This document shows positions 1-64,000 of a stretch of 64,000 bases of DNA, piece after piece (positions within the stretch are counted from its first letter, which is position 1; each line of letters starts with the position of its first letter). Origin of the DNA: an uncultured Anaerolineae bacterium. Its GTDB lineage: Bacteria; Chloroflexota; Anaerolineae; CG2-30-64-16. Location of the stretch: positions 1 to 64,000 of the forward strand of contig CAKZKT010000130.1 in NCBI GenBank assembly GCA_937124585.1, read 5' to 3'. The notes below the pieces were generated by a model. The model ran no database searches. It was not told the origin of the DNA and saw only the letters and a list, made by a program, of their open reading frames with translations. The position numbers were made by a program, and so were the translations under genes.

Positions 1-9
1 GGTGATCGT

Positions 10-282
10 CTACTCTGTCGCGTCCAGCGCCAGCACAGTGCGATACAGCGCCTCGGCACCCAGGCGAATATCGTCTGCGGCGGTGAACTCGGCCGGGCTG
101 TGGCTGATGCCGTCCCGGCTGCGCACGAAGATCATGGCTGTATCCGTCACCGCAGCCATGATCTGTGCGTCGTGCCCGGCGCCGCTGGGCAGCCGGTGTG
201 CGGCCACGCCGACCCCCCCGATCGCCCGCACCACTGTCTCGACCATGTGCTGCGGCAACAGCACAGGCTTGTGGCGCGCCAT
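10..282 (-). pseudogene. C-terminal fragment of M20-family N-carbamoyl-amino-acid hydrolase / allantoate amidohydrolase
   Basis: SGAGHDAQIMAAVTDTAMIFVRSRDGISHSPAEF matches the family C-terminus; upstream codons (DHTTPRSPQVPLEE) do not continue the family, so about 300 N-terminal residues are absent. Confidence 0.7.
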
Positions 283-401
283 CTCCTCCAGCGGAACTTG
301 AGGTGATCTCGGTGTGGTGTGATCTCCTTTCGCGCCATGGGCCGGGGCGCACCGGGTGCAAGCCGGCTATGGCCGGCGTCATGCCTGGAGCGAGCAGCTG
401 T

Positions 402-932
402 TCAATCGTCGGTCGTCGGTTCATCCAGCCGGCCGGCGCGCAAGGCCTCGATGAAACGCCGGAAAAGGTCCTCCGGCACGCGGCCACGCGGGATGGCCAG
501 CCCGTACACGCCGTCCACTGCAATGAACGCATGATCAGGTGTGACCGTCACCGGGCCGATGCGCGACCACGGGATCAGGGTTTCTTTATCCGCCACCGTC
601 TGGCGCAGGCCGGCGGCGTTCAGTTGCAGCGTCCGTGGGGCAAACACGGCCGGGTTGAGCCGCGCGCGCACGATCTGGCGCAGGGTGCGGCCGGCCACCC
701 AGCGGTAGTAGAACGGGTACAGCCCGAAACAGAAGACCGCCAGGGCAGCCGAGTAAAGCGCTACCGCAGGCTTGTGAAAGGCGAAGTAGCTGACCAGGGC
801 CAGCAACCCGAAGAACAACAGCAGGCCATATCGTTGCAAGCGATAGCGGCGAAGCAGCGCGGGCGAATGCTCCATCTGGTATCGCGCCAGCGCCACGAGA
901 TCGGCTTCTGCGAGCGTGAATGCGAGTTTCAT
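402..932 (-). CDS. YcxB-like membrane protein
   Basis: 176 aa, two central TM segments, C-terminal LIPWSRIGPVTVTPDHAFIAV...AIPRGRVPEDLFRRFIEAL typical of YcxB-like proteins. Confidence 0.7.
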   Translation of the reverse strand: MKLAFTLAEADLVALARYQMEHSPALLRRYRLQRYGLLLFFGLLALVSYFAFHKPAVALYSAALAVFCFGLYPFYYRWVAGRTLRQIVRARLNPAVFAPRTLQLNAAGLRQTVADKETLIPWSRIGPVTVTPDHAFIAVDGVYGLAIPRGRVPEDLFRRFIEALRAGRLDEPTTDD

Positions 933-1069
933 GAGGCAGTAGGGTTTCCCCGGCGGGCAGGAATGACGATCAGGTCAAGTATAGCCGCACGGCACAGGTT
1001 GTCAAATCCGACGTTCGGCGATATCATGTTTCTCTCATGATTTCCTATCACCAGACAGGAGATGGCGCG

Positions 1070-1462
1070 ATGGCCAGAAAGATTACACCGTTTCTCATGT
1101 TCGATGGTTCGGCCGAAGAGGCGATGCGATTTTATGTCGGATTGTTTCGAAACGCCGAGATCGGCCAGGTCGTGCGGTACGGCCCCGATGAGCCGGGGAT
1201 GGCAGGCAAGGTCAAGCAGGCTGAGTTCACCCTGGCAGGCCAGAGATTTTTCTGCATTGACAGCCCGGTGCGACATGCATTCACGTTCACCCCTTCATTC
1301 TCGCTTTTCGTCGAGTGCGAAAGCGAGGAAGAACTGGACAGGCTGTTCGGCCAGCTGGCAGAAGGCGGCGAGGTCATGATGCCGCTGGACGACTACGGTT
1401 TTGGCAGGAAGTTCGGATGGGTGAACGATCGTTTTGGGGTGTCATGGCAGCTCAATGGATGA
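1070..1462 (+). CDS. VOC/PhnB-like glyoxalase-fold protein
   Basis: MARKITPFLMFDGSAEEAMRFYVGLF...QAEFTLAGQRFFCIDSP...FGWVNDRFGVSWQL. Confidence 0.85.
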   Translation: MARKITPFLMFDGSAEEAMRFYVGLFRNAEIGQVVRYGPDEPGMAGKVKQAEFTLAGQRFFCIDSPVRHAFTFTPSFSLFVECESEEELDRLFGQLAEGGEVMMPLDDYGFGRKFGWVNDRFGVSWQLNG

Positions 1463-1520
1463 AAGTCGCCACGTGCCAGGCATCTTGCAGAGTGCCTGGC
1501 ACGTGAGTGCGGCGATTTTC
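1455..1520. repeat. dispersed palindromic repeat, copy 1
   Basis: gatgaaagtcgccACGTGCCAGGCAtcttgcagagTGCCTGGCACGTgagtgcggcgattttca; inverted repeat recurring at 15947, 38650, 50769 and 62055. Confidence 0.85.
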
Positions 1521-2796
1521 AGACCAGCGTCCGCACCAGGTGATACTGCTTTTTCCCTGTGCGCAGCACCAGGAAACGGCCGCCGATCAACTGGGCCGTG
1601 GAAATGGCCTGGCTCGCGTCTTCGACGCGCACGTTGTTGACGTATACCCCGCCCGCGGCGACCAGACGCCGTCCCTCGCCCTTCGATTTCACCAGCCCTG
1701 CCTCTACCAGCAGGTCGAGGAGCGGCTTGCCCGGCCCCTCGAACGCGATCCTCGGCACCTCGCTGGAGGGCGCCTCCGCGAAGACATCCTCGATCTCGGC
1801 GACGCTCAGGCCCTCGAGGCTGCCGCCGAAGAGCGCCTGCGAGGCTCGCTCAGCATCTGCCAGCGCCTGTTCGCCGTGCACCAGCCGCGTCACCTCGCGC
1901 GCCAGGCGACGCTGTGCCTCGCGCTGCTCGGGACGCTCGCGCACCGCCTGCTCCAGCTCGGCGATCTCCTCGTAGCTCAGCCAGGTGAAGTAGCCGAGGT
2001 AGCAGATCACATCTGCGTCGGCCTGGTTCAGCCAGAACTGGTAGAACCGATACGGCGAGGTACGTTTCGGGTCGAGCCAGATCGTGCCCTGCTCGGTCTT
2101 GCCGAGTTTCACTCCGTCGGCGCCGGTCACCAGCGGGTAGACCAGGCCGTAGGCGCGCATGCCCCGGACACGGCGGATCAGCTCGACGCCGGCCGTGATG
2201 TTGCCCCACTGATCGCTGCCTCCGGCCTGGAGGATGCAGCCGTAACGGTCGAAAAGCTGCAGGAAGTCGTAGGCCTGGAGCAGCATGTAGCTGAATTCGG
2301 TGTATGAGATCCCCTCCTGGCGTTCCAGCCGGGTCTGCACCGAGTCTTTGGCGATCATGTAGTTGACGGTGAAATGCTTGCCCACATCGCGCAGAAAATC
2401 CATCAGCGGGATCGTCGTCAGCCAGTCCGCATTGTTGATGAGGCGGGCCGGATTGCTGCGCACCTCGAAGTCGAGAAAGCGGGTCAGCTGGGCTTTGATC
2501 GCCTCGACATTGGCCGCAATCAACTCCTTGCTTTGCAGCTGGCGTTCCTGCGTCTTGCCGCTCGGGTCACCGATCAGGCCGGTACCGCCGCCCACCAGCG
2601 CGATGGGTGTATGGCCGAAGCGTTGCAGCCGCGCCAGTCCCATCAACGCCAGCAGGTTGCCCACCTGCAGACTGTCGGAGGTCGGGTCGAACCCGATGTA
2701 GGCCGTGACTTTCTGGTTGGCCAGCACTTCGGGCAGCCCTTCGGTGAAACTGTGCACCAGGCCCCGGCGCGCAAAATCATCGAAGACGTTCATCAT
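1519..2796 (-). CDS. tyrS: tyrosyl-tRNA synthetase
   Basis: [46 protein letters not shown] (KMSKS-like); C-terminal S4 domain. Confidence 0.95.
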
Positions 2797-3703
2797 TGTG
2801 TGTGAGCTCCTTTTCCATCCAGTGAGCGAGTTCGGCCTCATCGTGGCCGGTCCAGAGCGCCGCCGAACGCGCACCTTGATATACCAGCATCCCCAGGCCG
2901 TCAATGGCATGGGCACCGGCTGCGGCGGCCAGGCGCAAAAATGGCGTGCGCACATGATAGATCAGATCGTAGACCACCTGGCCCGGCCGCAACGGAACCG
3001 CCGGATCCCACGGCAGCGGGTCGGCGTCGCCATGCAGCCCCAGGCTGGTGGTGTTGACGATCAGGTCGGCGTCGGCTGCCAGTCGGGGCAGCGCCTCTGG
3101 AAACGGATGTGCCGACAGCTCGGCCTTCGGCAGCGCCGCGGCCACCAGCCGGCACAGCGCCTCGGCATGCGCCACCGTCCGGTTGACCACCGCCACGCGC
3201 ACCCCTGCCTCGGCCAGCGCATATACCACGGCTCGCGCCGCCCCGCCCGCACCGATCACCAGCGCACGATGGCCGGGCCCCACGGCGGCAGCATGATCGT
3301 CGCCCTGCCGATTTGCCGGTTTGCCGATCTCTACGCCGTGCGCCCACAGGTCCATCAGAAAGCCATGGCCATCGGTGCTATCTCCCAGCAGCGAACCGTC
3401 TGGCCGGATGACGATCGTGTTGACCGAGCCGGTCGCCGCGGCGATTGGCGTTAGCTCATCCATCAGGGGCACGAGCGCGGCTTTGTGCGGCACGGTAGCA
3501 TTGCAGCCGGCGAACCCCAGCGCGACCAGCCCGCGCACAGCATCGGCCAGCCGTTCCGGTCGCACCGGGAACGGCACGTAGACCCAATCCAGCCCCAGCG
3601 CCGCGAATGCGGCATTATGCATCCGCGGGCTGAGGCTATGCGCTACGGGCCAGCCCATCACGCCGGCCAGACGTGTGGCGCCGGTGATCGGGGGTCTGCT
3701 CAT
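2777..3703 (-). CDS. aroE: shikimate dehydrogenase
   Basis: [55 protein letters not shown]. Confidence 0.95.
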
Positions 3704-5082
3704 TCGCCGTCTCCCGCCCACGCCACATCCGCGCCCAGGCCGCGCATCGTTTCCACGAAGCCCGGAAATGAGTCGCGGATCACGCCGGCATCCAGCACCT
3801 CGGTGGGGCCATCGGCCACGAGGCCGGCGACCGCCAACGACATCGCCAGGCGATGGTCGTGATGGCTGTCCACGAGCGCGCCGTGCAGGCGAGCCGGGCC
3901 GTGAATGCGCATGCCGTCGGGCCGCTCCTCGACATCGGCGCCCATCTTGCGTAGCTCCGTGCAGACCGCCGCGATGCGATCCGACTCTTTCACGCGCAGC
4001 TCGGCTGCATCGCGGATGACGGTCGTCCCGGCCGCTTGCGTTGCGGCGACGGCGAAGATCGGGAACTCGTCAATGGCCCGCACGACGACCTCGCCGCCGA
4101 CCTCGATGCCCGTCAGAGCGCTGCTGCGACCGCTCACCGTCGCCATCGGCTCGCCTGCGGCCGATGCGGGGTGCGTTGCGTCGGTCGGCGGCTGCTCCTC
4201 CATGCCCACCGCCGCGCCCATGGACTCCAGGAGATCGTACAGGCCGGTGCGGGTCGGGTTGACGCCGACGCCGATCAGCCGGACAGCCGAGCTGGGCACG
4301 AGCACGGCCGCCACGAGGGGAAACGCGGCCGAGGAGAAATCGCCGGGCACATCGAGCCGGCCACCGCTGGTCAGTTCCTGCCCGCCACACAGGCGGATGG
4401 TCGCGGCGCTGCCCGTGCGCTGCGATTCGACCACGACGCCGAAATGCGCCAGCATTCGCTCGGTGTGATCGCGCGCCGGGCCGGGCTCGTGCACGATCGT
4501 CTCGCCGGCGGCGAAGAGGCCCGCCAGCAGGATCGCAGATTTGACCTGCGCGCTGGCGACCGGCATGGCGTAATCAATGCCGCGCAGCTGTCCGCCGCGA
4601 ATGGCCAACGGCGGCAAGCGGCCATCCTGACGGCCGAGCACAGTGGCACCCATCAGGCGCAACGGCTCGGCCACGCGGCCCATGGGCCGGCGGCGCAGCG
4701 CTTCGCTGCCGGTCACGATGCTGGTGAAGGGCTGCCCGGCCAGGATGCCGGCCAGCAGGCGGATGGTCGTGCCCGAACCCGCGCAGTCCAGCACGTCGGC
4801 CGGCTCGCGCAGGCCGTGCAGGCCGACGCCGTGCACGGTGAGAATGCCCTGCCAGGCGCCCATGATTTCCGTGAAGCCGGGCGTTTCCTCTACCGTCACG
4901 CCCAGGCTGCGCACGCAGCGCAGGGTGGCCCGGCACACGTCGGCGTCCACCCAACCGTGGATGGTCGTGTCGCCTGTGGCCAGTGCGCTCAGCAGCAGCG
5001 CGCGGTGGCTGATGGATTTGTCGCCGGGCACGCGCGCGATCCCGGCCAGCGGGCCGGAAGGATGAACGATGAGTCGTTGCAT
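3700..5082 (-). CDS. aroA: 3-phosphoshikimate 1-carboxyvinyltransferase
   Basis: VPGDKSISHRALLLSALATGDT; LDCAGSGTTIRLLAGILAGQPF; RVKESDRIAAV; DHRLAMSLAVAGL. Confidence 0.96.
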   Translation of the reverse strand: MQRLIVHPSGPLAGIARVPGDKSISHRALLLSALATGDTTIHGWVDADVCRATLRCVRSLGVTVEETPGFTEIMGAWQGILTVHGVGLHGLREPADVLDCAGSGTTIRLLAGILAGQPFTSIVTGSEALRRRPMGRVAEPLRLMGATVLGRQDGRLPPLAIRGGQLRGIDYAMPVASAQVKSAILLAGLFAAGETIVHEPGPARDHTERMLAHFGVVVESQRTGSAATIRLCGGQELTSGGRLDVPGDFSSAAFPLVAAVLVPSSAVRLIGVGVNPTRTGLYDLLESMGAAVGMEEQPPTDATHPASAAGEPMATVSGRSSALTGIEVGGEVVVRAIDEFPIFAVAATQAAGTTVIRDAAELRVKESDRIAAVCTELRKMGADVEERPDGMRIHGPARLHGALVDSHHDHRLAMSLAVAGLVADGPTEVLDAGVIRDSFPGFVETMRGLGADVAWAGDGE

Positions 5083-5171
5083 GTTCTCGGGCCTTTCTGA
5101 TTTTCGGGCCTTCGGTTTCCTGAGATTGCTGCACGCGGCCACCCGCGTGGCGGAAACTCGAAGGGCGCCAT

Positions 5172-6044
5172 TCAGAAGCGCATGCCGGCGCGTCGCGCCT
5201 GCGCCGTCGCCAGGCAGGCGCGCAGGCCGGTCTCATCGCCGGCGGCCAGGTTGCGCCGCAACTCGGCAAACTGGTCGGCGAAAGCATCCATCCAATCGAG
5301 CAATGCCTCCCGGTTGGTCAGCAGGATGTCGAGCATCATGTCAACATCGCTGGCCGCCACACGGGTGGTGTCCCGAAAGCCCGATGCGGCCAGGGTCCAG
5401 GCCAGCCCATCGCCGGCGCCGTCCACTGCGGCGACCACCGCGGCAGCGACGACGTAGGGCAGATGGCTGATGGCGGCCACCGCGCGATCGTGGGCGAGCG
5501 GATCCACCACCAGGGGCCGGCCGCCCACCGCGGTTGCCAGGTCGTGCGCGGTGGCGAGCGCTTCGGCTGTGGTGCGCGGCAACGGGCAGAGGACGAACGG
5601 CCGCTGGCGATACAGCAATGCGTCGGCCGCGGCGAAACCGGCCGTCTCTTTGCCGCACATCGGATGTGCGCCCACCGGCTGCAGGCCTGCGGGCAGGTCG
5701 GCCATGGCCGCGCAGATCTGCCCCTTGCTGCTGCCCAGGTCCATCACCAGCGTTCCGGGCCGCGCATGGCGGCCGACCTCCGGCAAGAGCCGCAGGATCG
5801 TGCGCACAGGCGTCGCCAGCACGACCAGGTCGGCTTCGGCGACGCCCTGGGCCAGGTCGGTTGTCCCCCGGTCAATGGCGCCGGCCGCGCGGGCCGCGTC
5901 TAGCGTTGTCGCGCTGCGGCTCACTCCGACGATGCGTGCGGCGCGCCAGACGGCAGGCGTCGGATCTGCGCGCAGCGCCAGCGCCAGCGATCCACCCATG
6001 AGACCGAGGCCCGCGATGCAGATGGTAAATGCGTCTTCTGTCAT
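5172..6044 (-). CDS. tyrA: prephenate dehydrogenase
   Basis: IAGLGLMGGSLALALR; LATPVRTILRLLPEV; DLGSSKGQI; GAHPMCGKETAGF. Confidence 0.94.
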   Translation of the reverse strand: MTEDAFTICIAGLGLMGGSLALALRADPTPAVWRAARIVGVSRSATTLDAARAAGAIDRGTTDLAQGVAEADLVVLATPVRTILRLLPEVGRHARPGTLVMDLGSSKGQICAAMADLPAGLQPVGAHPMCGKETAGFAAADALLYRQRPFVLCPLPRTTAEALATAHDLATAVGGRPLVVDPLAHDRAVAAISHLPYVVAAAVVAAVDGAGDGLAWTLAASGFRDTTRVAASDVDMMLDILLTNREALLDWMDAFADQFAELRRNLAAGDETGLRACLATAQARRAGMRF

Positions 6045-6161
6045 GTTTGTCCTGAGCGGAACCGGGGGCTTGGGCGAGCTTTCGGCGGCCGTGGGTCGAG
6101 TGCGGCGTGAGCCACCGGCCTCTCAACCCGCAGCTTCCGTTTGGCTCCTGGCCCTCCAGCC

Positions 6162-7175
6162 TCACAACGTCCGACCCACGGCCGGCGCGATCTTGCGCAG
6201 CGAGGCGACGAGCTCGGCGAAGCGTTCGGGTTTGAGCGATTGCGCGCCATCCGACAGCGCCTTGGCCGGGTCGGGATGAACCTCGACCATCAGGCCGTCT
6301 GCGCCGGCGGCAATGCACGCCCGGCCGACCGCCGATACCAGGTCCCATTTGCCCGTGCCGTGGCTCGGATCGCCCAGGACAGGCAGGTGTGTCCAGCCTT
6401 TGACCAGCGGAATGGCGTTGATGTCGAAGGTGTTGCGCGTGGCGGTTTCGAAGGTGCGGATGCCGCGCTCGCAAAGCATCACCTGGCGATTGCCGCCGCT
6501 CAGCACGTAGTCGGCTGAAAGCAGCCATTCCTGCACAGTGTTCATCAGGCCACGCTTGACCATCACCGGTATGCGCGTGCGGCCCACCACCTGGAGCAGC
6601 GGGAAGTTCTGCATGTTGCGCGTGCCGATTTGCAGGATATCGGCATATTTGCTGACAAGCGGCACCTGTTCGGTGGACATCACCTCGGTGATGACCGGCA
6701 GGCCGGTCTCCTCGCGCGCTTCGGCCAGCAGTTCGAGCGCCTCTTCGCCCAGCCCCTGAAAGGAGTAGGGCGAGCTGCGTGGCTTGAACGCACCAGCGCG
6801 CAGGATCATCGCGCCGGCCTCTTTCACCGCCCAGGCGGTCTCCAGCAGCTGGCTGCGGCTCTCCACCGAGCAGGGCCCGGCGATGATCACGATCTGTTGG
6901 CCGCCGATCTGCACGCCGCGCACGTCTACGATCGTGTTCTCCGGGTGAAAATCCCGGCTGGCGAGCTTGAACGGCTGGAGGATGCGCACCACCTGTTCGA
7001 CGCCGGGCAGCAGCTCGAAGTTGTGGCTTTCCAGCGGCCGATCATCGCCCACCACCCCCACGATCGTCCGCTCTGTGCCGTGCGACAGGTGTGCCCGATA
7101 GCCAAACGCCTCGACCTGGCTGACGACGAAACTGATTTCACTGGCGCTGGCCCCGCGTTTCATGACGATGACCAT
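6162..7175 (-). CDS. aroF: 3-deoxy-7-phosphoheptulonate synthase (type I beta)
   Basis: [55 protein letters not shown]-terminal ferredoxin-like regulatory domain. Confidence 0.95.
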
Positions 7176-7300
7176 GGGAATACCTCCGTGATGAGAGATT
7201 GGGCGTGAAATGCGAAACGTCAGGCGTCACAGGCGATGATGTGGAACACATAAACGATGACACTCGACATTTCACGTTTGACATTTTGACGTTTCACGCT

Positions 7301-8587
7301 TCACGCAGCCGGATAGCTGCCCAGGAGCTTGACGAAGGCAGCGCGCGTGAGCAGGTTGCTCAGCGCTCGGCTGACGCCCAGGTCCTGGTAATGCCCCTCC
7401 AGGTCTACGTAGAACACGTAATGCCACGGCCGGTTGCGCCGCGGCCGGCTCTCGATTTTGGTCAGGTTGATGCCCCGGTTGGCGAACTCGCCCAGGGCAT
7501 GGTAAAGTGCGCCCGGCGTGTGCGACGTCGCGAAGACGATGGATGTCTTGTTGCGCGCGGCCGGCGGCAGCTCTTCGCGGCCGAGCACGAAGAAGCGCGT
7601 GGTGTTCTCCGGCGAATCTTCGATGCCGATGTCGAGCACGTCCAGGCCGTAGATTTTGCCGGCCAAGGCGCTGGCGATGGCGGCCCGGCCCGGGATCGGA
7701 TACGCTGCCAGCTCGCGCGCGGCGCCTGCCGTGTCGTAGCTTGGCACAGCCTCCCAGCCGCGCGTGCGCAGATAGCGCTCGCATTGGGCCAGCGCCTGCG
7801 GATGCGACTGGACGCTCTGGATGTCGGCGGCTGTAACGCCCGGCGGAACGAGCAAGCAATGGCGCACGCGCAGCTTCACCTCGCCGATGACGCGCAGGTC
7901 GTGATCCAGGAGCAGGTCGTAGGCCTGGTTGATGGAGCCGGCCTGTGAGTTTTCCACGGGCAGCACGCCATGGGTGGCGCGGCCCTCCTCGATGGCCTTG
8001 AAGATCTCCTCGAAGCTGTGGCAGGCCAGCGTGTTCACCAGATCGCCGAAGTGCTGATGGGCTGCTTCCTGGGAATAGGCGCCGGGCTCGCCCTGATAGG
8101 CGACGATGGTTTTGGTGCTGGGTGTGACTGCGGCGGCGGGGCGGGGGGCCGGCGGCGGGGCGACGGGCTCGGCGGCTTGACGGGCGCTGCCGTTGCCGGC
8201 CAGGGGCATCGCGATGATGCCGCTTTCGGGGGCCAGGTCGGGCCGCAGTGCAGCTGCTTCGCGCAGGTAGCCGTGCTGGATCGCTTCGAGTGGCCGATCG
8301 GTGTTCCAGTGAATCAAGACGCGGATGCAGCGCGGGAGCGCGCTGGGCACGGGGATCTCGATGGTGTCCAGGAGGGGCACCTCGGTCCAGCCGAGCTGTC
8401 GGGCCGCCCGGGCGGGAAAGGTCGCGTTCAGATCGGGGGTGACCGAAAAGACGATGCTGGCGATATCGGCCGGCCGCAGTTCATTGGCGGCTGCGAGCCA
8501 GCGCAACAGCTCTTCGGTGGCATCGAGAATGGCGGTCTCAGTGTTGTCGGCGGCGGTCGTCGCGCCGCGAATACCTCGGACGGGCAT
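7301..8587 (-). CDS. pheA: fused AroH-type chorismate mutase and prephenate dehydratase with ACT domain
   Basis: N-term [28 protein letters not shown]...[26 protein letters not shown]...[10 protein letters not shown] is AroH-like; C-term [20 protein letters not shown]...[20 protein letters not shown] plus ACT. Confidence 0.93.
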
Positions 8588-8618
8588 ACGCACTCCTCCA
8601 TGAAATGGGATATTTAAC

Positions 8619-8645
8619 AAAAAGAGCGTGGATTGCTCCACGCTC
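8619..8645 (-). terminator. intrinsic terminator in the leader of the aroH-pheA operon
   Basis: minus strand GAGCGTGGA-GCAA-TCCACGCTC-TTTTTGTT: perfect 9-bp stem plus U-tract, about 30 nt upstream of the aroH-pheA start. Confidence 0.9.
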
Positions 8646-8675
8646 CGGTTCGCTGCTTTGACGATTTCAGGGGGC

Positions 8676-8786
8676 TCAGACGATCTGTCCCTCCCCCGGC
8701 GCGCGAGCTTCTCTCCGAAGGATCGGATAATAATAAAAGTAGAAGCTAAACGAGAAGCCGCGCTTTGGGTTCATGTTAGTTTTCAT
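8676..8786 (-). CDS. 36-aa Phe/Tyr-rich attenuator leader peptide
   Basis: [36 protein letters not shown]; 8 of 10 consecutive codons are Phe or Tyr; purine-rich AGGATAGG just upstream; below the ORF-track length cutoff. Confidence 0.85.
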
Positions 8787-8804
8787 GAGCCTATCCTGAT
8801 CCCG

Positions 8805-8834
8805 ATATTACCATCGGTCTGCGGAGTTTGTCAA
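8805..8834 (-). promoter_or_regulatory. sigma70-like promoter for the Phe/Tyr operon
   Basis: minus strand TTGACA-N18-TAATAT, just upstream of the leader ORF. Confidence 0.65.
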
Positions 8835-8865
8835 ATGGCGAACCGCGCATTTGGGCTCGCGGCAG

Positions 8866-8894
8866 TTGACAGCGCATTTCAACCCGGGTACAAT
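8866..8894 (+). promoter_or_regulatory. sigma70-like promoter for the URO-D gene
   Basis: TTGACA-N17-TACAAT; divergent from the leader promoter. Confidence 0.7.
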
Positions 8895-8978
8895 TGCGAC
8901 CGACGAACGGGACGCGTCCGGCCATTACGATCGCCGATGTCACGTCATGCTTGCCCTCAGCCACAGGAGAGGCTCTCC

Positions 8979-10118
8979 ATGCCCAAAGAAACCATGACCC
9001 CCCGTGAGCGCTGGTTGGCGGTGCTCACGCGCCAGAAACCCGATCGCGTGCCGATGGATTATTGGGGCACGCTCGAGGCGACCGCTAGGCTGATCCGTCA
9101 CCTCGGCCTGAGCAGTGACAGTGAAGCCGCTTTGGTGGCGGCATTCAAGACGGGCGGGCAACGGGCCCGCCTGGGCAGGCGACCGATTGACCGGCTGCGT
9201 CGGCAGATGCTTGACCGGCTGCATGTGGACTATGTCGTGACGGTCGGCCCGCGTTACGTGGGCCCCAGGCTGCCGCCCAACACCGACGTATTCGGTTGTC
9301 GCTACCGCAATGTCGAGTATGGCACCGGCATTTATGGCGAGTGCGTCTATCATCCGCTGGCACACTACACCTCAGTGGAGGAGATCGCGCGCAACTACCG
9401 CTGGCCGGACCCGGACTGGTGGGATTACAGCGAGATTCCCGAGCAGATCAAGGGCTGGGAACAGCACCCCATCCGCGGCGGCGGGTCTGAGCCGTTCCTG
9501 ATCTATAAAAATCTGCGCGGTCAGGAACGGGCGTTCATGGATCTCGTCGAGCATCCGGAGATCGTCCACTACTGCCTGGACAAGCTCTTCGACCTGGCGT
9601 ACATCAACACCCAGCGCATCTACGAACAGATCCCAGGCCAGGTGATGATCACCTACGTGGCCGAGGACATGGGCGCCCAGGAAGGCCTGATGTTTTCGGT
9701 CAAGCATATTCGGGAGTTCCTGCTGCCGCGCATGAAGCGCATCATTGATCTGGCCCACAGCGCGGGCGCCTATGTGTTTCATCATAACGACGGCGCGGTG
9801 CGCAAGATCCTGCCGGACATGATCGCGCTGGGCATTGACGTGCTCAACCCGATCCAATGGCGCTGCAAGGGGATGGAGCGGGAAGGGCTGAAGCGAGACT
9901 TTGGCGAGAAGCTGATCTTCCACGGTGCCATGGACAATCAGTACACCCTCCCGTTTGGCACGGTGGACGAGGTACGCCAGGAGGTGCTCGATAACCTGCG
10001 CATCCTCGGCGCGGGCGGTGGCTATATCTTGGCCCCCTGCCATAACATCCAGGCCGTCAGCCCGCCGGAGAACATCGCAGCGATGTATGAGACGGGGTAC
10101 GAGCATGGCTGGATGTAA
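8979..10118 (+). CDS. uroporphyrinogen decarboxylase-family (URO-D) protein
   Basis: MTPRERWLAVLTRQKPDRVPMDYWG...FHHNDGAVRKILPDMIALGIDVLNPIQ...GAGGGYILAPCHNIQAVSPPENI. Confidence 0.85.
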   Translation: MPKETMTPRERWLAVLTRQKPDRVPMDYWGTLEATARLIRHLGLSSDSEAALVAAFKTGGQRARLGRRPIDRLRRQMLDRLHVDYVVTVGPRYVGPRLPPNTDVFGCRYRNVEYGTGIYGECVYHPLAHYTSVEEIARNYRWPDPDWWDYSEIPEQIKGWEQHPIRGGGSEPFLIYKNLRGQERAFMDLVEHPEIVHYCLDKLFDLAYINTQRIYEQIPGQVMITYVAEDMGAQEGLMFSVKHIREFLLPRMKRIIDLAHSAGAYVFHHNDGAVRKILPDMIALGIDVLNPIQWRCKGMEREGLKRDFGEKLIFHGAMDNQYTLPFGTVDEVRQEVLDNLRILGAGGGYILAPCHNIQAVSPPENIAAMYETGYEHGWM

Positions 10119-10213
10119 GGAAACCGGCAAGTGGACAAATCGCGTTCAACGCCTGACGCCTGGTGTTTGATGCCCGACGTTTGACATAATCATCAATATT
10201 AGAAAGGATCCTC

Positions 10214-11542
10214 ATGACCAAGTTAGCTTTCATCGGCGCGGGCAGCCTGGGATTCACGCGCGGTCTCGTTCGCGATGTGCTCACCTTCCCGCGGCTGCAG
10301 GACTCCACCATCGCCTTGATGGATATTGACCCGGAGCGGCTCGATTTCGCGTACCGCGCGGTCAAGAAGATCATCGAGATGGGCAACTACCCGGCCAAAG
10401 TCGAGGCCACGCTCAGCCGGCAGGAAGCGCTCGAGGGCGCCGACGCCGTGATGGTCACCATCCTGGCGGGCAGCACTGAGGTGTGGCAATATGACATTTT
10501 GATCCCGAAGGAATTCGGGGTGGACACGAACATCGGCGACACGCGCAGCGTCTCGGGCATCTTTCGGGCCCTGCGCACCATCCCGGTGATGCTCGACATC
10601 GCGCGCGATATGGAGCGCCTCTGCCCCGACGCCACCATGCTGAATTACACCAACCCGATGGCGATGCTCTGTCGGGCCATGCAGCGCGAAACGAAGATCA
10701 AGCTCACCGGCCTCTGCCACAGCGTGCAGGGCACGGCCATGATGCTGGCGCGGTGGATCGCCGCGCCCTTCGAGGAGATCACCTACACCTGCGCGGGCAT
10801 CAACCATATGGCCTGGTACTTGAAGTACGAGTGGAACGGAAAAGACGCCTACCCGCTCATCCGCAAGACGATCACCGAGAACCCGGACATCTACAATCAG
10901 GAGCAGGTGCGCAACGAGATGTTCCTGGCGCTCGATTACTACGTCACCGAGTCATCCGGCCACAACTCGGAGTACAACTGGTGGTTCCGCAAGCGGCCCG
11001 ATCTGATCGAGAAGTACTGCACGCATGGCACGGGCTGGAATCCAGGCGAGTACGCCTATATCCTGAAGCATTATCGGGCGCGCGAAAACAGCTGGAAGGA
11101 AGAGGCGAAGCAGTGGTTTGCCAAAGACACGCCGATCTCGCTGGCGCGCGGGCATGAGTACGCAGCCTACATCATCAATGCGTTGCGGGGCGGCGAGCCG
11201 TTCCAGTTCAACGGCAATGTGCCGAACACGGGACTGGTCACCAATCTGCCGCAAGGCGCGTGCGTCGAGGTGCCGGTGTGGGCTTCCAAGAAGGGGCTGG
11301 AGCCGGTGCATGTCGGCGCGTTGCCGCCGCAGTGCGCCATGCTGACCAATCTCAGCGCACAGATCGAGGAGATGGCCGTCGAGGCGGCCCTCACCGGCAA
11401 CCCGCGACTGGTCTATCAGGCCGTCGCCCATGATCCGCTGTCGGCAGCCGTGCTCTCGCTGGCCGAGATCCGGGAGATGGTGGACAGGATGCTGGAGCAG
11501 AACCGGCCCTATCTTCCGCAGTTTAAGCACTTTAAGTTGTGA
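10214..11542 (+). CDS. GH4-family glycosidase (alpha-glucosidase/galactosidase-like)
   Basis: [21 protein letters not shown]...[10 protein letters not shown]...[13 protein letters not shown]...GLCHSVQGT. Confidence 0.92.
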
Positions 11543-11550
11543 TTCCGGTC

Positions 11551-11578
11551 GCAGAGGCGCACAGACGTGTGCCTCTGC
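11551..11578. terminator. convergent intergenic hairpin
   Basis: GCAGAGGC-gcacagacgtgt-GCCTCTGC between convergent GH4 and MFS genes; no clear U-tract. Confidence 0.45.
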
Positions 11579-12901
11579 TCACGATTGGGCAGCCACGCTA
11601 TCCGGCGTTTGCAGCGGCCACCAGCGAAACAGGCTCGATCCCAGCAGGCACAGCACGCCGCCCGCGATCAGCACCGCCGCGAAGCCGATCCGATCGGCGA
11701 GCGCCACTCCGATCAGCGGCATGATGAACGCGCCGATGTTCATGATCGTCGTGTAGATGCCCAGATAGAGCGGCCGTGTCTCGGCCGGACATACCTTCAG
11801 CAGCATCGGAAAATGCCCCAGGTTGACCCCCGCCGCGATCGGCCCCTGCAGCGCGGTCCAGAGCAAGATGACCGTCAGGTTTGGCGTCAGTCCTACCAGC
11901 AGCGGATAGAAGCCGATCAGGCTGATCGTCAGTCGCAGCGCCCATTTCTCTCCCTGCCGTGCGATGAGCCGTTGCCAGATGTAGTAGCCGAGCACCGGCG
12001 TCAGATTGGCGATCATGGCGTTGGTGCCGATCCACGCATCGGAGGCGCCAAGCTGCCGGACGTAGTAGAGCACGTAGATCGGCCCGATCATCCACAGCCC
12101 TACGCCGTGCGCCAGTGTGCTCACCACGATGCGGGTGAAGTCGGGATGGCGACGAAACGCATCGCGCATCCCGCCCAGGAGCGCCCGTGGCGTGATCGGC
12201 TGTGTCGAGGCGGGCATGGCTACCGAGTCGGGCACGCGCATCTGCATGATGTAGATGGTGCTGAGCACTGAGCCCGCAAATCCGACCAGATAGACCAGCT
12301 GATAGTTGCGCGGAAAAACCGCGACGGCCAGCCAGCGCGCGGCCACAAAGGTGCCGGCCGTGACCACTGCGGCCGCCAGGATGTTGCGGACGGCGAACAG
12401 GCGGGCGCGTGCCCGCTCCGGCACGACGTCGGCCAGCATCGAGTTCCAGCCTACACCGAAGAAGCTGGCCGGCGCGGAGAGGGCGATCAGCGTCCAGACG
12501 ACCAGCGCGCCTGGCCGGGGCACGGGCAGAAAAGGGATCAGCGCCACTATCAGATAGCCGAAGCGGGCCAGCGCCAGGCTGGCGATCACCCACGGCATCC
12601 GTCGGCTGCGCCGGTTGAGGAACTGGCCGGCCGGGATGGTGATCAGCAGCGCCAGCAACGCCGGGATCGAGCTGAGCAGGCCGATCTCTGCGTTGGATGC
12701 GCCCAGGCGCAGCGCGTAGGCCGCATTGAAGGCCGCGGCTGCCGAGAGCAATGATGCCCAGAAGACTTCGATTTCCAGGAGCCGGGCGTTGTACTCGGCG
12801 CCTGCGAGGCCGGTGGGCACAATGAGGCCGCGCAGCCGGCCCAGCCATTGCCGCAGCCGAGACGGTGGCGAAGATCGGGTTGGAGGCATGGGAGAGTTCA
12901 T
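11579..12901 (-). CDS. MFS transporter
   Basis: Multiple hydrophobic segments; LRLGASNAEIGLLSSIPALLALLITIPAGQFLNRRSRR. Confidence 0.85.
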   Translation of the reverse strand: MNSPMPPTRSSPPSRLRQWLGRLRGLIVPTGLAGAEYNARLLEIEVFWASLLSAAAAFNAAYALRLGASNAEIGLLSSIPALLALLITIPAGQFLNRRSRRMPWVIASLALARFGYLIVALIPFLPVPRPGALVVWTLIALSAPASFFGVGWNSMLADVVPERARARLFAVRNILAAAVVTAGTFVAARWLAVAVFPRNYQLVYLVGFAGSVLSTIYIMQMRVPDSVAMPASTQPITPRALLGGMRDAFRRHPDFTRIVVSTLAHGVGLWMIGPIYVLYYVRQLGASDAWIGTNAMIANLTPVLGYYIWQRLIARQGEKWALRLTISLIGFYPLLVGLTPNLTVILLWTALQGPIAAGVNLGHFPMLLKVCPAETRPLYLGIYTTIMNIGAFIMPLIGVALADRIGFAAVLIAGGVLCLLGSSLFRWWPLQTPDSVAAQS

Positions 12902-13068
12902 GTCGTTTGCGGTTATTCCGAAACAGGTTGGCAATTTGCCCGCCGCTTGCCCTGCGGGACAGCGAGCGTTGGCAAAGGATATTATACTTCAGATGGCCTG
13001 AATTGACACCTGGCGTTGGCCTGCGTTATCATGCCTTCATCGGTGCAGCTTCTTCGGGAGATAGCGAT

Positions 13069-14006
13069 ATGGAAGACTGGGTCGTGGGGATTGACCTGGG
13101 CGCTACCAAGATCGCCTTGGGCCTGGTTGATCCGCACAATCGGGTTGTCGCACAGCGGCGCGCGCCGACTTTGCCCCACGAAGGGCCGGCCGCTGTCGTC
13201 GAACGGATCGCCGCGGCAGTCACTGAGCTGCAAGCCGAACTGCCGGCCGGTGTCCGGCTGGCGGGCATCGGAATCTGTTCGCCCGGCCCGCTCGATCACA
13301 TCAGCGGCGTGCTCCTCGATCCGCCCAATTTGATCGGCTGGGTGAATGTCCCGCTGCGCCAGATGTTGGCTGACCGGCTGGGCCTGCCGATCGTCCTGGA
13401 ACACGATGCCAAAGCCGCTGCGCTCGGCGAGTATCATTACGGTGCCGGTCGCGGCACGCGTGATATGGTTTACATCGTCGTGGGCACGGGCATCGGCAGC
13501 GCGATCATCCTGGATGGTCATCTCCACCGCGGCCAGCACAATGCGGCGGGCGAGGTCGGCCACATCACCATCCGATCGGGCGGCGACCTGTGTTCGTGCG
13601 GCAATACCGGCTGCGTGGAATCGTTCGCGTCCGGCCCGCCATCGCACGCGCTTATCGCCGCCTGCTGGCTGCCCGCGGGGCCGATGATCCCACCATCGCC
13701 GCGGCCACGGTGGTGGCGCGCGCCCGCGAGGGCGATGCCGACGCGCTGACGGTGCTGACCGATGCCGGTGAGGCGCTCGGCACGGCCGTGGCGACGCTGG
13801 CGATGATTCTCGACATTGAGCTCTATGTGGTCGGCAGCAGCGTGACGAAGGCGGGCGACTTGTTGCTCGAGCCGGCTCGCCGCGCCTTGATCCATCACGC
13901 GCATTGTTCGGTCGCGCAGCGCGTGCGGATCGTGCGTTCGGCGCTGGAGGACGAGGGGCCGTTGTTGGGCTGTGCCTGGCTGGCGCGGCAGAACGCAGCG
14001 ATTTAG
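13069..14006 (+). pseudogene. ROK-family sugar kinase, apparent 1-nt frameshift
   Basis: VVGIDLGATKIALGLVD...CSCGNTGCVESFASGP in one frame, AIARAYRRLLAARG...LYVVGSSVTKAGDLLLEPARRAL in the next; break near 13637 (ggcccgccatc vs expected ggcccggccatc). Confidence 0.85.
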
Positions 14007-14022
14007 GCGCGGGCCGGCCCGG

Positions 14023-14116
14023 CAGGCCAGGCGGGTCGCGCCGGTCTCCGACCGGCCCGCGCAGGCAGCAGGCCAGGCGGGTCGCGCCGGTCTCCGACCG
14101 GCCCGCCCAGGCAGCA
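14023..14116. repeat. two tandem copies of a 46-bp GC-rich unit
   Basis: aggccaggcgggtcgcgccggtctccgaccggcccgc(g/c)caggcagc repeated with 46-bp period; contains CCGGTCtccGACCGG inverted repeat. Confidence 0.85.
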
Positions 14117-14128
14117 GGGTAGAGGCAC

Positions 14129-14848
14129 ATGTTGACCGGAAAAGTCGTTCTCGTGGTCGGCGGCGCGGCCGGCATCGGCCGTGCGACCGCCGAGGTGTGC
14201 GCGGCGCGCGGCGCGACGGTCGTCGTCGCCGACATAGATGCGCAGGCCGGCGCGCAGGTCGCCGACCGCGTGGGCGGCTTGTTCGTTCCTGTGAACGTGA
14301 CGGATGCCGCCTCGGTTCAGGCGCTGATGGCGACGATTGCGGCCCGCTATGGCCATCTGAACGTATTGATCCAGGCTGCCGGCATCTTGCAGGGCGCCTA
14401 CACGGCGGTCGAAGATTTTCCGCTCGATGCCTGGCAGGCAGTGCTCGACGTGAACCTGACAGGCAGCTTTTTGTGCGCCAGGTATGCGCTGCCGCTGCTG
14501 AAGCGGGCGGGCAGCGGCGTCATCCTCCTGATTTCGTCGGTCGCCGCGGTGAACGGCAGTTCATCGGTGGCCTATGGCGCCAGCAAGGGAGGGGTCAACG
14601 GCCTGGGCCTTACGCTGGCGCGACGGCTCGCCGCGGAAGGCATCCGCGTCAATGTGGTCATGCCCGGCAACATTGACACGACCCTGAAACGTTCCGTGAT
14701 CGCGGTGGAGGCAGAGCAGGCCGGGGTGTCCCTGGAGAAGGCGGTGGCGGCGTCCGACCTGGGCGCGCCGGAAGGCGTGGCGAGGGTGTTGGCCTGGCTG
14801 GCGAGCGACGACGCCGACTACGTGCGTGGCGTGATCGTGACCCGCTAG
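14129..14848 (+). CDS. SDR-family oxidoreductase
   Basis: GKVVLVVGGAAGIGRATAEVCAARGATVVVADID; VAYGASKGGVNGLGLTLARRLAAEGIRVNVVMPGNI. Confidence 0.92.
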   Translation: MLTGKVVLVVGGAAGIGRATAEVCAARGATVVVADIDAQAGAQVADRVGGLFVPVNVTDAASVQALMATIAARYGHLNVLIQAAGILQGAYTAVEDFPLDAWQAVLDVNLTGSFLCARYALPLLKRAGSGVILLISSVAAVNGSSSVAYGASKGGVNGLGLTLARRLAAEGIRVNVVMPGNIDTTLKRSVIAVEAEQAGVSLEKAVAASDLGAPEGVARVLAWLASDDADYVRGVIVTR

Positions 14849-14849
14849 G

Positions 14850-14877
14850 CGTAGGGCGAGATTCGTCTCGCCCCACG
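14850..14877. terminator. intergenic hairpin between convergent genes
   Basis: gcgtaGGGCGAGA-TTCG-TCTCGCCCcacgc. Confidence 0.5.
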
Positions 14878-14884
14878 CGATGGC

Positions 14885-15877
14885 TCAGCTCATCAGGATG
14901 GCGTCTATCGCCGTTAGCTCTTCCTGGCTGAACGTCAGATTGGCGAGCGCGGCCACGATCTCCTCGATCTGGTCGACGCGGCTGGCACCGATCAGCGCGG
15001 AGGTCATGGCCGGGTGGCGCAGGACCCAGGCGACCGCCATCTGCGCCATCGTCTGTCCGCGCGCCTGGGCGATCTGGTTCAGCTGACGCGCTTTTGCCAG
15101 CTTCTCGTCGGTGATGTGCTGAGGCCGCAGGAAACCGGTCGGCCGGCCGGCACGCGAATCGGCCGGAATGCCGTCCAGGTAGCGGCTGGTGAGGAGCCCC
15201 TGCGCCAGCGGCGAGAAGGCGATGCAGCCGATCCCTTCCTCTGCCAGGGTGTTCAGCAGTTCTCCTTCGATCCAGCGGTTGAACATGTTGTACGAGGGCT
15301 GATGGATCAGGCAGGGGGTGCCGAGCTGGCGCAGGATGGCGGCCGCCCGCCGCGTGAAGTCGGCGTTGTAGGACGAAATGCCGACGTAAAGCGCGCGGCC
15401 GCTGCGCACAGCGTAGTCGAGCGCAGCCATCGTCTCTTCGAGCGGTGTCTCCGGGTCGGGCCGGTGGCTGTAGAAGATGTCCACATATTCCAGCCCCATG
15501 CGGCGCAAGCTTTGATCGAGGCTGGCGATCAGATATTTACGCGATCCCCATTCACCGTAGGGCCCCGGCCACATGCGATAGCCGGCCTTGGTCGAGACGA
15601 TCAGCTCATCCCGATACGCCGCGAGGTCTTGTTTCAGGATGCGACCAAAGTTCTCCTCGGCCGAGCCTGGCGGTGGGCCGTAGTTGTTCGCCAGGTCGAA
15701 GTGGGTGATGCCCAGGTCGAAGGCGCGGCGCAGCATAGCGCGCGCGTTTTCCAGCGCATCCACGCCGCCGAAATTGTGCCAGAGGCCCAGCGAGATCGCC
15801 GGCAGCTTCAGGCCGCTGCGGCCACAACGGTTGTAGCGCATGGTCGCGTAGCGTTCATCAGATGCGATCCAGGTCAT
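14885..15877 (-). CDS. aldo/keto reductase (YghZ-like)
   Basis: MRYNRCGRSGLKLPAISLGLWHNFGG...FDLANNYGPPPGSAEENFG...STKAGYRMWPGPYGEWGSRKYL. Confidence 0.93.
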   Translation of the reverse strand: MTWIASDERYATMRYNRCGRSGLKLPAISLGLWHNFGGVDALENARAMLRRAFDLGITHFDLANNYGPPPGSAEENFGRILKQDLAAYRDELIVSTKAGYRMWPGPYGEWGSRKYLIASLDQSLRRMGLEYVDIFYSHRPDPETPLEETMAALDYAVRSGRALYVGISSYNADFTRRAAAILRQLGTPCLIHQPSYNMFNRWIEGELLNTLAEEGIGCIAFSPLAQGLLTSRYLDGIPADSRAGRPTGFLRPQHITDEKLAKARQLNQIAQARGQTMAQMAVAWVLRHPAMTSALIGASRVDQIEEIVAALANLTFSQEELTAIDAILMS

Positions 15878-15946
15878 TGTTTTGCTCCTCGAAACAGAAT
15901 AGAATCGGTATAACACAGGTATATCAAAGCTGCAAGCAGAAGCCGC

Positions 15947-16120
15947 ACGTCTGGCGGCGGTTTGGTTCACGTGCCAGGCACCCTCGGAGGTGCCTGGCAC
16001 GTCTGGCGGCGGTTTGGTTCACGTGCCAGGCACCCTCGCAGGTGCCTGGCACGTCTGGCGGCGGTTTGGTTCACGTGCCAGGCACCCTCGGAGGTGCCTG
16101 GCACGTCTGGCGGCGATTTG
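15947..16120. repeat. tandem array, three 52-bp units plus a partial fourth
   Basis: acgtctggcggcggtttggttcacgtgccaggcaccctcggaggtgcctggc; starts at 15947, 15999, 16051, 16103; carries the dispersed palindrome. Confidence 0.95.
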
Positions 16121-16143
16121 ACAGCTTCCGAGGTAAATCCGTC

Positions 16144-16500
16144 ATGTCTGAAACCTGGCGAAACATCGGGCCGGTGATCGTCTCGATCCTGATCATCATT
16201 GCGGTGGCGATCGTGCGCGCCCATTCGCGCACGGCTGCGGCCGTGCTGGCCACCATGCCGATCAACGTGCCGCTGGCGCTGTGGGTCGTCTACGCCGGCG
16301 CAGGCGGCGACCGGGCGACCATGGCGCAGTTCACGCAATCCATGCTCGTGGCCATCGGCCCCACGGTCGTCTTTATCGTGGTGGTGTGGCTGGCGGCACG
16401 CAGCGGCTGGCGCCTGGTGCCCATGCTGGCGGCCGGCTATCTGTCCTGGGCCGTTGGCCTCGGCCTGACCCTGGCCGCGCGGCACTTCCTGGCCCACTGA
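16144..16500 (+). CDS. small predicted membrane protein
   Basis: 118 aa with 3-4 hydrophobic segments (NIGPVIVSILIIIAVAIV; VAIGPTVVFIVVVWLAA; YLSWAVGLGLTLAA). Confidence 0.65.
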   Translation: MSETWRNIGPVIVSILIIIAVAIVRAHSRTAAAVLATMPINVPLALWVVYAGAGGDRATMAQFTQSMLVAIGPTVVFIVVVWLAARSGWRLVPMLAAGYLSWAVGLGLTLAARHFLAH

Positions 16501-16589
16501 GGGCTGGCCGGCGGTTGTGATTTGCGGGGCAAGGCAGCTCGTGCTAAAATAGTAAAATTGTGAGAAATCTTCGTTCAGGGGGTTATGCT

Positions 16590-18272
16590 ATGCCGGACAA
16601 TGAGTCCGCGGCCGCGGTTGATTTCATCCGAGCTGCCATCGAAGAAGATCTCCGCACGGGGCGCTTCGATCACGTCCACACGCGTTTTCCGCCCGAACCC
16701 AACGGCTATCTGCACATCGGCCACGCCAAGGCGATCATCATTGACTTCGGCATCGCGCGCGATTTCGGCGGAAAATGTAACCTGCGCTACGACGATACCA
16801 ACCCTGTCAAAGAGGATGTCGAGTACGTAGAAGCCATCAAAGAGGACATCCGCTGGCTGGGTTTTGACTGGGAAGATCGGGAATACTACGCGTCCGACTA
16901 TTTCGAGCAGCTTTATGAGATGGCCGTTGACCTGATCAAAAAGGGCAAGGCCTATGTCTGTGACCTGAGCGCTGAGGAACTGCGCGAGTATCGCGGCACG
17001 CTGACCGAGCCGGGTCGGGAGAGTCCCTGGCGCAACCGCTCGGTCGAGGAAAACCTGGATCTGTTCGAGCGGATGCGCAAAGGTGAGTTCCCCGATGGCT
17101 CGCGCACTCTGCGCGCCAAGATCGACATGGCACACCCGAACTTCAACATGCGCGATCCGGTGATGTACCGTATTTTGCACGCCACCCATCATCGCACTGG
17201 CGATAAATGGTGCATCTACCCGATGTACGATTTCGCGCACGGCCAGTGCGACTCGATCGAGGGGATCACCCATTCGCTCTGCTCGCTGGAATATGAGGAT
17301 CACCGACCGCTGTACGAGTGGTTCCTGAAGGAACTGGGTATCTACGCGCCGCGCCAGATCGAGTTCGCCCGCCTGAACCTCACCTATACCATGATGAGCA
17401 AGCGCAAGTTGCGCGTATTGGTGAACGAGGGGGTGGTGCGCGGCTGGGATGATCCCCGGCTGCAGACGTTGTGCGGGCTGCGGCGTCGCGGCTATACGCC
17501 CGAGGCGATCCACGAGTTCATCCGTCGCGTCGGTGTGGGCAAAACCAACAGCACCATTGACATGGCGCTCCTGGAGCACTGTGTCCGCGAAGATCTGAAC
17601 AAGCGGGCCCCGCGCGTGATGGCGGTGCTCCGGCCGCTGCGCGTGATCATCGAGAACTATCCGGTGGGCCAGGTCGAGCTGATGGAGGCGATCAACAACC
17701 CCGAAGACGAGAGCATGGGCACGCGCACCGTGCCGTTCAGCCGCGAGATCTACGTCGAGCGCGACGATTTTCGCGAAAATCCGCCGAAGGGTTGGTTCCG
17801 CCTGGCGCCCGGCCGCGAGGTACGCCTGAAGCATGCCTACTACATCAAGGTCACAGATGTGATCAAGGATGCCGGCGGGGAAGTGGTCGAGCTGCGTTGC
17901 ACCTATGACCCGGAGTCGCGCAGCGGCGTGACGTCGGATGGCCGCAAGGTGCAGGGCACGTTGCATTGGGTGTCGGCGCCACACGCAGTGGATGCCGAAG
18001 TGCGGCTTTATGAGACGCTCTTCACTGTGCCCAATCCCGACGATGTGCCGGAAGGGACTGACTGGCGGTCGTACATCAATCCGAACTCGGAAGAGGTGCT
18101 GATCGGCTGCAAAGTCGAACCCAGCCTGGCCAACGCTGCCGTAGGGAATCGGTACCAATTCCTGCGGCAGGGATATTTCTGCGTGGATAAAGACTCCACG
18201 GTCGGCAGACCGGTTTTCAATCGCACCGTCACCCTGAAGGATTCGTGGGCCAAAATCGAAAAGAAAGGATAG
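16590..18272 (+). CDS. glnS: glutaminyl-tRNA synthetase
   Basis: [51 protein letters not shown]. Confidence 0.96.
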
Positions 18273-18281
18273 GAGCTTCCC

Positions 18282-18749
18282 ATGAAAGGCAACGAACAGA
18301 TCATTGCCACCCTCAACATGCTGCTCGCCGATGAACTGACGGCCATCAATCAATACATCGTCCACTCGGAGATGTGCAAGAATTGGGGCTACGAGGCGCT
18401 GCATGAGGCCATCGAAAAGCGCGCCATCACGGAGATGCAGCACGCCGAGATGCACATCGCCCGCATCCTCTTCCTGGAAGGCCGACCGATCGTCAGCCAG
18501 CTGAACCAGATGCACATCGGCGCGACCGTTCTGGAGCAGTTCGAGGCCGATCTCGACGCCGAACAGGCCGCGGTGAAGGCCTACAACGATGCTGTCAAAC
18601 AGGCCGTCGAGCTCGGCGACAATGGGACGCGTGCCATGCTCGAGGGCATCCTGAAGGATGAAGAAGACCATCTCGACTGGCTGGAGGCGCAGCTCGATCA
18701 GATAGGGCAGATGGGCATCCAGAACTACCTGGCGCGGCAAGTGAGTTAG
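18282..18749 (+). CDS. bfr: bacterioferritin
   Basis: MKGNEQIIATLNMLLADELTAINQYIVHSEMCKNWGYEALHE...AEMHIARILFLEGRP...EDHLDWLEAQLDQI. Confidence 0.92.
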   Translation: MKGNEQIIATLNMLLADELTAINQYIVHSEMCKNWGYEALHEAIEKRAITEMQHAEMHIARILFLEGRPIVSQLNQMHIGATVLEQFEADLDAEQAAVKAYNDAVKQAVELGDNGTRAMLEGILKDEEDHLDWLEAQLDQIGQMGIQNYLARQVS

Positions 18750-18796
18750 GGGTGGCGGTGCAAGCAGACAGCTTGCGCGGCCTTCATCAAAATGAG

Positions 18797-18829
18797 AGGG
18801 CCAGTTGCCAGAGGGCAACCGGCCCTTTT
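18797..18829 (+). terminator. terminator after bfr
   Basis: AGGGCCaGTTGCC-agag-GGCAACcGGCCCTTTT. Confidence 0.8.
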
Positions 18830-18836
18830 CGCGTAC

Positions 18837-20252
18837 ATGGGAGCCTGCACCTTGATCCTGAAGAATCGCGACGCGTTGTTGCAGCACGGCAACGCTGCGG
18901 ATAGGAAGATCGTGCTGGATGTGCTGGAAGCCGGTCTGGCCGCGCCCGATCCGTATGAAAACGTGAAAAAGATCGTACGCATCGAGGGCAACAAGCTGAT
19001 CATCGGCCATCCTCAGCTCTCGCAGCCACCGGGTCGGCCACCGGTCGAATTCGCTCTGGACGCCATCGGCCACATTTATGTCGTGGGTGGGGGCAAAGTC
19101 GCACAGCGGCAGGCCGAAGCGCTGGAGGAGATCCTGGGTGACCGCATCAGCGACGGCCAGATCAATGCCAAGAAGGGCGACACGGTGCGCCTGAAGCGCA
19201 TTCCGGTCACCCTGGCCGGCCACCCGATTCCCGACGAGGACAGCGTGGCTGGTGCGCAGCGCATCGTCGAGATCGAACGCCGGGCGCAGAAAGACGACAT
19301 CGTCTTCCTGTGTCATTCTGGCGGCGCGACCGCGCTGACGGCCCTGCCCGCGCCGGGGATCAGCCTGGCCGATCTCCAGACCATCTACCGTCTGCTCTAT
19401 TTCGAGTGCGGCGCGGCCATGCCGGTGGCCAATGCGGTGCGCAATCAGCTGGTGATGCTGCATAGCCGCCATCTGCGCTATGTCGGCGAGGCCACCCTGG
19501 TGCAATTGGAAACGACGGAGACGCCGGCCGGGTTGCGGGTTCATGCGTACGAGGCGCCCAATTACGGCGACGGCGGCTATCGGGCGGCCATCGAGGTGCT
19601 GCACGCCTATCGCCTGTGGGAGCGTGTGCCCGAATCGGTGCGTCGTTTCCTGCTGGCTGCCGATCCGCGCTACGGCCACCTGCGGCCAGAGGAGACGGCC
19701 GGAAAGCCCTGGTACGTCTTCCGCGTCATGGGGCCAGAGGTGATGCTGGCCGCCGCGCGACGTCGCGCTGAGGAATTGGGCATCCGGCCGGTGATCCTCG
19801 CTTCGAGCCTGAACGATGTCGAGGCGCGCGCCATCGGCGAGGCGCTGGGCTACATCGCCACGGAGATCGAGCTGCTCGGCCAGCCGCTGACGCCGCCCTG
19901 CATGTTGATCCTGGGCGGCGAGCTTGTGGTCGCGGTCGGGGATGCGACCGGCTGCGGCGGACGCAATCAGGAGTTCGTGTTGGCCGCTGCCACCCGCATC
20001 TCCGGCCGACCGCACATCGTGATCGCCTCGATTGACTCCGAGGGCACCGACGGCCCGACCGAGTTCGCCGGCGGCATCGTGGATGGCGAGACGCTGGCGC
20101 GCGCCCAGGAGGCCGGTTTCAATTTGGCAGCCGAGCTGGCGAACCACAACTCGACCGCGGTCCTCGCCGCACTGGGCGATCTGTTGGCGACGGGCGTACG
20201 CGGCACCAATGTGCGCGATCTGCGGCTGATCTACATCTCGGCCCCGGCCTGA
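18837..20252 (+). CDS. glycerate 2-kinase (DUF4147/MOFRL)
   Basis: VGGGKVAQRQAEALE; CHSGGATALTALPAPGISLADLQTIYRLL; GGRNQEFVLAAATRISG; SIDSEGTDGPTEFAGGIVDGET. Confidence 0.88.
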   Translation: MGACTLILKNRDALLQHGNAADRKIVLDVLEAGLAAPDPYENVKKIVRIEGNKLIIGHPQLSQPPGRPPVEFALDAIGHIYVVGGGKVAQRQAEALEEILGDRISDGQINAKKGDTVRLKRIPVTLAGHPIPDEDSVAGAQRIVEIERRAQKDDIVFLCHSGGATALTALPAPGISLADLQTIYRLLYFECGAAMPVANAVRNQLVMLHSRHLRYVGEATLVQLETTETPAGLRVHAYEAPNYGDGGYRAAIEVLHAYRLWERVPESVRRFLLAADPRYGHLRPEETAGKPWYVFRVMGPEVMLAAARRRAEELGIRPVILASSLNDVEARAIGEALGYIATEIELLGQPLTPPCMLILGGELVVAVGDATGCGGRNQEFVLAAATRISGRPHIVIASIDSEGTDGPTEFAGGIVDGETLARAQEAGFNLAAELANHNSTAVLAALGDLLATGVRGTNVRDLRLIYISAPA

Positions 20253-20881
20253 CGGGCGGCTAATTCCCGGCCGCGGCGCCAATCGTCGGGTGTGTTGATG
20301 TTGAAGAACGAGAGCAAATCGGGGTCAATGCGGCGCACGGCATCCGGTGCGAGGGCGCGCACGCGAATTTCGTCGTAGAAGCAGGTCATCCGCCGGTCGC
20401 CTGCCGCCAGGTGTCGCTTGATGACCGGCAGGCAGGTGCGGCGATAGAGCGCGTGGAGCGGCTCCCACGTGGCCACGGCGGTGTCGGGATGGAGCGTTTG
20501 GGGTACGACCGCGTCGCAATCCTCTGCCAATGCAATCATCTGGCGCAGGAGCGTTTGGTTGACGAACGGCATGTCGGCGGCCAGTGCCAGCACCCACTCA
20601 TGCCGGGCGGCGCTCAGGCCGGCGTGCAGCCCGGCGAGCGGCCCGGCGCCGGGAAACCGATCGGAGACGACCCGGGCCGGCACGGGCAGCGTGCGCGCCA
20701 ACGCGGCGAATCGCTCCGGCGTGTTGGCGCTGAACAGGATCTCGGCCGCGAGCGGCAACACGTGCCCGACGACCCGCGCGATCAACGGCGCACCGTCCAG
20801 CTCCAGCCATAGTTTGTCCTGGCCCATGCGTCGGCTCTGGCCGCCGGCCAGGATGAGGAGCGAAAGCAGCCGCTCGACCAT
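20231..20881 (-). CDS. mobA: molybdenum cofactor guanylyltransferase
   Basis: LLILAGGQSRRMGQDKLWLELDGAPLIARV; AGPLAGLHAGLSAARHEWVLALAADMPFVN; C-terminus overlaps the convergent glycerate kinase. Confidence 0.9.
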   Translation of the reverse strand: MVERLLSLLILAGGQSRRMGQDKLWLELDGAPLIARVVGHVLPLAAEILFSANTPERFAALARTLPVPARVVSDRFPGAGPLAGLHAGLSAARHEWVLALAADMPFVNQTLLRQMIALAEDCDAVVPQTLHPDTAVATWEPLHALYRRTCLPVIKRHLAAGDRRMTCFYDEIRVRALAPDAVRRIDPDLLSFFNINTPDDWRRGRELAARQAGAEM

Positions 20882-20914
20882 TCAGCCCCCTGTCTTCGCA
20901 TACGCCGGCCCAAT

Positions 20915-20947
20915 AAAAAACCTCCGGTTCGACCGGGGAACCGGAGG
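20915..20947 (-). terminator. terminator downstream of tRNA-Gly
   Basis: minus strand CCTCCGGTT-cccggtcg-AACCGGAGG-TTTTTTATT. Confidence 0.85.
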
Positions 20948-20957
20948 CGCTAATCAG

Positions 20958-21029
20958 AGCGGGTAAGGGGATTCGAACCCCTGACATTCAGCTTGGGAAG
21001 CTGACGTTCTACCGCTGAACTATACCCGC
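20958..21029 (-). tRNA. tRNA-Gly(CCC)
   Basis: minus strand GCGGGTATAGTTCAGCGGTAGAACGTCAGCTTCCCAAGCTGAATGTCAGGGGTTCGAATCCCCTTACCCGCT; 7-bp acceptor stem, anticodon loop TTCCCAA. Confidence 0.95.
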
Positions 21030-21177
21030 AAACAGGCGCTATTATAAAGCAGAGGCCGACGAGATGTCAAAAAACGAGAACTTCCGTAGGGCCGGGGGAT
21101 GCGGGCAGGACCAACCCGGCCGCGCCTCGGACACATCCAGCCGCAATCCTTGACCCCTCAGCCGCCGGCCGCCGGCC

Positions 21178-22662
21178 TCACGTCGTCCGCAGGTGCGGGA
21201 ACAGGATCACCTCGCGGATGGATTGCTTGTCCGCGAAAAGCATGGTCAGCCGATCGATGCCGGTGCCGAAGCCACCGGTTGGCGGCATCCCGTAGCAGAG
21301 CGCGTTGAGGAAGTCCTCATCCAGCGGATGGCTGTTCTCGTCCGCGCCGGCCACGGCCTCGCGCAGCTCCACGAAGCGAGCACGCTGATCAATCGGATCG
21401 TTCAGCTCGGTGAAGGCATTGCCGAGCTCCAGGCCGCCGATGAAATACTCGAACCGTTCGACCGTGGTCGGGTCGTCGGCTTTTTTCTTCGCCAGCGGGC
21501 TGATCTCCACCGGATAATCGAGGATGAAGGTCGGCTGGATCAATGTCGGCTCGACATGGTCGCCGAAGAGCTGATCAATCAGCTTGCCGCGCGAGGCGGT
21601 CTGCTCGGGGTGGAGCCTGGCCGCGGCCATGGCCGCGGCCAGGCTGGCCGCGTCGGGATAGCGCTGGTAGTCAATGCCGGTTGCCTGGAGGATGGCCTCG
21701 CGCATGGTGATGCGCCGCCACGGCGGGGTCAGGTCAATCGTATGGCCGTTGTAGGTGATCGTCATGCCGCGGCCCAGCTCCCGGGCAATGGCGACCAACA
21801 GCTCTTCGACCCGGCGCATCACGCCGTGATAGTCGGTGTACGCCTCGTACCACTCGAGCTGGGTGAACTCCGGGTTGTGCTTGAAGCTGATCCCCTCGTT
21901 GCGGAAATCGCGGCCGATCTCGTACACCCGTTCGTAGCCGCCCACCAGGAGGCGCTTGAGATAGAGCTCGAAGCTGATCCGCAAGAAGAGGTCCTGGTCG
22001 AGCTGGTTATGGTGGGTGATGAACGGCCGGGCCGCCGCGCCGCCGTAAATCGGCTGCAACACCGGCGTCTCCACTTCCAGGAAGCCGTTGTCGTCCAAAT
22101 AGCGGCGGATCGCCTTAACGATGCGCGCGCGCGTGACGAAGATCTCGCGCACCTCTGGATTGGCGAGCAGGTCAACGTAGCGCTGGCGGTAACGGGTCTC
22201 CACATCGCGCAGGCCGTGCCATTTGTCGGGGAGCGGATTGAGGGTCTTGCCGATCAGGGCCAGCTCGCGCACCTCGCAGGTGGGCTCGCCGGTGCGCGTT
22301 GTGAACATGACTCCCCTGACGGCCAGAAAGTCGCCCAGATCAATCATCTTTTTGAAGAAGTTGTCGTAGACTTCTTCTCCGATCCGGTCGCGGCGGATGT
22401 GGATCTGGATGCGGCCACTTCCGTCCTCGATATGGGCAAAGGATGCTTTGCCCATGATGCGGACGGTCATCAGGCGACCGACCAGGCCGACTTCCTCTTC
22501 GGCAACCAGGCGGCCGTCGAGGTGCGCGGCGATCGCATCGGCCGCGGTGTGCGTGCGCGGCCACGGCAAGCGGCGCACATATGGATCGCGGCTTGTGGCT
22601 TGCAGCTCACCCAGCTTCTGACGACGGACGCGTTGTTGTTCGTTGAGGTCGAGTTCTTCCAC
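21178..22662 (-). CDS. lysS: lysyl-tRNA synthetase (class II)
   Basis: HGLRDVETRYRQRYVDLLANPEVR; VYEIGRDFRNEGISFKHNPEFTQLEWYEAYTDY; CYGMPPTGGFGTGIDRLTMLF. Confidence 0.96.
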   Translation of the reverse strand: MEELDLNEQQRVRRQKLGELQATSRDPYVRRLPWPRTHTAADAIAAHLDGRLVAEEEVGLVGRLMTVRIMGKASFAHIEDGSGRIQIHIRRDRIGEEVYDNFFKKMIDLGDFLAVRGVMFTTRTGEPTCEVRELALIGKTLNPLPDKWHGLRDVETRYRQRYVDLLANPEVREIFVTRARIVKAIRRYLDDNGFLEVETPVLQPIYGGAAARPFITHHNQLDQDLFLRISFELYLKRLLVGGYERVYEIGRDFRNEGISFKHNPEFTQLEWYEAYTDYHGVMRRVEELLVAIARELGRGMTITYNGHTIDLTPPWRRITMREAILQATGIDYQRYPDAASLAAAMAAARLHPEQTASRGKLIDQLFGDHVEPTLIQPTFILDYPVEISPLAKKKADDPTTVERFEYFIGGLELGNAFTELNDPIDQRARFVELREAVAGADENSHPLDEDFLNALCYGMPPTGGFGTGIDRLTMLFADKQSIREVILFPHLRTT

Positions 22663-22703
22663 GGCGATGTTCGCAGGCTCCTCTGGCGGTGGCTGGGATG
22701 GGT

Positions 22704-23177
22704 TCAGGCGATGCTGACTATCTCGAACGCGACGCTGCCGCCCGGCGTCTGGACGTGAACGACATCGCCGATCCGGTGGCCCAAGAGAGTCCGGCCGATC
22801 GGGGATTTGAACGAGATCCGCCCGTTGCCCGGATCTACCTCGGTGGAACCGACGATCGTGTATGTCTCCTCGTCACCGAAAGCCAGGTCCCGGATCGTGA
22901 CTTTGCACCCGACATCCACCGTTTCTTTGGAGCCGTTTTCGCGAATCACGACCGCATTGGCCAGGATGTTTTTCAGGGTGAGTATCCTGCCCTCGTTGAA
23001 AGCCTGCGCGTTCTTAGCCTCTTCGTAGCCGGCGTTCTCGGATACATCGCCGTCCGCTTTCGCCTCGGCGATCTGGCGCGCGATCTCCGGGCGGCGCACG
23101 TTGATTAGATAGTCGAGTTCCTCTTGGAGCTTTTTGATGCCATCCGCCGTCAGATAGGCGCTATGGGAATCTTGCAT
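22704..23177 (-). CDS. greA: transcription elongation factor GreA
   Basis: YLTADGIKKLQEELDYLINVRRPEIARQIAEAKADGDVSENAGYEEAKNAQAFNEGRI; ISFKSPIGRTLLGHRIGDVV. Confidence 0.96.
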   Translation of the reverse strand: MQDSHSAYLTADGIKKLQEELDYLINVRRPEIARQIAEAKADGDVSENAGYEEAKNAQAFNEGRILTLKNILANAVVIRENGSKETVDVGCKVTIRDLAFGDEETYTIVGSTEVDPGNGRISFKSPIGRTLLGHRIGDVVHVQTPGGSVAFEIVSIA

Positions 23178-23234
23178 GATCGTCGTCCCTCGTCAACTCT
23201 TTACAGCCTTTTCAGCTTCCAGGCCGGGTTACGA

Positions 23235-23259
23235 GAAAAAAAGAAGCGCCACCGGCGCC
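23235..23259 (-). terminator. terminator-like hairpin in the greA 5' leader
   Basis: minus strand GGCGCCGGTGGCGCTTCTTTTTTT, between the candidate promoter (23318..23346) and greA. Confidence 0.7.
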
Positions 23260-23317
23260 TGGAAGACAGCCACAAATAAACTTAGCCGTCAGTGGCTAGA
23301 CGGCTTGGATAGAATAA

Positions 23318-23346
23318 ATTATAGCGTAGACCGACAGAACGCGCAA
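23318..23346 (-). promoter_or_regulatory. greA promoter candidate
   Basis: minus strand TTGCGC-N17-TATAAT. Confidence 0.6.
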
Positions 23347-23416
23347 ATCGCAAGCATGGACGCCGTGCATGTTTTGTTTGACCAGGAGGAACGGCCATGT
23401 TACCATGTGGTCGGCC

Positions 23417-24685
23417 ATGAACAGAACGACAGTGAACAGATGTCCCCCCTGGCGGATCGCCCTCATTGCGCCTTTCGGGTTGCGCGCCAAAGGCACGACG
23501 CGCGCGCGGATTTTGTCTCTGGCGCGACAGCTGGCTCAGATCGGCCACACCGTGGCGGTCTTCATTCCGCCGTATGACAGTCCTCAGGATGCCGGCCTGA
23601 TCTGGAACGATTCCGGCGTGGAGGTCGTCAACATGGCGTTGCCGAGTGGCGGGGTTGTCCGGCCGTCGGGACATCTGATCCTGGCCCGACGGCTGTACTG
23701 CGCCGTGCGCGCCTGGCGCCCTGATCTCGTCCATGCGTTCAAGCCGAAAGGGCCTTCCGGGCTGGCAGCCATGTTCCTGTGGTTGGCTGCCGACCGTTGT
23801 CCGGTGGCGATAGACAGCGACGACTGGGAGGGACCGGGCGGCTGGAACGATGATCCGCGCACCGGCTATTCGGCAGCCCAGAGGCTTTTCTTCGCCTGGC
23901 AGGAGCGCTTCGGCCTGGCGCACGCGGACGCATGGACGGTGACCAGCGCGTGTCTGCGCCAGCGCGCCATCGCGTTCGGCGCCGCGCCGGAGCGGGTCTG
24001 GGTGCTTCACAACGGCATCTCCAGCCCGGAGATCTTCGCGGCCGATCCGGTCAGACCGGCCGTCGGCGACCATGTGCAGGCTGCTGCGGCCGGAATCGGC
24101 CAGCCCTCGGCCATCCTGTATACGCGTTTCGCCGGCGTGCGGCCCGACGAGGTGGCGGCCATTTGGGCCGCGGTGCGTCGCAGCCAGCCGGATGCCCGGC
24201 TTACGGTGGTGGGGCAGGGCGTCGCGCACGAAGAACGCAGGCTGCTGGCCGCGCCGGGCATCACGGTGGCGGGCTGGACCGAACCGGAGCAGCTGCCGCA
24301 GGTGTTGGCCTCCGGCCAGGTGGCGCTGGTTCCGTGGGACGACAAGCCCACGAATCGCGCTCGCCACAGCGCCAAGGTCCTCGAGCTGATGGCAGCCGGA
24401 CTGCCGATCGTCGCCTACGCCGTGGGGGAGTTGCCCGTCACTCTCGGCGATGCGGGGGTGCTGGTTCCGGCCGGCGACCGCGTGGCGTTCGCGCGTGAGG
24501 TGACGGCTTTGCTGGCCGATGCAGAGCGTCGAGCGCAGCTGGGTGCGAGGGCGCGCGCCCGTGTGGCCGCACATTTCACCTGGCCGCGGCTGATCCACAT
24601 TGCCCTGGAAGCCTACGCGCGGGCCATGGCAGCACGGCAGCCGGGCGCAGGCAGCATCGGCAGCACAAATCCTGAGACCCTATGA
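23417..24685 (+). CDS. GT4-family glycosyltransferase
   Basis: RIALIAPFGLRAKGTTRARILSLARQLAQIGHTVAVF...RHSAKVLELMAAGLPIVAYAVGELPVTLGDAGVLV. Confidence 0.85.
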   Translation: MNRTTVNRCPPWRIALIAPFGLRAKGTTRARILSLARQLAQIGHTVAVFIPPYDSPQDAGLIWNDSGVEVVNMALPSGGVVRPSGHLILARRLYCAVRAWRPDLVHAFKPKGPSGLAAMFLWLAADRCPVAIDSDDWEGPGGWNDDPRTGYSAAQRLFFAWQERFGLAHADAWTVTSACLRQRAIAFGAAPERVWVLHNGISSPEIFAADPVRPAVGDHVQAAAAGIGQPSAILYTRFAGVRPDEVAAIWAAVRRSQPDARLTVVGQGVAHEERRLLAAPGITVAGWTEPEQLPQVLASGQVALVPWDDKPTNRARHSAKVLELMAAGLPIVAYAVGELPVTLGDAGVLVPAGDRVAFAREVTALLADAERRAQLGARARARVAAHFTWPRLIHIALEAYARAMAARQPGAGSIGSTNPETL

Positions 24686-25095
24686 CCGAGACTGCATTGT
24701 CGAGAATCCGCTTTCATCCGGCCATGCGCTGGGCAGCCGTCGTTGCGTGGATGGCCATTATCTTCGCGCTGTCGGCGCAGCCGGCGTTGCCCGACCTGAT
24801 GCCCGGACTGCCAAGGGCAGAGGAATTCGCCGGCCATCTGGCTGTCTATGCAGTTCTGGCCGTTTTGTTGTGGTGGGCGCTGGTTGGGACGACGGGCACC
24901 CGCTATCCGGCCACGTGGGCCCTGCTGCTCACCATGCTCTACGGTGTCAGCGACGAATTCCATCAGAGCTTTGTGCCGGGCCGTGTCGTGTCGGTCGAAG
25001 ACCTGTGGCTCGATCTGGTCGGCGCCGGACTGGCGCTGTTGGCCCTTTCTTGGGTGCGTGGCCGTCGGCTGCGCCGTCATATCGCCGAGCTGTGA
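24682..25095 (+). CDS. VanZ-like membrane protein
   Basis: WMAIIFALSAQP...HLAVYAVLAVLLWWAL...YGVSDEFHQSFVPGRVVSVEDLWLDLVGAGLA. Confidence 0.9.
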   Translation: MTETALSRIRFHPAMRWAAVVAWMAIIFALSAQPALPDLMPGLPRAEEFAGHLAVYAVLAVLLWWALVGTTGTRYPATWALLLTMLYGVSDEFHQSFVPGRVVSVEDLWLDLVGAGLALLALSWVRGRRLRRHIAEL

Positions 25096-25107
25096 GCGTA
25101 GCAAGCG

Positions 25108-25893
25108 TCAGAGCGCGCCGACGTCTGCTTCCCCGTTTGCACCCATCTCCTCTGCCGGACGTCGCGCTGCGGCCGGCATCGCTGCGAGGATGATTTCGCC
25201 GAAGAGGCGCTCCTGAGTGGCACATACCTCTCCGCGTTTGATCAGCTCGAGCACGGCCAACAGGGTGACGATGATCTCCACGCGCTGGCGGGCATCCTGG
25301 AGGAGCGAGCGAAAGGTGATGCTGCGGCCGTCGGCCAGGCGTTCGCGGATCAGCCCGATCTGATCGCGGATCGTCAGCGTGAACGGCACGACGACTCCGG
25401 GCGGGATCGGCGGCGGGGGCGGCAGGTTGACCAGGGCGCGCTGCGCAGCCGCGACCAGATCGGCCAGGGTGATGCTGCCCTCGGCCAGCCGCGTCGCGAT
25501 CTCCGGCGGGGGTGCCACGCGCGGATAGGTGTGCCAGCCGCGCTCCTCGATGGCGCGTAGCTGCTGCGCGACTTCTTTGAAGCGTTTGTATTCTTTGATC
25601 TGGCGCGCCAGCGCCTCGGCCGGATCTTCTTCCTCTTCCTCGTCTTCTGTCGGTGGCGCCGACGGCAACAAGATGCGCGATTTGATCCAGATCAGCCGCG
25701 CGGCCACCAGCAGGAAATCGGTCAGCAGGTCGGGCTGCAATTCCTCGATCTGGCGGATGTGCGCCAGGAATTGATCGGTGACGGCAGCGAGTGCGATCGC
25801 GCTGATGTCGAGCTTCTCGCGTTCGATCAGCTGGAGCAGCAGGTCGAGCGGTCCCTGGTAGACCGGCAGGTTCACCTCGTAGGTATCGGTCAT
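25108..25893 (-). CDS. scpA: segregation and condensation protein A
   Basis: YEVNLPVYQGPLDLLLQLIEREKLDISAIALAAVTDQFLAHI...TDFLLVAARLIWIKSRILLP. Confidence 0.93.
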   Translation of the reverse strand: MTDTYEVNLPVYQGPLDLLLQLIEREKLDISAIALAAVTDQFLAHIRQIEELQPDLLTDFLLVAARLIWIKSRILLPSAPPTEDEEEEEDPAEALARQIKEYKRFKEVAQQLRAIEERGWHTYPRVAPPPEIATRLAEGSITLADLVAAAQRALVNLPPPPPIPPGVVVPFTLTIRDQIGLIRERLADGRSITFRSLLQDARQRVEIIVTLLAVLELIKRGEVCATQERLFGEIILAAMPAAARRPAEEMGANGEADVGAL

Positions 25894-25912
25894 TGGCTGG
25901 CTGCGCGCCTCT

Positions 25913-28900
25913 CTAGACGGTGAGGGTTTGGAAACGCTGGCCGCGCTGCGCCAGCTCGTCCAGCATGCGTTTGGTGTCGGCGAAGTCGCGGCCGGCCAGG
26001 CGCTCGACCTTGCAGCCGGCATCACGCAGCATCTGCTCGACCTCGGTCGGCACGCCGGCCGGGCCGCCGACGATGGTGACGTATTCGGCGTGGCGGGCGT
26101 CTGCGGGTGAAAAGCCCAGGGTCGGCCGGAAGCGGGCCACGTAGTTGACGGCCGAATTGAAATCTTCGCGCGCCCAGTCGTCGGCGCGCTGCCAGAAGAG
26201 CATGTAGTGGCCGATCACTTTCGGCGCCGGTTTCAGTTCGCCGGCCAGAACCGAGCGCACGCGCTCGTGCAGCAGGAGTTTCCACTGTTTGCCGGTCAGC
26301 CAATCGTCGCCGGGGCATTCGGTCGGGTTCTGCGGATACTCCTTGTGGCCCATGATGTTGTCTACGGGGATGCGGAATCTGGAGGCCAGCCAGGCCGCGA
26401 GATGAGCCGTGCTCTGCAATTGTGCAGGCGTCGGGATGGCGCCGTTGCGGAAGTCGCCTTCGACGCAGATGCCGATGGTGTAGTCGTTCACGACGCCAGC
26501 ATGATAGGCGATCGTTTCGAGGCGGTTCACCTGATAGATCGTGCCGTCCGGTCCGATGCAGAAGTGGTAGCCGATGCCCGGCCAGTTGTTGGTGTTTACG
26601 TGGTAGCGCGCGATCGTCTCGACCGGGATGTTGGCCGGCGCGGCGCTGTGGTGGATGGTCAGGTGTGTGATGCGATCGAGTGCCCGCGTCTGATAGCGAT
26701 TGATGGCGTGTTTGGGCAGTTCGTTCGTCACGTCTTTGATGTTGGGCGTGGGCACGCTGTCGGCCGCAGGCGATGTGCCGCTTTGTGCTGCCTGGAGTTG
26801 GCGCTGGAGTTCGGCGATCGTCTGGTTCAGGTTGTTGATGCGCTGCGTGAGCGTGGCTTTCTCGGCGGTGAGCGTCTGTACCTGCTGGTTCAGGCGGGCC
26901 TTTTCCGCGTTCGCTTGTTGCAGTTGACCGGTCAAGGCCTGGATCTGCTGCTTGAGCTGGCCGACATCGCCGCTGCCCGCCTGGATCTCCGCCTGCAGCC
27001 GGTCGCGTTCCAGGATGAGCGCGCTGATATCGGCCTGGGCCTGGCTCAGCGCCTGTTGCAGCGGCTGCAGCTGCGCCTGCAATGTCGTCAGTTGTTGCGT
27101 CAGGGTCGCTTTCTCGTTGGTGAGGGCCTGTACCCGCTGCGTCAGAGTGGTCTTCTCGCCTGTCAGGGTCTGCACCTGCTGCGCCAGCGCGGCCTTCTCG
27201 TTGTTGGCCGCCTGAAGCTGTTGGCCGAGCGTTTGGATCTGCTGGTTGAGCTGGCTGACATTGGGCATCTGGCTGAGCTGTGTCCGCAGCTGGTCTCGCT
27301 CGGCGGTCAGGCTGTTGATGGTTGTCTGCGCCTGGCTCAGGGCCTGCTGGAGCTGTTTGACCTGGGCCTGCAGTGCCTGCAGGGCGGCGTTGTCTGCTGC
27401 GGGCGTCGCTCCTGGGCCGGCTGTTTTCTGCAGGTCGGCGATGCGGACGGTCAGCAGGCCCTTCCAGTTTTTGCCGGTGAGCCATTGCGCGCCCGGCGAC
27501 GTCGAGGTGATGAACTCGCTGACCCCTTTTACGGCCTCGATGGGCAGCTTGTATTCCTGCAGCAGCCAGGCGCACAGGCGAGCGGTCGCGTCGAGCTGGG
27601 CATCGTTCGGCGTCTGGGCGGTGAAATCGCCGGCAACCGCGATGTTGATGCCCTGCGCCAGCCATGGCTGCGTCACGTCCACGGTCTGATCCAGGGGGTT
27701 GGTCTGCTGGATCGTGCCGTCGGCAGTGATGAAGAAGTGATAGAGGATGGCGCCCCAGCGTCTGTGGTGGGCGGCGGCCAGCCTGTCGGCACCCACGCTT
27801 GAATCCACTGCGGTGTGGTTGATGACCAGCGCAGTGACCTGGTTTCCCGGTCGCGGCTTGAGGCTGCCGGCCGTGCGCGGCAACTGCTGCGTGATATCGC
27901 TAATGGTCGGCTTGGGGATCTTGGGCGCGCCGGCCGCGCGCAGTGCTGCGATTTCGGCCTCGAGGGCGGCATTGCGCTCCCGCAGACCGGCGAGCTGGCC
28001 GTTCAGGTCGCGCAGCTGGTTCTGCAGGGTGGCGATCTCGGCTTGCAGCGCGGTCACCTGGGCGCGCAGCGCGGCCGCTTCGCCGTCTGTGGCCGGAGCG
28101 CCGGGCTTGACGGCTGCGAGCTGGCGCTGCACGCGCTCCAGCAGCTGTGCTTTCCAGTTCTGCTCATTGAGCCATTGCTTGCCGGGCGAGCCCGTGACGA
28201 CCAGTTCCTGCGCGCCTTTGATGGTATCCAACGGCAAGCCATACGTGGCCAGCAGCCAGGCGCAGAGCGACGCCAGCGCGTTCATCTGTGCTTCGCCGGG
28301 CACTGTGTTGTCGAAGTTGCCGGCCACATACACGCTGATGCCGTTGTAGATCCAGGGCTGGTTCTGCGCCACGACTTCGTCAATGGGGTTGGTCTGCTGG
28401 ATCTCGCCGTCGCCGGTGATGAAGAACTGGGCGACGATGCCGGGCCAGCGTTGCATGTGCGCCTGCGCCACGCGCTCGGCGCCCACCTCTGGCCGGACGG
28501 CCGTGTGATTGATGACGATGTACTGGATGGCAGCGATGGGGCGACGGAAGAAGCCGGCCGGGTTGCGCGGCAGCAGGTTCGTGATGTCGTTGATCGGCGG
28601 CGCGCTCGGCCCGGCCCCGCCTCCGGCCTGCAAGAGCTTGATCTGCTGCTGCAGCAATGTCACCTGCTGCTGCAGCGCCGCAACTCGCTGGCGCAGGTCG
28701 GCGGCCTCTGCTCCGACCAGCCGCAGGCGCACCTGGCCGCTGCCTGCCGGATACTCCTCCATGACCAGACGCTGCCAGTCTTGCGTCTTCAGGCCGCTTT
28801 CGGGGTGCTTGTATTCGTCGCTGATCGGGTAGCCGGTGATGTCCACGCCGTACTTCTGGTAGAAGGTGGCGAAGGCGCCCTGGGCCTTCTTGCCGGTTTG

Positions 28901-29953
28901 CGGGAAGGTGATCTCTGCAGCCGGCGTCGGGGTGACCGGCTGCACCGGCGGCGTCGGTTGTTCGGGCTGCACCTGGATGTGCTTCTCCCAGTTGTAGCGA
29001 TGGGCCAGCGCCTGCTTGAAGTCCTCGATCACGCCGTTCTTGCCTTCGATGTACCAGCGGTCATAGCGAGGCCAGCGGTAGAGCAGTACGGCGCGAATTT
29101 TCTGGGTGCCGGGGGTCTTGTTCCAGGCGTCAATCTCGCCGTAGGCGCGCTGCACCCAGCCGTTGTTGTGATCCAGCCATGGATCATCCTGGTCGGTTTC
29201 GGTCAGATAAACCGGCAGCGAGCGCATGGTATTGGGGATGGCCTGCATGAAGTCCCGGTAGGCGCGGAAGTTGTACTGCCGGTTGCGGAAGCGGGCATCG
29301 CTCATCTTGTAGTCGTTGTAAATGAGCTCTGGATTGCTGCCGTGTGTGTAGGTGTGGATGGCAATCCCATCGCAGTTGGCCGGCCCCAGGATGGTCAGGA
29401 TGTCGGTGAGATATTTGCACCAGTCGCCGTTCGGGTTGCCGTCGTAGACGGTTTGAGCGTTCCAGGGCGCCACCGCGCCGACGATCACCTGGTCGTTTTG
29501 GTGGCCCGGAACCGCCTTGATGGCCGTGCGGCATTGGCGGTAGCAGTTGGCGTACATGCTCGGCGTGATCGTCTCGCCGGGGTTGACGAGCCGATCCCCT
29601 TCCATCTTCACCCCTGGCCGCTCGATCGGGTGGTTCATCTCGTTGCCGATGATCCAGATGTGCGCGCCCTTCGAGTTGCGCACGAAGTTGGCGCAACGTT
29701 TGGCGAAGTCGGGATAGCGACTGGCCGGCGGAATAGTGCCTTCGGGCGCGTAGCCGTTGTTCAGCCGCACGAGGATGCCGAAGCCTCGGTTCGACCACGG
29801 CGTGTAATCTCTGCCGCCCATGTCGTTGGGGTCGCAGCCGATCGCCTCGGTAAACAGGATCCAGCCGAAGATGCCCGCCTCGGCCATGATGTGTTCACCG
29901 CCTGGATCGTGGAAGCCGTAGAGATAGGGCGAATCATTGAGCGGTCGGGCCAT
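25913..29953 (-). CDS. multidomain protein: glycosidase-like N-terminus, coiled coils, three PGRP/amidase-2 domains, unassigned C-terminal domain
   Basis: IIGNEMNHPIERP near N-term; PGRP-like repeats YIVINHTAVRPEVGAERVAQAH, ALVINHTAVDSSVGADRLAAAH, HLTIHHSAAPANIPVETIARYH; long Q/L-rich coiled coil between repeats 2 and 3. Confidence 0.85.
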   Translation of the reverse strand: MARPLNDSPYLYGFHDPGGEHIMAEAGIFGWILFTEAIGCDPNDMGGRDYTPWSNRGFGILVRLNNGYAPEGTIPPASRYPDFAKRCANFVRNSKGAHIWIIGNEMNHPIERPGVKMEGDRLVNPGETITPSMYANCYRQCRTAIKAVPGHQNDQVIVGAVAPWNAQTVYDGNPNGDWCKYLTDILTILGPANCDGIAIHTYTHGSNPELIYNDYKMSDARFRNRQYNFRAYRDFMQAIPNTMRSLPVYLTETDQDDPWLDHNNGWVQRAYGEIDAWNKTPGTQKIRAVLLYRWPRYDRWYIEGKNGVIEDFKQALAHRYNWEKHIQVQPEQPTPPVQPVTPTPAAEITFPQTGKKAQGAFATFYQKYGVDITGYPISDEYKHPESGLKTQDWQRLVMEEYPAGSGQVRLRLVGAEAADLRQRVAALQQQVTLLQQQIKLLQAGGGAGPSAPPINDITNLLPRNPAGFFRRPIAAIQYIVINHTAVRPEVGAERVAQAHMQRWPGIVAQFFITGDGEIQQTNPIDEVVAQNQPWIYNGISVYVAGNFDNTVPGEAQMNALASLCAWLLATYGLPLDTIKGAQELVVTGSPGKQWLNEQNWKAQLLERVQRQLAAVKPGAPATDGEAAALRAQVTALQAEIATLQNQLRDLNGQLAGLRERNAALEAEIAALRAAGAPKIPKPTISDITQQLPRTAGSLKPRPGNQVTALVINHTAVDSSVGADRLAAAHHRRWGAILYHFFITADGTIQQTNPLDQTVDVTQPWLAQGINIAVAGDFTAQTPNDAQLDATARLCAWLLQEYKLPIEAVKGVSEFITSTSPGAQWLTGKNWKGLLTVRIADLQKTAGPGATPAADNAALQALQAQVKQLQQALSQAQTTINSLTAERDQLRTQLSQMPNVSQLNQQIQTLGQQLQAANNEKAALAQQVQTLTGEKTTLTQRVQALTNEKATLTQQLTTLQAQLQPLQQALSQAQADISALILERDRLQAEIQAGSGDVGQLKQQIQALTGQLQQANAEKARLNQQVQTLTAEKATLTQRINNLNQTIAELQRQLQAAQSGTSPAADSVPTPNIKDVTNELPKHAINRYQTRALDRITHLTIHHSAAPANIPVETIARYHVNTNNWPGIGYHFCIGPDGTIYQVNRLETIAYHAGVVNDYTIGICVEGDFRNGAIPTPAQLQSTAHLAAWLASRFRIPVDNIMGHKEYPQNPTECPGDDWLTGKQWKLLLHERVRSVLAGELKPAPKVIGHYMLFWQRADDWAREDFNSAVNYVARFRPTLGFSPADARHAEYVTIVGGPAGVPTEVEQMLRDAGCKVERLAGRDFADTKRMLDELAQRGQRFQTLTV

Positions 29954-30011
29954 TGCATTGCCTCGCAAAGCGCAGACGAATCAACATCGGGCCAACACGA
30001 ACAGCCCGTCT

Positions 30012-30040
30012 ATTATACTTAATACTGGACGGATTGTCTA
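30012..30040 (-). promoter_or_regulatory. sigma70-like promoter of the PGRP gene
   Basis: minus strand TAGACA-N17-TATAAT. Confidence 0.65.
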
Positions 30041-30072
30041 TAAGACCCCACAGGGTTTCGCATCCCATGGCC

Positions 30073-30111
30073 AAAAACAACGGGCGACGAGGGGGGACCC
30101 TCTCGTCGCCC
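30073..30111 (-). terminator. terminator downstream of iorB
   Basis: minus strand GGGCGACGAG-agggtccccc-CTCGTCGCCC-GTTGTTTTTGG. Confidence 0.85.
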
Positions 30112-30145
30112 AGCCCCATCCTTCCGATGGATTCGTTTGCGCTGC

Positions 30146-30730
30146 CTAGCCGACTTCCAGACTTCTGCCCAGCTCGAACGCGCGGCGGTTCAGCTCTCGA
30201 ACCTTCGGCGGGACGCGTTCCGCGATGGCGCGCAGCCAGATCTCGGCCGGGATCGCCACGAAGCGGGAGAGCGCACCCAGGAGGATGACGTTGGCGACGC
30301 GCGGGTTGCCCAGCCCGGCCGCCAGGCTGCCTGCCGATACGATCTGCACCTGGCCGGCGCGTTGCTGGAGCTGAGACATGATCTCGTCATCGGCGGGATA
30401 GGGCGTGCGCGATTCCATGGCCAGCGTGGGGATCGCTTCGTCGCTGACCACGGCCACACCATCGCGGTGCAGATAGTGCGCCCACCGGCATGCTTCCAGC
30501 TTCTCGAACGCCAGCAAATAGTCGGCTCCGCCCAGGGGAACCATCGGCGAGAAGACCTGGTCGGCCAGCCGCACGTGGCTGATCACACTGCCGCCGCGCT
30601 GTGCCATGCCATGCACGTCGGTCTTTTTCACGTCATAGCCGACGGCCATCCCGACCAGGCACAGGATGTCGCTGGACAGCACGATTCCCTGTCCGCCGAC
30701 TCCGGTTAGAACGAAGTTGAGTGGTTTCAT
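30146..30730 (-). CDS. iorB: indolepyruvate:ferredoxin oxidoreductase beta subunit
   Basis: NFVLTGVGGQGIVLSSDILCLVGMAVGYDVKKTDVHGMAQRGGSVISHVR. Confidence 0.93.
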   Translation of the reverse strand: MKPLNFVLTGVGGQGIVLSSDILCLVGMAVGYDVKKTDVHGMAQRGGSVISHVRLADQVFSPMVPLGGADYLLAFEKLEACRWAHYLHRDGVAVVSDEAIPTLAMESRTPYPADDEIMSQLQQRAGQVQIVSAGSLAAGLGNPRVANVILLGALSRFVAIPAEIWLRAIAERVPPKVRELNRRAFELGRSLEVG

Positions 30731-30772
30731 GAGTGAATCAGCAGATCTGCAAATGGGCAGTGCAGTGAGCGT

Positions 30773-32704
30773 TTATGACGGCTGGCTCAGGGCGGCGCGC
30801 TCGACGCGCAGGATGGCGTCGTGCGGGCAGATGCGAACGCAGACCTGGCAGTCGGTGCAGCGGCCGGTCAGCACGGCCACTTTGCCGTCTTTGCGCACCA
30901 GCGCCGGGCAAGCGGTGACCAGGCACGCCCAGCAGGCCACGCATTTCTCCGGCTCCACCCAGGCCGTGAAGGCGCTGTCGGATTTGAATTCCAGCGCGCA
31001 CGGCTCGCGGATGATCAGCACCGACGGCTCATCCGACCGGACAGCGCGGGCGATTTCGCGCGCGATGGCGTCGGTGTCGAAGCCGCCGATCACCTTCACA
31101 TCCTCGATCCCCAGGCCGCGGCAGAGGCTCTCCAGCTCGATCCGCCGGGCCGGTCGGCCGTCCACCGTTTTGCCGGTGCCTGGGTTGACATTGCCGCCCG
31201 TCATCGCGGTCGTGAAGTTGTCCAGGATGATCACGGTCGTCGCCGCGCCTGAGGTGATCACATCCACCAGGCCGGTGATTCCGGAGTGGAAGAAGGTCGA
31301 GTCGCCGATCACGGCCACCACTTTGTTTTTGATGCCGCCTTTTTCCAGCCCAATCGCCTGGCCGATGCTGGCGCCCATGCAGGCGCACGTGTCCATCGCG
31401 TTCAGCGGCTGCAGCGCGCCCAGCGTGTAGCAGCCGATGTCGCCGGTGATCACCAGGCCGTATCGCCGTCGTCGTTCCAGGTTGCCGCGGCGATATGGGC
31501 TGCCCGATGTCATCCCTGTGCCCTCCGGTGGTTTCTTTTCTTCCTTCGCTTCCTGTTCTTCGAACATCAGCTGCCGCAACACGTAGAACGTGCCGCGATG
31601 CCCGCACCCCGGACAGAGCAGCGGCGGTCGGGCCGGGATGCGGGTGATCGGCGCCGATCCTGACCTCTCGCGCAGATGCTCTGCCACCATCTCAGCGGGC
31701 AGGCCGGCAGCCAGGCTGCGCTCGGCCACCAGTTCGGGCGTGAACTCGCCGATGATCGGAAAGATGTCCTTGCCGCGCACGCGCTCGCGCGCGATGTCGG
31801 GCAGGCCGCGAATCTGTTCTTCCAGATACGGGTCCAGTTCCTCCACGACGACCAGCGTCTCGACCTGGCGGGCAAATTCCTGGATCAGCCGCCTGGGCAG
31901 GGGATAGGCCATGCCGAGCTTCAGGAAAGAAGCAGTGGGGAAGACCTCGCGGGCATAGACGTATGCGATGCTGCTGGCGACGATTCCCAGGCGGCGGTCG
32001 CCCCACAGGATGAAGTTCAGCGGAGTGGTCTCGACATAGTCCTGCAGCCGGCCGAGTCGGGCCTCCAGTGCCACCCGGCGCTGGCGGGCATTCGACGGCA
32101 ACATCACGTATTTGATCGGATCGCGGCGGAAAGCGCGCAACTGCGTTGTGGCCGGCCTCTCGACTGAACCGCGCTGCACTTGTTCTGCCGCCACCTCGAC
32201 CAACGATTGCGCATGCGACACGCGCGTCGTCGTGCGCAACAATACCGGCATATCGAACCGCTCGCTGATCTCCAGCCCCACGCGCATCATCTCGAAGCAT
32301 TCCTGGCTGTCCGAGGGCTCCAGCAGCGGCACTTTGGCGAATTTGGCATAGTTTCGATTGTCCTGTTCGCCCTGCGAAGAGTGCATCCCCGGATCATCGG
32401 CCGAGATGACCACCAGGCCGGCCTCGACGCCGGTGTAAGCGACCGCGAAGAAGGGATCGGCAGCCACGTTCAGGCCGACATGCTTCATCGTGACGATCGT
32501 GCGCGCGCCGGCCATCGCCGCGCCCATCCCCACTTCCAGCGCCACCTTCTCGTTGGGCGACCATTCCGCGTAGACGCCGGGATAGCGGGCGAAGTACTCC
32601 AGGATCTCGGTGCTGGGCGTGCCGGGATAGCCTGTGGCGATCGTCACGCCGGCCACGTAGGCGCCGAGGGCCAGCGCCTCGTTGCCCAGGATCATCCGCT
32701 TCAT
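30773..32704 (-). CDS. iorA: indolepyruvate:ferredoxin oxidoreductase alpha subunit
   Basis: GNEALALGAYVAGVTIATGYPGTPSTEILEYF; LCPGCGHRGTFYVLRQL; ITGDIGCYTLGALQPLNAMDTCACMGASI; C-terminal 4Fe-4S motifs. Confidence 0.95.
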   Translation of the reverse strand: MKRMILGNEALALGAYVAGVTIATGYPGTPSTEILEYFARYPGVYAEWSPNEKVALEVGMGAAMAGARTIVTMKHVGLNVAADPFFAVAYTGVEAGLVVISADDPGMHSSQGEQDNRNYAKFAKVPLLEPSDSQECFEMMRVGLEISERFDMPVLLRTTTRVSHAQSLVEVAAEQVQRGSVERPATTQLRAFRRDPIKYVMLPSNARQRRVALEARLGRLQDYVETTPLNFILWGDRRLGIVASSIAYVYAREVFPTASFLKLGMAYPLPRRLIQEFARQVETLVVVEELDPYLEEQIRGLPDIARERVRGKDIFPIIGEFTPELVAERSLAAGLPAEMVAEHLRERSGSAPITRIPARPPLLCPGCGHRGTFYVLRQLMFEEQEAKEEKKPPEGTGMTSGSPYRRGNLERRRRYGLVITGDIGCYTLGALQPLNAMDTCACMGASIGQAIGLEKGGIKNKVVAVIGDSTFFHSGITGLVDVITSGAATTVIILDNFTTAMTGGNVNPGTGKTVDGRPARRIELESLCRGLGIEDVKVIGGFDTDAIAREIARAVRSDEPSVLIIREPCALEFKSDSAFTAWVEPEKCVACWACLVTACPALVRKDGKVAVLTGRCTDCQVCVRICPHDAILRVERAALSQPS

Positions 32705-33213
32705 GGCCGTTCCCTCAACGCCGGCCGCATCTCCGGCAGGATGCCGGAGCGGACGATTTCGCGGCGGCGACGCGCCGCCATCTCGGCTGGCGTGGTGAGC
32801 GCAAGGGCATCGTGGACACACACCTCCACGCAGCGCGGCCGGCCCCCGCGGTCCTCACACAGATTGCACATCGAGACGATCCGCTCGCCATGGTTGATCG
32901 TCACTGCGCCGAACTCGCACGCCTCCACGCACCAGCCGCAGCCGTTGCAGACATCCTTGTCCACCAGCATGATGCCCGACGTCGCGCTAACGCTGATGCA
33001 CTGCCGCGGGCACGCTTTCATGCAGGTTGGTTCATCGCACAGGCGGCAGGCAATGGCCATGATATGGGCCGGCCTTGCGCGCTCGGTGATGCGCACCAAC
33101 CGGATGTGCGAGGCCAATGGGTTATACCCCCCGTAGCGGGCCGAACAGGCGAACTCGCACATCTGACAGCCGGTGCATTTCTCGGGATCACAGACGATGA
33201 ATGGCTTTTGCAT
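32701..33213 (-). CDS. 4Fe-4S dicluster ferredoxin-like protein (HybA/DmsB-type)
   Basis: CDPEKCTGCQMCEFACS...CRLCDEPTCMKACP...KDVCNGCGWCVEACEFGA...CNLCEDRGGRPRCVEVC. Confidence 0.9.
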   Translation of the reverse strand: MQKPFIVCDPEKCTGCQMCEFACSARYGGYNPLASHIRLVRITERARPAHIMAIACRLCDEPTCMKACPRQCISVSATSGIMLVDKDVCNGCGWCVEACEFGAVTINHGERIVSMCNLCEDRGGRPRCVEVCVHDALALTTPAEMAARRRREIVRSGILPEMRPALRERP

Positions 33214-35051
33214 CACGCACCTACATTTCTGGCGATATCTTCCAACCCCAGCGCGATGAGCTGGCTCTTGGGGATCAAGCCGTCGGCCGTCCAGCCACGC
33301 GCGGCGTAGTATCCCGCAATCATCGCTCGTAATTCCGTCTCCGTCACCACCAGCGGCTCGCGATTCGGCCCGCCAGGCGTGGGGTCGGCCAGCGCCCGCA
33401 GCGGCAGCCAGTCCTCGGCCGCCACCCAGCCCTCGCGAATGTTGAACGCCTTTTTCAGGTTGCAGATGCGCGCGCCGGCCTGTTCCAGCATCTCCGGCGT
33501 CATCTCCAGACCGGTGACCGCCTGATAGAGCCGGCCGACCTCGGCGTAGAAGTCGCCGAAGACGGCGCGAATGAATTTGCACAGGCCCAACGAATCGAAG
33601 AGCGCCGCCTTGTCCTCCAGCTCCACCAGCGCCGCGCCGTGATCTGGTCCGCCGTTGAAACGGTCAACGCGGCCCTGGATGTCGGCGTTGTAGCCGGGCG
33701 CCCGGTTGTGGCACGCGCCGCGCGTGCCGACCGCGTAGCCCAGCGCCATCGTCTTCAGCCCGCGCGGATCGTAGCCCGCCATCTCCAGCCCTTTGACGTG
33801 CATGGCGAACGCCTCGCTGCCGCGGCCGACCTGAGCCGCGGCCCGCCGCGTGCCCTCGGCCAGCAGGTCGCCGATCCCCTCGCGGCGCACGATCTTCTCG
33901 AGCAGCGCGATCCCGGCCGCCGCGTCGCCAAAGCGCGGCTCCAGCCCATCGCAGTCGGCCCGCGTCAGGATACCGGCCTCGAAGCATTCCATCGCCCAGG
34001 CGACCACCGTGCCCGCGCTGATGGCATCCATGCCGGCCAGGCCGGCCAGCTCGACCGCACGGATGGCCGGTCGTAGGTCGTCCACCCCCCACAGCGACGT
34101 CACCGCGTAGAGCGGTTCATAGTCCATGCGTGAACGGGCGCCGGCATACGGCCCATCGCGCACCGCGGCCACATGCTCGCATGCAACCGGACAGCCGGCG
34201 CAGGCCACCACGCGCTCGACATAACGACGATTGAGCATCTCGCCGCTGACTTTTTCGGCCCCCTCGAATGTAGTGTGCCGGTAGTTGCGGGTGGGCAGTG
34301 TGCGCAAATAGTCGAAGACGAGCACGTTGCTGGGCGTGCCCAGGCCGCGATACTTCTCGGTCATCGGCCCTTGACAGCGGTGGGCCAGCTCCATCGCCAG
34401 CGGCTCGAGGGTGGCCATATCGACGATGCGGATCGTTTGGCTGCCGCGCATGGCGATAGCTTTGAGGTTTTTCGCTCCCATGACCGCGCCCAAGCCCGTG
34501 CGGCCGGCCATGCGGCTGCGATCATTGGCGATGAGCGCGAAGCGCACCAGGCGCTCGCCGGCCGGACCGATGGTCGCCACGCTGAACTCGTCCGAGCCGA
34601 TCTCGCGGCGGAGTGCATCCTCGGTTGCCCAGGTGTCCAGGCCGGCGAGCCGGGGGGCGGGGCAGAGATGCACTTGATCATCGTGGATGACCAGATACGA
34701 CAGCTCGGCGGCACGGCCGGTGATCACGAGCGCATCATAGCCGGCGCGGCGCAGCGTATGCGACCAAAAGCTGCCCGACAGGCTGTCGCCGATCATGCCG
34801 GTCAGGGGCGATTTGGCCACGACCGCGTGTTTGCTGCCCGTGGGGACGAGGGTGCCGGCGAATGGCCCTGGCGCGAAGACGAGTACATTTTCCGGCCCCA
34901 GCGGATCGGCACCTGGTCGCAGGTGATCGTAGAGCAGGCGGGCGCCGAGGCCGACGCCACCCAGGTAGGGCTGGATCTGGCGGGCCTCCCGCTGCTCGAC
35001 CCAGCTTTTGCCCCGGCTGAGGTCCACATACAAGATGCGCTCGCGGTACAT
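33213..35051 (-). CDS. aldehyde ferredoxin oxidoreductase
   Basis: ILYVDLSRGKSWVEQREARQIQPYLGGVGLGARLLYDHL; GPFAGTLVPTGSKHAVVAKSPLTG; GRTGLGAVMGAKNLKAIAMRG. Confidence 0.95.
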   Translation of the reverse strand: MYRERILYVDLSRGKSWVEQREARQIQPYLGGVGLGARLLYDHLRPGADPLGPENVLVFAPGPFAGTLVPTGSKHAVVAKSPLTGMIGDSLSGSFWSHTLRRAGYDALVITGRAAELSYLVIHDDQVHLCPAPRLAGLDTWATEDALRREIGSDEFSVATIGPAGERLVRFALIANDRSRMAGRTGLGAVMGAKNLKAIAMRGSQTIRIVDMATLEPLAMELAHRCQGPMTEKYRGLGTPSNVLVFDYLRTLPTRNYRHTTFEGAEKVSGEMLNRRYVERVVACAGCPVACEHVAAVRDGPYAGARSRMDYEPLYAVTSLWGVDDLRPAIRAVELAGLAGMDAISAGTVVAWAMECFEAGILTRADCDGLEPRFGDAAAGIALLEKIVRREGIGDLLAEGTRRAAAQVGRGSEAFAMHVKGLEMAGYDPRGLKTMALGYAVGTRGACHNRAPGYNADIQGRVDRFNGGPDHGAALVELEDKAALFDSLGLCKFIRAVFGDFYAEVGRLYQAVTGLEMTPEMLEQAGARICNLKKAFNIREGWVAAEDWLPLRALADPTPGGPNREPLVVTETELRAMIAGYYAARGWTADGLIPKSQLIALGLEDIARNVGA

Positions 35052-35055
35052 GGCG

Positions 35056-35463
35056 CTATGCCCCGTTCGCCAGCCCTTTGAGCACCTGCTCGGCCTTGTC
35101 GAGGCGGTCTACTTTCATGATGACCTCGGCTTTGTCGGTCGGTCGCTCACTGTGGGCGTACAGATATTCGATGTTGACGCCGGCTTGGGCCAGGGGCATG
35201 ACGATGGCGGTTTCGAGTGCGCCCGGCACGTCGGGCACCTCGACGCGCAGCACCTCGGTGGTGGCTGCGGTCAGCCCGGCGCGGCGAATCGCTTCCATCG
35301 CCGCCACCGTATCGTCCACGATGATGCGGGCGATACCGAAGTCGGCTGTGTCGGCCAGGGAGAGGGCGCGCAGGTTGATATGGGCCGCGGAGAGAACCTG
35401 CAGCAGATTGGCCAGCCGGCCCGGCCGGTTTTCGAGAAAGACAGAAATCTGGGTGACGCGCAT
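35056..35463 (-). CDS. ACT-domain protein
   Basis: RVTQISVFLENRPGRLANLLQVLSAAHINLRALSLADTADFGIARIIVDD. Confidence 0.9.
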   Translation of the reverse strand: MRVTQISVFLENRPGRLANLLQVLSAAHINLRALSLADTADFGIARIIVDDTVAAMEAIRRAGLTAATTEVLRVEVPDVPGALETAIVMPLAQAGVNIEYLYAHSERPTDKAEVIMKVDRLDKAEQVLKGLANGA

Positions 35464-35495
35464 GGCGGCTCTCCTTGTTTTCTGAAACACCACAT

Positions 35496-36803
35496 TCACG
35501 AATTGTACACCTCGCGCCGATCCACGACCCGCTTCGCCTTTCCCTCGCTGCGCTGGATCGAACGCGGCTCGACCAGGCGCACGCGCGCCGAGATGCCCAG
35601 GCCGTTGTGCAGTTCATCCCGGATCTTGCGCTCCAGCGCCTCGAGGCCACGGATCTCATCGGCGAACACCGTTTCGGAGACCTCGACCCACACCTCCAGA
35701 TCATCCAGGGAGTGCTGGCGGTCCACGATGATCTGATAGTGCGGCTGCACTCCCTCGATTTGCAGCAGGATGGTCTCGATCTGCGAGGGAAAGACATTGA
35801 TGCCGCGCACGATGAGCATGTCGTCGGTGCGGCCGCTCGGCTTGGCCATGCGCACCAGCGTGCGGCCGCAGGCGCACGGCGCAGCGTCCAGCGCAGTGAT
35901 GTCGCCGGTGCGATAGCGGATGACCGGCAACGCCTCTTTGGTCAGCGTGGTCAGCACCAGCTCGCCGCGCTGGCCGTAGGGCAGAGACTGTCCGGTGGCC
36001 GGATCCACGATCTCGGCCAGGAAGTGATCCTCGAAGATGTGGAGGCCGCACTGATGCTCACACTCGACCGAGACGCCGGGGCCGATCACCTCGCTCAGGC
36101 CGTAGATGTCGAGCGCCAGCAGGCCAAGCTTGGCCTCGATCTCTTGGCGCATCCGCTCGGACCACGGCTCGGCGCCGAAGATGCCCACCCGCAGCGCGGT
36201 CTCGCGCAGGTCAACCCCCATTTCCAGCGCGGTTTCGGCCAGATAGAGGGCGTAGGAGGGAGTGCAGCAGAGGACGGTGCTGCCCAGGTCCTGGATCAAC
36301 ATGATCTGGCGTTTTGTGACGCCGCCGGATACCGGGATGACGGTGGCGCCGATGCGTTCCGCGCCGTAGTGAAAGCCCAAGCCGCCGGTGAAGAGGCCGT
36401 AGCCGTAGGCATTGTGCACCACATCGTTCCTGGTGACGCCGCCTGTGGTGATCGTGCGGGCCATGACTTCAGTCCACGTTTCGATGTCGCCGGCCGTGTA
36501 GGCGACGACGGTGGGCTTGCCTGTGGTGCCGCTGGAGGCATGGATGCGCACGATGCGCTCCCTGGGCACGGCGGCCAGGCCCAGCGGATAGTTGTCCCGA
36601 AAGTCGCGTTTGCAGGTGAACGGCAGCCGGGTGACGTCATCCAGGGTGCGGATGCTTTGCGGCGTGATGCCGTGCTCCAGGAAGCGCTGGCGGTAGAACG
36701 GCACCTTTTCGTAGACGTTGGCGACCTGGGCTTACAGTCGCTCCAGCTGCAAAGCCTGTAGATCGTTTCGGTTCATGGTTTCATGTTTGGGATCCCAGAT
36801 CAT
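35496..36803 (-). pseudogene. paaK: phenylacetate-CoA ligase with in-frame TAA near the N-terminus
   Basis: MIWDPKHETMNRNDLQALQLERL[TAA 36734-36732][22 protein letters not shown]...; rest intact ([17 protein letters not shown]). Confidence 0.85.
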
Positions 36804-37166
36804 GCGATTCCTCCCAGATATGCGCGTTGGATGCGGTCTGATCTGAGCAGTTCCTGCGCCGGTCCCTCGGCGACGATGTGACCGGTCTCCAGGATGTAGC
36901 CCCGGTCAGCAATCTGAAAGGACGCGCGGGCATCTTGCTCTACCAGCAGGATCGTCAGACCCAGGTCGCGCAGCTGGCTCAGCAGGCCAAACAGCTGCGT
37001 GACCGGTGTGGGCGCCAGGCCCATCGAAAGCTCGTCTACCAGAAGCAGCCGCGGGTCGGACATCAGCTACCAGGGAGACGATCTCCCCCTCGGCGACGGT
37101 CAGACTCACCTCGCGCAGTGCCTGGATGGCGCCCCGATGCACGTTGAACCCTTCGATTTCCAGCAT
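36800..37166 (-). pseudogene. livF: branched-chain amino acid ABC ATPase with internal deletion
   Basis: N-term MLEIEGFNVHRGAIQALREVSLTVAEGEIVSLV joined out of frame to MSDPRLLLVDELSMGLAPTPVTQLF...; Walker A and signature missing. Confidence 0.88.
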
Positions 37167-37490
37167 CAGATCGCCTCCCCGCCCAGGTACGCGGCGATCA
37201 CCTGCCGATTCTTTCGTATCTGCGCGCCCGTACCCTCGGCCAGCTTACGGCCATGATCGAGCCCGATCACCCATTCGGCCAATTGCACCACCAGTCGCAT
37301 GTCGTGTTCGACCAACAGCACGGTGATGCCCATCTCGCGGATGGTGCGGATCAGATCGGCCAGGGCCTGGCGCTCGAGTGTGCTCAGCCCGGCGGCGGGC
37401 TCGTCCATCAGCAGGAGGGTGGGCCTGGCGCAAGTGCACGCGCGATCGCCACCATCCGTTGTTGGCCAAAAGGGAGATCGCTTGCCATCT
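37166..37490 (-). pseudogene. livG: branched-chain amino acid ABC ATPase, 5'-truncated and frameshifted
   Basis: ASDLPFGQQRMVAIARALA in one frame, ARPTLLLMDEPAAGLSTLERQALADLIRTIREMGITVLLVEHDMRLV in another; no Walker A region upstream. Confidence 0.88.
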
Positions 37491-37543
37491 CGATATACCA
37501 TACGTTTTGTGTGGAGTCAACTCGAAGATCATGCGGGCGGGAT

Positions 37544-37572
37544 TTGACGGTTCGATGCATGTCTGCTAGAAT
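37544..37572 (+). promoter_or_regulatory. promoter of the lacI-family gene
   Basis: TTGACG-N17-TAGAAT. Confidence 0.7.
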
Positions 37573-37578
37573 AAAGGC

Positions 37579-37602
37579 GTTGCGCAAACGTTTGTTCAAT
37601 CC
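37579..37602 (+). promoter_or_regulatory. LacI-type operator, copy 1
   Basis: GTTGCGCAAACGTTTGTTCAATCC, right after the -10; one mismatch to 38800..38823. Confidence 0.75.
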
Positions 37603-37611
37603 CGAGAAGCC

Positions 37612-38631
37612 ATGACCATCTCGATCGTGGACATCGCCCGCATCGCCGGGGTATCTCCCTCAACGGTCTCGCGTGCCTTGCAGGACCATCCGCGCATCAG
37701 CCCGGAACGCCGCGCCGAGATCCAACGCCTGGCGGAATCGCTCGGCTATCGGCCGAACCAGATGGCGCGCGGGCTGGTGACGGGCCGCTCGTACATGCTC
37801 GGCGCGGTCGTCACCGACATCACCGACCCGTTCGTGGCTGAGGTCCTGAAGGGGGCCGAGGCCGCAGCACGCGAGGCGGGCTACGGCCTGCTATTCGCCA
37901 TGTCCAACCGCGACCCCGCGCAGGAGCTGGCGGCCGCCGAGACGCTGCTCGACCACGACGTGGACGGGTTGATGGTCATCTCTAGCCGCGCCCCTCACCG
38001 CTACGCCGACCTGCCGCGCCGCGGCGACCGAGAGACAAACGCGCAGACACCGGTGGTGCTGGTGAACAACGGGGTCGCCGGCCCGCGCCTCTTCAGCGTG
38101 CGGATGGATAATGTGGGGGGGGCGCGGGAGGCGGTGGCCTATTTGCGCCGGCTCGGCCATCGGCGCATCGCCTTCGTAGCCGGGCCAGAGGGTGGTCGCA
38201 GCAATCGCGAGCGTCTGGACGGCTACCGGCAGGGGCTCGTGGCCAACGGGCTTGGCTCAGCCACGGAGTTGATTGTACAGGGGGCTGGGCTGCCCGAGGA
38301 TGGCCCCCGCGCTCTGGCCACCCTGCTGGCGTTGGCCGATCCGCCGACTGCGGTGCTGTGCTACAACGATCTGGCTGCCATAGGGCTGTTGGCTGCGGCG
38401 GCTCGAACCGGCCGGCGCGTGCCCGGCGAGCTGTCGGTGGTCGGCTTCGACAACATCCCGCTGAGCGCCTACGCCACGCCGCCGCTGACCACGATCGAAC
38501 AGCCCACGGCTGCGCTGGGCCGCACGGCCGTGGAGAGCTGCTTGCGGGCATTGGCCGGCGGCGCCGTGGCCGACGTGGTGCTGCAGGGCCGTCTGATCGT
38601 GCGCGAAAGCGCCGGCCCATGCGCAAGGTGA
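37612..38631 (+). CDS. LacI-family transcriptional regulator
   Basis: [59 protein letters not shown]. Confidence 0.95.
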
Positions 38632-38649
38632 ATTGGGAATAGCTGTGCT

Positions 38650-38750
38650 CGTATGCCATGCATATTGCGGAGTGCCTGGCACGTGACGACTTTCATCCGC
38701 TATGGCGTCGGACGGGCCAGGCACCTTTTCAGGTGTCTGGCCTGTGAACA
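38650..38750. repeat. dispersed palindromic repeat, divergent copy
   Basis: gagTGCCTGGCACGTgacgactttcatccg...gggCCAGGCAccttttcaggTGTCTGGcc. Confidence 0.7.
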
Positions 38751-38799
38751 AGCACCTGTCCTTTTCCCGATCTTCGTTCAAGGCATCGGGGCATCCGGT

Positions 38800-38823
38800 G
38801 TTGCGCAAACGTTTGCTCAATCC
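38800..38823 (+). promoter_or_regulatory. LacI-type operator, copy 2, upstream of inositol-phosphate synthase
   Basis: GTTGCGCAAACGTTTGCTCAATCC. Confidence 0.75.
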
Positions 38824-38860
38824 GCCAGTTCCATATCATCATAAGGAGAACAGCATTCCG

Positions 38861-39979
<1,119 letters not shown>

Positions 39980-40054
39980 TACATCCACAACGGTGGGCCG
40001 GCGATCACAACCTGATTGACCGCAAGGCTGGTTCTATGGGGGCCTGGCCTGAAT

Positions 40055-40083
40055 TTGACATGGATGGGCTGATTCAGTACAAT
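40055..40083 (+). promoter_or_regulatory. promoter of the TPP operon
   Basis: TTGACA-N17-TACAAT. Confidence 0.75.
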
Positions 40084-40107
40084 AAAAATACAAATTAAAA
40101 GAATACC

Positions 40108-40196
40108 GGAACGGGGGAGCCGGGAGGGTCCGGCTGAGAGGAGGGCAGATGCCCCGACCCCTTGAACCTGACCTGGGTAATGCCAGCGTAGGGAGC
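40108..40196 (+). promoter_or_regulatory. TPP riboswitch (THI element)
   Basis: acGGGGGAGCCgggagggtccGGCTGAGAGGagggcagatgcCCCGACCCCTTGAACCTGACCTGGGTAATGCCAGCGTAGGGA. Confidence 0.97.
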
Positions 40197-40228
40197 TTCC
40201 ACTAACTTGCCATTGCAAGTCAGAATCA

Positions 40229-40269
40229 CGAGCCATCTGCTGAACAGGTCAGGTGGCTCGTTTTGTTTT
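40229..40269 (+). terminator. riboswitch expression-platform terminator
   Basis: CGAGCCAtCTGctgaacaggtCAGgTGGCTCG-TTTTGTTTT. Confidence 0.9.
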
Positions 40270-40306
40270 GGCGGTGGGCTCCCGGTGCACTTCGACCGAG
40301 GAGGCA

Positions 40307-41449
40307 ATGATGGACATCATCAAGCGTCTGGTTGAGATCGGGCCGCGCTGGTCGGGGCGGCCGGCGGCCGCAGAGGCTGCTCATTTCCTGGCCAACGCGT
40401 TCGCCGGCCTGGGACTGACCGTCGAGCGCCAGGACTACCCGTTCGTCGGCTGGGAAGTGGACGAGCTGCCGAGCCTGGAGGTCATCGAGCCAGAGGCGGG
40501 CCAGGCTTCAGTCGCCCTGATGGAGTACAGTGGTTCTACACCGACCGATGGCGTGACCGGCGAGCTGCGGCCTGCGGGCAAGGGCTATATCGTCCCTGGG
40601 CTGTTGGAATGGCCACGTTATGCCATTATCACGGACGACGGCCGGGTGGGCGGCTATCTGATCGCCCATATTGGCCTGGGCGGCTGGTTGGGACCGGCCA
40701 TCCCCCTGCACAACCCCGAACCTTTCTTCCCCTTCCCCATGGCCATCCTGGCCCAGGCCGACTACGAGCGTTTTGAAGCCTGGCTGCGCGAGGGGCGCAG
40801 GGTGCGCGTGCGTTTTCGGACGGCCGGTCATCTGGTCAGCCCGCTCGTCGGGCACAACGTGATCGCAACCCTGCCGGGCCGTACCGAGCGCACGGTGGTC
40901 TTCGTCGCCCATCTCGACACCGCATACGGCACGCCCGGCGCCGGCAACAATGCCGGCGGCCTGCAGGCCCTGTTCGACCTGGCAGCCCGGCTCTCATCCC
41001 GGGGATCACATCACCTGACCTATCGGTTCCTGGCTTGCGACGGCGGCGAATGGCATTACCTGGGCTCGCGCTATTTTCTGCAACAGGAACGGGACGCGGG
41101 CCGTTTGGCCCAGATCGAGGCGGGCATCAACATAGATACCGTTGTGGCTGGCGATCAGCTTTACTTCCTGGCCACGCCAGAGTCCATGCGTCGGCGGGCC
41201 GAACAGGTGGTGAGCCAGTTGCGCCTTGCCGATCGCTTCCGCAGCATACACTACCTGGGAGCCCTGCGTGGCTCGGATCATTACTCGTTTATCCAGGCCG
41301 ACATCCCGGCCGCCGAGATCCTTTTCTGGCCCTGCCAGGTCTACAAACTGCCAGAGGATGATCTGCGTTGGGTGGATGAGCGACTGATCGGGCTGGCGAC
41401 GGAGATCGCCTATGCCCTGGCATGCACGTATGAGGAGGACACGCGATGA
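40307..41449 (+). CDS. M28-family (aminopeptidase-like) zinc hydrolase
   Basis: VVFVAHLDTAYGTPGAGNNAGGLQALFDLAARL...DGGEWHYLGSRYFL...INIDTV...GSDHYSFIQADIPAAEIL; RBS gaggaggca. Confidence 0.8.
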   Translation: MMDIIKRLVEIGPRWSGRPAAAEAAHFLANAFAGLGLTVERQDYPFVGWEVDELPSLEVIEPEAGQASVALMEYSGSTPTDGVTGELRPAGKGYIVPGLLEWPRYAIITDDGRVGGYLIAHIGLGGWLGPAIPLHNPEPFFPFPMAILAQADYERFEAWLREGRRVRVRFRTAGHLVSPLVGHNVIATLPGRTERTVVFVAHLDTAYGTPGAGNNAGGLQALFDLAARLSSRGSHHLTYRFLACDGGEWHYLGSRYFLQQERDAGRLAQIEAGINIDTVVAGDQLYFLATPESMRRRAEQVVSQLRLADRFRSIHYLGALRGSDHYSFIQADIPAAEILFWPCQVYKLPEDDLRWVDERLIGLATEIAYALACTYEEDTR

Positions 41450-42024
41450 ACGCCTTGCGGAGTTGGACGACTCGAGAGTTGATGGTGACAGCGGCCATTG
41501 CCGTGGCCGTGGGCCTGCTCTACATGGCCTACAGCAGCCTGTATCTGGCGTTGACGCCCCTGCTCGGCCAGGTGGGCATCATGCTGGCGCTGGGTTTCTA
41601 CTACCTGATCGGGGTGCTGGTGCCGTACATCGTGCGTCGGCCGGGCGCGGCTCTGCTGGCCTCGTTCCTGGCCGCCTTCACCGAGATGCTGGCGGGAAGC
41701 CCCTTCGGCATCATGGCCGTCTGGGCTGGCTTGATCCAGGGCCTGGGCGCCGAGATCGTATTCGCGGCGCGGCGCTGGCAGGATTATCGCCTGGGCGTAT
41801 TGATGGCGGCCGCAGTGCTTTCGGGGATGTTCGCCTTCGTCTACGAATACTTCCTGTTTAGCTATGGGGCGCTGGCGCTGCCCGTGCAGGCGGGCCTCTT
41901 CCTGGTGCGGATCCCTAGCGCGCTGGTGCTGGCCGGCTGGCTGGGCAAGGTTCTGGGCGATGCCCTGGTCCGCACGGGCGTGCTGCGCGGCCTGGCCATC
42001 ACCCAGACAGAGCGCACAGTGTGA
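41446..42024 (+). CDS. ykoE: ECF transporter substrate-binding component (YkoE-like)
   Basis: ELMVTAAIAVAVGLLYMAYSSLYLALTPLLGQVGIMLALGFYYLIGVLVPYIVRRPGAALLASFLAAFTEMLAGSPFG; TPP riboswitch context. Confidence 0.88.
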   Translation: MNALRSWTTRELMVTAAIAVAVGLLYMAYSSLYLALTPLLGQVGIMLALGFYYLIGVLVPYIVRRPGAALLASFLAAFTEMLAGSPFGIMAVWAGLIQGLGAEIVFAARRWQDYRLGVLMAAAVLSGMFAFVYEYFLFSYGALALPVQAGLFLVRIPSALVLAGWLGKVLGDALVRTGVLRGLAITQTERTV

Positions 42025-42854
42025 GCGGACAGCTCTACCTGGAGGGTGACAGCCCACTGCACCGCCTGAACCCGGCGGTGAAGCTGGGCGCTTTCTCTGT
42101 TTTGATGATCGCGCCGGCGCTGTTCTTGAGCCCGGCAGCGCCGGCGGCTTTCATCGGCCTGTCGCTGTTGTTGGGATGGGGGTTGGGCGGCATCTCGCCG
42201 GCGATGATGTTGCGGCGCCTGGCCCCCTTCTTGCTGCTGGCGACCGGCCTCGTGATCTTCAACACCCTCTTGTACGGTGGGCCGCGCGCTACCCTGCTCC
42301 TGCGCCTGGGGCCTGTCGGCATCTGGGCTGAAGCGCTGGCGGTGGGGGCCAGCATCGGGCTGCGCCTCCTCTGCTTTGCCTCTTTCTCGGCCCTTTTCGT
42401 CTGGACCACCGATCCGACGCTCCTCGTGGCCAGCCTGATGCACCAGTTGCGCTTGCCCTACCGCCTGGCCTATGCCATGTTCGCCGCCTATCGTTTCCTG
42501 CCGCTTTTACGGCGGGAGCTGGACAACATCCGTGCCGCGCATCGCGTGCGCGGGGCTTTTGTTGCGGGGGGCCCGGCCTCCTGGCTGGAACGCAGCCGTC
42601 GTTATGGCATCCCGCTGCTGGCGAACGCCATTCGTCAGACCGAACGGATGGCCGTGGCCATGGATGCGCGCGGCTTCTCGGCATCCATGCATCGCACTTC
42701 TTACTTCCGTCCCCACGTCCGCGCCGGTGATATCCTGTTTCTGGGCGTAGCCTGTCTGGCTACGGCTGCGATCTTGTTCGGGCTGGCGCAATGGGGCCTG
42801 CTGGGGGGGTTCCTGGCCGGCCCGGCCGAGAGCCTGGTGGGTGGCGCACCGTGA
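42021..42854 (+). CDS. ECF transporter transmembrane component (EcfT/YkoC-like)
   Basis: SPLHRLNPAVKLGAF...AYRFLPLLRRELDNIRAAHRVRG...AIRQTERMAVAMDARGF. Confidence 0.88.
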   Translation: MSGQLYLEGDSPLHRLNPAVKLGAFSVLMIAPALFLSPAAPAAFIGLSLLLGWGLGGISPAMMLRRLAPFLLLATGLVIFNTLLYGGPRATLLLRLGPVGIWAEALAVGASIGLRLLCFASFSALFVWTTDPTLLVASLMHQLRLPYRLAYAMFAAYRFLPLLRRELDNIRAAHRVRGAFVAGGPASWLERSRRYGIPLLANAIRQTERMAVAMDARGFSASMHRTSYFRPHVRAGDILFLGVACLATAAILFGLAQWGLLGGFLAGPAESLVGGAP

Positions 42855-42856
42855 CG

Positions 42857-44572
42857 ATGCCCGTGCGGGTTACCGGCCTCAGTTTCCGCTACGCTGCGAG
42901 TCCGCGTTGGGTGTTACGAGATGTGGATCTCACAGCGCACGCCGGGGAGACGCTGTTGCTCCTGGGGCCGAGCGGCTGCGGCAAAAGCACGCTGGCCTTG
43001 TGCCTCAACGGCTTGATTCCGGCTGCTATCGCAGGCGAGATGCTGGGCGAGGTGTGGGTCGGCGAGCATTCTACACGAGCGGCATCCGCTGCGCAGTTGT
43101 GCCAGATGGTGGGCGAGGTCTTCCAGGATCCCGAGACGCAATTGATCATGCCCAGAGCCGATGAGGAGGTGGCCTTCGGCTTAGAGAATCTGGCGGTGCC
43201 AGCCCACGAGATGCCGGAGCGCATTGCGGAAGCCCTGGCCGAAGTGGGAATGCTCGGACAGCGTCGCGCCTGGGTGGATGCGCTATCGGGCGGCCAGAAG
43301 CAGCGACTGGCGCTGGCGGCTGTGCTGGCGTTGCGCCCTTCGGTATTGGTGCTTGACGAACCGACTGCCAACCTGGATCCGGCGGCCACGACGGCGTTCT
43401 TTGAGACGCTCCGCCGATTACGGACCACGGTCGGGCCCACCATCGTTCTGATCGAGCATCGCCTGGATACGGCGCTCCCCCTGGCCGACCGGGTGGTAGC
43501 TCTCGATCAGGCGGGCACGGTGATGGCGGCCGGCACACCGCAAGCGGTCTTCAGCGGTCATGCAGAGGCGCTGGCGCAGCAAGGCGTGTGGCTTCCAGCA
43601 GCTTGCCGCCTGGCGCGTGCCCTGGCAGCCGCCGGCCGACCGCTCCCTGCCTGTCCGATCTCGCTGGCAGAGGCCACATCAGTTCTGGGCCCGCTGCTGG
43701 CTGCCACGCCCGATCCCCCTGAGATTCCTCCGGCCGAACCGCTCCCCGCCGGCGCCGAGAACGCCATCGAGGTCGAGGAAGTGGAGTTTGCTCACGCAGG
43801 CGGCCCGCCGATCCTGCGCCAGGTGAATTTCCATTTGCGCCGGGGCGCTTTTTGTGCCCTGGTCGGCGGCAACGGCGCCGGCAAAACCACCCTAGCGCGC
43901 CAGCTGATCGGCCTGCTCCGCCCGACACGAGGTCGAATTCGCGTGTTGGGGCGCGACGTCCAGCGCCTGAGCATTTCCGAGCTCGGCAAACAGGTGGGCT
44001 ACGTGTTCCAGAACCCCGAGCATCAGTTCGTCAGTGAACGGGTGGCCGACGAGCTGGCCTTCTCATTGCGCGGACGTTGGGGCATGGCGGAAACCCGGCG
44101 TCGGGCAGAACAGTTATTGCACGTGTTCGGCCTGGAGGACTACGCGGACGCCAATCCGTTCGCGCTCAGCCAGGGCCAGAAGCGACGGCTCAGCGTGGCC
44201 ACGATGGTCGCCCTGGAACAGCCGATCCTGATCCTGGATGAACCCACCTTCGGCCAGGATCAACGCACGGCAGCCGCCCTGATGGAGCTGTTGCGAGATC
44301 TACACGCGCGAGGCACGACGATCCTCTTGATCACCCACGATATGGAGCTGGTGGCGGAGCATGCTCAGGAAGTTGCGGTGATATGGGATGGGTGGATCCT
44401 ATACCATGGTCCGACGCGAGACCTGTTCCGTCGGCCGAACCTGCTGCAACAGGCTGCCCTGGGCATGCCCCCACTGGCCAGGCTCGGCCAGTGGGTAGGG
44501 CATCCCGAACTGGTCACACTGCGCGACTGGATACGGCGTTTGCAGGCCGGGTTCAACTACGCTGGCGGTTAA
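42857..44572 (+). CDS. ECF transporter duplicated ATPase (EcfA/YkoD-like)
   Basis: Two ABC cassettes: GPSGCGKSTLAL / LSGGQKQRLALAAVL and GGNGAGKTTLARQL / LSQGQKRRLSVATMV. Confidence 0.93.
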   Translation: MPVRVTGLSFRYAASPRWVLRDVDLTAHAGETLLLLGPSGCGKSTLALCLNGLIPAAIAGEMLGEVWVGEHSTRAASAAQLCQMVGEVFQDPETQLIMPRADEEVAFGLENLAVPAHEMPERIAEALAEVGMLGQRRAWVDALSGGQKQRLALAAVLALRPSVLVLDEPTANLDPAATTAFFETLRRLRTTVGPTIVLIEHRLDTALPLADRVVALDQAGTVMAAGTPQAVFSGHAEALAQQGVWLPAACRLARALAAAGRPLPACPISLAEATSVLGPLLAATPDPPEIPPAEPLPAGAENAIEVEEVEFAHAGGPPILRQVNFHLRRGAFCALVGGNGAGKTTLARQLIGLLRPTRGRIRVLGRDVQRLSISELGKQVGYVFQNPEHQFVSERVADELAFSLRGRWGMAETRRRAEQLLHVFGLEDYADANPFALSQGQKRRLSVATMVALEQPILILDEPTFGQDQRTAAALMELLRDLHARGTTILLITHDMELVAEHAQEVAVIWDGWILYHGPTRDLFRRPNLLQQAALGMPPLARLGQWVGHPELVTLRDWIRRLQAGFNYAGG

Positions 44573-44709
44573 GGTTTCTTGATAACTGATGGGGATCATG
44601 CTCCCTGCTCAGCGCGCCAGGTATACTGTCCGTGGAGAGCCCGGATCATCCTCATCCATGATGGCCGTAGGAGGAGGGATCACCCCTGAGAAACATATTT
44701 GTCCGGTTC

Positions 44710-44786
44710 AGTTACCAAACTTTGACATATCGCTAACATCCCCATAACCTTCTCTTAGCATCCCCTTCGCGCATCTCCGCTATGCT
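44710..44786 (+). promoter_or_regulatory. candidate Pho-box array and -10
   Basis: 11-bp-period 8-mers agttacca-aac-TTTGACAT-atc-GCTAACAT-ccc-CATAACCT-tct-CTTAGCAT, then TATGCT 19 nt downstream. Confidence 0.65.
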
Positions 44787-44867
44787 TAGGCCGGTTGCTG
44801 AAGCGCCGGCTCCGGGGGCATGGCCCTGGCCGGGGCAAAACGTCGGACAGTCGGAGAAGCGCGCTAT

Positions 44868-45114
44868 GAAATCTGGAAGAACCCCTTGCGACGGACCAAC
44901 AAGCCAGGATGTATTGGCGACGCTTCAGCGCGTGTATGGTGGGAGCACGATCCAGCGCGACCCATTCGGGCGGCGCGCTGCTCTGCCCAGCGAGATTGCG
45001 CGCGTCCTCGCGCAACATGCCACGGAACCGCCAGACCCTTCCTGCGTGACCGCTGAATCCGGCATCGCGGCCGCCTCCTCTGCCCCCCGAAAGCCGATGA
45101 GGATCGAGCCATGA
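44868..45114 (+). CDS. short hypothetical ORF, possibly coupled to the next gene
   Basis: 82 aa; stop overlaps next start as ATGA; purine-rich ggagaag upstream; no recognisable family. Confidence 0.3.
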
Positions 45115-45776
45115 CGGCCTCCACACGGCTGGGCGACATGATGCCCCCCACAGAGCCGTTCGCGCCGCTCGCCCTCCCGCAGGCCGCAGAGCGGCGATGG
45201 ATTGACGGCCTGGCTACCGTGGTTTCCGCGATACTGTCACCCCCGGCGCTGGCGGTCGGCATGATTGCCAGCGCCGCGGCTTTTGCAGGCACCCCAGCAG
45301 CGTGGCGGTGGGCCGGCGTGAGCCTGGCGCTGAGCGTGCTGGCCCCCATCTGCTATCTGCTGTGGCTCCATCGCCGCGGCCTGGTGTCCGACCTGGATGT
45401 GAAGCGTCGCGAAGAGCGGTTTCGCCCCCTGGCCTTCACTGTGTTGGCCCAGGCCCTCTACGCTGCGCTTCTGCGGCTCGGCGGCGCGCCGGCGCTGCTC
45501 GGCGGTCTCGCGGCAGCGGTCTTCATCCAGACGGCCCTGGTGCTGGCCATCACCCTGCGCTGGAAGATCAGCGTGCACGGGGCAGCCAGCGCGGCGTGCG
45601 TGGCGCTGCTGCTCTACGTGGCAGGGCCACATGCGTCGCCGGCCCTGGTCGCCGTGCCGCTCGTCGCCTGGTCGCGCATCAGGCTGCGCAGGCACACCCC
45701 CGCCCAGACCCTGGCCGGTGCTGCTCTCGGCGGGGCGGTAATGTGGAGCATGTTGCTGTACACGGCGACGAGATGA
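45111..45776 (+). CDS. PAP2-like membrane protein
   Basis: 221 aa, several TM segments, KISVHGAASAACVALL...VPLVAWSRIRLRRHTPAQTLAGAALGG. Confidence 0.65.
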   Translation: MTASTRLGDMMPPTEPFAPLALPQAAERRWIDGLATVVSAILSPPALAVGMIASAAAFAGTPAAWRWAGVSLALSVLAPICYLLWLHRRGLVSDLDVKRREERFRPLAFTVLAQALYAALLRLGGAPALLGGLAAAVFIQTALVLAITLRWKISVHGAASAACVALLLYVAGPHASPALVAVPLVAWSRIRLRRHTPAQTLAGAALGGAVMWSMLLYTATR

Positions 45777-45799
45777 ACAACAAAGTGGAGTCGTAGCGG

Positions 45800-46618
45800 A
45801 TGAATGTCCTCCTGACCAACGACGACGGCATCGCCGCGCCGGGAATTTGGGCGGCCGCACGAGCCCTAGCTTGTTTCGGCCGCATCACCGTTGTGGCGCC
45901 GACGGCCAACCACAGCGGCTACGGCGCAGCGTTACCCCCGGCCCGTTCCGTATCCTGTTTCCCCTACCACCACGGCAGAGAGCATCCGGCCGGCATGGCG
46001 GCCTATGGCCTGGCCGGGACACCGGCAGCCTGTGCCCATATCGGCTTGAGCGGCGCGCTGGGCGGCGGGCCGTTCGACCTGCTGGTCAGCGGCATCAACC
46101 ACGGCGCGAACCTGGGCCGTGATGTCTTCTACTCCGGCACGGTGGGCGCCGCGCTGACCGCACACCTGCTCGGCGTGCCTGCCATCGCCGTCTCGCTCGA
46201 TGTCGGGCCGGCCGGCATCGCCCACTGGGACACGGCGGCCTGGGCGTTGGCCGAGACCATCCGCCTCTGGCAGGAAAACCCGGAGCCGATGCCGGTGGTC
46301 TTCAACGTCAACGTGCCCAACCTGCCGCTTTCGGCCCTGGCAGGCACCCTGATCACCACGCTGGGGCACACCTCCTGCCTGACCCGTTACAGCTTCAGCC
46401 CAGACCCCCATGTGGAAAACACCCTGGCGGCCCTGCGCAGCGAGGACAACGGCCCGCTCGCGGCGGAGCCCTGGAGCGATGCCTGGACCGTGCAGCTGGG
46501 CTACGTGTCCATCACCCCTTTCAGGGCCGTGCCCGACCTGCTGTGCGTGGTGCCGTGGAACGTCCGGCCCGAAGCCGTCGCGTTGCCGTCGCCCTTGGCG
46601 CTTGATGAAATGCGTTGA
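45800..46618 (+). CDS. surE: 5'-nucleotidase SurE
   Basis: MNVLLTNDDGIAAPGIWA; VAPTANHSGYGAAL; FDLLVSGINHGANLGRDVFYSGTVGAA. Confidence 0.95.
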   Translation: MNVLLTNDDGIAAPGIWAAARALACFGRITVVAPTANHSGYGAALPPARSVSCFPYHHGREHPAGMAAYGLAGTPAACAHIGLSGALGGGPFDLLVSGINHGANLGRDVFYSGTVGAALTAHLLGVPAIAVSLDVGPAGIAHWDTAAWALAETIRLWQENPEPMPVVFNVNVPNLPLSALAGTLITTLGHTSCLTRYSFSPDPHVENTLAALRSEDNGPLAAEPWSDAWTVQLGYVSITPFRAVPDLLCVVPWNVRPEAVALPSPLALDEMR

Positions 46619-46672
46619 TACGTTGATACGTTGACGCGTTGACGCGTTGACGTGATGGTGTGATGGCGTGAA
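46613..46672. repeat. degenerate 8-bp-period tandem repeat
   Basis: gttgatac gttgatac gttgacgc gttgacgc gttgacgt gatggtgt gatggcgt. Confidence 0.85.
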
Positions 46673-46724
46673 GCACAGGTCACGTCCTCAATGATCAAAA
46701 CCTTATCATAGGGAGAGACGTTGT

Positions 46725-49604
46725 ATGTTGCGTGCTTTTCACCGATCGTTCTTGTCGATTCTATTAGCCCTGGTTCTGCTGGCCAGCCTGCCGCCCGCCG
46801 CATCGTCGGCGCAAGGCCACGAGCGTTTCGCAAATGATGCGTCTGGCCCAGCCGATAACCTCTCGATCAACTTCCTGGGCCGCTACATAGGGGCAGGCGC
46901 TGAGATCTCGGCCTACGACCCCGGCACACGGCGGCTATTTGTCACCGGACCGTTCCTGCAGATCCTCGACATCGCCAATCCCATCTCGCCCACCTTGGTC
47001 ATCACCGTGCCCATCGAAGCGACGCATGTGGCGGTGTACGACGGCCTGGTGGCCGCGGCCGTGCCTGCCGACCCCGTCACCGATCCCGGCCAGGTGGTGT
47101 TCATGGACACGGCCGGCGCGATGCTGAACAGCGTGACCGTGGGCGCGCTGCCGGACATGTTGGTGTTCACCCCCGACGGCCGCAAGATTTTGGTGGCCAA
47201 CGAGGGCGAGCCGGCCGGCGGCGTTGATCCCGAGGGTTCTGTCAGTATCATTGACCTCTCCGCCGGGGTCGGCAGCGCCACGGTTGCCACGGCCTCGTTC
47301 GCCGCGTTCAACGCCCGGCGGGCCGAGCTGCTGGAGCTGGGCGTGCGCATCTTCCCCAGCGCGGCCAGCGTGGCCCAGGACTTCGAGCCGGAGTACATCG
47401 CCGTCAGCCCCGACGGCAGGACGGCGTGGGTCACCCTGCAGGAGAACAACGCCGTGGCCGTGGTGGACATCGCCTCGGCAACGGTCACGCGCGTGTGGCC
47501 GCTGGGCCTGAAGGACTGGAGCCGCGGCCAGCCGCGGCTGGTGACCTACCCCTGGCGGGAACGACCAGTCATCGGCCAGGCGCCGTCCCTGTCTGTGACT
47601 GACTCTGCCTCGCCCCAGGCCATCGAGCCGGTCACGATCCGCATGGGCGGCTTCTCCGGCCTCTTCTTTGAGAGCAGTGACGACAACGGCAACCTGCGTT
47701 TCGTCACCCACCCCGATCGCGGCCCCAATGGCGAGCCGGTTGACCTGATCCCGTGGCTCCCCGGCCGCGAGCGGCCCTTCCCGCTCCCCAAGTTCCAGCC
47801 GGAGATCATCCGCTTTGCGCTGAGCCCCGTCACCGGTGCCTTCACCATCACCCAGCGCATCCCCCTGACCCTGCCCGGCGGCCAACCGTTGAGCGGCCTG
47901 CCCAACTTGCAGGCAGCCGGCCAGGGCCTGGCCTATACCGACGAGGTGCCGGTTGACTTGTTCGGCAACCGGCTGGCCAACGACCCCTTCGGCGCCGACC
48001 TGGAGGGCGTGGCCGTGGCTTCCGACGGCACCTTCTGGATGGTGGACGAGTACCGGCCGGCCATTTATCACTTTGCAACAAACGGCGTGCTCATCAACCG
48101 CTTCATCCCTCAGGGCACGGCCGCGGCCGTCAACGCCGTCCCCGGCACGTTCGGCACGGAAGCTCTGCCGGCGGTCTATGCCCAGCGGCGGGCCAACCGC
48201 GGCTTCGAGGCCGTGGCTCTGGAGGGCAACACGCTCTACGCCTTCATCCAGAGCGCGCTGGACAACCCCGACACGGCCAACGACGCCAGCTCGCGCGGCT
48301 CGCGTAATTTGCGCATCCTGGCGTTCGATGTCGTCAGCCAGACGGTGACCGCCGAGTATCTCTACGTTCTGCGCGACATCACCGGCGCGGGAAACGCCCG
48401 CACCGACAAGATCGGCGATGCGGTCAGTATGGGCAACGGCCGCTTCATGGTGATCGAGCGCGACGACCGCCTGGGCTACGATGCCAACAAGCTGATCTTT
48501 GAGATTGACCTGGCCGGCGCCACCAACGTCAACGACCCGGCTAACCTGACGGGCCTGCCCGCCGGCAAGACGCTGGAACAGGCCAACATGGCCGAGCTGG
48601 CCACTGCCGGCATCCGGCCGGTACACAAGCGGCTGGTGACCAACCTGGCTGCTTTGGGCTACGTGGGCGTGAGCAAGCCGGAAGGCCTGGCGCTGGTGGG
48701 TGAGAACACGCTGGCGGTGATCAACGACAACGATTTCGAGGTGCTGGCTGCCCCCATCCCCGGCGACGGCACGCTCCCGCTGAACCCTGACCCAGAACCG
48801 GTGCTGCTGGGCCTGGTGCACTTCGACCGGTCGGCCGGGCTGGACGCCAGCGACCGCGACGGCGAGGGCGGCGGCAAGCGCATCAACATCCGGCCCTGGC
48901 CAGTGCTGGGGTTGTACATGCCGGACGGCATCGCCAGCTTCCGTGCCGACGGCGAGACCTTCTACGTCACGGCCAACGAGGGGGATGCCCGCAACGAGGA
49001 CCGGCGCATCGGCACGCTGAACCTGGACCCGACCGCCTTCCCCAACGCGGCGAGCCTGAAGCAGAACGCAGCCCTGGGCCGGTTGAACGCCTCTACGATT
49101 GACGGCGACCTCGACGGTGACGGCGACTACGACCGGCTGGCGGTCTATGGCGCGCGCTCCTTCACCGTCTGGGACGCGGCAGGCAATCTGGTGTGGGACA
49201 GCGGCAGCGAGCTGGAGCAGCTCACCGCACAGCTGACTCCGGCGCTGTTCAATGCCAACAACGGCAACCCTGCGCAGTGGGACGAGCGATCCGACGACAA
49301 GGGGCCGGAGCCGGAGGGGGTGACCATCGGCGTTGTGCGGGGCCGCACCTATGCCTTCATCGGCCTGGAGCGCGCCGGCGGCGGCGTGATGGTCTACGAC
49401 CTGACCGACCCGCGGCAGCCGGTCTTCGTGCAGTATGTGCGCACCGATGAGGATATCTCGCCTGAAGGCCTGACTTTTATCTCCGCCGCTGTCAGCCCAA
49501 CGGGACAGCCGCTGCTGGTCGTCACCAATGAAGTGAGCAACACCACGGCCATTTTCGAGATCGAGACGCCGACCAGGCTGTACCTCCCGCTGATCGTGCA
49601 CTGA
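46725..49604 (+). CDS. secreted choice-of-anchor-I / esterase-like-phytase protein
   Basis: Signal peptide [38 protein letters not shown]...; insert [25 protein letters not shown]...[26 protein letters not shown]...[19 protein letters not shown]; C-terminal [10 protein letters not shown]. Confidence 0.85.
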   Translation: [959 protein letters not shown]

Positions 49605-49624
49605 TGGCAGCCTGCTGATCGCGA

Positions 49625-49658
49625 CCGGCCCGATATCCCGCAACCGGATGTCGGGCCG
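49625..49658 (+). other. intergenic hairpin upstream of the phnS-like gene
   Basis: CCGGCCCGAtATCC-cgcaacc-GGATgTCGGGCCGG; no U-tract. Confidence 0.55.
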
Positions 49659-49697
49659 GGTATGCAGATAAATCTACCACAGAGAGGAGTCTTGTCC

Positions 49698-50756
49698 ATG
49701 CGTCGCCTGTCATTGTTCGTTGTCGTTGTTTTTGTAGGGCTGCTGCTGGCTGGCTGCGCGCCGGCGCCCACAGCTAGCCCGGCCGGCTCAGCCGAGAAGG
49801 CCACTTCCGGCGAGATCACCGTCTACACCGCGCTGGAAGATGACCAGATTGCGAAGTACCTGCCCGCTTTCAACCAGAAATACCCGAACATCAAGGTCAA
49901 CATCGTGCGCGATTCGACCGGCATCGTCACCGCCAAACTGCTGGCGGAGAAGGCCAACCCGCAGGCCGATGTGGTGTGGGGGCTTGCTGCCACCAGCCTG
50001 CTGATCGCGGACAAGGAAGGCATGTTGGCTCCCTACGCGCCCGAGGGGCTGGACAAGATCCGAGCCAACTTCAGGGATGGCAGGAACCCGCCGCATTGGG
50101 TGGGCATTGACACCTGGTTCTCGGCCTTCTGCGTCAACACCAAAGAGCTGGCGGCCAAAAAGCTGGCCATGCCGACCTCGTGGGAGGACCTCCTCAAGCC
50201 CGAATACAAGGGCCTGATCGTCATGCCTAACCCGAACTCCTCGGGCACCGGCTATCTGTCGGTATCGGCCATCCTGCAACTCAAGGGTGAGGCCGAGGGC
50301 TGGAAATATCTCGATAAGCTACACGACAACATCGCCCTTTACACCCACTCCGGCTCCAAGCCGTGCAAGATGGCCGGCGCGGGCGAGACGGTGATCGGCA
50401 TTTCGTTCGACTATCGGGCGGTCAAGCAGAAGGCCGACGGCCAGCCCATCGAGGCGGTCTTCCCCAAGGAGGGTTCGGGCTGGGAGACCGAGGCGAATGC
50501 GCTGGTGAAGAAGGCGAGCATTAAGCCGGCCGCACGCACCTTCCTGGATTGGGCCATCAGCACGGACGCGATGAAGCTCTACGCGGCCAGCTACCCGATC
50601 ACGGCGGCCGACACCGGCATGGCGATCCCGGCCGGCTACCCGGCTGACCCGATCAAGCAATTGATCAAGAACGACCTGGTGAAGGCCGCTGCCGAGCGCG
50701 AGCGCATCCTGCAGGAATGGATGAAGCGCTACGACGCCAAGTCGGAGCCGAAGTAA
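49698..50756 (+). CDS. phnS: 2-aminoethylphosphonate-type ABC transporter substrate-binding lipoprotein
   Basis: Lipobox [68 protein letters not shown]; adjacent to PhnW/PhnX. Confidence 0.85.
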
Positions 50757-50768
50757 AGAGCGCCGTGA

Positions 50769-50802
50769 ACGTGCCAGGCACCTCCCCAAGTGCCTGGCAC
50801 GT
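50769..50802. repeat. dispersed palindromic repeat
   Basis: ACGTGCCAGGCAcctccccaagTGCCTGGCACGT. Confidence 0.9.
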
Positions 50803-50813
50803 GGGGGTGACAC

Positions 50814-51916
50814 ATGACCCCGATGACCCATGCATCGCCCTACCTCCAGATCCGCCACATCAGCAAGTGCTTCGGCAAGGTGGCCGCCCTGGACGACGTG
50901 TCGCTGGACGTGCGCGAGGGGGAGTTCCTCTTCCTGTTGGGGCCCAGCGGCTGTGGCAAGACCACCCTGCTGCGCATCATCGCCGGCCTGGAAACGCCGA
51001 GCGCGGGGCAGGTGATCCAGGCTGGGGTGGATGTCACGAGGCTGCCGCCGAGTCAGCGCGATTTCGGCATCGTCTTCCAGTCCTACGCGCTCTTCCCCAA
51101 CCTGACCGTGGCGCAGAACATCGCCTATGGCCTGGAGAACCAACGCTTGCCCAGGCTACAGGTGCAGATGCGCGTCGCCGAGATGCTGCAACTGGTCGGG
51201 CTGACAGGCTATGAGGCGCGCTATCCGGCGCAGCTCTCCGGCGGGCAACAGCAGCGGGTGGCGCTGGCGCGCGCCCTGGCGATCTCGCCCGGCCTGTTGC
51301 TGCTGGACGAGCCGCTGTCGGCGCTGGACGCGCGCGTGCGCAGCCGGCTGCGCCTGGAAGTGGCCGCGTTGCAGCGCCGCCTGGGGGTCACGACCATCAT
51401 GGTGACGCACGATCAGGAGGAGGCGCTGACCATGGCCGATCGCATCGTCGTCATGGATCACGGCCGCATCGCGCAGATCGGCGCGCCGCGCGAGATCTAT
51501 CGCGCGCCGGCCACGCCGTTCGTCGCCGATTTCGTCGGCCTGATGAACTTCCTGCCGGGCGTGATGGTCGAGGGGCGGGTGGCGCAGGTGCGCTGTGGCG
51601 GGGTGACGCTGCAGGTGCCGGCCGATGCGCAGGGCCTTCCCCCCGGTCGCGAGGTGACGGTGGCGATCCGGCCGGAGGACGTGCGCATCCTGCGCAACGG
51701 CCTGGACATGGTCAACGTGGTGGAGACCAGGGTGCACGAGGTCGAGTTCCTGGGGCCATTCCAGCGCCTGCACCTCGAGCTGGCGCATCAGGCCGGCTGC
51801 AGGCTGGGCCTGACGGCCTATCTCGAGCCGGATCGGCAGGCCAGGCCGGTCTACAAAGGCACGGAACTGACCGTGCACCTGCCGGTGGAGGCGTTGCGCG
51901 TATATCCGGTGGCCAC

Positions 51917-51920
<4 letters not shown>
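50814..51920 (+). CDS. phnT: ABC transporter ATP-binding protein (PhnT-like)
   Basis: [64 protein letters not shown]-like C-terminus. Confidence 0.9.
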
Positions 51921-53683
<1,763 letters not shown>

Positions 53684-53695
<12 letters not shown>

Positions 53696-53775
53696 GGCGT
53701 GAAACGTTAAACGTGAAACGTAAAACGTCAAGACTCATGTGCTCACGTCCCAAACTTCACGTTTCTACATTCCTA
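53684..53775. repeat. degenerate (a)cgtgaaacgt low-complexity spacer
   Basis: gcgtgaaacgtgaggcgtgaaacgttaaacgtgaaacgtaaaacgtcaag...cttcacgtttcta. Confidence 0.7.
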
Positions 53776-53785
53776 GCGAGTGACC

Positions 53786-54892
53786 ATGCACACCGACAAA
53801 CCACTCTTCACCCCTGGCCCGCTGACCACCAGCCTGACGGTGAAGCAGGCCATGCTGCGCGATCTGGGGTCGCGCGACTTCGAGTTCATCCGCATCGTGC
53901 GGGAGATCCGCCAGGAGCTGCTCCGGCTGGCGGAAGCCGATGACCGTGGCTACGAGGCGATCCTGATGCAGGGCAGCGGCACCTTCGGCATCGAGGCGGT
54001 CATCGGCTCGATCACGCCGCCGGACGGCAAGTGGCTGTTCGTAGTCAACGGCGCGTACGGCCAGCGCATGCTGCAGATCGCCAAGGCCCTCAGGATTGAC
54101 GCAGCGGCCGTGACCTTCCCCGAGAACCGGCCCGCGGTCGCTGAGGCCGTGGCGATGGCGTTGGATCACGATCCCACGATCACCCATGTCGGTGCGGTGC
54201 ATTGCGAGACCACCACCGGCCTGCTGAACCCGATCCAGGAGCTGGGCCAGATTGCTGCCAGGTTCGGTAAGGTGCTGATGGTAGACGCCATGAGCAGCTT
54301 CGGCGCCGTGCCGATCCCGGTCGCCGATTGGGGCATCCATTATCTCGTCTCCTCGGCCAACAAGTGCATCGAAGGTGTGCCCGGCTTCAGCTTCGTGCTG
54401 GCGCGCCGGGATATGCTGACGCAAACCAACGGCTATGCCCGCAGCCTGAGCCTGAACTTGTTGGCCCAGTGGCGCGGGCTTGAGAATGATGGGCAATTCC
54501 GCTTCACCCCGCCCACCCACGCCATCCTGGCCTTCCGCCAGGCGCTGGCCGAGCTGGAGGCAGAAGACGGCGTGCCCGGTCGCGCCGCGCGCTATCGCCA
54601 CAACTACGAAATGCTGGTCGCGGGAATGCGGGCGCTGGGCTTCGCCGAATATCTGCGGCCTGAAGACCAGAGCTACATCATCACGTCGTTCCGCTATCCC
54701 GACCATCCCAACTTCGACTTCGGCCGCTTCTACGAAACGCTGAATGGGAAGGGCTTCGTCATCTACCCCGGCAAAGTCAGCGACGCGGCGTGCTTCCGCA
54801 TCGGCACGATCGGCCGCCTCTACGCAGACGATGTACGTGCGCTGCTGGACGCCATCCGAGAAACGTTAGCTGAAATGGAGGTGACCCTGTGA
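53786..54892 (+). CDS. phnW: 2-aminoethylphosphonate--pyruvate transaminase
   Basis: [88 protein letters not shown]. Confidence 0.95.
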
Positions 54893-55734
54893 ATCACACG
54901 ATCAACCTGAGCCACCGCGCGCAGCGGCCAGCCGGCCCGATCCGGGCGGTCATCCTGGACTGGGCGGGAACCGCCGTAGATCACGGTTCCATCGCGCCGG
55001 TCATGGCTTTTGTCGAGGTCTTCCGCCTGCACGGCGTGGAGATCAGCGTCGAAGAAGCGCGCGGGCCGATGGGCCTGCCCAAGTGCGACCACATCCGCGC
55101 CATCACGCAGATGCCGATGGTGGCCGCGCTGTGGAAAGCCGTGCACGATCGCCTGCCGAACGAGGCCGACGTGGCCGCCATGTACGAAGCATTCATCCCG
55201 CTGCAGCTCAAAGTCCTGGCCGACTACGCCGACCCCATCCCCGGCACGGTGGAAACGGTGGCGAGGCTGCGCCAGCGCGGCATCAAGATCGGCTCGACCA
55301 CCGGCTACAACCGACAGATGATGGAAGTGCTCGTGCCCGAGGCCGTGCGCCGCGGCTTCCAGCCCGACTCGATCGTGTGCGTCAGCGACGTGCCGGCCGG
55401 CCGACCCGAGCCGTGGATGGCGCTGCGCAGCGCGCTGGAACTGCGCGCCTACCCGCCCGCCCTGTGCGTGAAGGTGGGCGACACCGTGCCCGACATCCAG
55501 GAGGGGCTGAACGCCGGCATGTGGACGGTGGCCGTGGCGCTGACCGGCAACGAGCTGGGGCTGACGGCCGAGGAGCTGGCGGCCCTATCGCAGGACGAGC
55601 TGGAGACGCGACGCGAGCGCGCCCACCTGCGCCTGGCCGACGCCGGCGCCCACTACGTGATTGACGGCATCTGGAGCCTGCCGTGGGTGCTCGACGACAT
55701 CGAGGCGCGGCTGGCGGATGGAGAACAGCCGTGA
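54889..55734 (+). CDS. phnX: phosphonoacetaldehyde hydrolase
   Basis: [77 protein letters not shown]. Confidence 0.95.
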
Positions 55735-55797
55735 CGCCCACGTGCAAGGCGCTTTGGAAAGGCCCGGTACGTTAGAGGGGGCACGTCAGGGGGCAGA

Positions 55798-56295
55798 ATG
55801 ACTGGCGTCCTGCTGCTCAACGCGACTTACGAGCCGCTTTCCATTCTCTCGCTGCGCCGGGCTGCCAGGCTGCTGCTCAAAGAGCGCGCGGAAGCCGTGA
55901 CCGGCGATAATGTCTGGCTCGTCGGCCCAGAGTGCTCACTGGCGATCCCGACGGTACTGCGCCTGCGCTACTACGTCAACGTCCCCCGGCGCAATTCACC
56001 GGCCTGGACACGCCGTGGGGTGCTGGAGCGCGACCGCTACACCTGCGCGTACTGCGGCAAGAAATGCTCTCCCCGTGAAGCCACGATTGACCATATCACC
56101 CCGGTCTCGCGCGGAGGCCGTTCGTCTTGGGGCAACACCGTGACCGCCTGTTTTCGCTGCAATCAGCGCAAGGCCGACCGCACGCCCCACGAAGCCGGCA
56201 TGAAGCTGCTCATCGAGCCGAAGCTGCCGCGCACATGCTACCTGGTCATCGGGGGAGACGTGCCTGCTGCATGGAAACTGTGGCTGGAGCTGTGA
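55798..56295 (+). CDS. HNH endonuclease family protein
   Basis: LLLNATYEPLSILSLRRAARLLLKERAE...RYTCAYCGKKCSPREATIDHITPVSRGGRSSWGNTVTACFRCNQRK. Confidence 0.93.
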   Translation: MTGVLLLNATYEPLSILSLRRAARLLLKERAEAVTGDNVWLVGPECSLAIPTVLRLRYYVNVPRRNSPAWTRRGVLERDRYTCAYCGKKCSPREATIDHITPVSRGGRSSWGNTVTACFRCNQRKADRTPHEAGMKLLIEPKLPRTCYLVIGGDVPAAWKLWLEL

Positions 56296-56326
56296 CCTTG
56301 CTGAGTATCTACTCAGGAGAAACCAT

Positions 56327-56414
56327 CGTTAAGTGCCCATTCAGAAACCCTAACCGAACTACAACACTCTGCTTATACTCTCTCAAAGTCCCCTTAATCT
56401 GGCTGTGGCAGAAT
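56327..56414 (+). promoter_or_regulatory. candidate Pho-box-like array upstream of the GT4 gene
   Basis: 11-bp-period 8-mers CGTTAAGT, CATTCAGA, CCTAACCG, TACAACAC, GCTTATAC, CTCAAAGT, CTTAATCT; weak -10 CAGAAT. Confidence 0.45.
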
Positions 56415-56451
56415 GACTTCGTCTGCAGAAAGTGTACTTGAGTGAGGATCT

Positions 56452-57585
56452 ATGCGTATCGCCCTGTTCACCGAAACCTTCCTCCCAAAGACGGACGGCG
56501 TCGTCAACACCCTCTGTCACGTGCTGGACCACCTGGCGCGCCGCGGGCACGCCAGCTTGCTCTTTGCCCCGGCCGGCGGCCCGGGGCGTTACGCGCAGAC
56601 GCCGGTGATCGGCCTGCCGGCCGTGCCGTTCCCGCTCTATCCGGAGCTCAAGCTCGTGCCGCCCACCGTGGACGTGAGTGACCGCCTGGCAGCCTTTGGC
56701 CCCGACCTGATCCACGTCTTCAACCCTGTGTCGCTGGGGGTCGCGGGCCTGCGCCACGCGCGCGAGCTGGGCATCCCGGTCGCAGCTTCCTACCAGACCG
56801 ACCTGCCCGGCTTTGCCGCGCGCTGGGGGTTGGGGCTCTTCAGCGATCTGTTGTGGGGCTACTTGCGCTGGGTGCATGACCAGGCCGACCTCAACTTCTG
56901 CCCATCGCGCTTCACATTGCGGGAATTGGCGCAGCGCGGTTTTCGCAACCTGCGCGTTTGGGGCCGCGGGGTGGACACGGAACGTTTTCATCCCTGCCAT
57001 GCCAGCGCCGACTGGCGAGCGCGCTTGACGGACGGCCACCCCGACGCGCCGCTGATCGTGGCCGTGAGCCGGATCGCGCCCGAAAAACGCCTGGCGATGT
57101 TGCGGCCGGTGATAGACGCGCTGTTGGGGGCGCGCCTGGCCATTATCGGCGACGGCCCGGGACGCTGGCTGCTGGAGGGCCAGTTTGCCGGCACGCCCAC
57201 CCTCTTCACCGGCTACCTGCGGGGAGCCGACCTGGCGGCCGCCTACGCCTCGGCCGATATCTTCGTCCTCACCGGCGCCAACGAGACGTTCGGCAACGTC
57301 GTGCTGGAGGCGATGGCTTCGGGCCTGCCCGTGGTGGTGCCCGACACCGGTGGCCAGATGGACCACGTGCAGCACGAGGTCAACGGCCTGATCTACAGGG
57401 CGGAGGACGGCGACGCTTTGACGGCGGCCGTGGCGCGGCTGGCCGCCGACCTGCCGCTGGCGCGACGCCTGGGCGCCGCAGGTCGGGCCTATGCAGAAAG
57501 GCAACGCTGGGACGTGATCCTGGACGGGCTGCTGACCGACTGGCAGGCGCTCATCCCGCCGCGGCGACTGGCTCTGGCAGCATAA
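56452..57585 (+). CDS. GT4 glycosyltransferase (lipid-glycosyltransferase-like, SqdX/MgtA-type)
   Basis: MRIALFTETFLPKTDGVVNTLCHVLDHLARRGH...GVDTERFHP...GANETFGNVVLEAMASGLPVVVPDTGGQMDHV. Confidence 0.9.
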   Translation: MRIALFTETFLPKTDGVVNTLCHVLDHLARRGHASLLFAPAGGPGRYAQTPVIGLPAVPFPLYPELKLVPPTVDVSDRLAAFGPDLIHVFNPVSLGVAGLRHARELGIPVAASYQTDLPGFAARWGLGLFSDLLWGYLRWVHDQADLNFCPSRFTLRELAQRGFRNLRVWGRGVDTERFHPCHASADWRARLTDGHPDAPLIVAVSRIAPEKRLAMLRPVIDALLGARLAIIGDGPGRWLLEGQFAGTPTLFTGYLRGADLAAAYASADIFVLTGANETFGNVVLEAMASGLPVVVPDTGGQMDHVQHEVNGLIYRAEDGDALTAAVARLAADLPLARRLGAAGRAYAERQRWDVILDGLLTDWQALIPPRRLALAA

Positions 57586-57602
57586 GACAGAAAAGGAAAG
57601 TT

Positions 57603-58337
57603 ATGGGACGAGCAGACCTGCATCTTCACACCACTTACAGCGACGGCATGGGCACGGTCGAGGCGGTGCTGGAGGCCGCGCGACGTGCCGGGCTCGATGT
57701 TATTGCCATCACCGATCACGACACGCTGCAGGGCGCGCTGCGCGGCCGTGACCTCGGCCCGCGTTACGGCGTGGGCGTGATCCCCGGCTGCGAGATCACC
57801 ACGGCCGAGGGGCATCTGCTGGCCTACTGGATCGAGAAGCCCATCCCGCCGGGCTTGTCGTTGATCGAGACGCTGCTGCGCGTCGGGGACCAGGGCGGCC
57901 TGTGTGTTGCGGCGCATCCCACGGCCCAATGGGTGCCCAGCCTGGGCACCAAGGCCGTGTGGCGCGCACTACAACATCCTGAAGCGAGCCGCATCCTGGT
58001 CGGCATCGAGGTCCACAACATGGGGCTGCCGCGGCTGGTGAACAACCGGGGCGCACTGGCGCTCGGGCGGGCGACCGGCCTGGCGCAACTGGCGAACACC
58101 GACTCGCACATGTTGTGGACCATCGGGCTGTGCGCTACCGGCTTCCCGGGCGTTTCGCCGCAAGCCTTGCGCCGTTCGCTAGAGGAGCACACCTGCCAGC
58201 CGCTGATCGCCCCGCGACCGGGCGGTTTCGTTGCCAGCTGGCTCGTGCAGTCGCTGATCCGACGGTGGGGTGTCGGCTACTGGAATCCCCAGCCGGGCGC
58301 GCCCATCATCCTGCGTCATCTGAATGCTGTTAAATGA
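57603..58337 (+). CDS. PHP-domain metal-dependent phosphoesterase
   Basis: RADLHLHTTYSDGMGTVEAVLEAARRAGLDVIAITDHDTLQGAL...GCEITT...NTDSH. Confidence 0.9.
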   Translation: MGRADLHLHTTYSDGMGTVEAVLEAARRAGLDVIAITDHDTLQGALRGRDLGPRYGVGVIPGCEITTAEGHLLAYWIEKPIPPGLSLIETLLRVGDQGGLCVAAHPTAQWVPSLGTKAVWRALQHPEASRILVGIEVHNMGLPRLVNNRGALALGRATGLAQLANTDSHMLWTIGLCATGFPGVSPQALRRSLEEHTCQPLIAPRPGGFVASWLVQSLIRRWGVGYWNPQPGAPIILRHLNAVK

Positions 58338-58354
58338 GCGCCGAAGCCGGCGCT
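58337..58354. terminator. hairpin between convergent genes
   Basis: AGCGCCG-aagc-CGGCGCT. Confidence 0.5.
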
Positions 58355-58493
58355 ACAGGTCCAGGCAACGGCCGCGTCTAGGATCGAAGGCGCCGGCCCA
58401 GCCCGGCAGATCGCGCATGGCCCAGGTGGTCTGGAAGATCTCCAGGCGAGGGGGCCGGGTGCTGCCGTCCGAGGCGTGGGGTGATACGCTCAT
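58353..58493 (-). pseudogene. 46-aa N-terminal fragment resembling a TIM-barrel sugar isomerase
   Basis: MSVSPHASDGSTRPPRLEIFQTTWAMRDLPGWAGAFDPRRGRCLDL*; TAGcATG junction with the desaturase gene; stop lies at the 58337..58354 hairpin. Confidence 0.45.
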
Positions 58494-58494
58494 G

Positions 58495-59656
58495 CTAACC
58501 GACCTTCAGCAGCACCCTGCCATCGCGCTCGCGCGCCTCGTAGGTCTTCAGCGCGACCCGCGGGGGCGACCGCAGCACCGCGCCGGTGCGGATGTCGAAG
58601 CGGCCGTTGTGCTTGGGGCACTCGATGCACGCGCCCCGCAGGAAGCCTTCGCTCAGGTGCGCATTGCCGTGCGTGCATCTGTCATCGGACGCGAACAACT
58701 GGCCGATCCACGTGCGGTAGATCGCATAGGATTTGCCGCGATGTTCAAAGCGCAGCACTTCGCCCGGCAGCAGCAGGCTCAGGTTGCAGACTTCGACCCA
58801 CCCATCAGCATCCGGCGCGGCTTCAGAGACGATCACCTGGCTGGCCTGGCGCGTTTCCGATTGCGGTGGCGACGGAGGCAACGGTCGCTCAAAGTAATAA
58901 TTGGGGTCCTTTGCCACGCGCCGCAGGGTGGGGATGATCTCCCGATACGCCGCGATCAGCCCATTGTATGCAGGCGGCATGTAGGCCTTCACCAGCTCAT
59001 GCAGCTTCGGCAGGTTATAGTAGGGCACCATCGGGAACATGTGGTGCTCGATGTGGTACCCCATGTTCCAGTAGAGGTACCGGTTGATGGGGTTCATGTA
59101 GACGGTGCGCGTGTTCAGGCGGTGATCCAGCACGTTTTCCGCCAGCCCGGCATGTTGCGTCAGGCCGTAGACCACCATCAACCACGCCCCGTAGATGTTG
59201 GGCAGGCCGATGAACAGCAACGGGATGATGCTGCGCGTGGCGATCGCCAGGGCAATCACCCCCAGGTAGATCGCCAGATAGATGCGCGCCCGCAGGAACA
59301 GCTTGCCGGACTCCGTTTCGGGGATGAAGGTGCGCTCCTCCGCCGTCATCTTGCCGGCTGCATGGCGCAGCACGCTCCGGAAGTACTTGAAGAAGGTTGG
59401 CATGTTGAAAAACTTCAAGATCAAGCCCGGCACCGAGAGCGGCCGTTGCAAAGCGATCTCTGCATCGCGGCCGACGATGATGGTGTCGCTGTGATGCCGG
59501 GCATGGCTCCAGCGCCAGACCACCGCTTCACGCATGACCATGAAGGATGCGATTTCATTTCGCGTCCGCCAGGCCGCGCTCAACGGCCAGACGCGACTTT
59601 TCGCCTACCAGGCTGTAATCGCGAATTGATCTCTGTGTTTGAACTCCTGTTGTCAT
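58495..59656 (-). pseudogene. desaturase/hydrocarbon-oxygenase-like protein fused to Rieske ferredoxin, internally deleted
   Basis: Short N-term ORF MTTGVQTQRSIRDYSLVGEKSRLAVERGLADAK* (59555..59656), then another frame from NEIASFMVMREAVVWRWSHARHHSDT...YHIEHHMFP...RCTHGNAHLSEGFLRGACIECPKHNGRFD; first His-box absent. Confidence 0.8.
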
Positions 59657-59734
59657 GACACAGTCTCCCGACGATATTTTCCACTCCGACGCTGATCTGG
59701 CCCGCCCCTGGCCTGCGACATCAGGCTACATCAA

Positions 59735-59873
59735 ACAGAGGGGCAGGTGAAGTAGCTTTGTTGGGGATAGGCGGTTCAGCGGGCGTCGAAGCCGAACAGG
59801 TGCACCTGGTCGCCGCCCCAACTGGCGCGCGGGATGAGGCGCAGGCCGGCGGTTTCGGCCGTCAGCGGCACCT
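59735..59873. repeat. 139-bp duplicated segment, left copy
   Basis: acagaggggcaggtgaagtagctttgtt...gccgtcagcggcacc; about 10 differences from 62454..62593. Confidence 0.93.
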
Positions 59874-61812
59874 TCACCAGCCGCTGGTAATTGTTTTCCG
59901 TGCGATAGATTGTCTGCCATTGGCCCGCCGAATCGAGGATCTCCAGATCGAAGGCGCGCGTCATCATGTGCGGGATCTTTACATTGTAGCCACTGCGTGG
60001 ATAGCTACATGGCATCCGCTTCAGATTGTGCAGGTCGCTGTCGAATACCAGCCGCACCAGGTTGAGACGGGTCGGCGCGCCGAAATAGTAGGTCACCGAT
60101 TCGCCCAGCGGTGCCCACCAGCCGTTGTCCTCTTTGCCCAGCGACCGATCAATGCCGTTGCGCAGCGGTTCCGGATCGCCCACCGACGCGAATAGCTGCG
60201 CCTCCTGACAGATCTCCGGGATGGGGCGGCGCAGCCCCGGCAACCACGAATCGTCATCCATCAGCCGCTCTTGCAGCTCGCGCAGGTAGTGCTCGTAGAC
60301 TCCGCGTGGCGAGACGCCATGCGCTGCAGCTACGGCAGCCGCAGTGCCGGCTGCCTGGCCGAGCAGCGCGCAGGTGCCCATGACGCGTGTCGAGCTCAGT
60401 GCCATGTGGGTGGCCGAGATGTTGCGTCCGGCAAAAAATAGGTTGCCGATGTTGCGCGAATAGAGGCTGCGATATGGGATGCCGTAGGGTGACGGCGCTT
60501 TGTGGAAGATGGTCGGCTTGCCGGCGTAGTGGATGGCGTCGGGATGGTGATCGTCCATCGGCCAGCCGCCGTAGGCGACGATGTCTTCAAACGGGCCACC
60601 CGCCAGGATATCGTTTTGGGTCAGGATGTGATCGCCTACATAGCGGACGTTTTCGCGTTTGCCCGGCAGTGCGCCGATCCATTCCAGCTCCCAGCAATGG
60701 CCGCGGCCGTCCGGATGGTTCTTGATGTACGCCCAGACGCCATAGGCGATCTTGAGCAGCTCGTCGCGATTGGCCTCAGCATCGGCGATGGTGTCGCCTG
60801 CGCCGCCTACTTCCAGCCACCAGAAGTTGTGGCCCTCTGGCTTCATCGGCCGATGATTGTCCGGCTCGTTCATCAGCATCAGAAGACGACGGGCGGCGAT
60901 GGCGCCCATGGTCAAGAAGTCAACCCGTACAGTTGTGAGCGGCGGGTCGGTGTATCGGGCGATGTCGTAGTCGTAGAAGCCGGTCACGGCGACATCCTGC
61001 GGGATGCGCCGACCACTCTCCCGCAAGGCACTGATGCCGCCGATCGCCATTGTGTCCGCAGCATAGGCGATCGCGTCCACGTCAGGGACTTCTTTCAGCA
61101 GCTGGCGGGTTTGAGCATAGCCCGATCCGGCGTCGAAGTCGCCGCAGCTGACGCACAGCGTTTCGCCGCAGATCCCTGCGCGCGCCAGTGCCAGGAGAAA
61201 GCCCTTCTGTTTTTCTTCGCTGCTTGTGGTTGTGCAAGGGCCATTCACCAGAGCGATGCGACGACGCCCCTGTGCAATCAGGTGCGTGACGAGTTCCATC
61301 ATGCCGCCCAGATAATCGGCCATGATGCTATCTACTGGCAGGGGATGCACATGCGAACCGGCCACGATGAAGGGGAGTCGGTTTTGGCGCAACGCCTCGA
61401 GCAGATCGCGATTGACGACGCCGCCAACGAAAATGAGGCCGTGCACATCTGGTGCTTCGACATAGACTTGCGCCTCCTGAGGGTCCATGCGGGTCCGCTG
61501 CAATCGAACGACATAACCGTGCTGCTCGAGAATCGGTTGGGCGCTGGCATGGATCAGTCCCTCGATGCCGCCTCGAGTCAGCGCCTCCGATTCACGCACC
61601 GTGGCTTCGATCCGTAATAACAGCAAGACCGATTTGACGGTCTGTGCAGCGCGGCCAGTTGGCTTTTTGACGATGTAGCCCGACGCTTCGACCGCCTGCA
61701 TGACGGCCGTTCGTGTGGCCTCGTCTACATAGGGGTAATCGTTCAGGACGCGTGAGACGGTCGAGGCGGAGACGTTAGCTAGACGGGCGATCTGGCGAAT
61801 CGTAGGGCGCAT
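59776..61812 (-). CDS. chimeric ORF: LacI-family repressor fused in frame to the C-terminal half of an FAD-dependent oxidoreductase
   Basis: MRPTIRQIARLANVSASTVSRVLNDYPYV...LMNEPDNHRPMK joined to PEGHNFWWLEVGGAGDTIADAEANRDELLKIAYGVW...NISATHMALSSTRVMGTCALLGQAAGTAAAVAAAHGV; no Rossmann GxGxxG part. Confidence 0.85.
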   Translation of the reverse strand: MRPTIRQIARLANVSASTVSRVLNDYPYVDEATRTAVMQAVEASGYIVKKPTGRAAQTVKSVLLLLRIEATVRESEALTRGGIEGLIHASAQPILEQHGYVVRLQRTRMDPQEAQVYVEAPDVHGLIFVGGVVNRDLLEALRQNRLPFIVAGSHVHPLPVDSIMADYLGGMMELVTHLIAQGRRRIALVNGPCTTTSSEEKQKGFLLALARAGICGETLCVSCGDFDAGSGYAQTRQLLKEVPDVDAIAYAADTMAIGGISALRESGRRIPQDVAVTGFYDYDIARYTDPPLTTVRVDFLTMGAIAARRLLMLMNEPDNHRPMKPEGHNFWWLEVGGAGDTIADAEANRDELLKIAYGVWAYIKNHPDGRGHCWELEWIGALPGKRENVRYVGDHILTQNDILAGGPFEDIVAYGGWPMDDHHPDAIHYAGKPTIFHKAPSPYGIPYRSLYSRNIGNLFFAGRNISATHMALSSTRVMGTCALLGQAAGTAAAVAAAHGVSPRGVYEHYLRELQERLMDDDSWLPGLRRPIPEICQEAQLFASVGDPEPLRNGIDRSLGKEDNGWWAPLGESVTYYFGAPTRLNLVRLVFDSDLHNLKRMPCSYPRSGYNVKIPHMMTRAFDLEILDSAGQWQTIYRTENNYQRLVKVPLTAETAGLRLIPRASWGGDQVHLFGFDAR

Positions 61813-61839
61813 GACGGCCTCACCGTGGACTATGGATTT

Positions 61840-61851
61840 GCAACTTGTTGC
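61840..61851. promoter_or_regulatory. candidate LacI-type half-site palindrome
   Basis: GCAACttGTTGC between the chimera and its upstream region. Confidence 0.35.
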
Positions 61852-62054
61852 TGACACGAATGTAGCATTGTTTCAAGCATGAGTCAATAGATCGTCATCG
61901 AATTGCAACAAACATGAAACTAAAAGGATGGAGTCAGCGGGGGTCGTCGCCAGGCCCGGTGAGAACTGCGCCAGATCCTCGCATCGTCGCACAACGTGCT
62001 AGGAGAATGAGCCGTTTCCCCGTGCCCTCGCCGTCGCGAGACTTTGCAGAACAT

Positions 62055-62097
62055 CTTGCACAGTGCCTGGCACTTCTGGCGGCGATTTTCAGGCAGG
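62055..62097. repeat. partial copy of the dispersed palindromic repeat
   Basis: cacaGTGCCTGGCACttctggcggcgattttcaggcag. Confidence 0.75.
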
Positions 62098-62191
62098 GGG
62101 CAGGTGCCACGTTGGGCCTCTCAGCCATCCGGTCCATTTGACAGGCCTGGCCGATGCCCTCTATACTCTCGGCAAACGCTGTGTGGAGGTC

Positions 62192-62489
62192 ATGGGTGAT
62201 TATCCATTGCGCTACCGTGCCGGAGACAAATGGTCGTCGCGGCTATCCGATTGGGGGGCAGCAGGGGCTGTTGCAGCATCTGGCGGTTCGGGTCACGACG
62301 CCCGCCAATCCGTTTCGGCCACACCGCCATGAGAGGGAGGAGATCTGGTACATTATCGAGGGTGCGGGGTTGGTGAGCCTCGACGGTGTGGAGCACGCCG
62401 TTGAGGCTGGCGATGTGATCATTTTGAAGCCGTGGGTGGAGCACGGGCTGCGCACAGAAGGGCAGGTGAAGTGGCTTTGTTTGGGCTGA
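62192..62489 (+). pseudogene. cupin-domain protein, probable 1-nt frameshift
   Basis: MGDYPLRYRAGDKW in one frame (after ggaggtc), GRRGYPIGGQQGLLQHLAVRVTTPANPFRPHRHEREEIWYIIEGAGLVSLDGVEHAVEAGDVIILKPWVEHGL in the next. Confidence 0.65.
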
Positions 62490-62593
62490 GGCGGTTCAGC
62501 AGGTATCGAAGCCGAACAGGTGCACCCGGTCGCCGCCCCAACTGGCGCGCGGGATGAGGCGCAGGCCGGCGGTTTCGGCCGTCAGCGACACTT
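62454..62593. repeat. 139-bp duplicated segment, right copy
   Basis: See 59735..59873; spacing about 2.72 kb. Confidence 0.93.
62496..62593 (-). pseudogene. 3'-terminal remnant of a second FAD-dependent oxidoreductase gene
   Basis: minus strand ...TAETAGLRLIPRASWGGDRVHLFGFDTC*, paralogous to the chimera's last ~30 codons. Confidence 0.8.
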
Positions 62594-62699
62594 TTATCGG
62601 TTGCACCTTGTGTGATGCGTTCATGATCCAGACCACCATCCCCTGTTGCAGCCATCGACACGGCCGCAGCGACATCGTTTGTTACAGGAGAAGGTGCCC

Positions 62700-64000
62700 A
62701 TGATCGTGCTCTCTCTGACCGGGCCCTGGCGCTTCCGGCAGCTCGGCCACGACGAGTGGCTGCCCGCCAGCGTGCCTGGCGGAACCTACACCGACCTGCT
62801 GGCTGCCGGCCGCATCCCTGATCCGTTCGTGGGCATGAACGAAGCTGCTGTCGGCTGGGTGGCTGACCAGGACTGGGAATATCGCCGTGAATTCGTCGTC
62901 ACCGCTGACCTGCTGGCCCAGGAGCGGGTGACGCTGGTCTGCGCCGGGCTGGACACGCTGGCCGAGCTGACCCTGAACGGCCATCCACTCGGTACGACCG
63001 CCAACATGTTCCGCACCTATCGCTGGGAGGTTAAGCCGCTGCTCGTCGAGGGCATCAATACCCTGGCCATTGTCTTCCGTTCGCCGACGGCCTATGCGCG
63101 GCGACGATACGACGAACAGCCCTTGCCCGCCGGCATGAACCGCGGCGCGATGTATCTGCGCAAGGCCCAATGCCACTTCGGCTGGGATTGGGGGCCGGTC
63201 CTGCCGATCTGTGGCATCTGGCGCGACATCTACCTGGAGGCCACATCGGTCGCCAGGCTGGCCGACGTACGCCTGCGTCAGCGCCACGAGGCTGGCCGGG
63301 TTGAGATCGAGGCCGCGGTCACGCTGGAGCGCTTTTCCGACGCGCCCTGTCGGGTGGCGATCACGGTGCTCTCGCCTGCAGGCGAGATGGTCGGCCAGAC
63401 CATCGCCTTCCCGACCGGCGCCCAGGTGACCGTGCATCTCCCCATCCCAGACCCTCAGCTCTGGTGGCCGGCCGGTTACGGTGAGCAGCCGCTGTACAAA
63501 GTGGAGGTCGAGGTCCGGCCCGACGCCCGGCCACCTGCGCCAGCCGCCGATCTCCTCGCCTCGGCTTCTTATTCCATCGGCCTGCGCACGATCGAACTGC
63601 GTCGCGAACCCGATTCCTGGGGCCAGAGCTTCGCGTTCGTGGTCAATGGCGCGCCGATCTTCGCCCGCGGCGCGAACTGGATCCCGGCCGACGCGTTCCC
63701 GCCGCGCGTCTCGGCCGACCGGCTGGACGCGCTGATCCGCAGCGTCGCTGTGGCGAACATGAACATGCTGCGGGTGTGGGGCGGCGGTTATTACGAGAGC
63801 AACGCGTTCTACGATCTGTGCGATCGCTACGGCATCCTGGTCTGGCAGGATTTCATGTTCGCCTGTGCCGTCTACCCGCTGGATGAACCGGCTTTCATTG
63901 CAAACGTGCGCGAGGAGGTCGTGCAGACCGTGCGCCGTCTGCGCCATCATGCCTGTCTGGCGCTCTGGTGCGGCAACAACGAGATCGAGGTGATGTGGCC
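62700..64000 (+). CDS. GH2-family beta-mannosidase, partial (runs off the window)
   Basis: MIVLSLTGPWRFRQLGHDEWLPASVPGGTYTDLLAAGRIPDPFVGMNEAAVGWVADQDWEYRREF...HFGWDWGPVLPICGIWRDIYLE...WCGNNEIEVMW; no stop in window, hence not in ORF track. Confidence 0.93.
   Translation, partial: MIVLSLTGPWRFRQLGHDEWLPASVPGGTYTDLLAAGRIPDPFVGMNEAAVGWVADQDWEYRREFVVTADLLAQERVTLVCAGLDTLAELTLNGHPLGTTANMFRTYRWEVKPLLVEGINTLAIVFRSPTAYARRRYDEQPLPAGMNRGAMYLRKAQCHFGWDWGPVLPICGIWRDIYLEATSVARLADVRLRQRHEAGRVEIEAAVTLERFSDAPCRVAITVLSPAGEMVGQTIAFPTGAQVTVHLPIPDPQLWWPAGYGEQPLYKVEVEVRPDARPPAPAADLLASASYSIGLRTIELRREPDSWGQSFAFVVNGAPIFARGANWIPADAFPPRVSADRLDALIRSVAVANMNMLRVWGGGYYESNAFYDLCDRYGILVWQDFMFACAVYPLDEPAFIANVREEVVQTVRRLRHHACLALWCGNNEIEVMW

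Follow-up and report, generated by a model that had tools for sequence, protein, structure and literature searches.

Gene organization of the locus

The window analysed here, a stretch of 64,000 nucleotides from an uncultured Anaerolineae bacterium of the phylum Chloroflexota, carries on its minus strand a run of aromatic amino acid genes preceded by a short leader. The first structural gene, aroH-pheA (7301-8587), is a single fused gene of 428 codons that encodes a type I chorismate mutase (TIGR01796, PF07736) and a prephenate dehydratase with an ACT domain, and it begins approximately 30 nt past the U-run of the leader terminator. An initial interpretation of this DNA made before any database search (the sequence-only reading) had placed aroH-pheA directly after the terminator; that position holds, with the clarification that one fused gene is involved. 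Downstream lie an aroF-type DAHP synthase gene (6162-7175), a tyrA-type prephenate dehydrogenase gene (5172-6044), aroA, encoding 3-phosphoshikimate 1-carboxyvinyltransferase (3700-5079, start inferred within the ORF 3700-5142), aroE, encoding shikimate dehydrogenase (2777-3670, start inferred), and tyrS, encoding tyrosine--tRNA ligase (1519-2790, start inferred). This annotation agrees with the original proposal that the operon yields both Phe and Tyr as well as TyrRS.

No promoter-like site was found on the minus strand from the leader down to position 1005, beyond tyrS, and, apart from the leader terminator, no minus-strand terminator-like site was found until 750. A single transcript from aroH-pheA to tyrS is therefore plausible, though less than certain given the gaps of approximately 90-125 nt between the first operon genes, and we infer co-transcription over this interval.

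In the usual enteric P-protein the mutase part is of the AroQ type; the fusion at 7301-8587 differs from it, and from enteric pheA, in using a type I (AroH) mutase. The aroH-pheA fusion was found in close relatives; more distant relatives have aroH as a separate gene.

Leader anatomy

A consensus scan located a σ70-like promoter, TTGACA-18-TAATAT with a TG extension, at 8805-8834 on the minus strand, from which transcription is expected to start at approximately 8798; TTGACA and TAT.AT boxes repeat at the same place in the leaders of other family members. A strong promoter-like site on the plus strand, TTGACA-17-TACAAT at 8866-8894, points away from the leader and faces a gene for a URO-D/MtaA-like methyltransferase at approximately 9015-10118.

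The leader peptide ORF (minus strand, 8786-8676 including the stop) comprises 36 codons, with AGGATAGG immediately 5' of its ATG at 8786, its last sense base at 8679 and a TGA stop at 8678-8676. Translation places 4 Phe and 4 Tyr codons within 10 codons at 8727-8756, confirming the ORF and the control codons that had been proposed. Three further elements of the minus strand, identified by folding, define two alternative pairings with the same coordinates as in the sequence-only reading. Segment 1, GCGCGGCUUCUC (8752-8763), pairs with segment 2, GAGAAGCUCGCGCGCCGG (8696-8713), as an anti-antiterminator, supported by fold, shuffles and co-variation; segment 3, CCGGAGCGUGGAGC (8635-8648), supported by fold and by duplex comparisons with shuffles, is the partner of segment 2 in the antiterminator or of segment 4 in the terminator. 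Fold and helix analysis showed segment 2 to be common to the 1:2 pairing (8763-8752 with 8713-8701) and the 2:3 pairing (8708-8696 with 8648-8635), which overlap at 8708-8701. The leader ORF extends through and beyond segment 2.

The intrinsic terminator formed by segments 3:4 (8618-8646, minus strand, -17.6 kcal/mol) consists of a hairpin at 8646-8623 followed by TTTTT, and lies 29 nt from the leader stop. The GCAA loop and TTTTT described earlier for this terminator are present, but its stem contains 10 base pairs rather than 9.

The leader ORF is unusual in its composition. It was the sole F/Y-rich short ORF (at least 5 F/Y of 10 codons, with both residues present) among the 128,000 strand-bases of the window, and it has 8 F/Y residues in 10 codons, where no stop-free segment reached 7 or more in 2.56 Mb of random sequence generated by an order-3 Markov model built from the window. 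The idea that a Phe/Tyr-rich stretch merely happens to precede a terminator has a negligible probability on these grounds, and is already refuted by the comparative data described below, in which the leader recurs before aroH across the phylum.

Searches with Rfam leader families (the Phe leader and others) and with the T-box model gave no match to the leader at the gathering score, nor at E values up to 10. In other phyla such operons are often under the control of a T-box or riboswitch, and a T-box or metabolite riboswitch here would make the ORF incidental; the lack of any Rfam family match, a leader too short for a T-box, and the fact that what is conserved is the ORF content make this exceedingly improbable. 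Elsewhere in the window, Rfam models identified a TPP riboswitch at 40103-40212 on the plus strand (RF00059, 69.9 bits) and a tRNA gene at 20958-21029 on the minus strand (RF00005).

Conservation of the leader across Chloroflexota

GTDB representative genomes were scanned with the AroH-PheA protein, yielding 79 loci, mainly from Chloroflexota (Anaerolineae, Caldilineaceae), and searching whole genomes from the window's class, family and phylum added further loci. The first set comprised 84 non-redundant aroH upstream regions, approximately 72 of them from Chloroflexota, and 63 of these ~72 contain an F+Y leader plus terminator, with 21-57 nt between the run and the stop and 20-46 nt between the stop and the terminator. 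An additional 22 leaders came from other families, some outside the class of the window (f70, f80, f93, f106, f109), bringing the total for Chloroflexota to 85 leaders, which span many families and more than one class. In 23 divergent representatives, the end of the control run lies 24-54 nt from the stop and the stop 21-45 nt from the terminator. At several additional loci the ORF is present and no hairpin was called.

The leader peptides cannot be aligned except at the control run, examples of which are FAFYFYY, AYYYFYF, GFYFGYYF, FFFFSFYYFY, RYYYYPNCI and FSFGNFWFGYYF. Over 0.95 Mb strand-bases of aroH loci, 56 short ORFs reached the F/Y threshold; 43 of these have a terminator, and nearly all of the 43 precede aroH. 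No leader was found at the stricter setting in 12 non-Chloroflexota aroH loci (Planctomycetota, Deltaproteobacteria, unassigned bacteria), and many sampled genomes of other classes lacked such a leader. Two Planctomycetota matches obtained at a looser setting (L050, L054) were rejected as chance, having weak hairpins, distant spacing and unrelated peptides.

One JACQYF genome carries two near-alike aromatic leaders with terminators, STYAFYFYAYFF and STYAFYFFGYFY, on two contigs (L023 and L047). The second sits approximately 700 nt upstream of its aroH, and is maybe a duplicated or differently placed attenuator.

Both Phe and Tyr are present in the control run of all 85 leaders, and over the 23 representatives their totals are balanced (F:Y 78:77). 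The filter that picked the runs counted F, Y and W together, with neither F nor Y explicitly required alongside the other; the second leader set required at least 3 F/Y. The occurrence of both residues in every run is what would be expected of the predicted dual sensing, in which a shortage of either product should open the operon. A different reading of the same composition is that attenuation senses general translation speed, or one amino acid only, and that the mixed run arose by hydrophobic or codon drift. One residue does dominate in some lineages (e.g., RYYYYPNCI, YYYF), but the invariable presence of both, their balanced totals, and an operon that makes both amino acids together with TyrRS render this reading unlikely in comparison with dual Phe/Tyr control. 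In the thr and ilvGMEDA leaders of enteric bacteria, a single peptide likewise carries several control amino acids, all of them operon products; the Chloroflexota leaders share this property and differ in the amino acids, genes, phylum and sequence.

Trp is also found in the control runs of 8 of the 23 representatives. Trp-containing runs at loci L010-L013, L091-L101 and L096-L107 (FSFGNFWFGYYF, WRGFYFGYF, YWRYYFYYF) hint at a possible three-way aromatic sensing in some lineages.

Alternative RNA structures

The full leader of the window folds at -66.2 kcal/mol (z -3.8; none of 200 shuffles equal), and its minimum-energy structure is 1:2 plus 3:4, that is, the termination form. The 1:2 pairing (-24.2 kcal/mol) was equalled by none of 200 shuffles. 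The 2:3 duplex is only moderately unusual, beating 97.5% of shuffles (p 0.025), and its pairing in the stalled state gave p 0.12 against shuffles; forced 2:3 pairing with inner helices reaches -31.0 kcal/mol vs -17.6 for 3:4, over different spans. The strength of the window's own antiterminator, as modelled, is moderate. At equilibrium the terminator is favoured even in the stalled state (0.95), so readthrough must depend on co-transcriptional timing. Equilibrium folding was accordingly set aside for judging whether the window's leader switches, being uninformative on timing when the terminator always wins. Kinetic switching is usual for attenuators, and on the folding model switching in the window leader would have to be kinetic.

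Across the 63 leaders of the first set, the duplex between the region after the control codons and the terminator 5' arm (2:3) has a mean z of -2.3 against shuffles, with p<=0.05 in 38 of 63, and pairing between the regions before and after the control codons (1:2) has a mean z of -1.4, with p<=0.05 in 20 of 63. The terminator 5' arm is paired upstream more in the stalled than in the at-stop state in 57 of 63 leaders, and the reverse was observed in none. Part of this contrast is trivial, since a stalled ribosome leaves more RNA free, and shuffled controls reduce it to 0.67 against 0.54.

Defining 1:2 and 2:3 by the longest gap-free helix was tried and rejected: by this definition the two overlap in only 10 of 23 representatives, and bulged helices are missed, including the window's own 2:3. 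For this reason the duplex comparison and an exchange test were adopted. In the exchange test, cognate partners were compared with swapped partners among 23 representatives of less than 70% identity, which are still related by descent. Relative to the expectation from swapped partners, cognate pairing gained 4.6 kcal/mol for 2:3 and 6.2 kcal/mol for 1:2, each with a permutation p of approximately 5e-5. The 2:3 helices include UGAUGUUCCGCGC/GCGUGGAGCAUCA, GGCUCCAUGC/GCGUGGAGCC, GUCUCCGC/GUGGAGAC and CCGUUGGCCUUGCGU/AUGCGAGGCCGACGG, and compensation within helices is seen where GCGUGGAGCC is partnered by GGCUCCGCGC or GGCUCCAUGC, GCGUGGAGCAG by CUGCUUCACGC, GUGGAGAC by GUCUCCGC, and AUGCGAGGCCGACGG by CCGUUGGCCUUGCGU. 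Folding and co-variation thus support both pairings of the switchable fold first proposed for the window. Loss of the Phe/Tyr ORF or of compensatory changes in orthologous leaders had been named as grounds for abandoning the proposal, and the comparison gave neither, every leader retaining both residues and both pairings co-varying.

Because the terminator needs only 3:4, co-variation between segments 3 and 2 would be difficult to account for if there were no antiterminator. This bears on a further possibility, that the leader ORF is translated while control is exerted by Rho or through aroH translation, the hairpin being an ordinary terminator. Such an account draws on the great stability of the window terminator, scarcely disturbed by stalling at equilibrium, but a plain terminator has no need of a 5' arm that co-varies with the post-control segment across lineages, and one placed between promoter and operon would merely lower expression. 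We regard this account as very unlikely.

Ribosome position and proposed mechanism

The positions of a translating ribosome were estimated from an assumed footprint of approximately 13 nt downstream of the start of the A-site codon and 18 nt upstream. With the last Tyr codon in the A site, the ribosome covers the leader to approximately 8716, and segment 2 starts at 8713; since coverage ends there, a stall at the control codons removes segment 1 and frees segment 2. These positions are compatible with the earlier suggestion that a stalled ribosome masks segment 1 and permits antitermination. A ribosome at the stop covers approximately 8696-8665, and segment 2 ends at 8696. In the textbook trp leader, whose stop falls between segments 1 and 2, segment 2 is hidden by a ribosome that has reached the stop; in the window leader such a ribosome sits just past segment 2. 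The companion suggestion, that segment 2 is masked at this stage, therefore fails, and termination would come about through re-formation of 1:2 or because the ribosome is passing over segment 2 during synthesis of segments 3 and 4.

The leader combines a short ORF near the transcript 5' end that is rich in codons for the operon products, an intrinsic terminator between this ORF and the first structural gene, an antiterminator (2:3) that competes for the terminator 5' arm and co-varies in 23 divergent leaders, and a 1:2 hairpin, weaker in some single sequences, that a ribosome at the control codons could block. This anatomy and its conservation, together with pairings that co-vary and exclude one another and a spacing compatible with the ribosome footprint, argue strongly that the aromatic amino acid operon is controlled by ribosome-mediated transcription attenuation, with both Phe and Tyr codons of the leader serving as control codons, and we hold this to be very probable. 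The mechanism of the sequence-only reading is right in substance.

From these features we infer stalling, its timing and a response to each amino acid, as follows. Under a shortage of Phe-tRNA or Tyr-tRNA, the leading ribosome would stall at the F/Y run (8756-8727), covering segment 1. Segment 2 (8713-8696), left free, would pair with segment 3 (8648-8635) on its emergence from the polymerase, pre-empting the terminator and allowing transcription of aroH-pheA through tyrS. With an ample supply of both charged tRNAs, the ribosome would translate across segment 2 and reach the stop at 8678; its passage would first cover segment 2, which would then re-pair with segment 1, leaving segment 3 to pair with segment 4, and transcription would end at the U-run.

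Comparison with known attenuators

Amino-acid leader-peptide attenuation is known chiefly from Proteobacteria. In enteric bacteria the pheA (pheL) leader, with its Phe-rich ORF, 1:2, 2:3 and 3:4 pairings and intrinsic terminator, controls the chorismate mutase/prephenate dehydratase. The Chloroflexota leader resembles the enteric pheL and pheST leaders in having alternative 1:2, 2:3 and 3:4 pairings and an intrinsic terminator behind a Phe-rich ORF. Unlike pheL, it contains Phe and Tyr codons in approximately equal numbers, its ORF overruns segment 2 rather than ending between segments 1 and 2, its operon also includes aroF, tyrA, aroA, aroE and tyrS, and it has no sequence or Rfam match and belongs to another phylum. 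The pheA operon has been counted among attenuated operons (PMC1183508).

Outside Proteobacteria, leader-peptide attenuators have been reported in Actinobacteria for trp, ilv and leuS, in a survey that saw no RNA structure conserved ahead of Phe or Tyr operons (PMC1262725), and in Firmicutes for hisS/hisZ (PMC2965389) and later for his operons (PMC9413887). A survey of 2010 stated that, before its own Firmicutes case, Proteobacteria and Actinobacteria were the only groups with demonstrated examples (PMC2965389), and another paper treats Chloroflexi solely as a group whose genomes were too few (PMC4833913). As in the Chloroflexota leader, leader peptide, antiterminator and terminator in these cases were predicted computationally outside Proteobacteria; none concerns Phe/Tyr operons or Chloroflexota (PMC1262725, PMC2965389, PMC9413887). 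In the openly readable literature we found no published Phe/Tyr attenuator, nor leader-peptide attenuation of any other kind, for Chloroflexota, prior mention in subscription attenuation surveys being possible. Within openly readable papers, this agrees with the sequence-only reading, which had described the mechanism as established in Proteobacteria and knew of no case in this kind of bacterium. What appears new, on that literature, is the phylum, the mixed Phe/Tyr control and the ORF that overruns segment 2; the type of mechanism was already known.

Probable attenuation in Chloroflexota

At least four genomes of the window's family have, upstream of ilvB, a leader rich in Ile, Leu and Val that is followed by a terminator of its own. 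The upstream regions of four such genomes (L207, L209, L212, L213; approximately 1159-1400 in each) contain a leader ORF, e.g., GLVIVLISVLLSLSLMEPLPVGRT, followed by the terminator GGGCCTCCC...GGGAGGCCC, and together these look like a second, branched-chain attenuator. Because this leader precedes ilvB, attenuation is probably more widely used in the family. No leaders with Trp, His or Phe runs were found before trpE, hisG and pheS in the family.

A covariance model and comparative tests can start from the more than 80 divergent leaders, and cultured Chloroflexia may permit direct experiments. The leader sequence is fast-changing, yet its Phe/Tyr content is strictly kept and its pairings co-vary, and the run balanced between Phe and Tyr would suit a branched pathway as a natural sensor with two inputs. 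The same logic in a deeply divergent phylum bears on whether attenuation had a single or a repeated origin. We lean, by a small measure, toward a device shared across the whole phylum Chloroflexota. Its single leader peptide would report on Phe and Tyr supply jointly, and in some lineages on Trp as well; aromatic amino acid synthesis in the phylum would be governed mainly by this device, which would belong to a broader reliance on leader-peptide attenuation among Chloroflexota.

Follow-up and report, generated by a model that had tools for sequence, protein, structure and literature searches.

Two inactivated amidase repeats and one with a complete predicted zinc site in a giant leaderless protein encoded beside scpA in Anaerolineae

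The window analysed, the first 64,000 nucleotides of contig CAKZKT010000130.1 (GenBank assembly GCA_937124585.1) from an uncultured Anaerolineae bacterium, carries on its reverse strand a gene for a giant multi-domain protein, directly followed by scpA. The open reading frame of the giant protein spans positions 25913-29968. The ATG at 29953 is the likely start; a TTG at 29968 is also possible and would give 1351 amino acids. Residues are numbered throughout with this TTG as residue 1. The architecture, established by computation, comprises an N-terminal TIM barrel, a small LGFP-like domain, three Amidase_2 repeats with intervening coiled coils and a C-terminal domain resembling wall-anchor modules (Table 1). 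The Pfam search gave no significant match for the LGFP-like domain. The coiled coils that an earlier note on this DNA had described from the letters and open reading frames are indeed found, and matches of the protein to SMC, Filament and similar entries in Pfam and NCBIfam are coiled-coil artefacts.

Table 1. Features of the giant-protein locus, with positions in the window and residue numbers counted from the TTG.
Feature	Positions	Strand	Residues	Remarks
Whole giant-protein gene	25913..29953	-		1346 aa from ATG 29953 (MARPLND)
GH-A type TIM-barrel domain, N-terminal (predicted)	28973..29953	-	6-332	
Small LGFP-like domain	28679..28909	-	354-430	conserved among relatives
Amidase_2 repeat 1, dead	28127..28573	-	466-614	N487, A586, S594
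Coiled coil between repeats 1 and 2	27929..28087	-	628-680	
Amidase_2 repeat 2, dead	27437..27883	-	696-844	N717, V816, S824
Long coiled coil between repeats 2 and 3	26777..27400	-	857-1064	
Amidase_2 repeat 3, full predicted Zn site	26255..26719	-	1084-1238	H1106, H1208, C1218, with Y1134
CWB2-like C-terminal domain	25916..26239	-	1244-1351	
scpA (SMC-kleisin, PF02616)	25108..25893	-		19 nt behind giant gene, same strand
Promoter-like site TAGACA-17-TATAAT	30012..30040	-		11/12, ~60 nt upstream of ATG

The three repeats had been recognised in the earlier note as PGRP/Amidase_2 domains, and the HMM check proposed there agrees, at positions near those claimed: all three exceed the curated Pfam cut-off of 26 bits for Amidase_2 (PF01510), with 52.8 bits for repeat 1 (28211-28531), 61.6 bits for repeat 2 (27530-27847) and 100.6 bits for repeat 3 (26306-26674). 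They are the only Amidase_2 matches in the 4.83-Mb, 99.8%-complete genome. Ligand positions were assigned by alignment to the Ts2631 endolysin (PDB 6fhg), of which the zinc site consists of His30, His131 and Cys139, with Tyr58. The corresponding residues of repeat 3 are H1106 (the first His of TIHHSA), H1208 (in GHKEY), C1218 (in TECPG) and Y1134, which together form a complete predicted zinc amidase site of the T7/PGRP type. The same alignment rules out the His of IAYHAG, earlier taken as the second ligand, in favour of H1208. In repeats 1 and 2 none of the three ligands is left (N487/A586/S594 and N717/V816/S824), a more complete loss than had been claimed: the VINHTAV motif, read as retaining a ligand, has Asn at the ligand position (N487, N717) and keeps only the adjacent His. 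Substitute zinc sites are not apparent in the alignment: the ligand columns disappear jointly, and no conserved His or Cys elsewhere takes their place. As judged from these comparisons, the assignment of repeats 1 and 2 as inactivated amidase domains retained as modules is well supported.

Conservation was analysed in 45 distinct complete three-repeat homologues, which provide 90 dead repeats. The order dead, dead, live is found in all 45, and so is the HHC triad in repeat 3. Among the dead repeats the second His (H1208 position) and the Cys (C1218 position) are never kept (0/90 each), and the H1106 position is His in 11/90, while H1107, the second His of the HHT motif (88/90), T1108 (85/90) and E1210 (87/90) are conserved and Ser replaces the ligand Cys in 88/90. 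The loss of ligands with retention of predicted binding-groove residues (H1107, T1108 and Ser for Cys) is a profile like that of non-catalytic PGRPs. Most PGRPs bind without cutting, owing to changes such as Cys/Ser and His/Ile; in Ts2631, His31 and Thr32, which match H1107 and T1108, have been proposed to bind substrate, and the active-site residues are not crucial for binding. The pN/pS values of the dead repeats, which are rough, with dS near saturation in some pairs, range from 0.00 to 0.54, well below 1 and similar to those of the live repeat. The dead repeats are under purifying selection, and this, together with the conservation across 45 homologues, leads us to reject chance similarity or decay. 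The earlier proposal that these repeats are modules built from dead amidases gains support from the invariant order, the groove residues, the Ser for Cys exchange and the pN/pS values. On a quick tree of repeats, with SH-aLRT support only, repeats 1 and 2 group together (support 95) apart from the live repeats (96), so that ligand loss probably preceded the duplication; dead repeats of a second type (HRS) make up a group of their own.

The N-terminal domain was modelled with AlphaFold2 at a pLDDT of 96, and a Foldseek search with the model returned clan GH-A enzymes (best E 4.8e-7, TM about 0.45-0.60). On this model the domain is a clan GH-A TIM barrel with two conserved Glu residues, in agreement with the glycosidase-like domain postulated earlier. 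The motifs N109-E110 (40/41) and T256-E257 (39/41) are conserved among its relatives, and E110 and E257 are the predicted acid/base and nucleophile, respectively. Pfam and PHROG searches assigned the domain to no family, and a PDB profile search gave no significant match. The domain was found in 36 of the 60 related genomes searched, and named MAGs of Chloroflexota (Anaerolineae, Caldilineae, Litorilinea) carry it as well; among 301 genomes sampled from the phylum, no strong match fell outside the same class. Most close homologues show the order GH domain, (LGFP-like domain), repeat 1, repeat 2, coil, repeat 3 and C-terminal domain, and relatives of the GH domain are fused to M23, GH25, C39-like, SH3, Ig and F5/8 domains.

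The C-terminal domain, left unassigned before, can be described as CWB2-like by profile and fold, although it stands outside PF04122 (CWB2), for which neither this domain nor any other part of the genome gave a match. A profile search aligned it with Cwp8 (6e-14) and SlpA (about 1e-10), covering the C-terminal half only, and the AlphaFold2 model (pLDDT 93) matched such proteins in Foldseek with a probability of about 1, TMq values of 0.54-0.66 (7acx_B 0.66, Cwp8 0.62) and E values of 0.015-0.03. It is present as a single copy and lacks the P[ILV][ILV][LV] (PILL) motif; anchoring by CWB2 in C. difficile requires three copies. We thus claim, from profile and model, a resemblance to CWB2 wall-anchor modules and not membership of that family. 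A match to DUF2325 (E 0.29) was not significant. The link to the cell wall that the earlier note had drawn is supported by this CWB2-like end and by the fusion of GH-domain relatives to M23 or GH25.

The most informative feature of the genomic context, which the earlier note did not mention, is the conserved downstream scpA. For 37 of the 39 testable three-repeat proteins, which possess the C-terminal domain and are followed by over 600 nt of sequence, scpA is the next gene downstream; the commonest gap is about 39 nt after the end of the open reading frame. In the sample of relatives, an Amidase_2 protein is encoded just upstream of scpA in 20 of the 53 genomes with a detected scpA, from 14 families; other genomes have unrelated genes at this position. 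The link persists despite exchange of the N-terminal domain: two scpA-linked proteins (L196, L208) have a different N-terminus, GH-A-like by eye from NEPN and ITE motifs, and L192 is a short form consisting of coil, amidase and C-terminal domain. In a further scpA-linked protein (L056, G011) the sole amidase repeat is dead, so that catalysis would be dispensable there. The promoter-like site listed in Table 1 is the only one in the scanned region 24900-30300, where 0.6 would be expected by chance, and none was found between the giant gene and scpA. The two genes are probably made from one promoter, with the promoter match by itself being weak evidence, and their adjacency does not prove a shared function. 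The literature searched yielded no paper dealing with these proteins or with an association of scpA and wall genes in Chloroflexota.

Neither the giant protein nor any of its homologues has a signal peptide or membrane segment detectable by hydropathy, which extends the earlier remark that no signal peptide was evident. Signal peptides were judged from hydropathy and upstream room, not with SignalP. A signal peptide masked by a wrongly placed start can be rejected because many homologues have a stop codon within 20 codons of the GH domain: the preceding stop leaves no more than 20 codons before this domain in 28 of 44 proteins. N-terminal hydrophobic segments are present in most M23 proteins of the same genome and in its best Amidase_3 protein; the genome also encodes Mur ligases, which serve the synthesis of peptidoglycan precursors. 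Besides the unusual export route considered before, the leaderless state fits equally well a delayed or lytic release, as for LytA, or a cytoplasmic role, as for CwlM. The giant protein might stay in the cytoplasm, where, in the manner of CwlM or of the recycling amidase AmpD, it could sense or trim precursors of peptidoglycan or recycled muropeptides and so tie wall metabolism to chromosome segregation via the scpA operon. We regard this main rival as rather unlikely. It would account for the leaderless state of all homologues, in contrast to other hydrolases of the same genome, for the operon-like arrangement with the cytoplasmic ScpA and for the lineage that retains only dead repeats, and it has a precedent in CwlM, an amidase homologue whose role in the cytoplasm is non-enzymatic. 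However, enzymes that face the wall typically show what is seen here: a CWB2-like C-terminus, fusion of relatives to M23, GH25 and carbohydrate-binding domains of the F5/8 type, and an HHC site of the T7/PGRP type in place of the altered one of AmpD.

The same C-terminal domain terminates a set of other leaderless proteins. It is located at the C-terminus, or within a few residues of it, in the majority of about 20 further ORFs examined, of which many have a TIM-barrel-like start and no N-terminal hydrophobic segment; a second such leaderless protein is encoded in the same genome. These observations could mean that the domain is a sorting or docking tag of an unrecognised non-Sec route for a set of leaderless Anaerolineae glycosidase proteins, which we consider improbable; released proteins anchored by their C-terminus would show the same pattern. 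A more elaborate proposal, which we rate as decidedly improbable, takes the domain as an address tag by which giant Anaerolineae glycosidase proteins are exported or anchored without a leader; one of these, equipped with a live amidase and dead amidase grippers, would be coupled through an operon to ScpA, a condensin subunit, so that the splitting of the wall would follow the segregation of chromosomes.

Leaderless wall hydrolase domains are also typical of endolysins, and one of the dead repeats matches PHROG endolysin families. The protein might accordingly be an endolysin or autolysin used only at cell lysis, prophage-like or programmed, with the dead repeats as wall-binding domains. This we find very unlikely: the locus is chromosomal, adjoins scpA and is conserved in many families, and neither the GH domain nor the C-terminal domain has a PHROG match, which also speaks against a phage origin.

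The recurrence of the dead-dead-live layout, the missing export signal and the adjoining scpA across one class of Chloroflexota makes it very probable that the dead copies have a real job, which is most likely gripping the wall. Our preferred reading, for which we see about an even chance, is a leaderless multi-domain wall-binding amidase/glycosidase that is made with ScpA and probably acts at division or autolysis. Repeat 3 would cut the MurNAc-L-Ala bond and the N-terminal GH-A domain a glycan of the wall or sheath, while repeats 1 and 2, no longer binding zinc, would grip peptidoglycan in the manner of non-catalytic PGRPs. The CWB2-like C-terminus may add another contact with wall polymers, and the coiled coils may space or multimerise the modules. 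Co-production with ScpA, probably from one promoter, would let the supply of the protein follow chromosome segregation and division. The most likely site of action is the wall at the division site or of dying cells, which would be reached without Sec, as by pneumococcal LytA. To our knowledge, Anaerolineae envelopes are poorly known and division in this class is almost unstudied.

The individual domains are known or nearly so; interest attaches to the conservation of the architecture, to the link with scpA and to the lack of a leader. Neither the fixed dead-dead-live array nor the scpA link nor the leaderless set was found described in the literature searched. PGRP domains that have lost catalysis are chiefly familiar from the immune systems of animals, and a bacterial lineage with a fixed array and the same Cys-to-Ser change offers a natural experiment on the conversion of an amidase into a binder. 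The conserved scpA neighbourhood suggests that chromosome segregation and wall cutting are directly linked in a class of which the division is almost unstudied, and the existence of an entire set of wall-type proteins without leaders poses the question how, or whether, such proteins leave the cell.

Among known systems, the GH domain shares the TIM-barrel fold and two conserved Glu motifs with clan GH-A glycosidases (GH128, GH26, GH44, PslG), but identities are only ~9-15%, TM values are 0.45-0.60 and the domain has no Pfam family. The C-terminal domain resembles the C. difficile CWB2 proteins SlpA, Cwp8 and Cwp6 by profile and modelled fold, and Cwp6 is likewise named as an amidase; the giant protein differs in having one copy instead of three, no PILL motif, no signal peptide and no PF04122 match. 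Mycobacterial CwlM is also an amidase homologue, which stays in the cytoplasm and of which the enzyme activity is not essential; it is a different protein, whereas here one repeat has a full predicted site and extra wall-type domains are present. Pneumococcal LytA is a leaderless, septal amidase autolysin with wall-binding parts and in these respects similar, but it uses choline-binding repeats, and we know of no dead amidase copies, glycosidase domain or scpA link in LytA. The eukaryotic PGRPs and the Amidase_2 enzymes of the T7-lysozyme/Ts2631 type belong to the same domain family and share the HHC zinc site and Tyr of repeat 3, and the non-catalytic PGRPs resemble repeats 1 and 2 in the lost zinc site and the Cys to Ser exchange, with the second His and the Thr of HHT kept. 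Unlike these proteins, the bacterial protein described here combines dead and live copies in a fixed order within one giant leaderless polypeptide, to which a predicted glycosidase domain and a CWB2-like end are added.

Since the sole amidase domain of the scpA-linked protein of a relative (G011) is dead, with S/K/S at the ligand positions, the role that this protein retains seems to be binding rather than cutting. Single dead amidases are also encoded separately: on three stretches (L101, L118 and L126) a two-repeat giant gene is followed by such a gene, of the HRS type on the contig of L101. Directly upstream of the three-amidase gene on L094, L103, L127 and L153 lies a gene with the GH domain and no amidase repeat, which on L094 also contains M23.

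A second protein of the source genome (L233) has a TIM-barrel-like region at its start and ends in a CWB2-like domain as the giant protein does; its hydropathy shows no signal peptide. Many relatives have proteins of this kind, often with a second, downstream gene of ca. 450 aa that has the same CWB2-like end. The leaderless L060 product combines a GH25 lysozyme domain, starting at residue 8, with GH-A-like, F5/8 and Ig domains.

Coordinates of the features discussed and of a tRNA gene in the window
Feature	Location	Strand
Separate single-dead-amidase gene after two-repeat giant gene (stretch)	L101 4886-6958	
Same	L118 2873-5209	
Same	L126 3363-5390	
CWB2-like domain, second source-genome protein	G000:C107:7124-7381	(-)
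ORF of that protein, 1110 aa	L233 510-3839	
GH25 and GH-A-like ORF	L060 69-2807	(-)
scpA-linked protein, single dead amidase (G011)	L056 2522-5101	(+)
tRNA-Gly (CCC)	window 20957-21029	(-)
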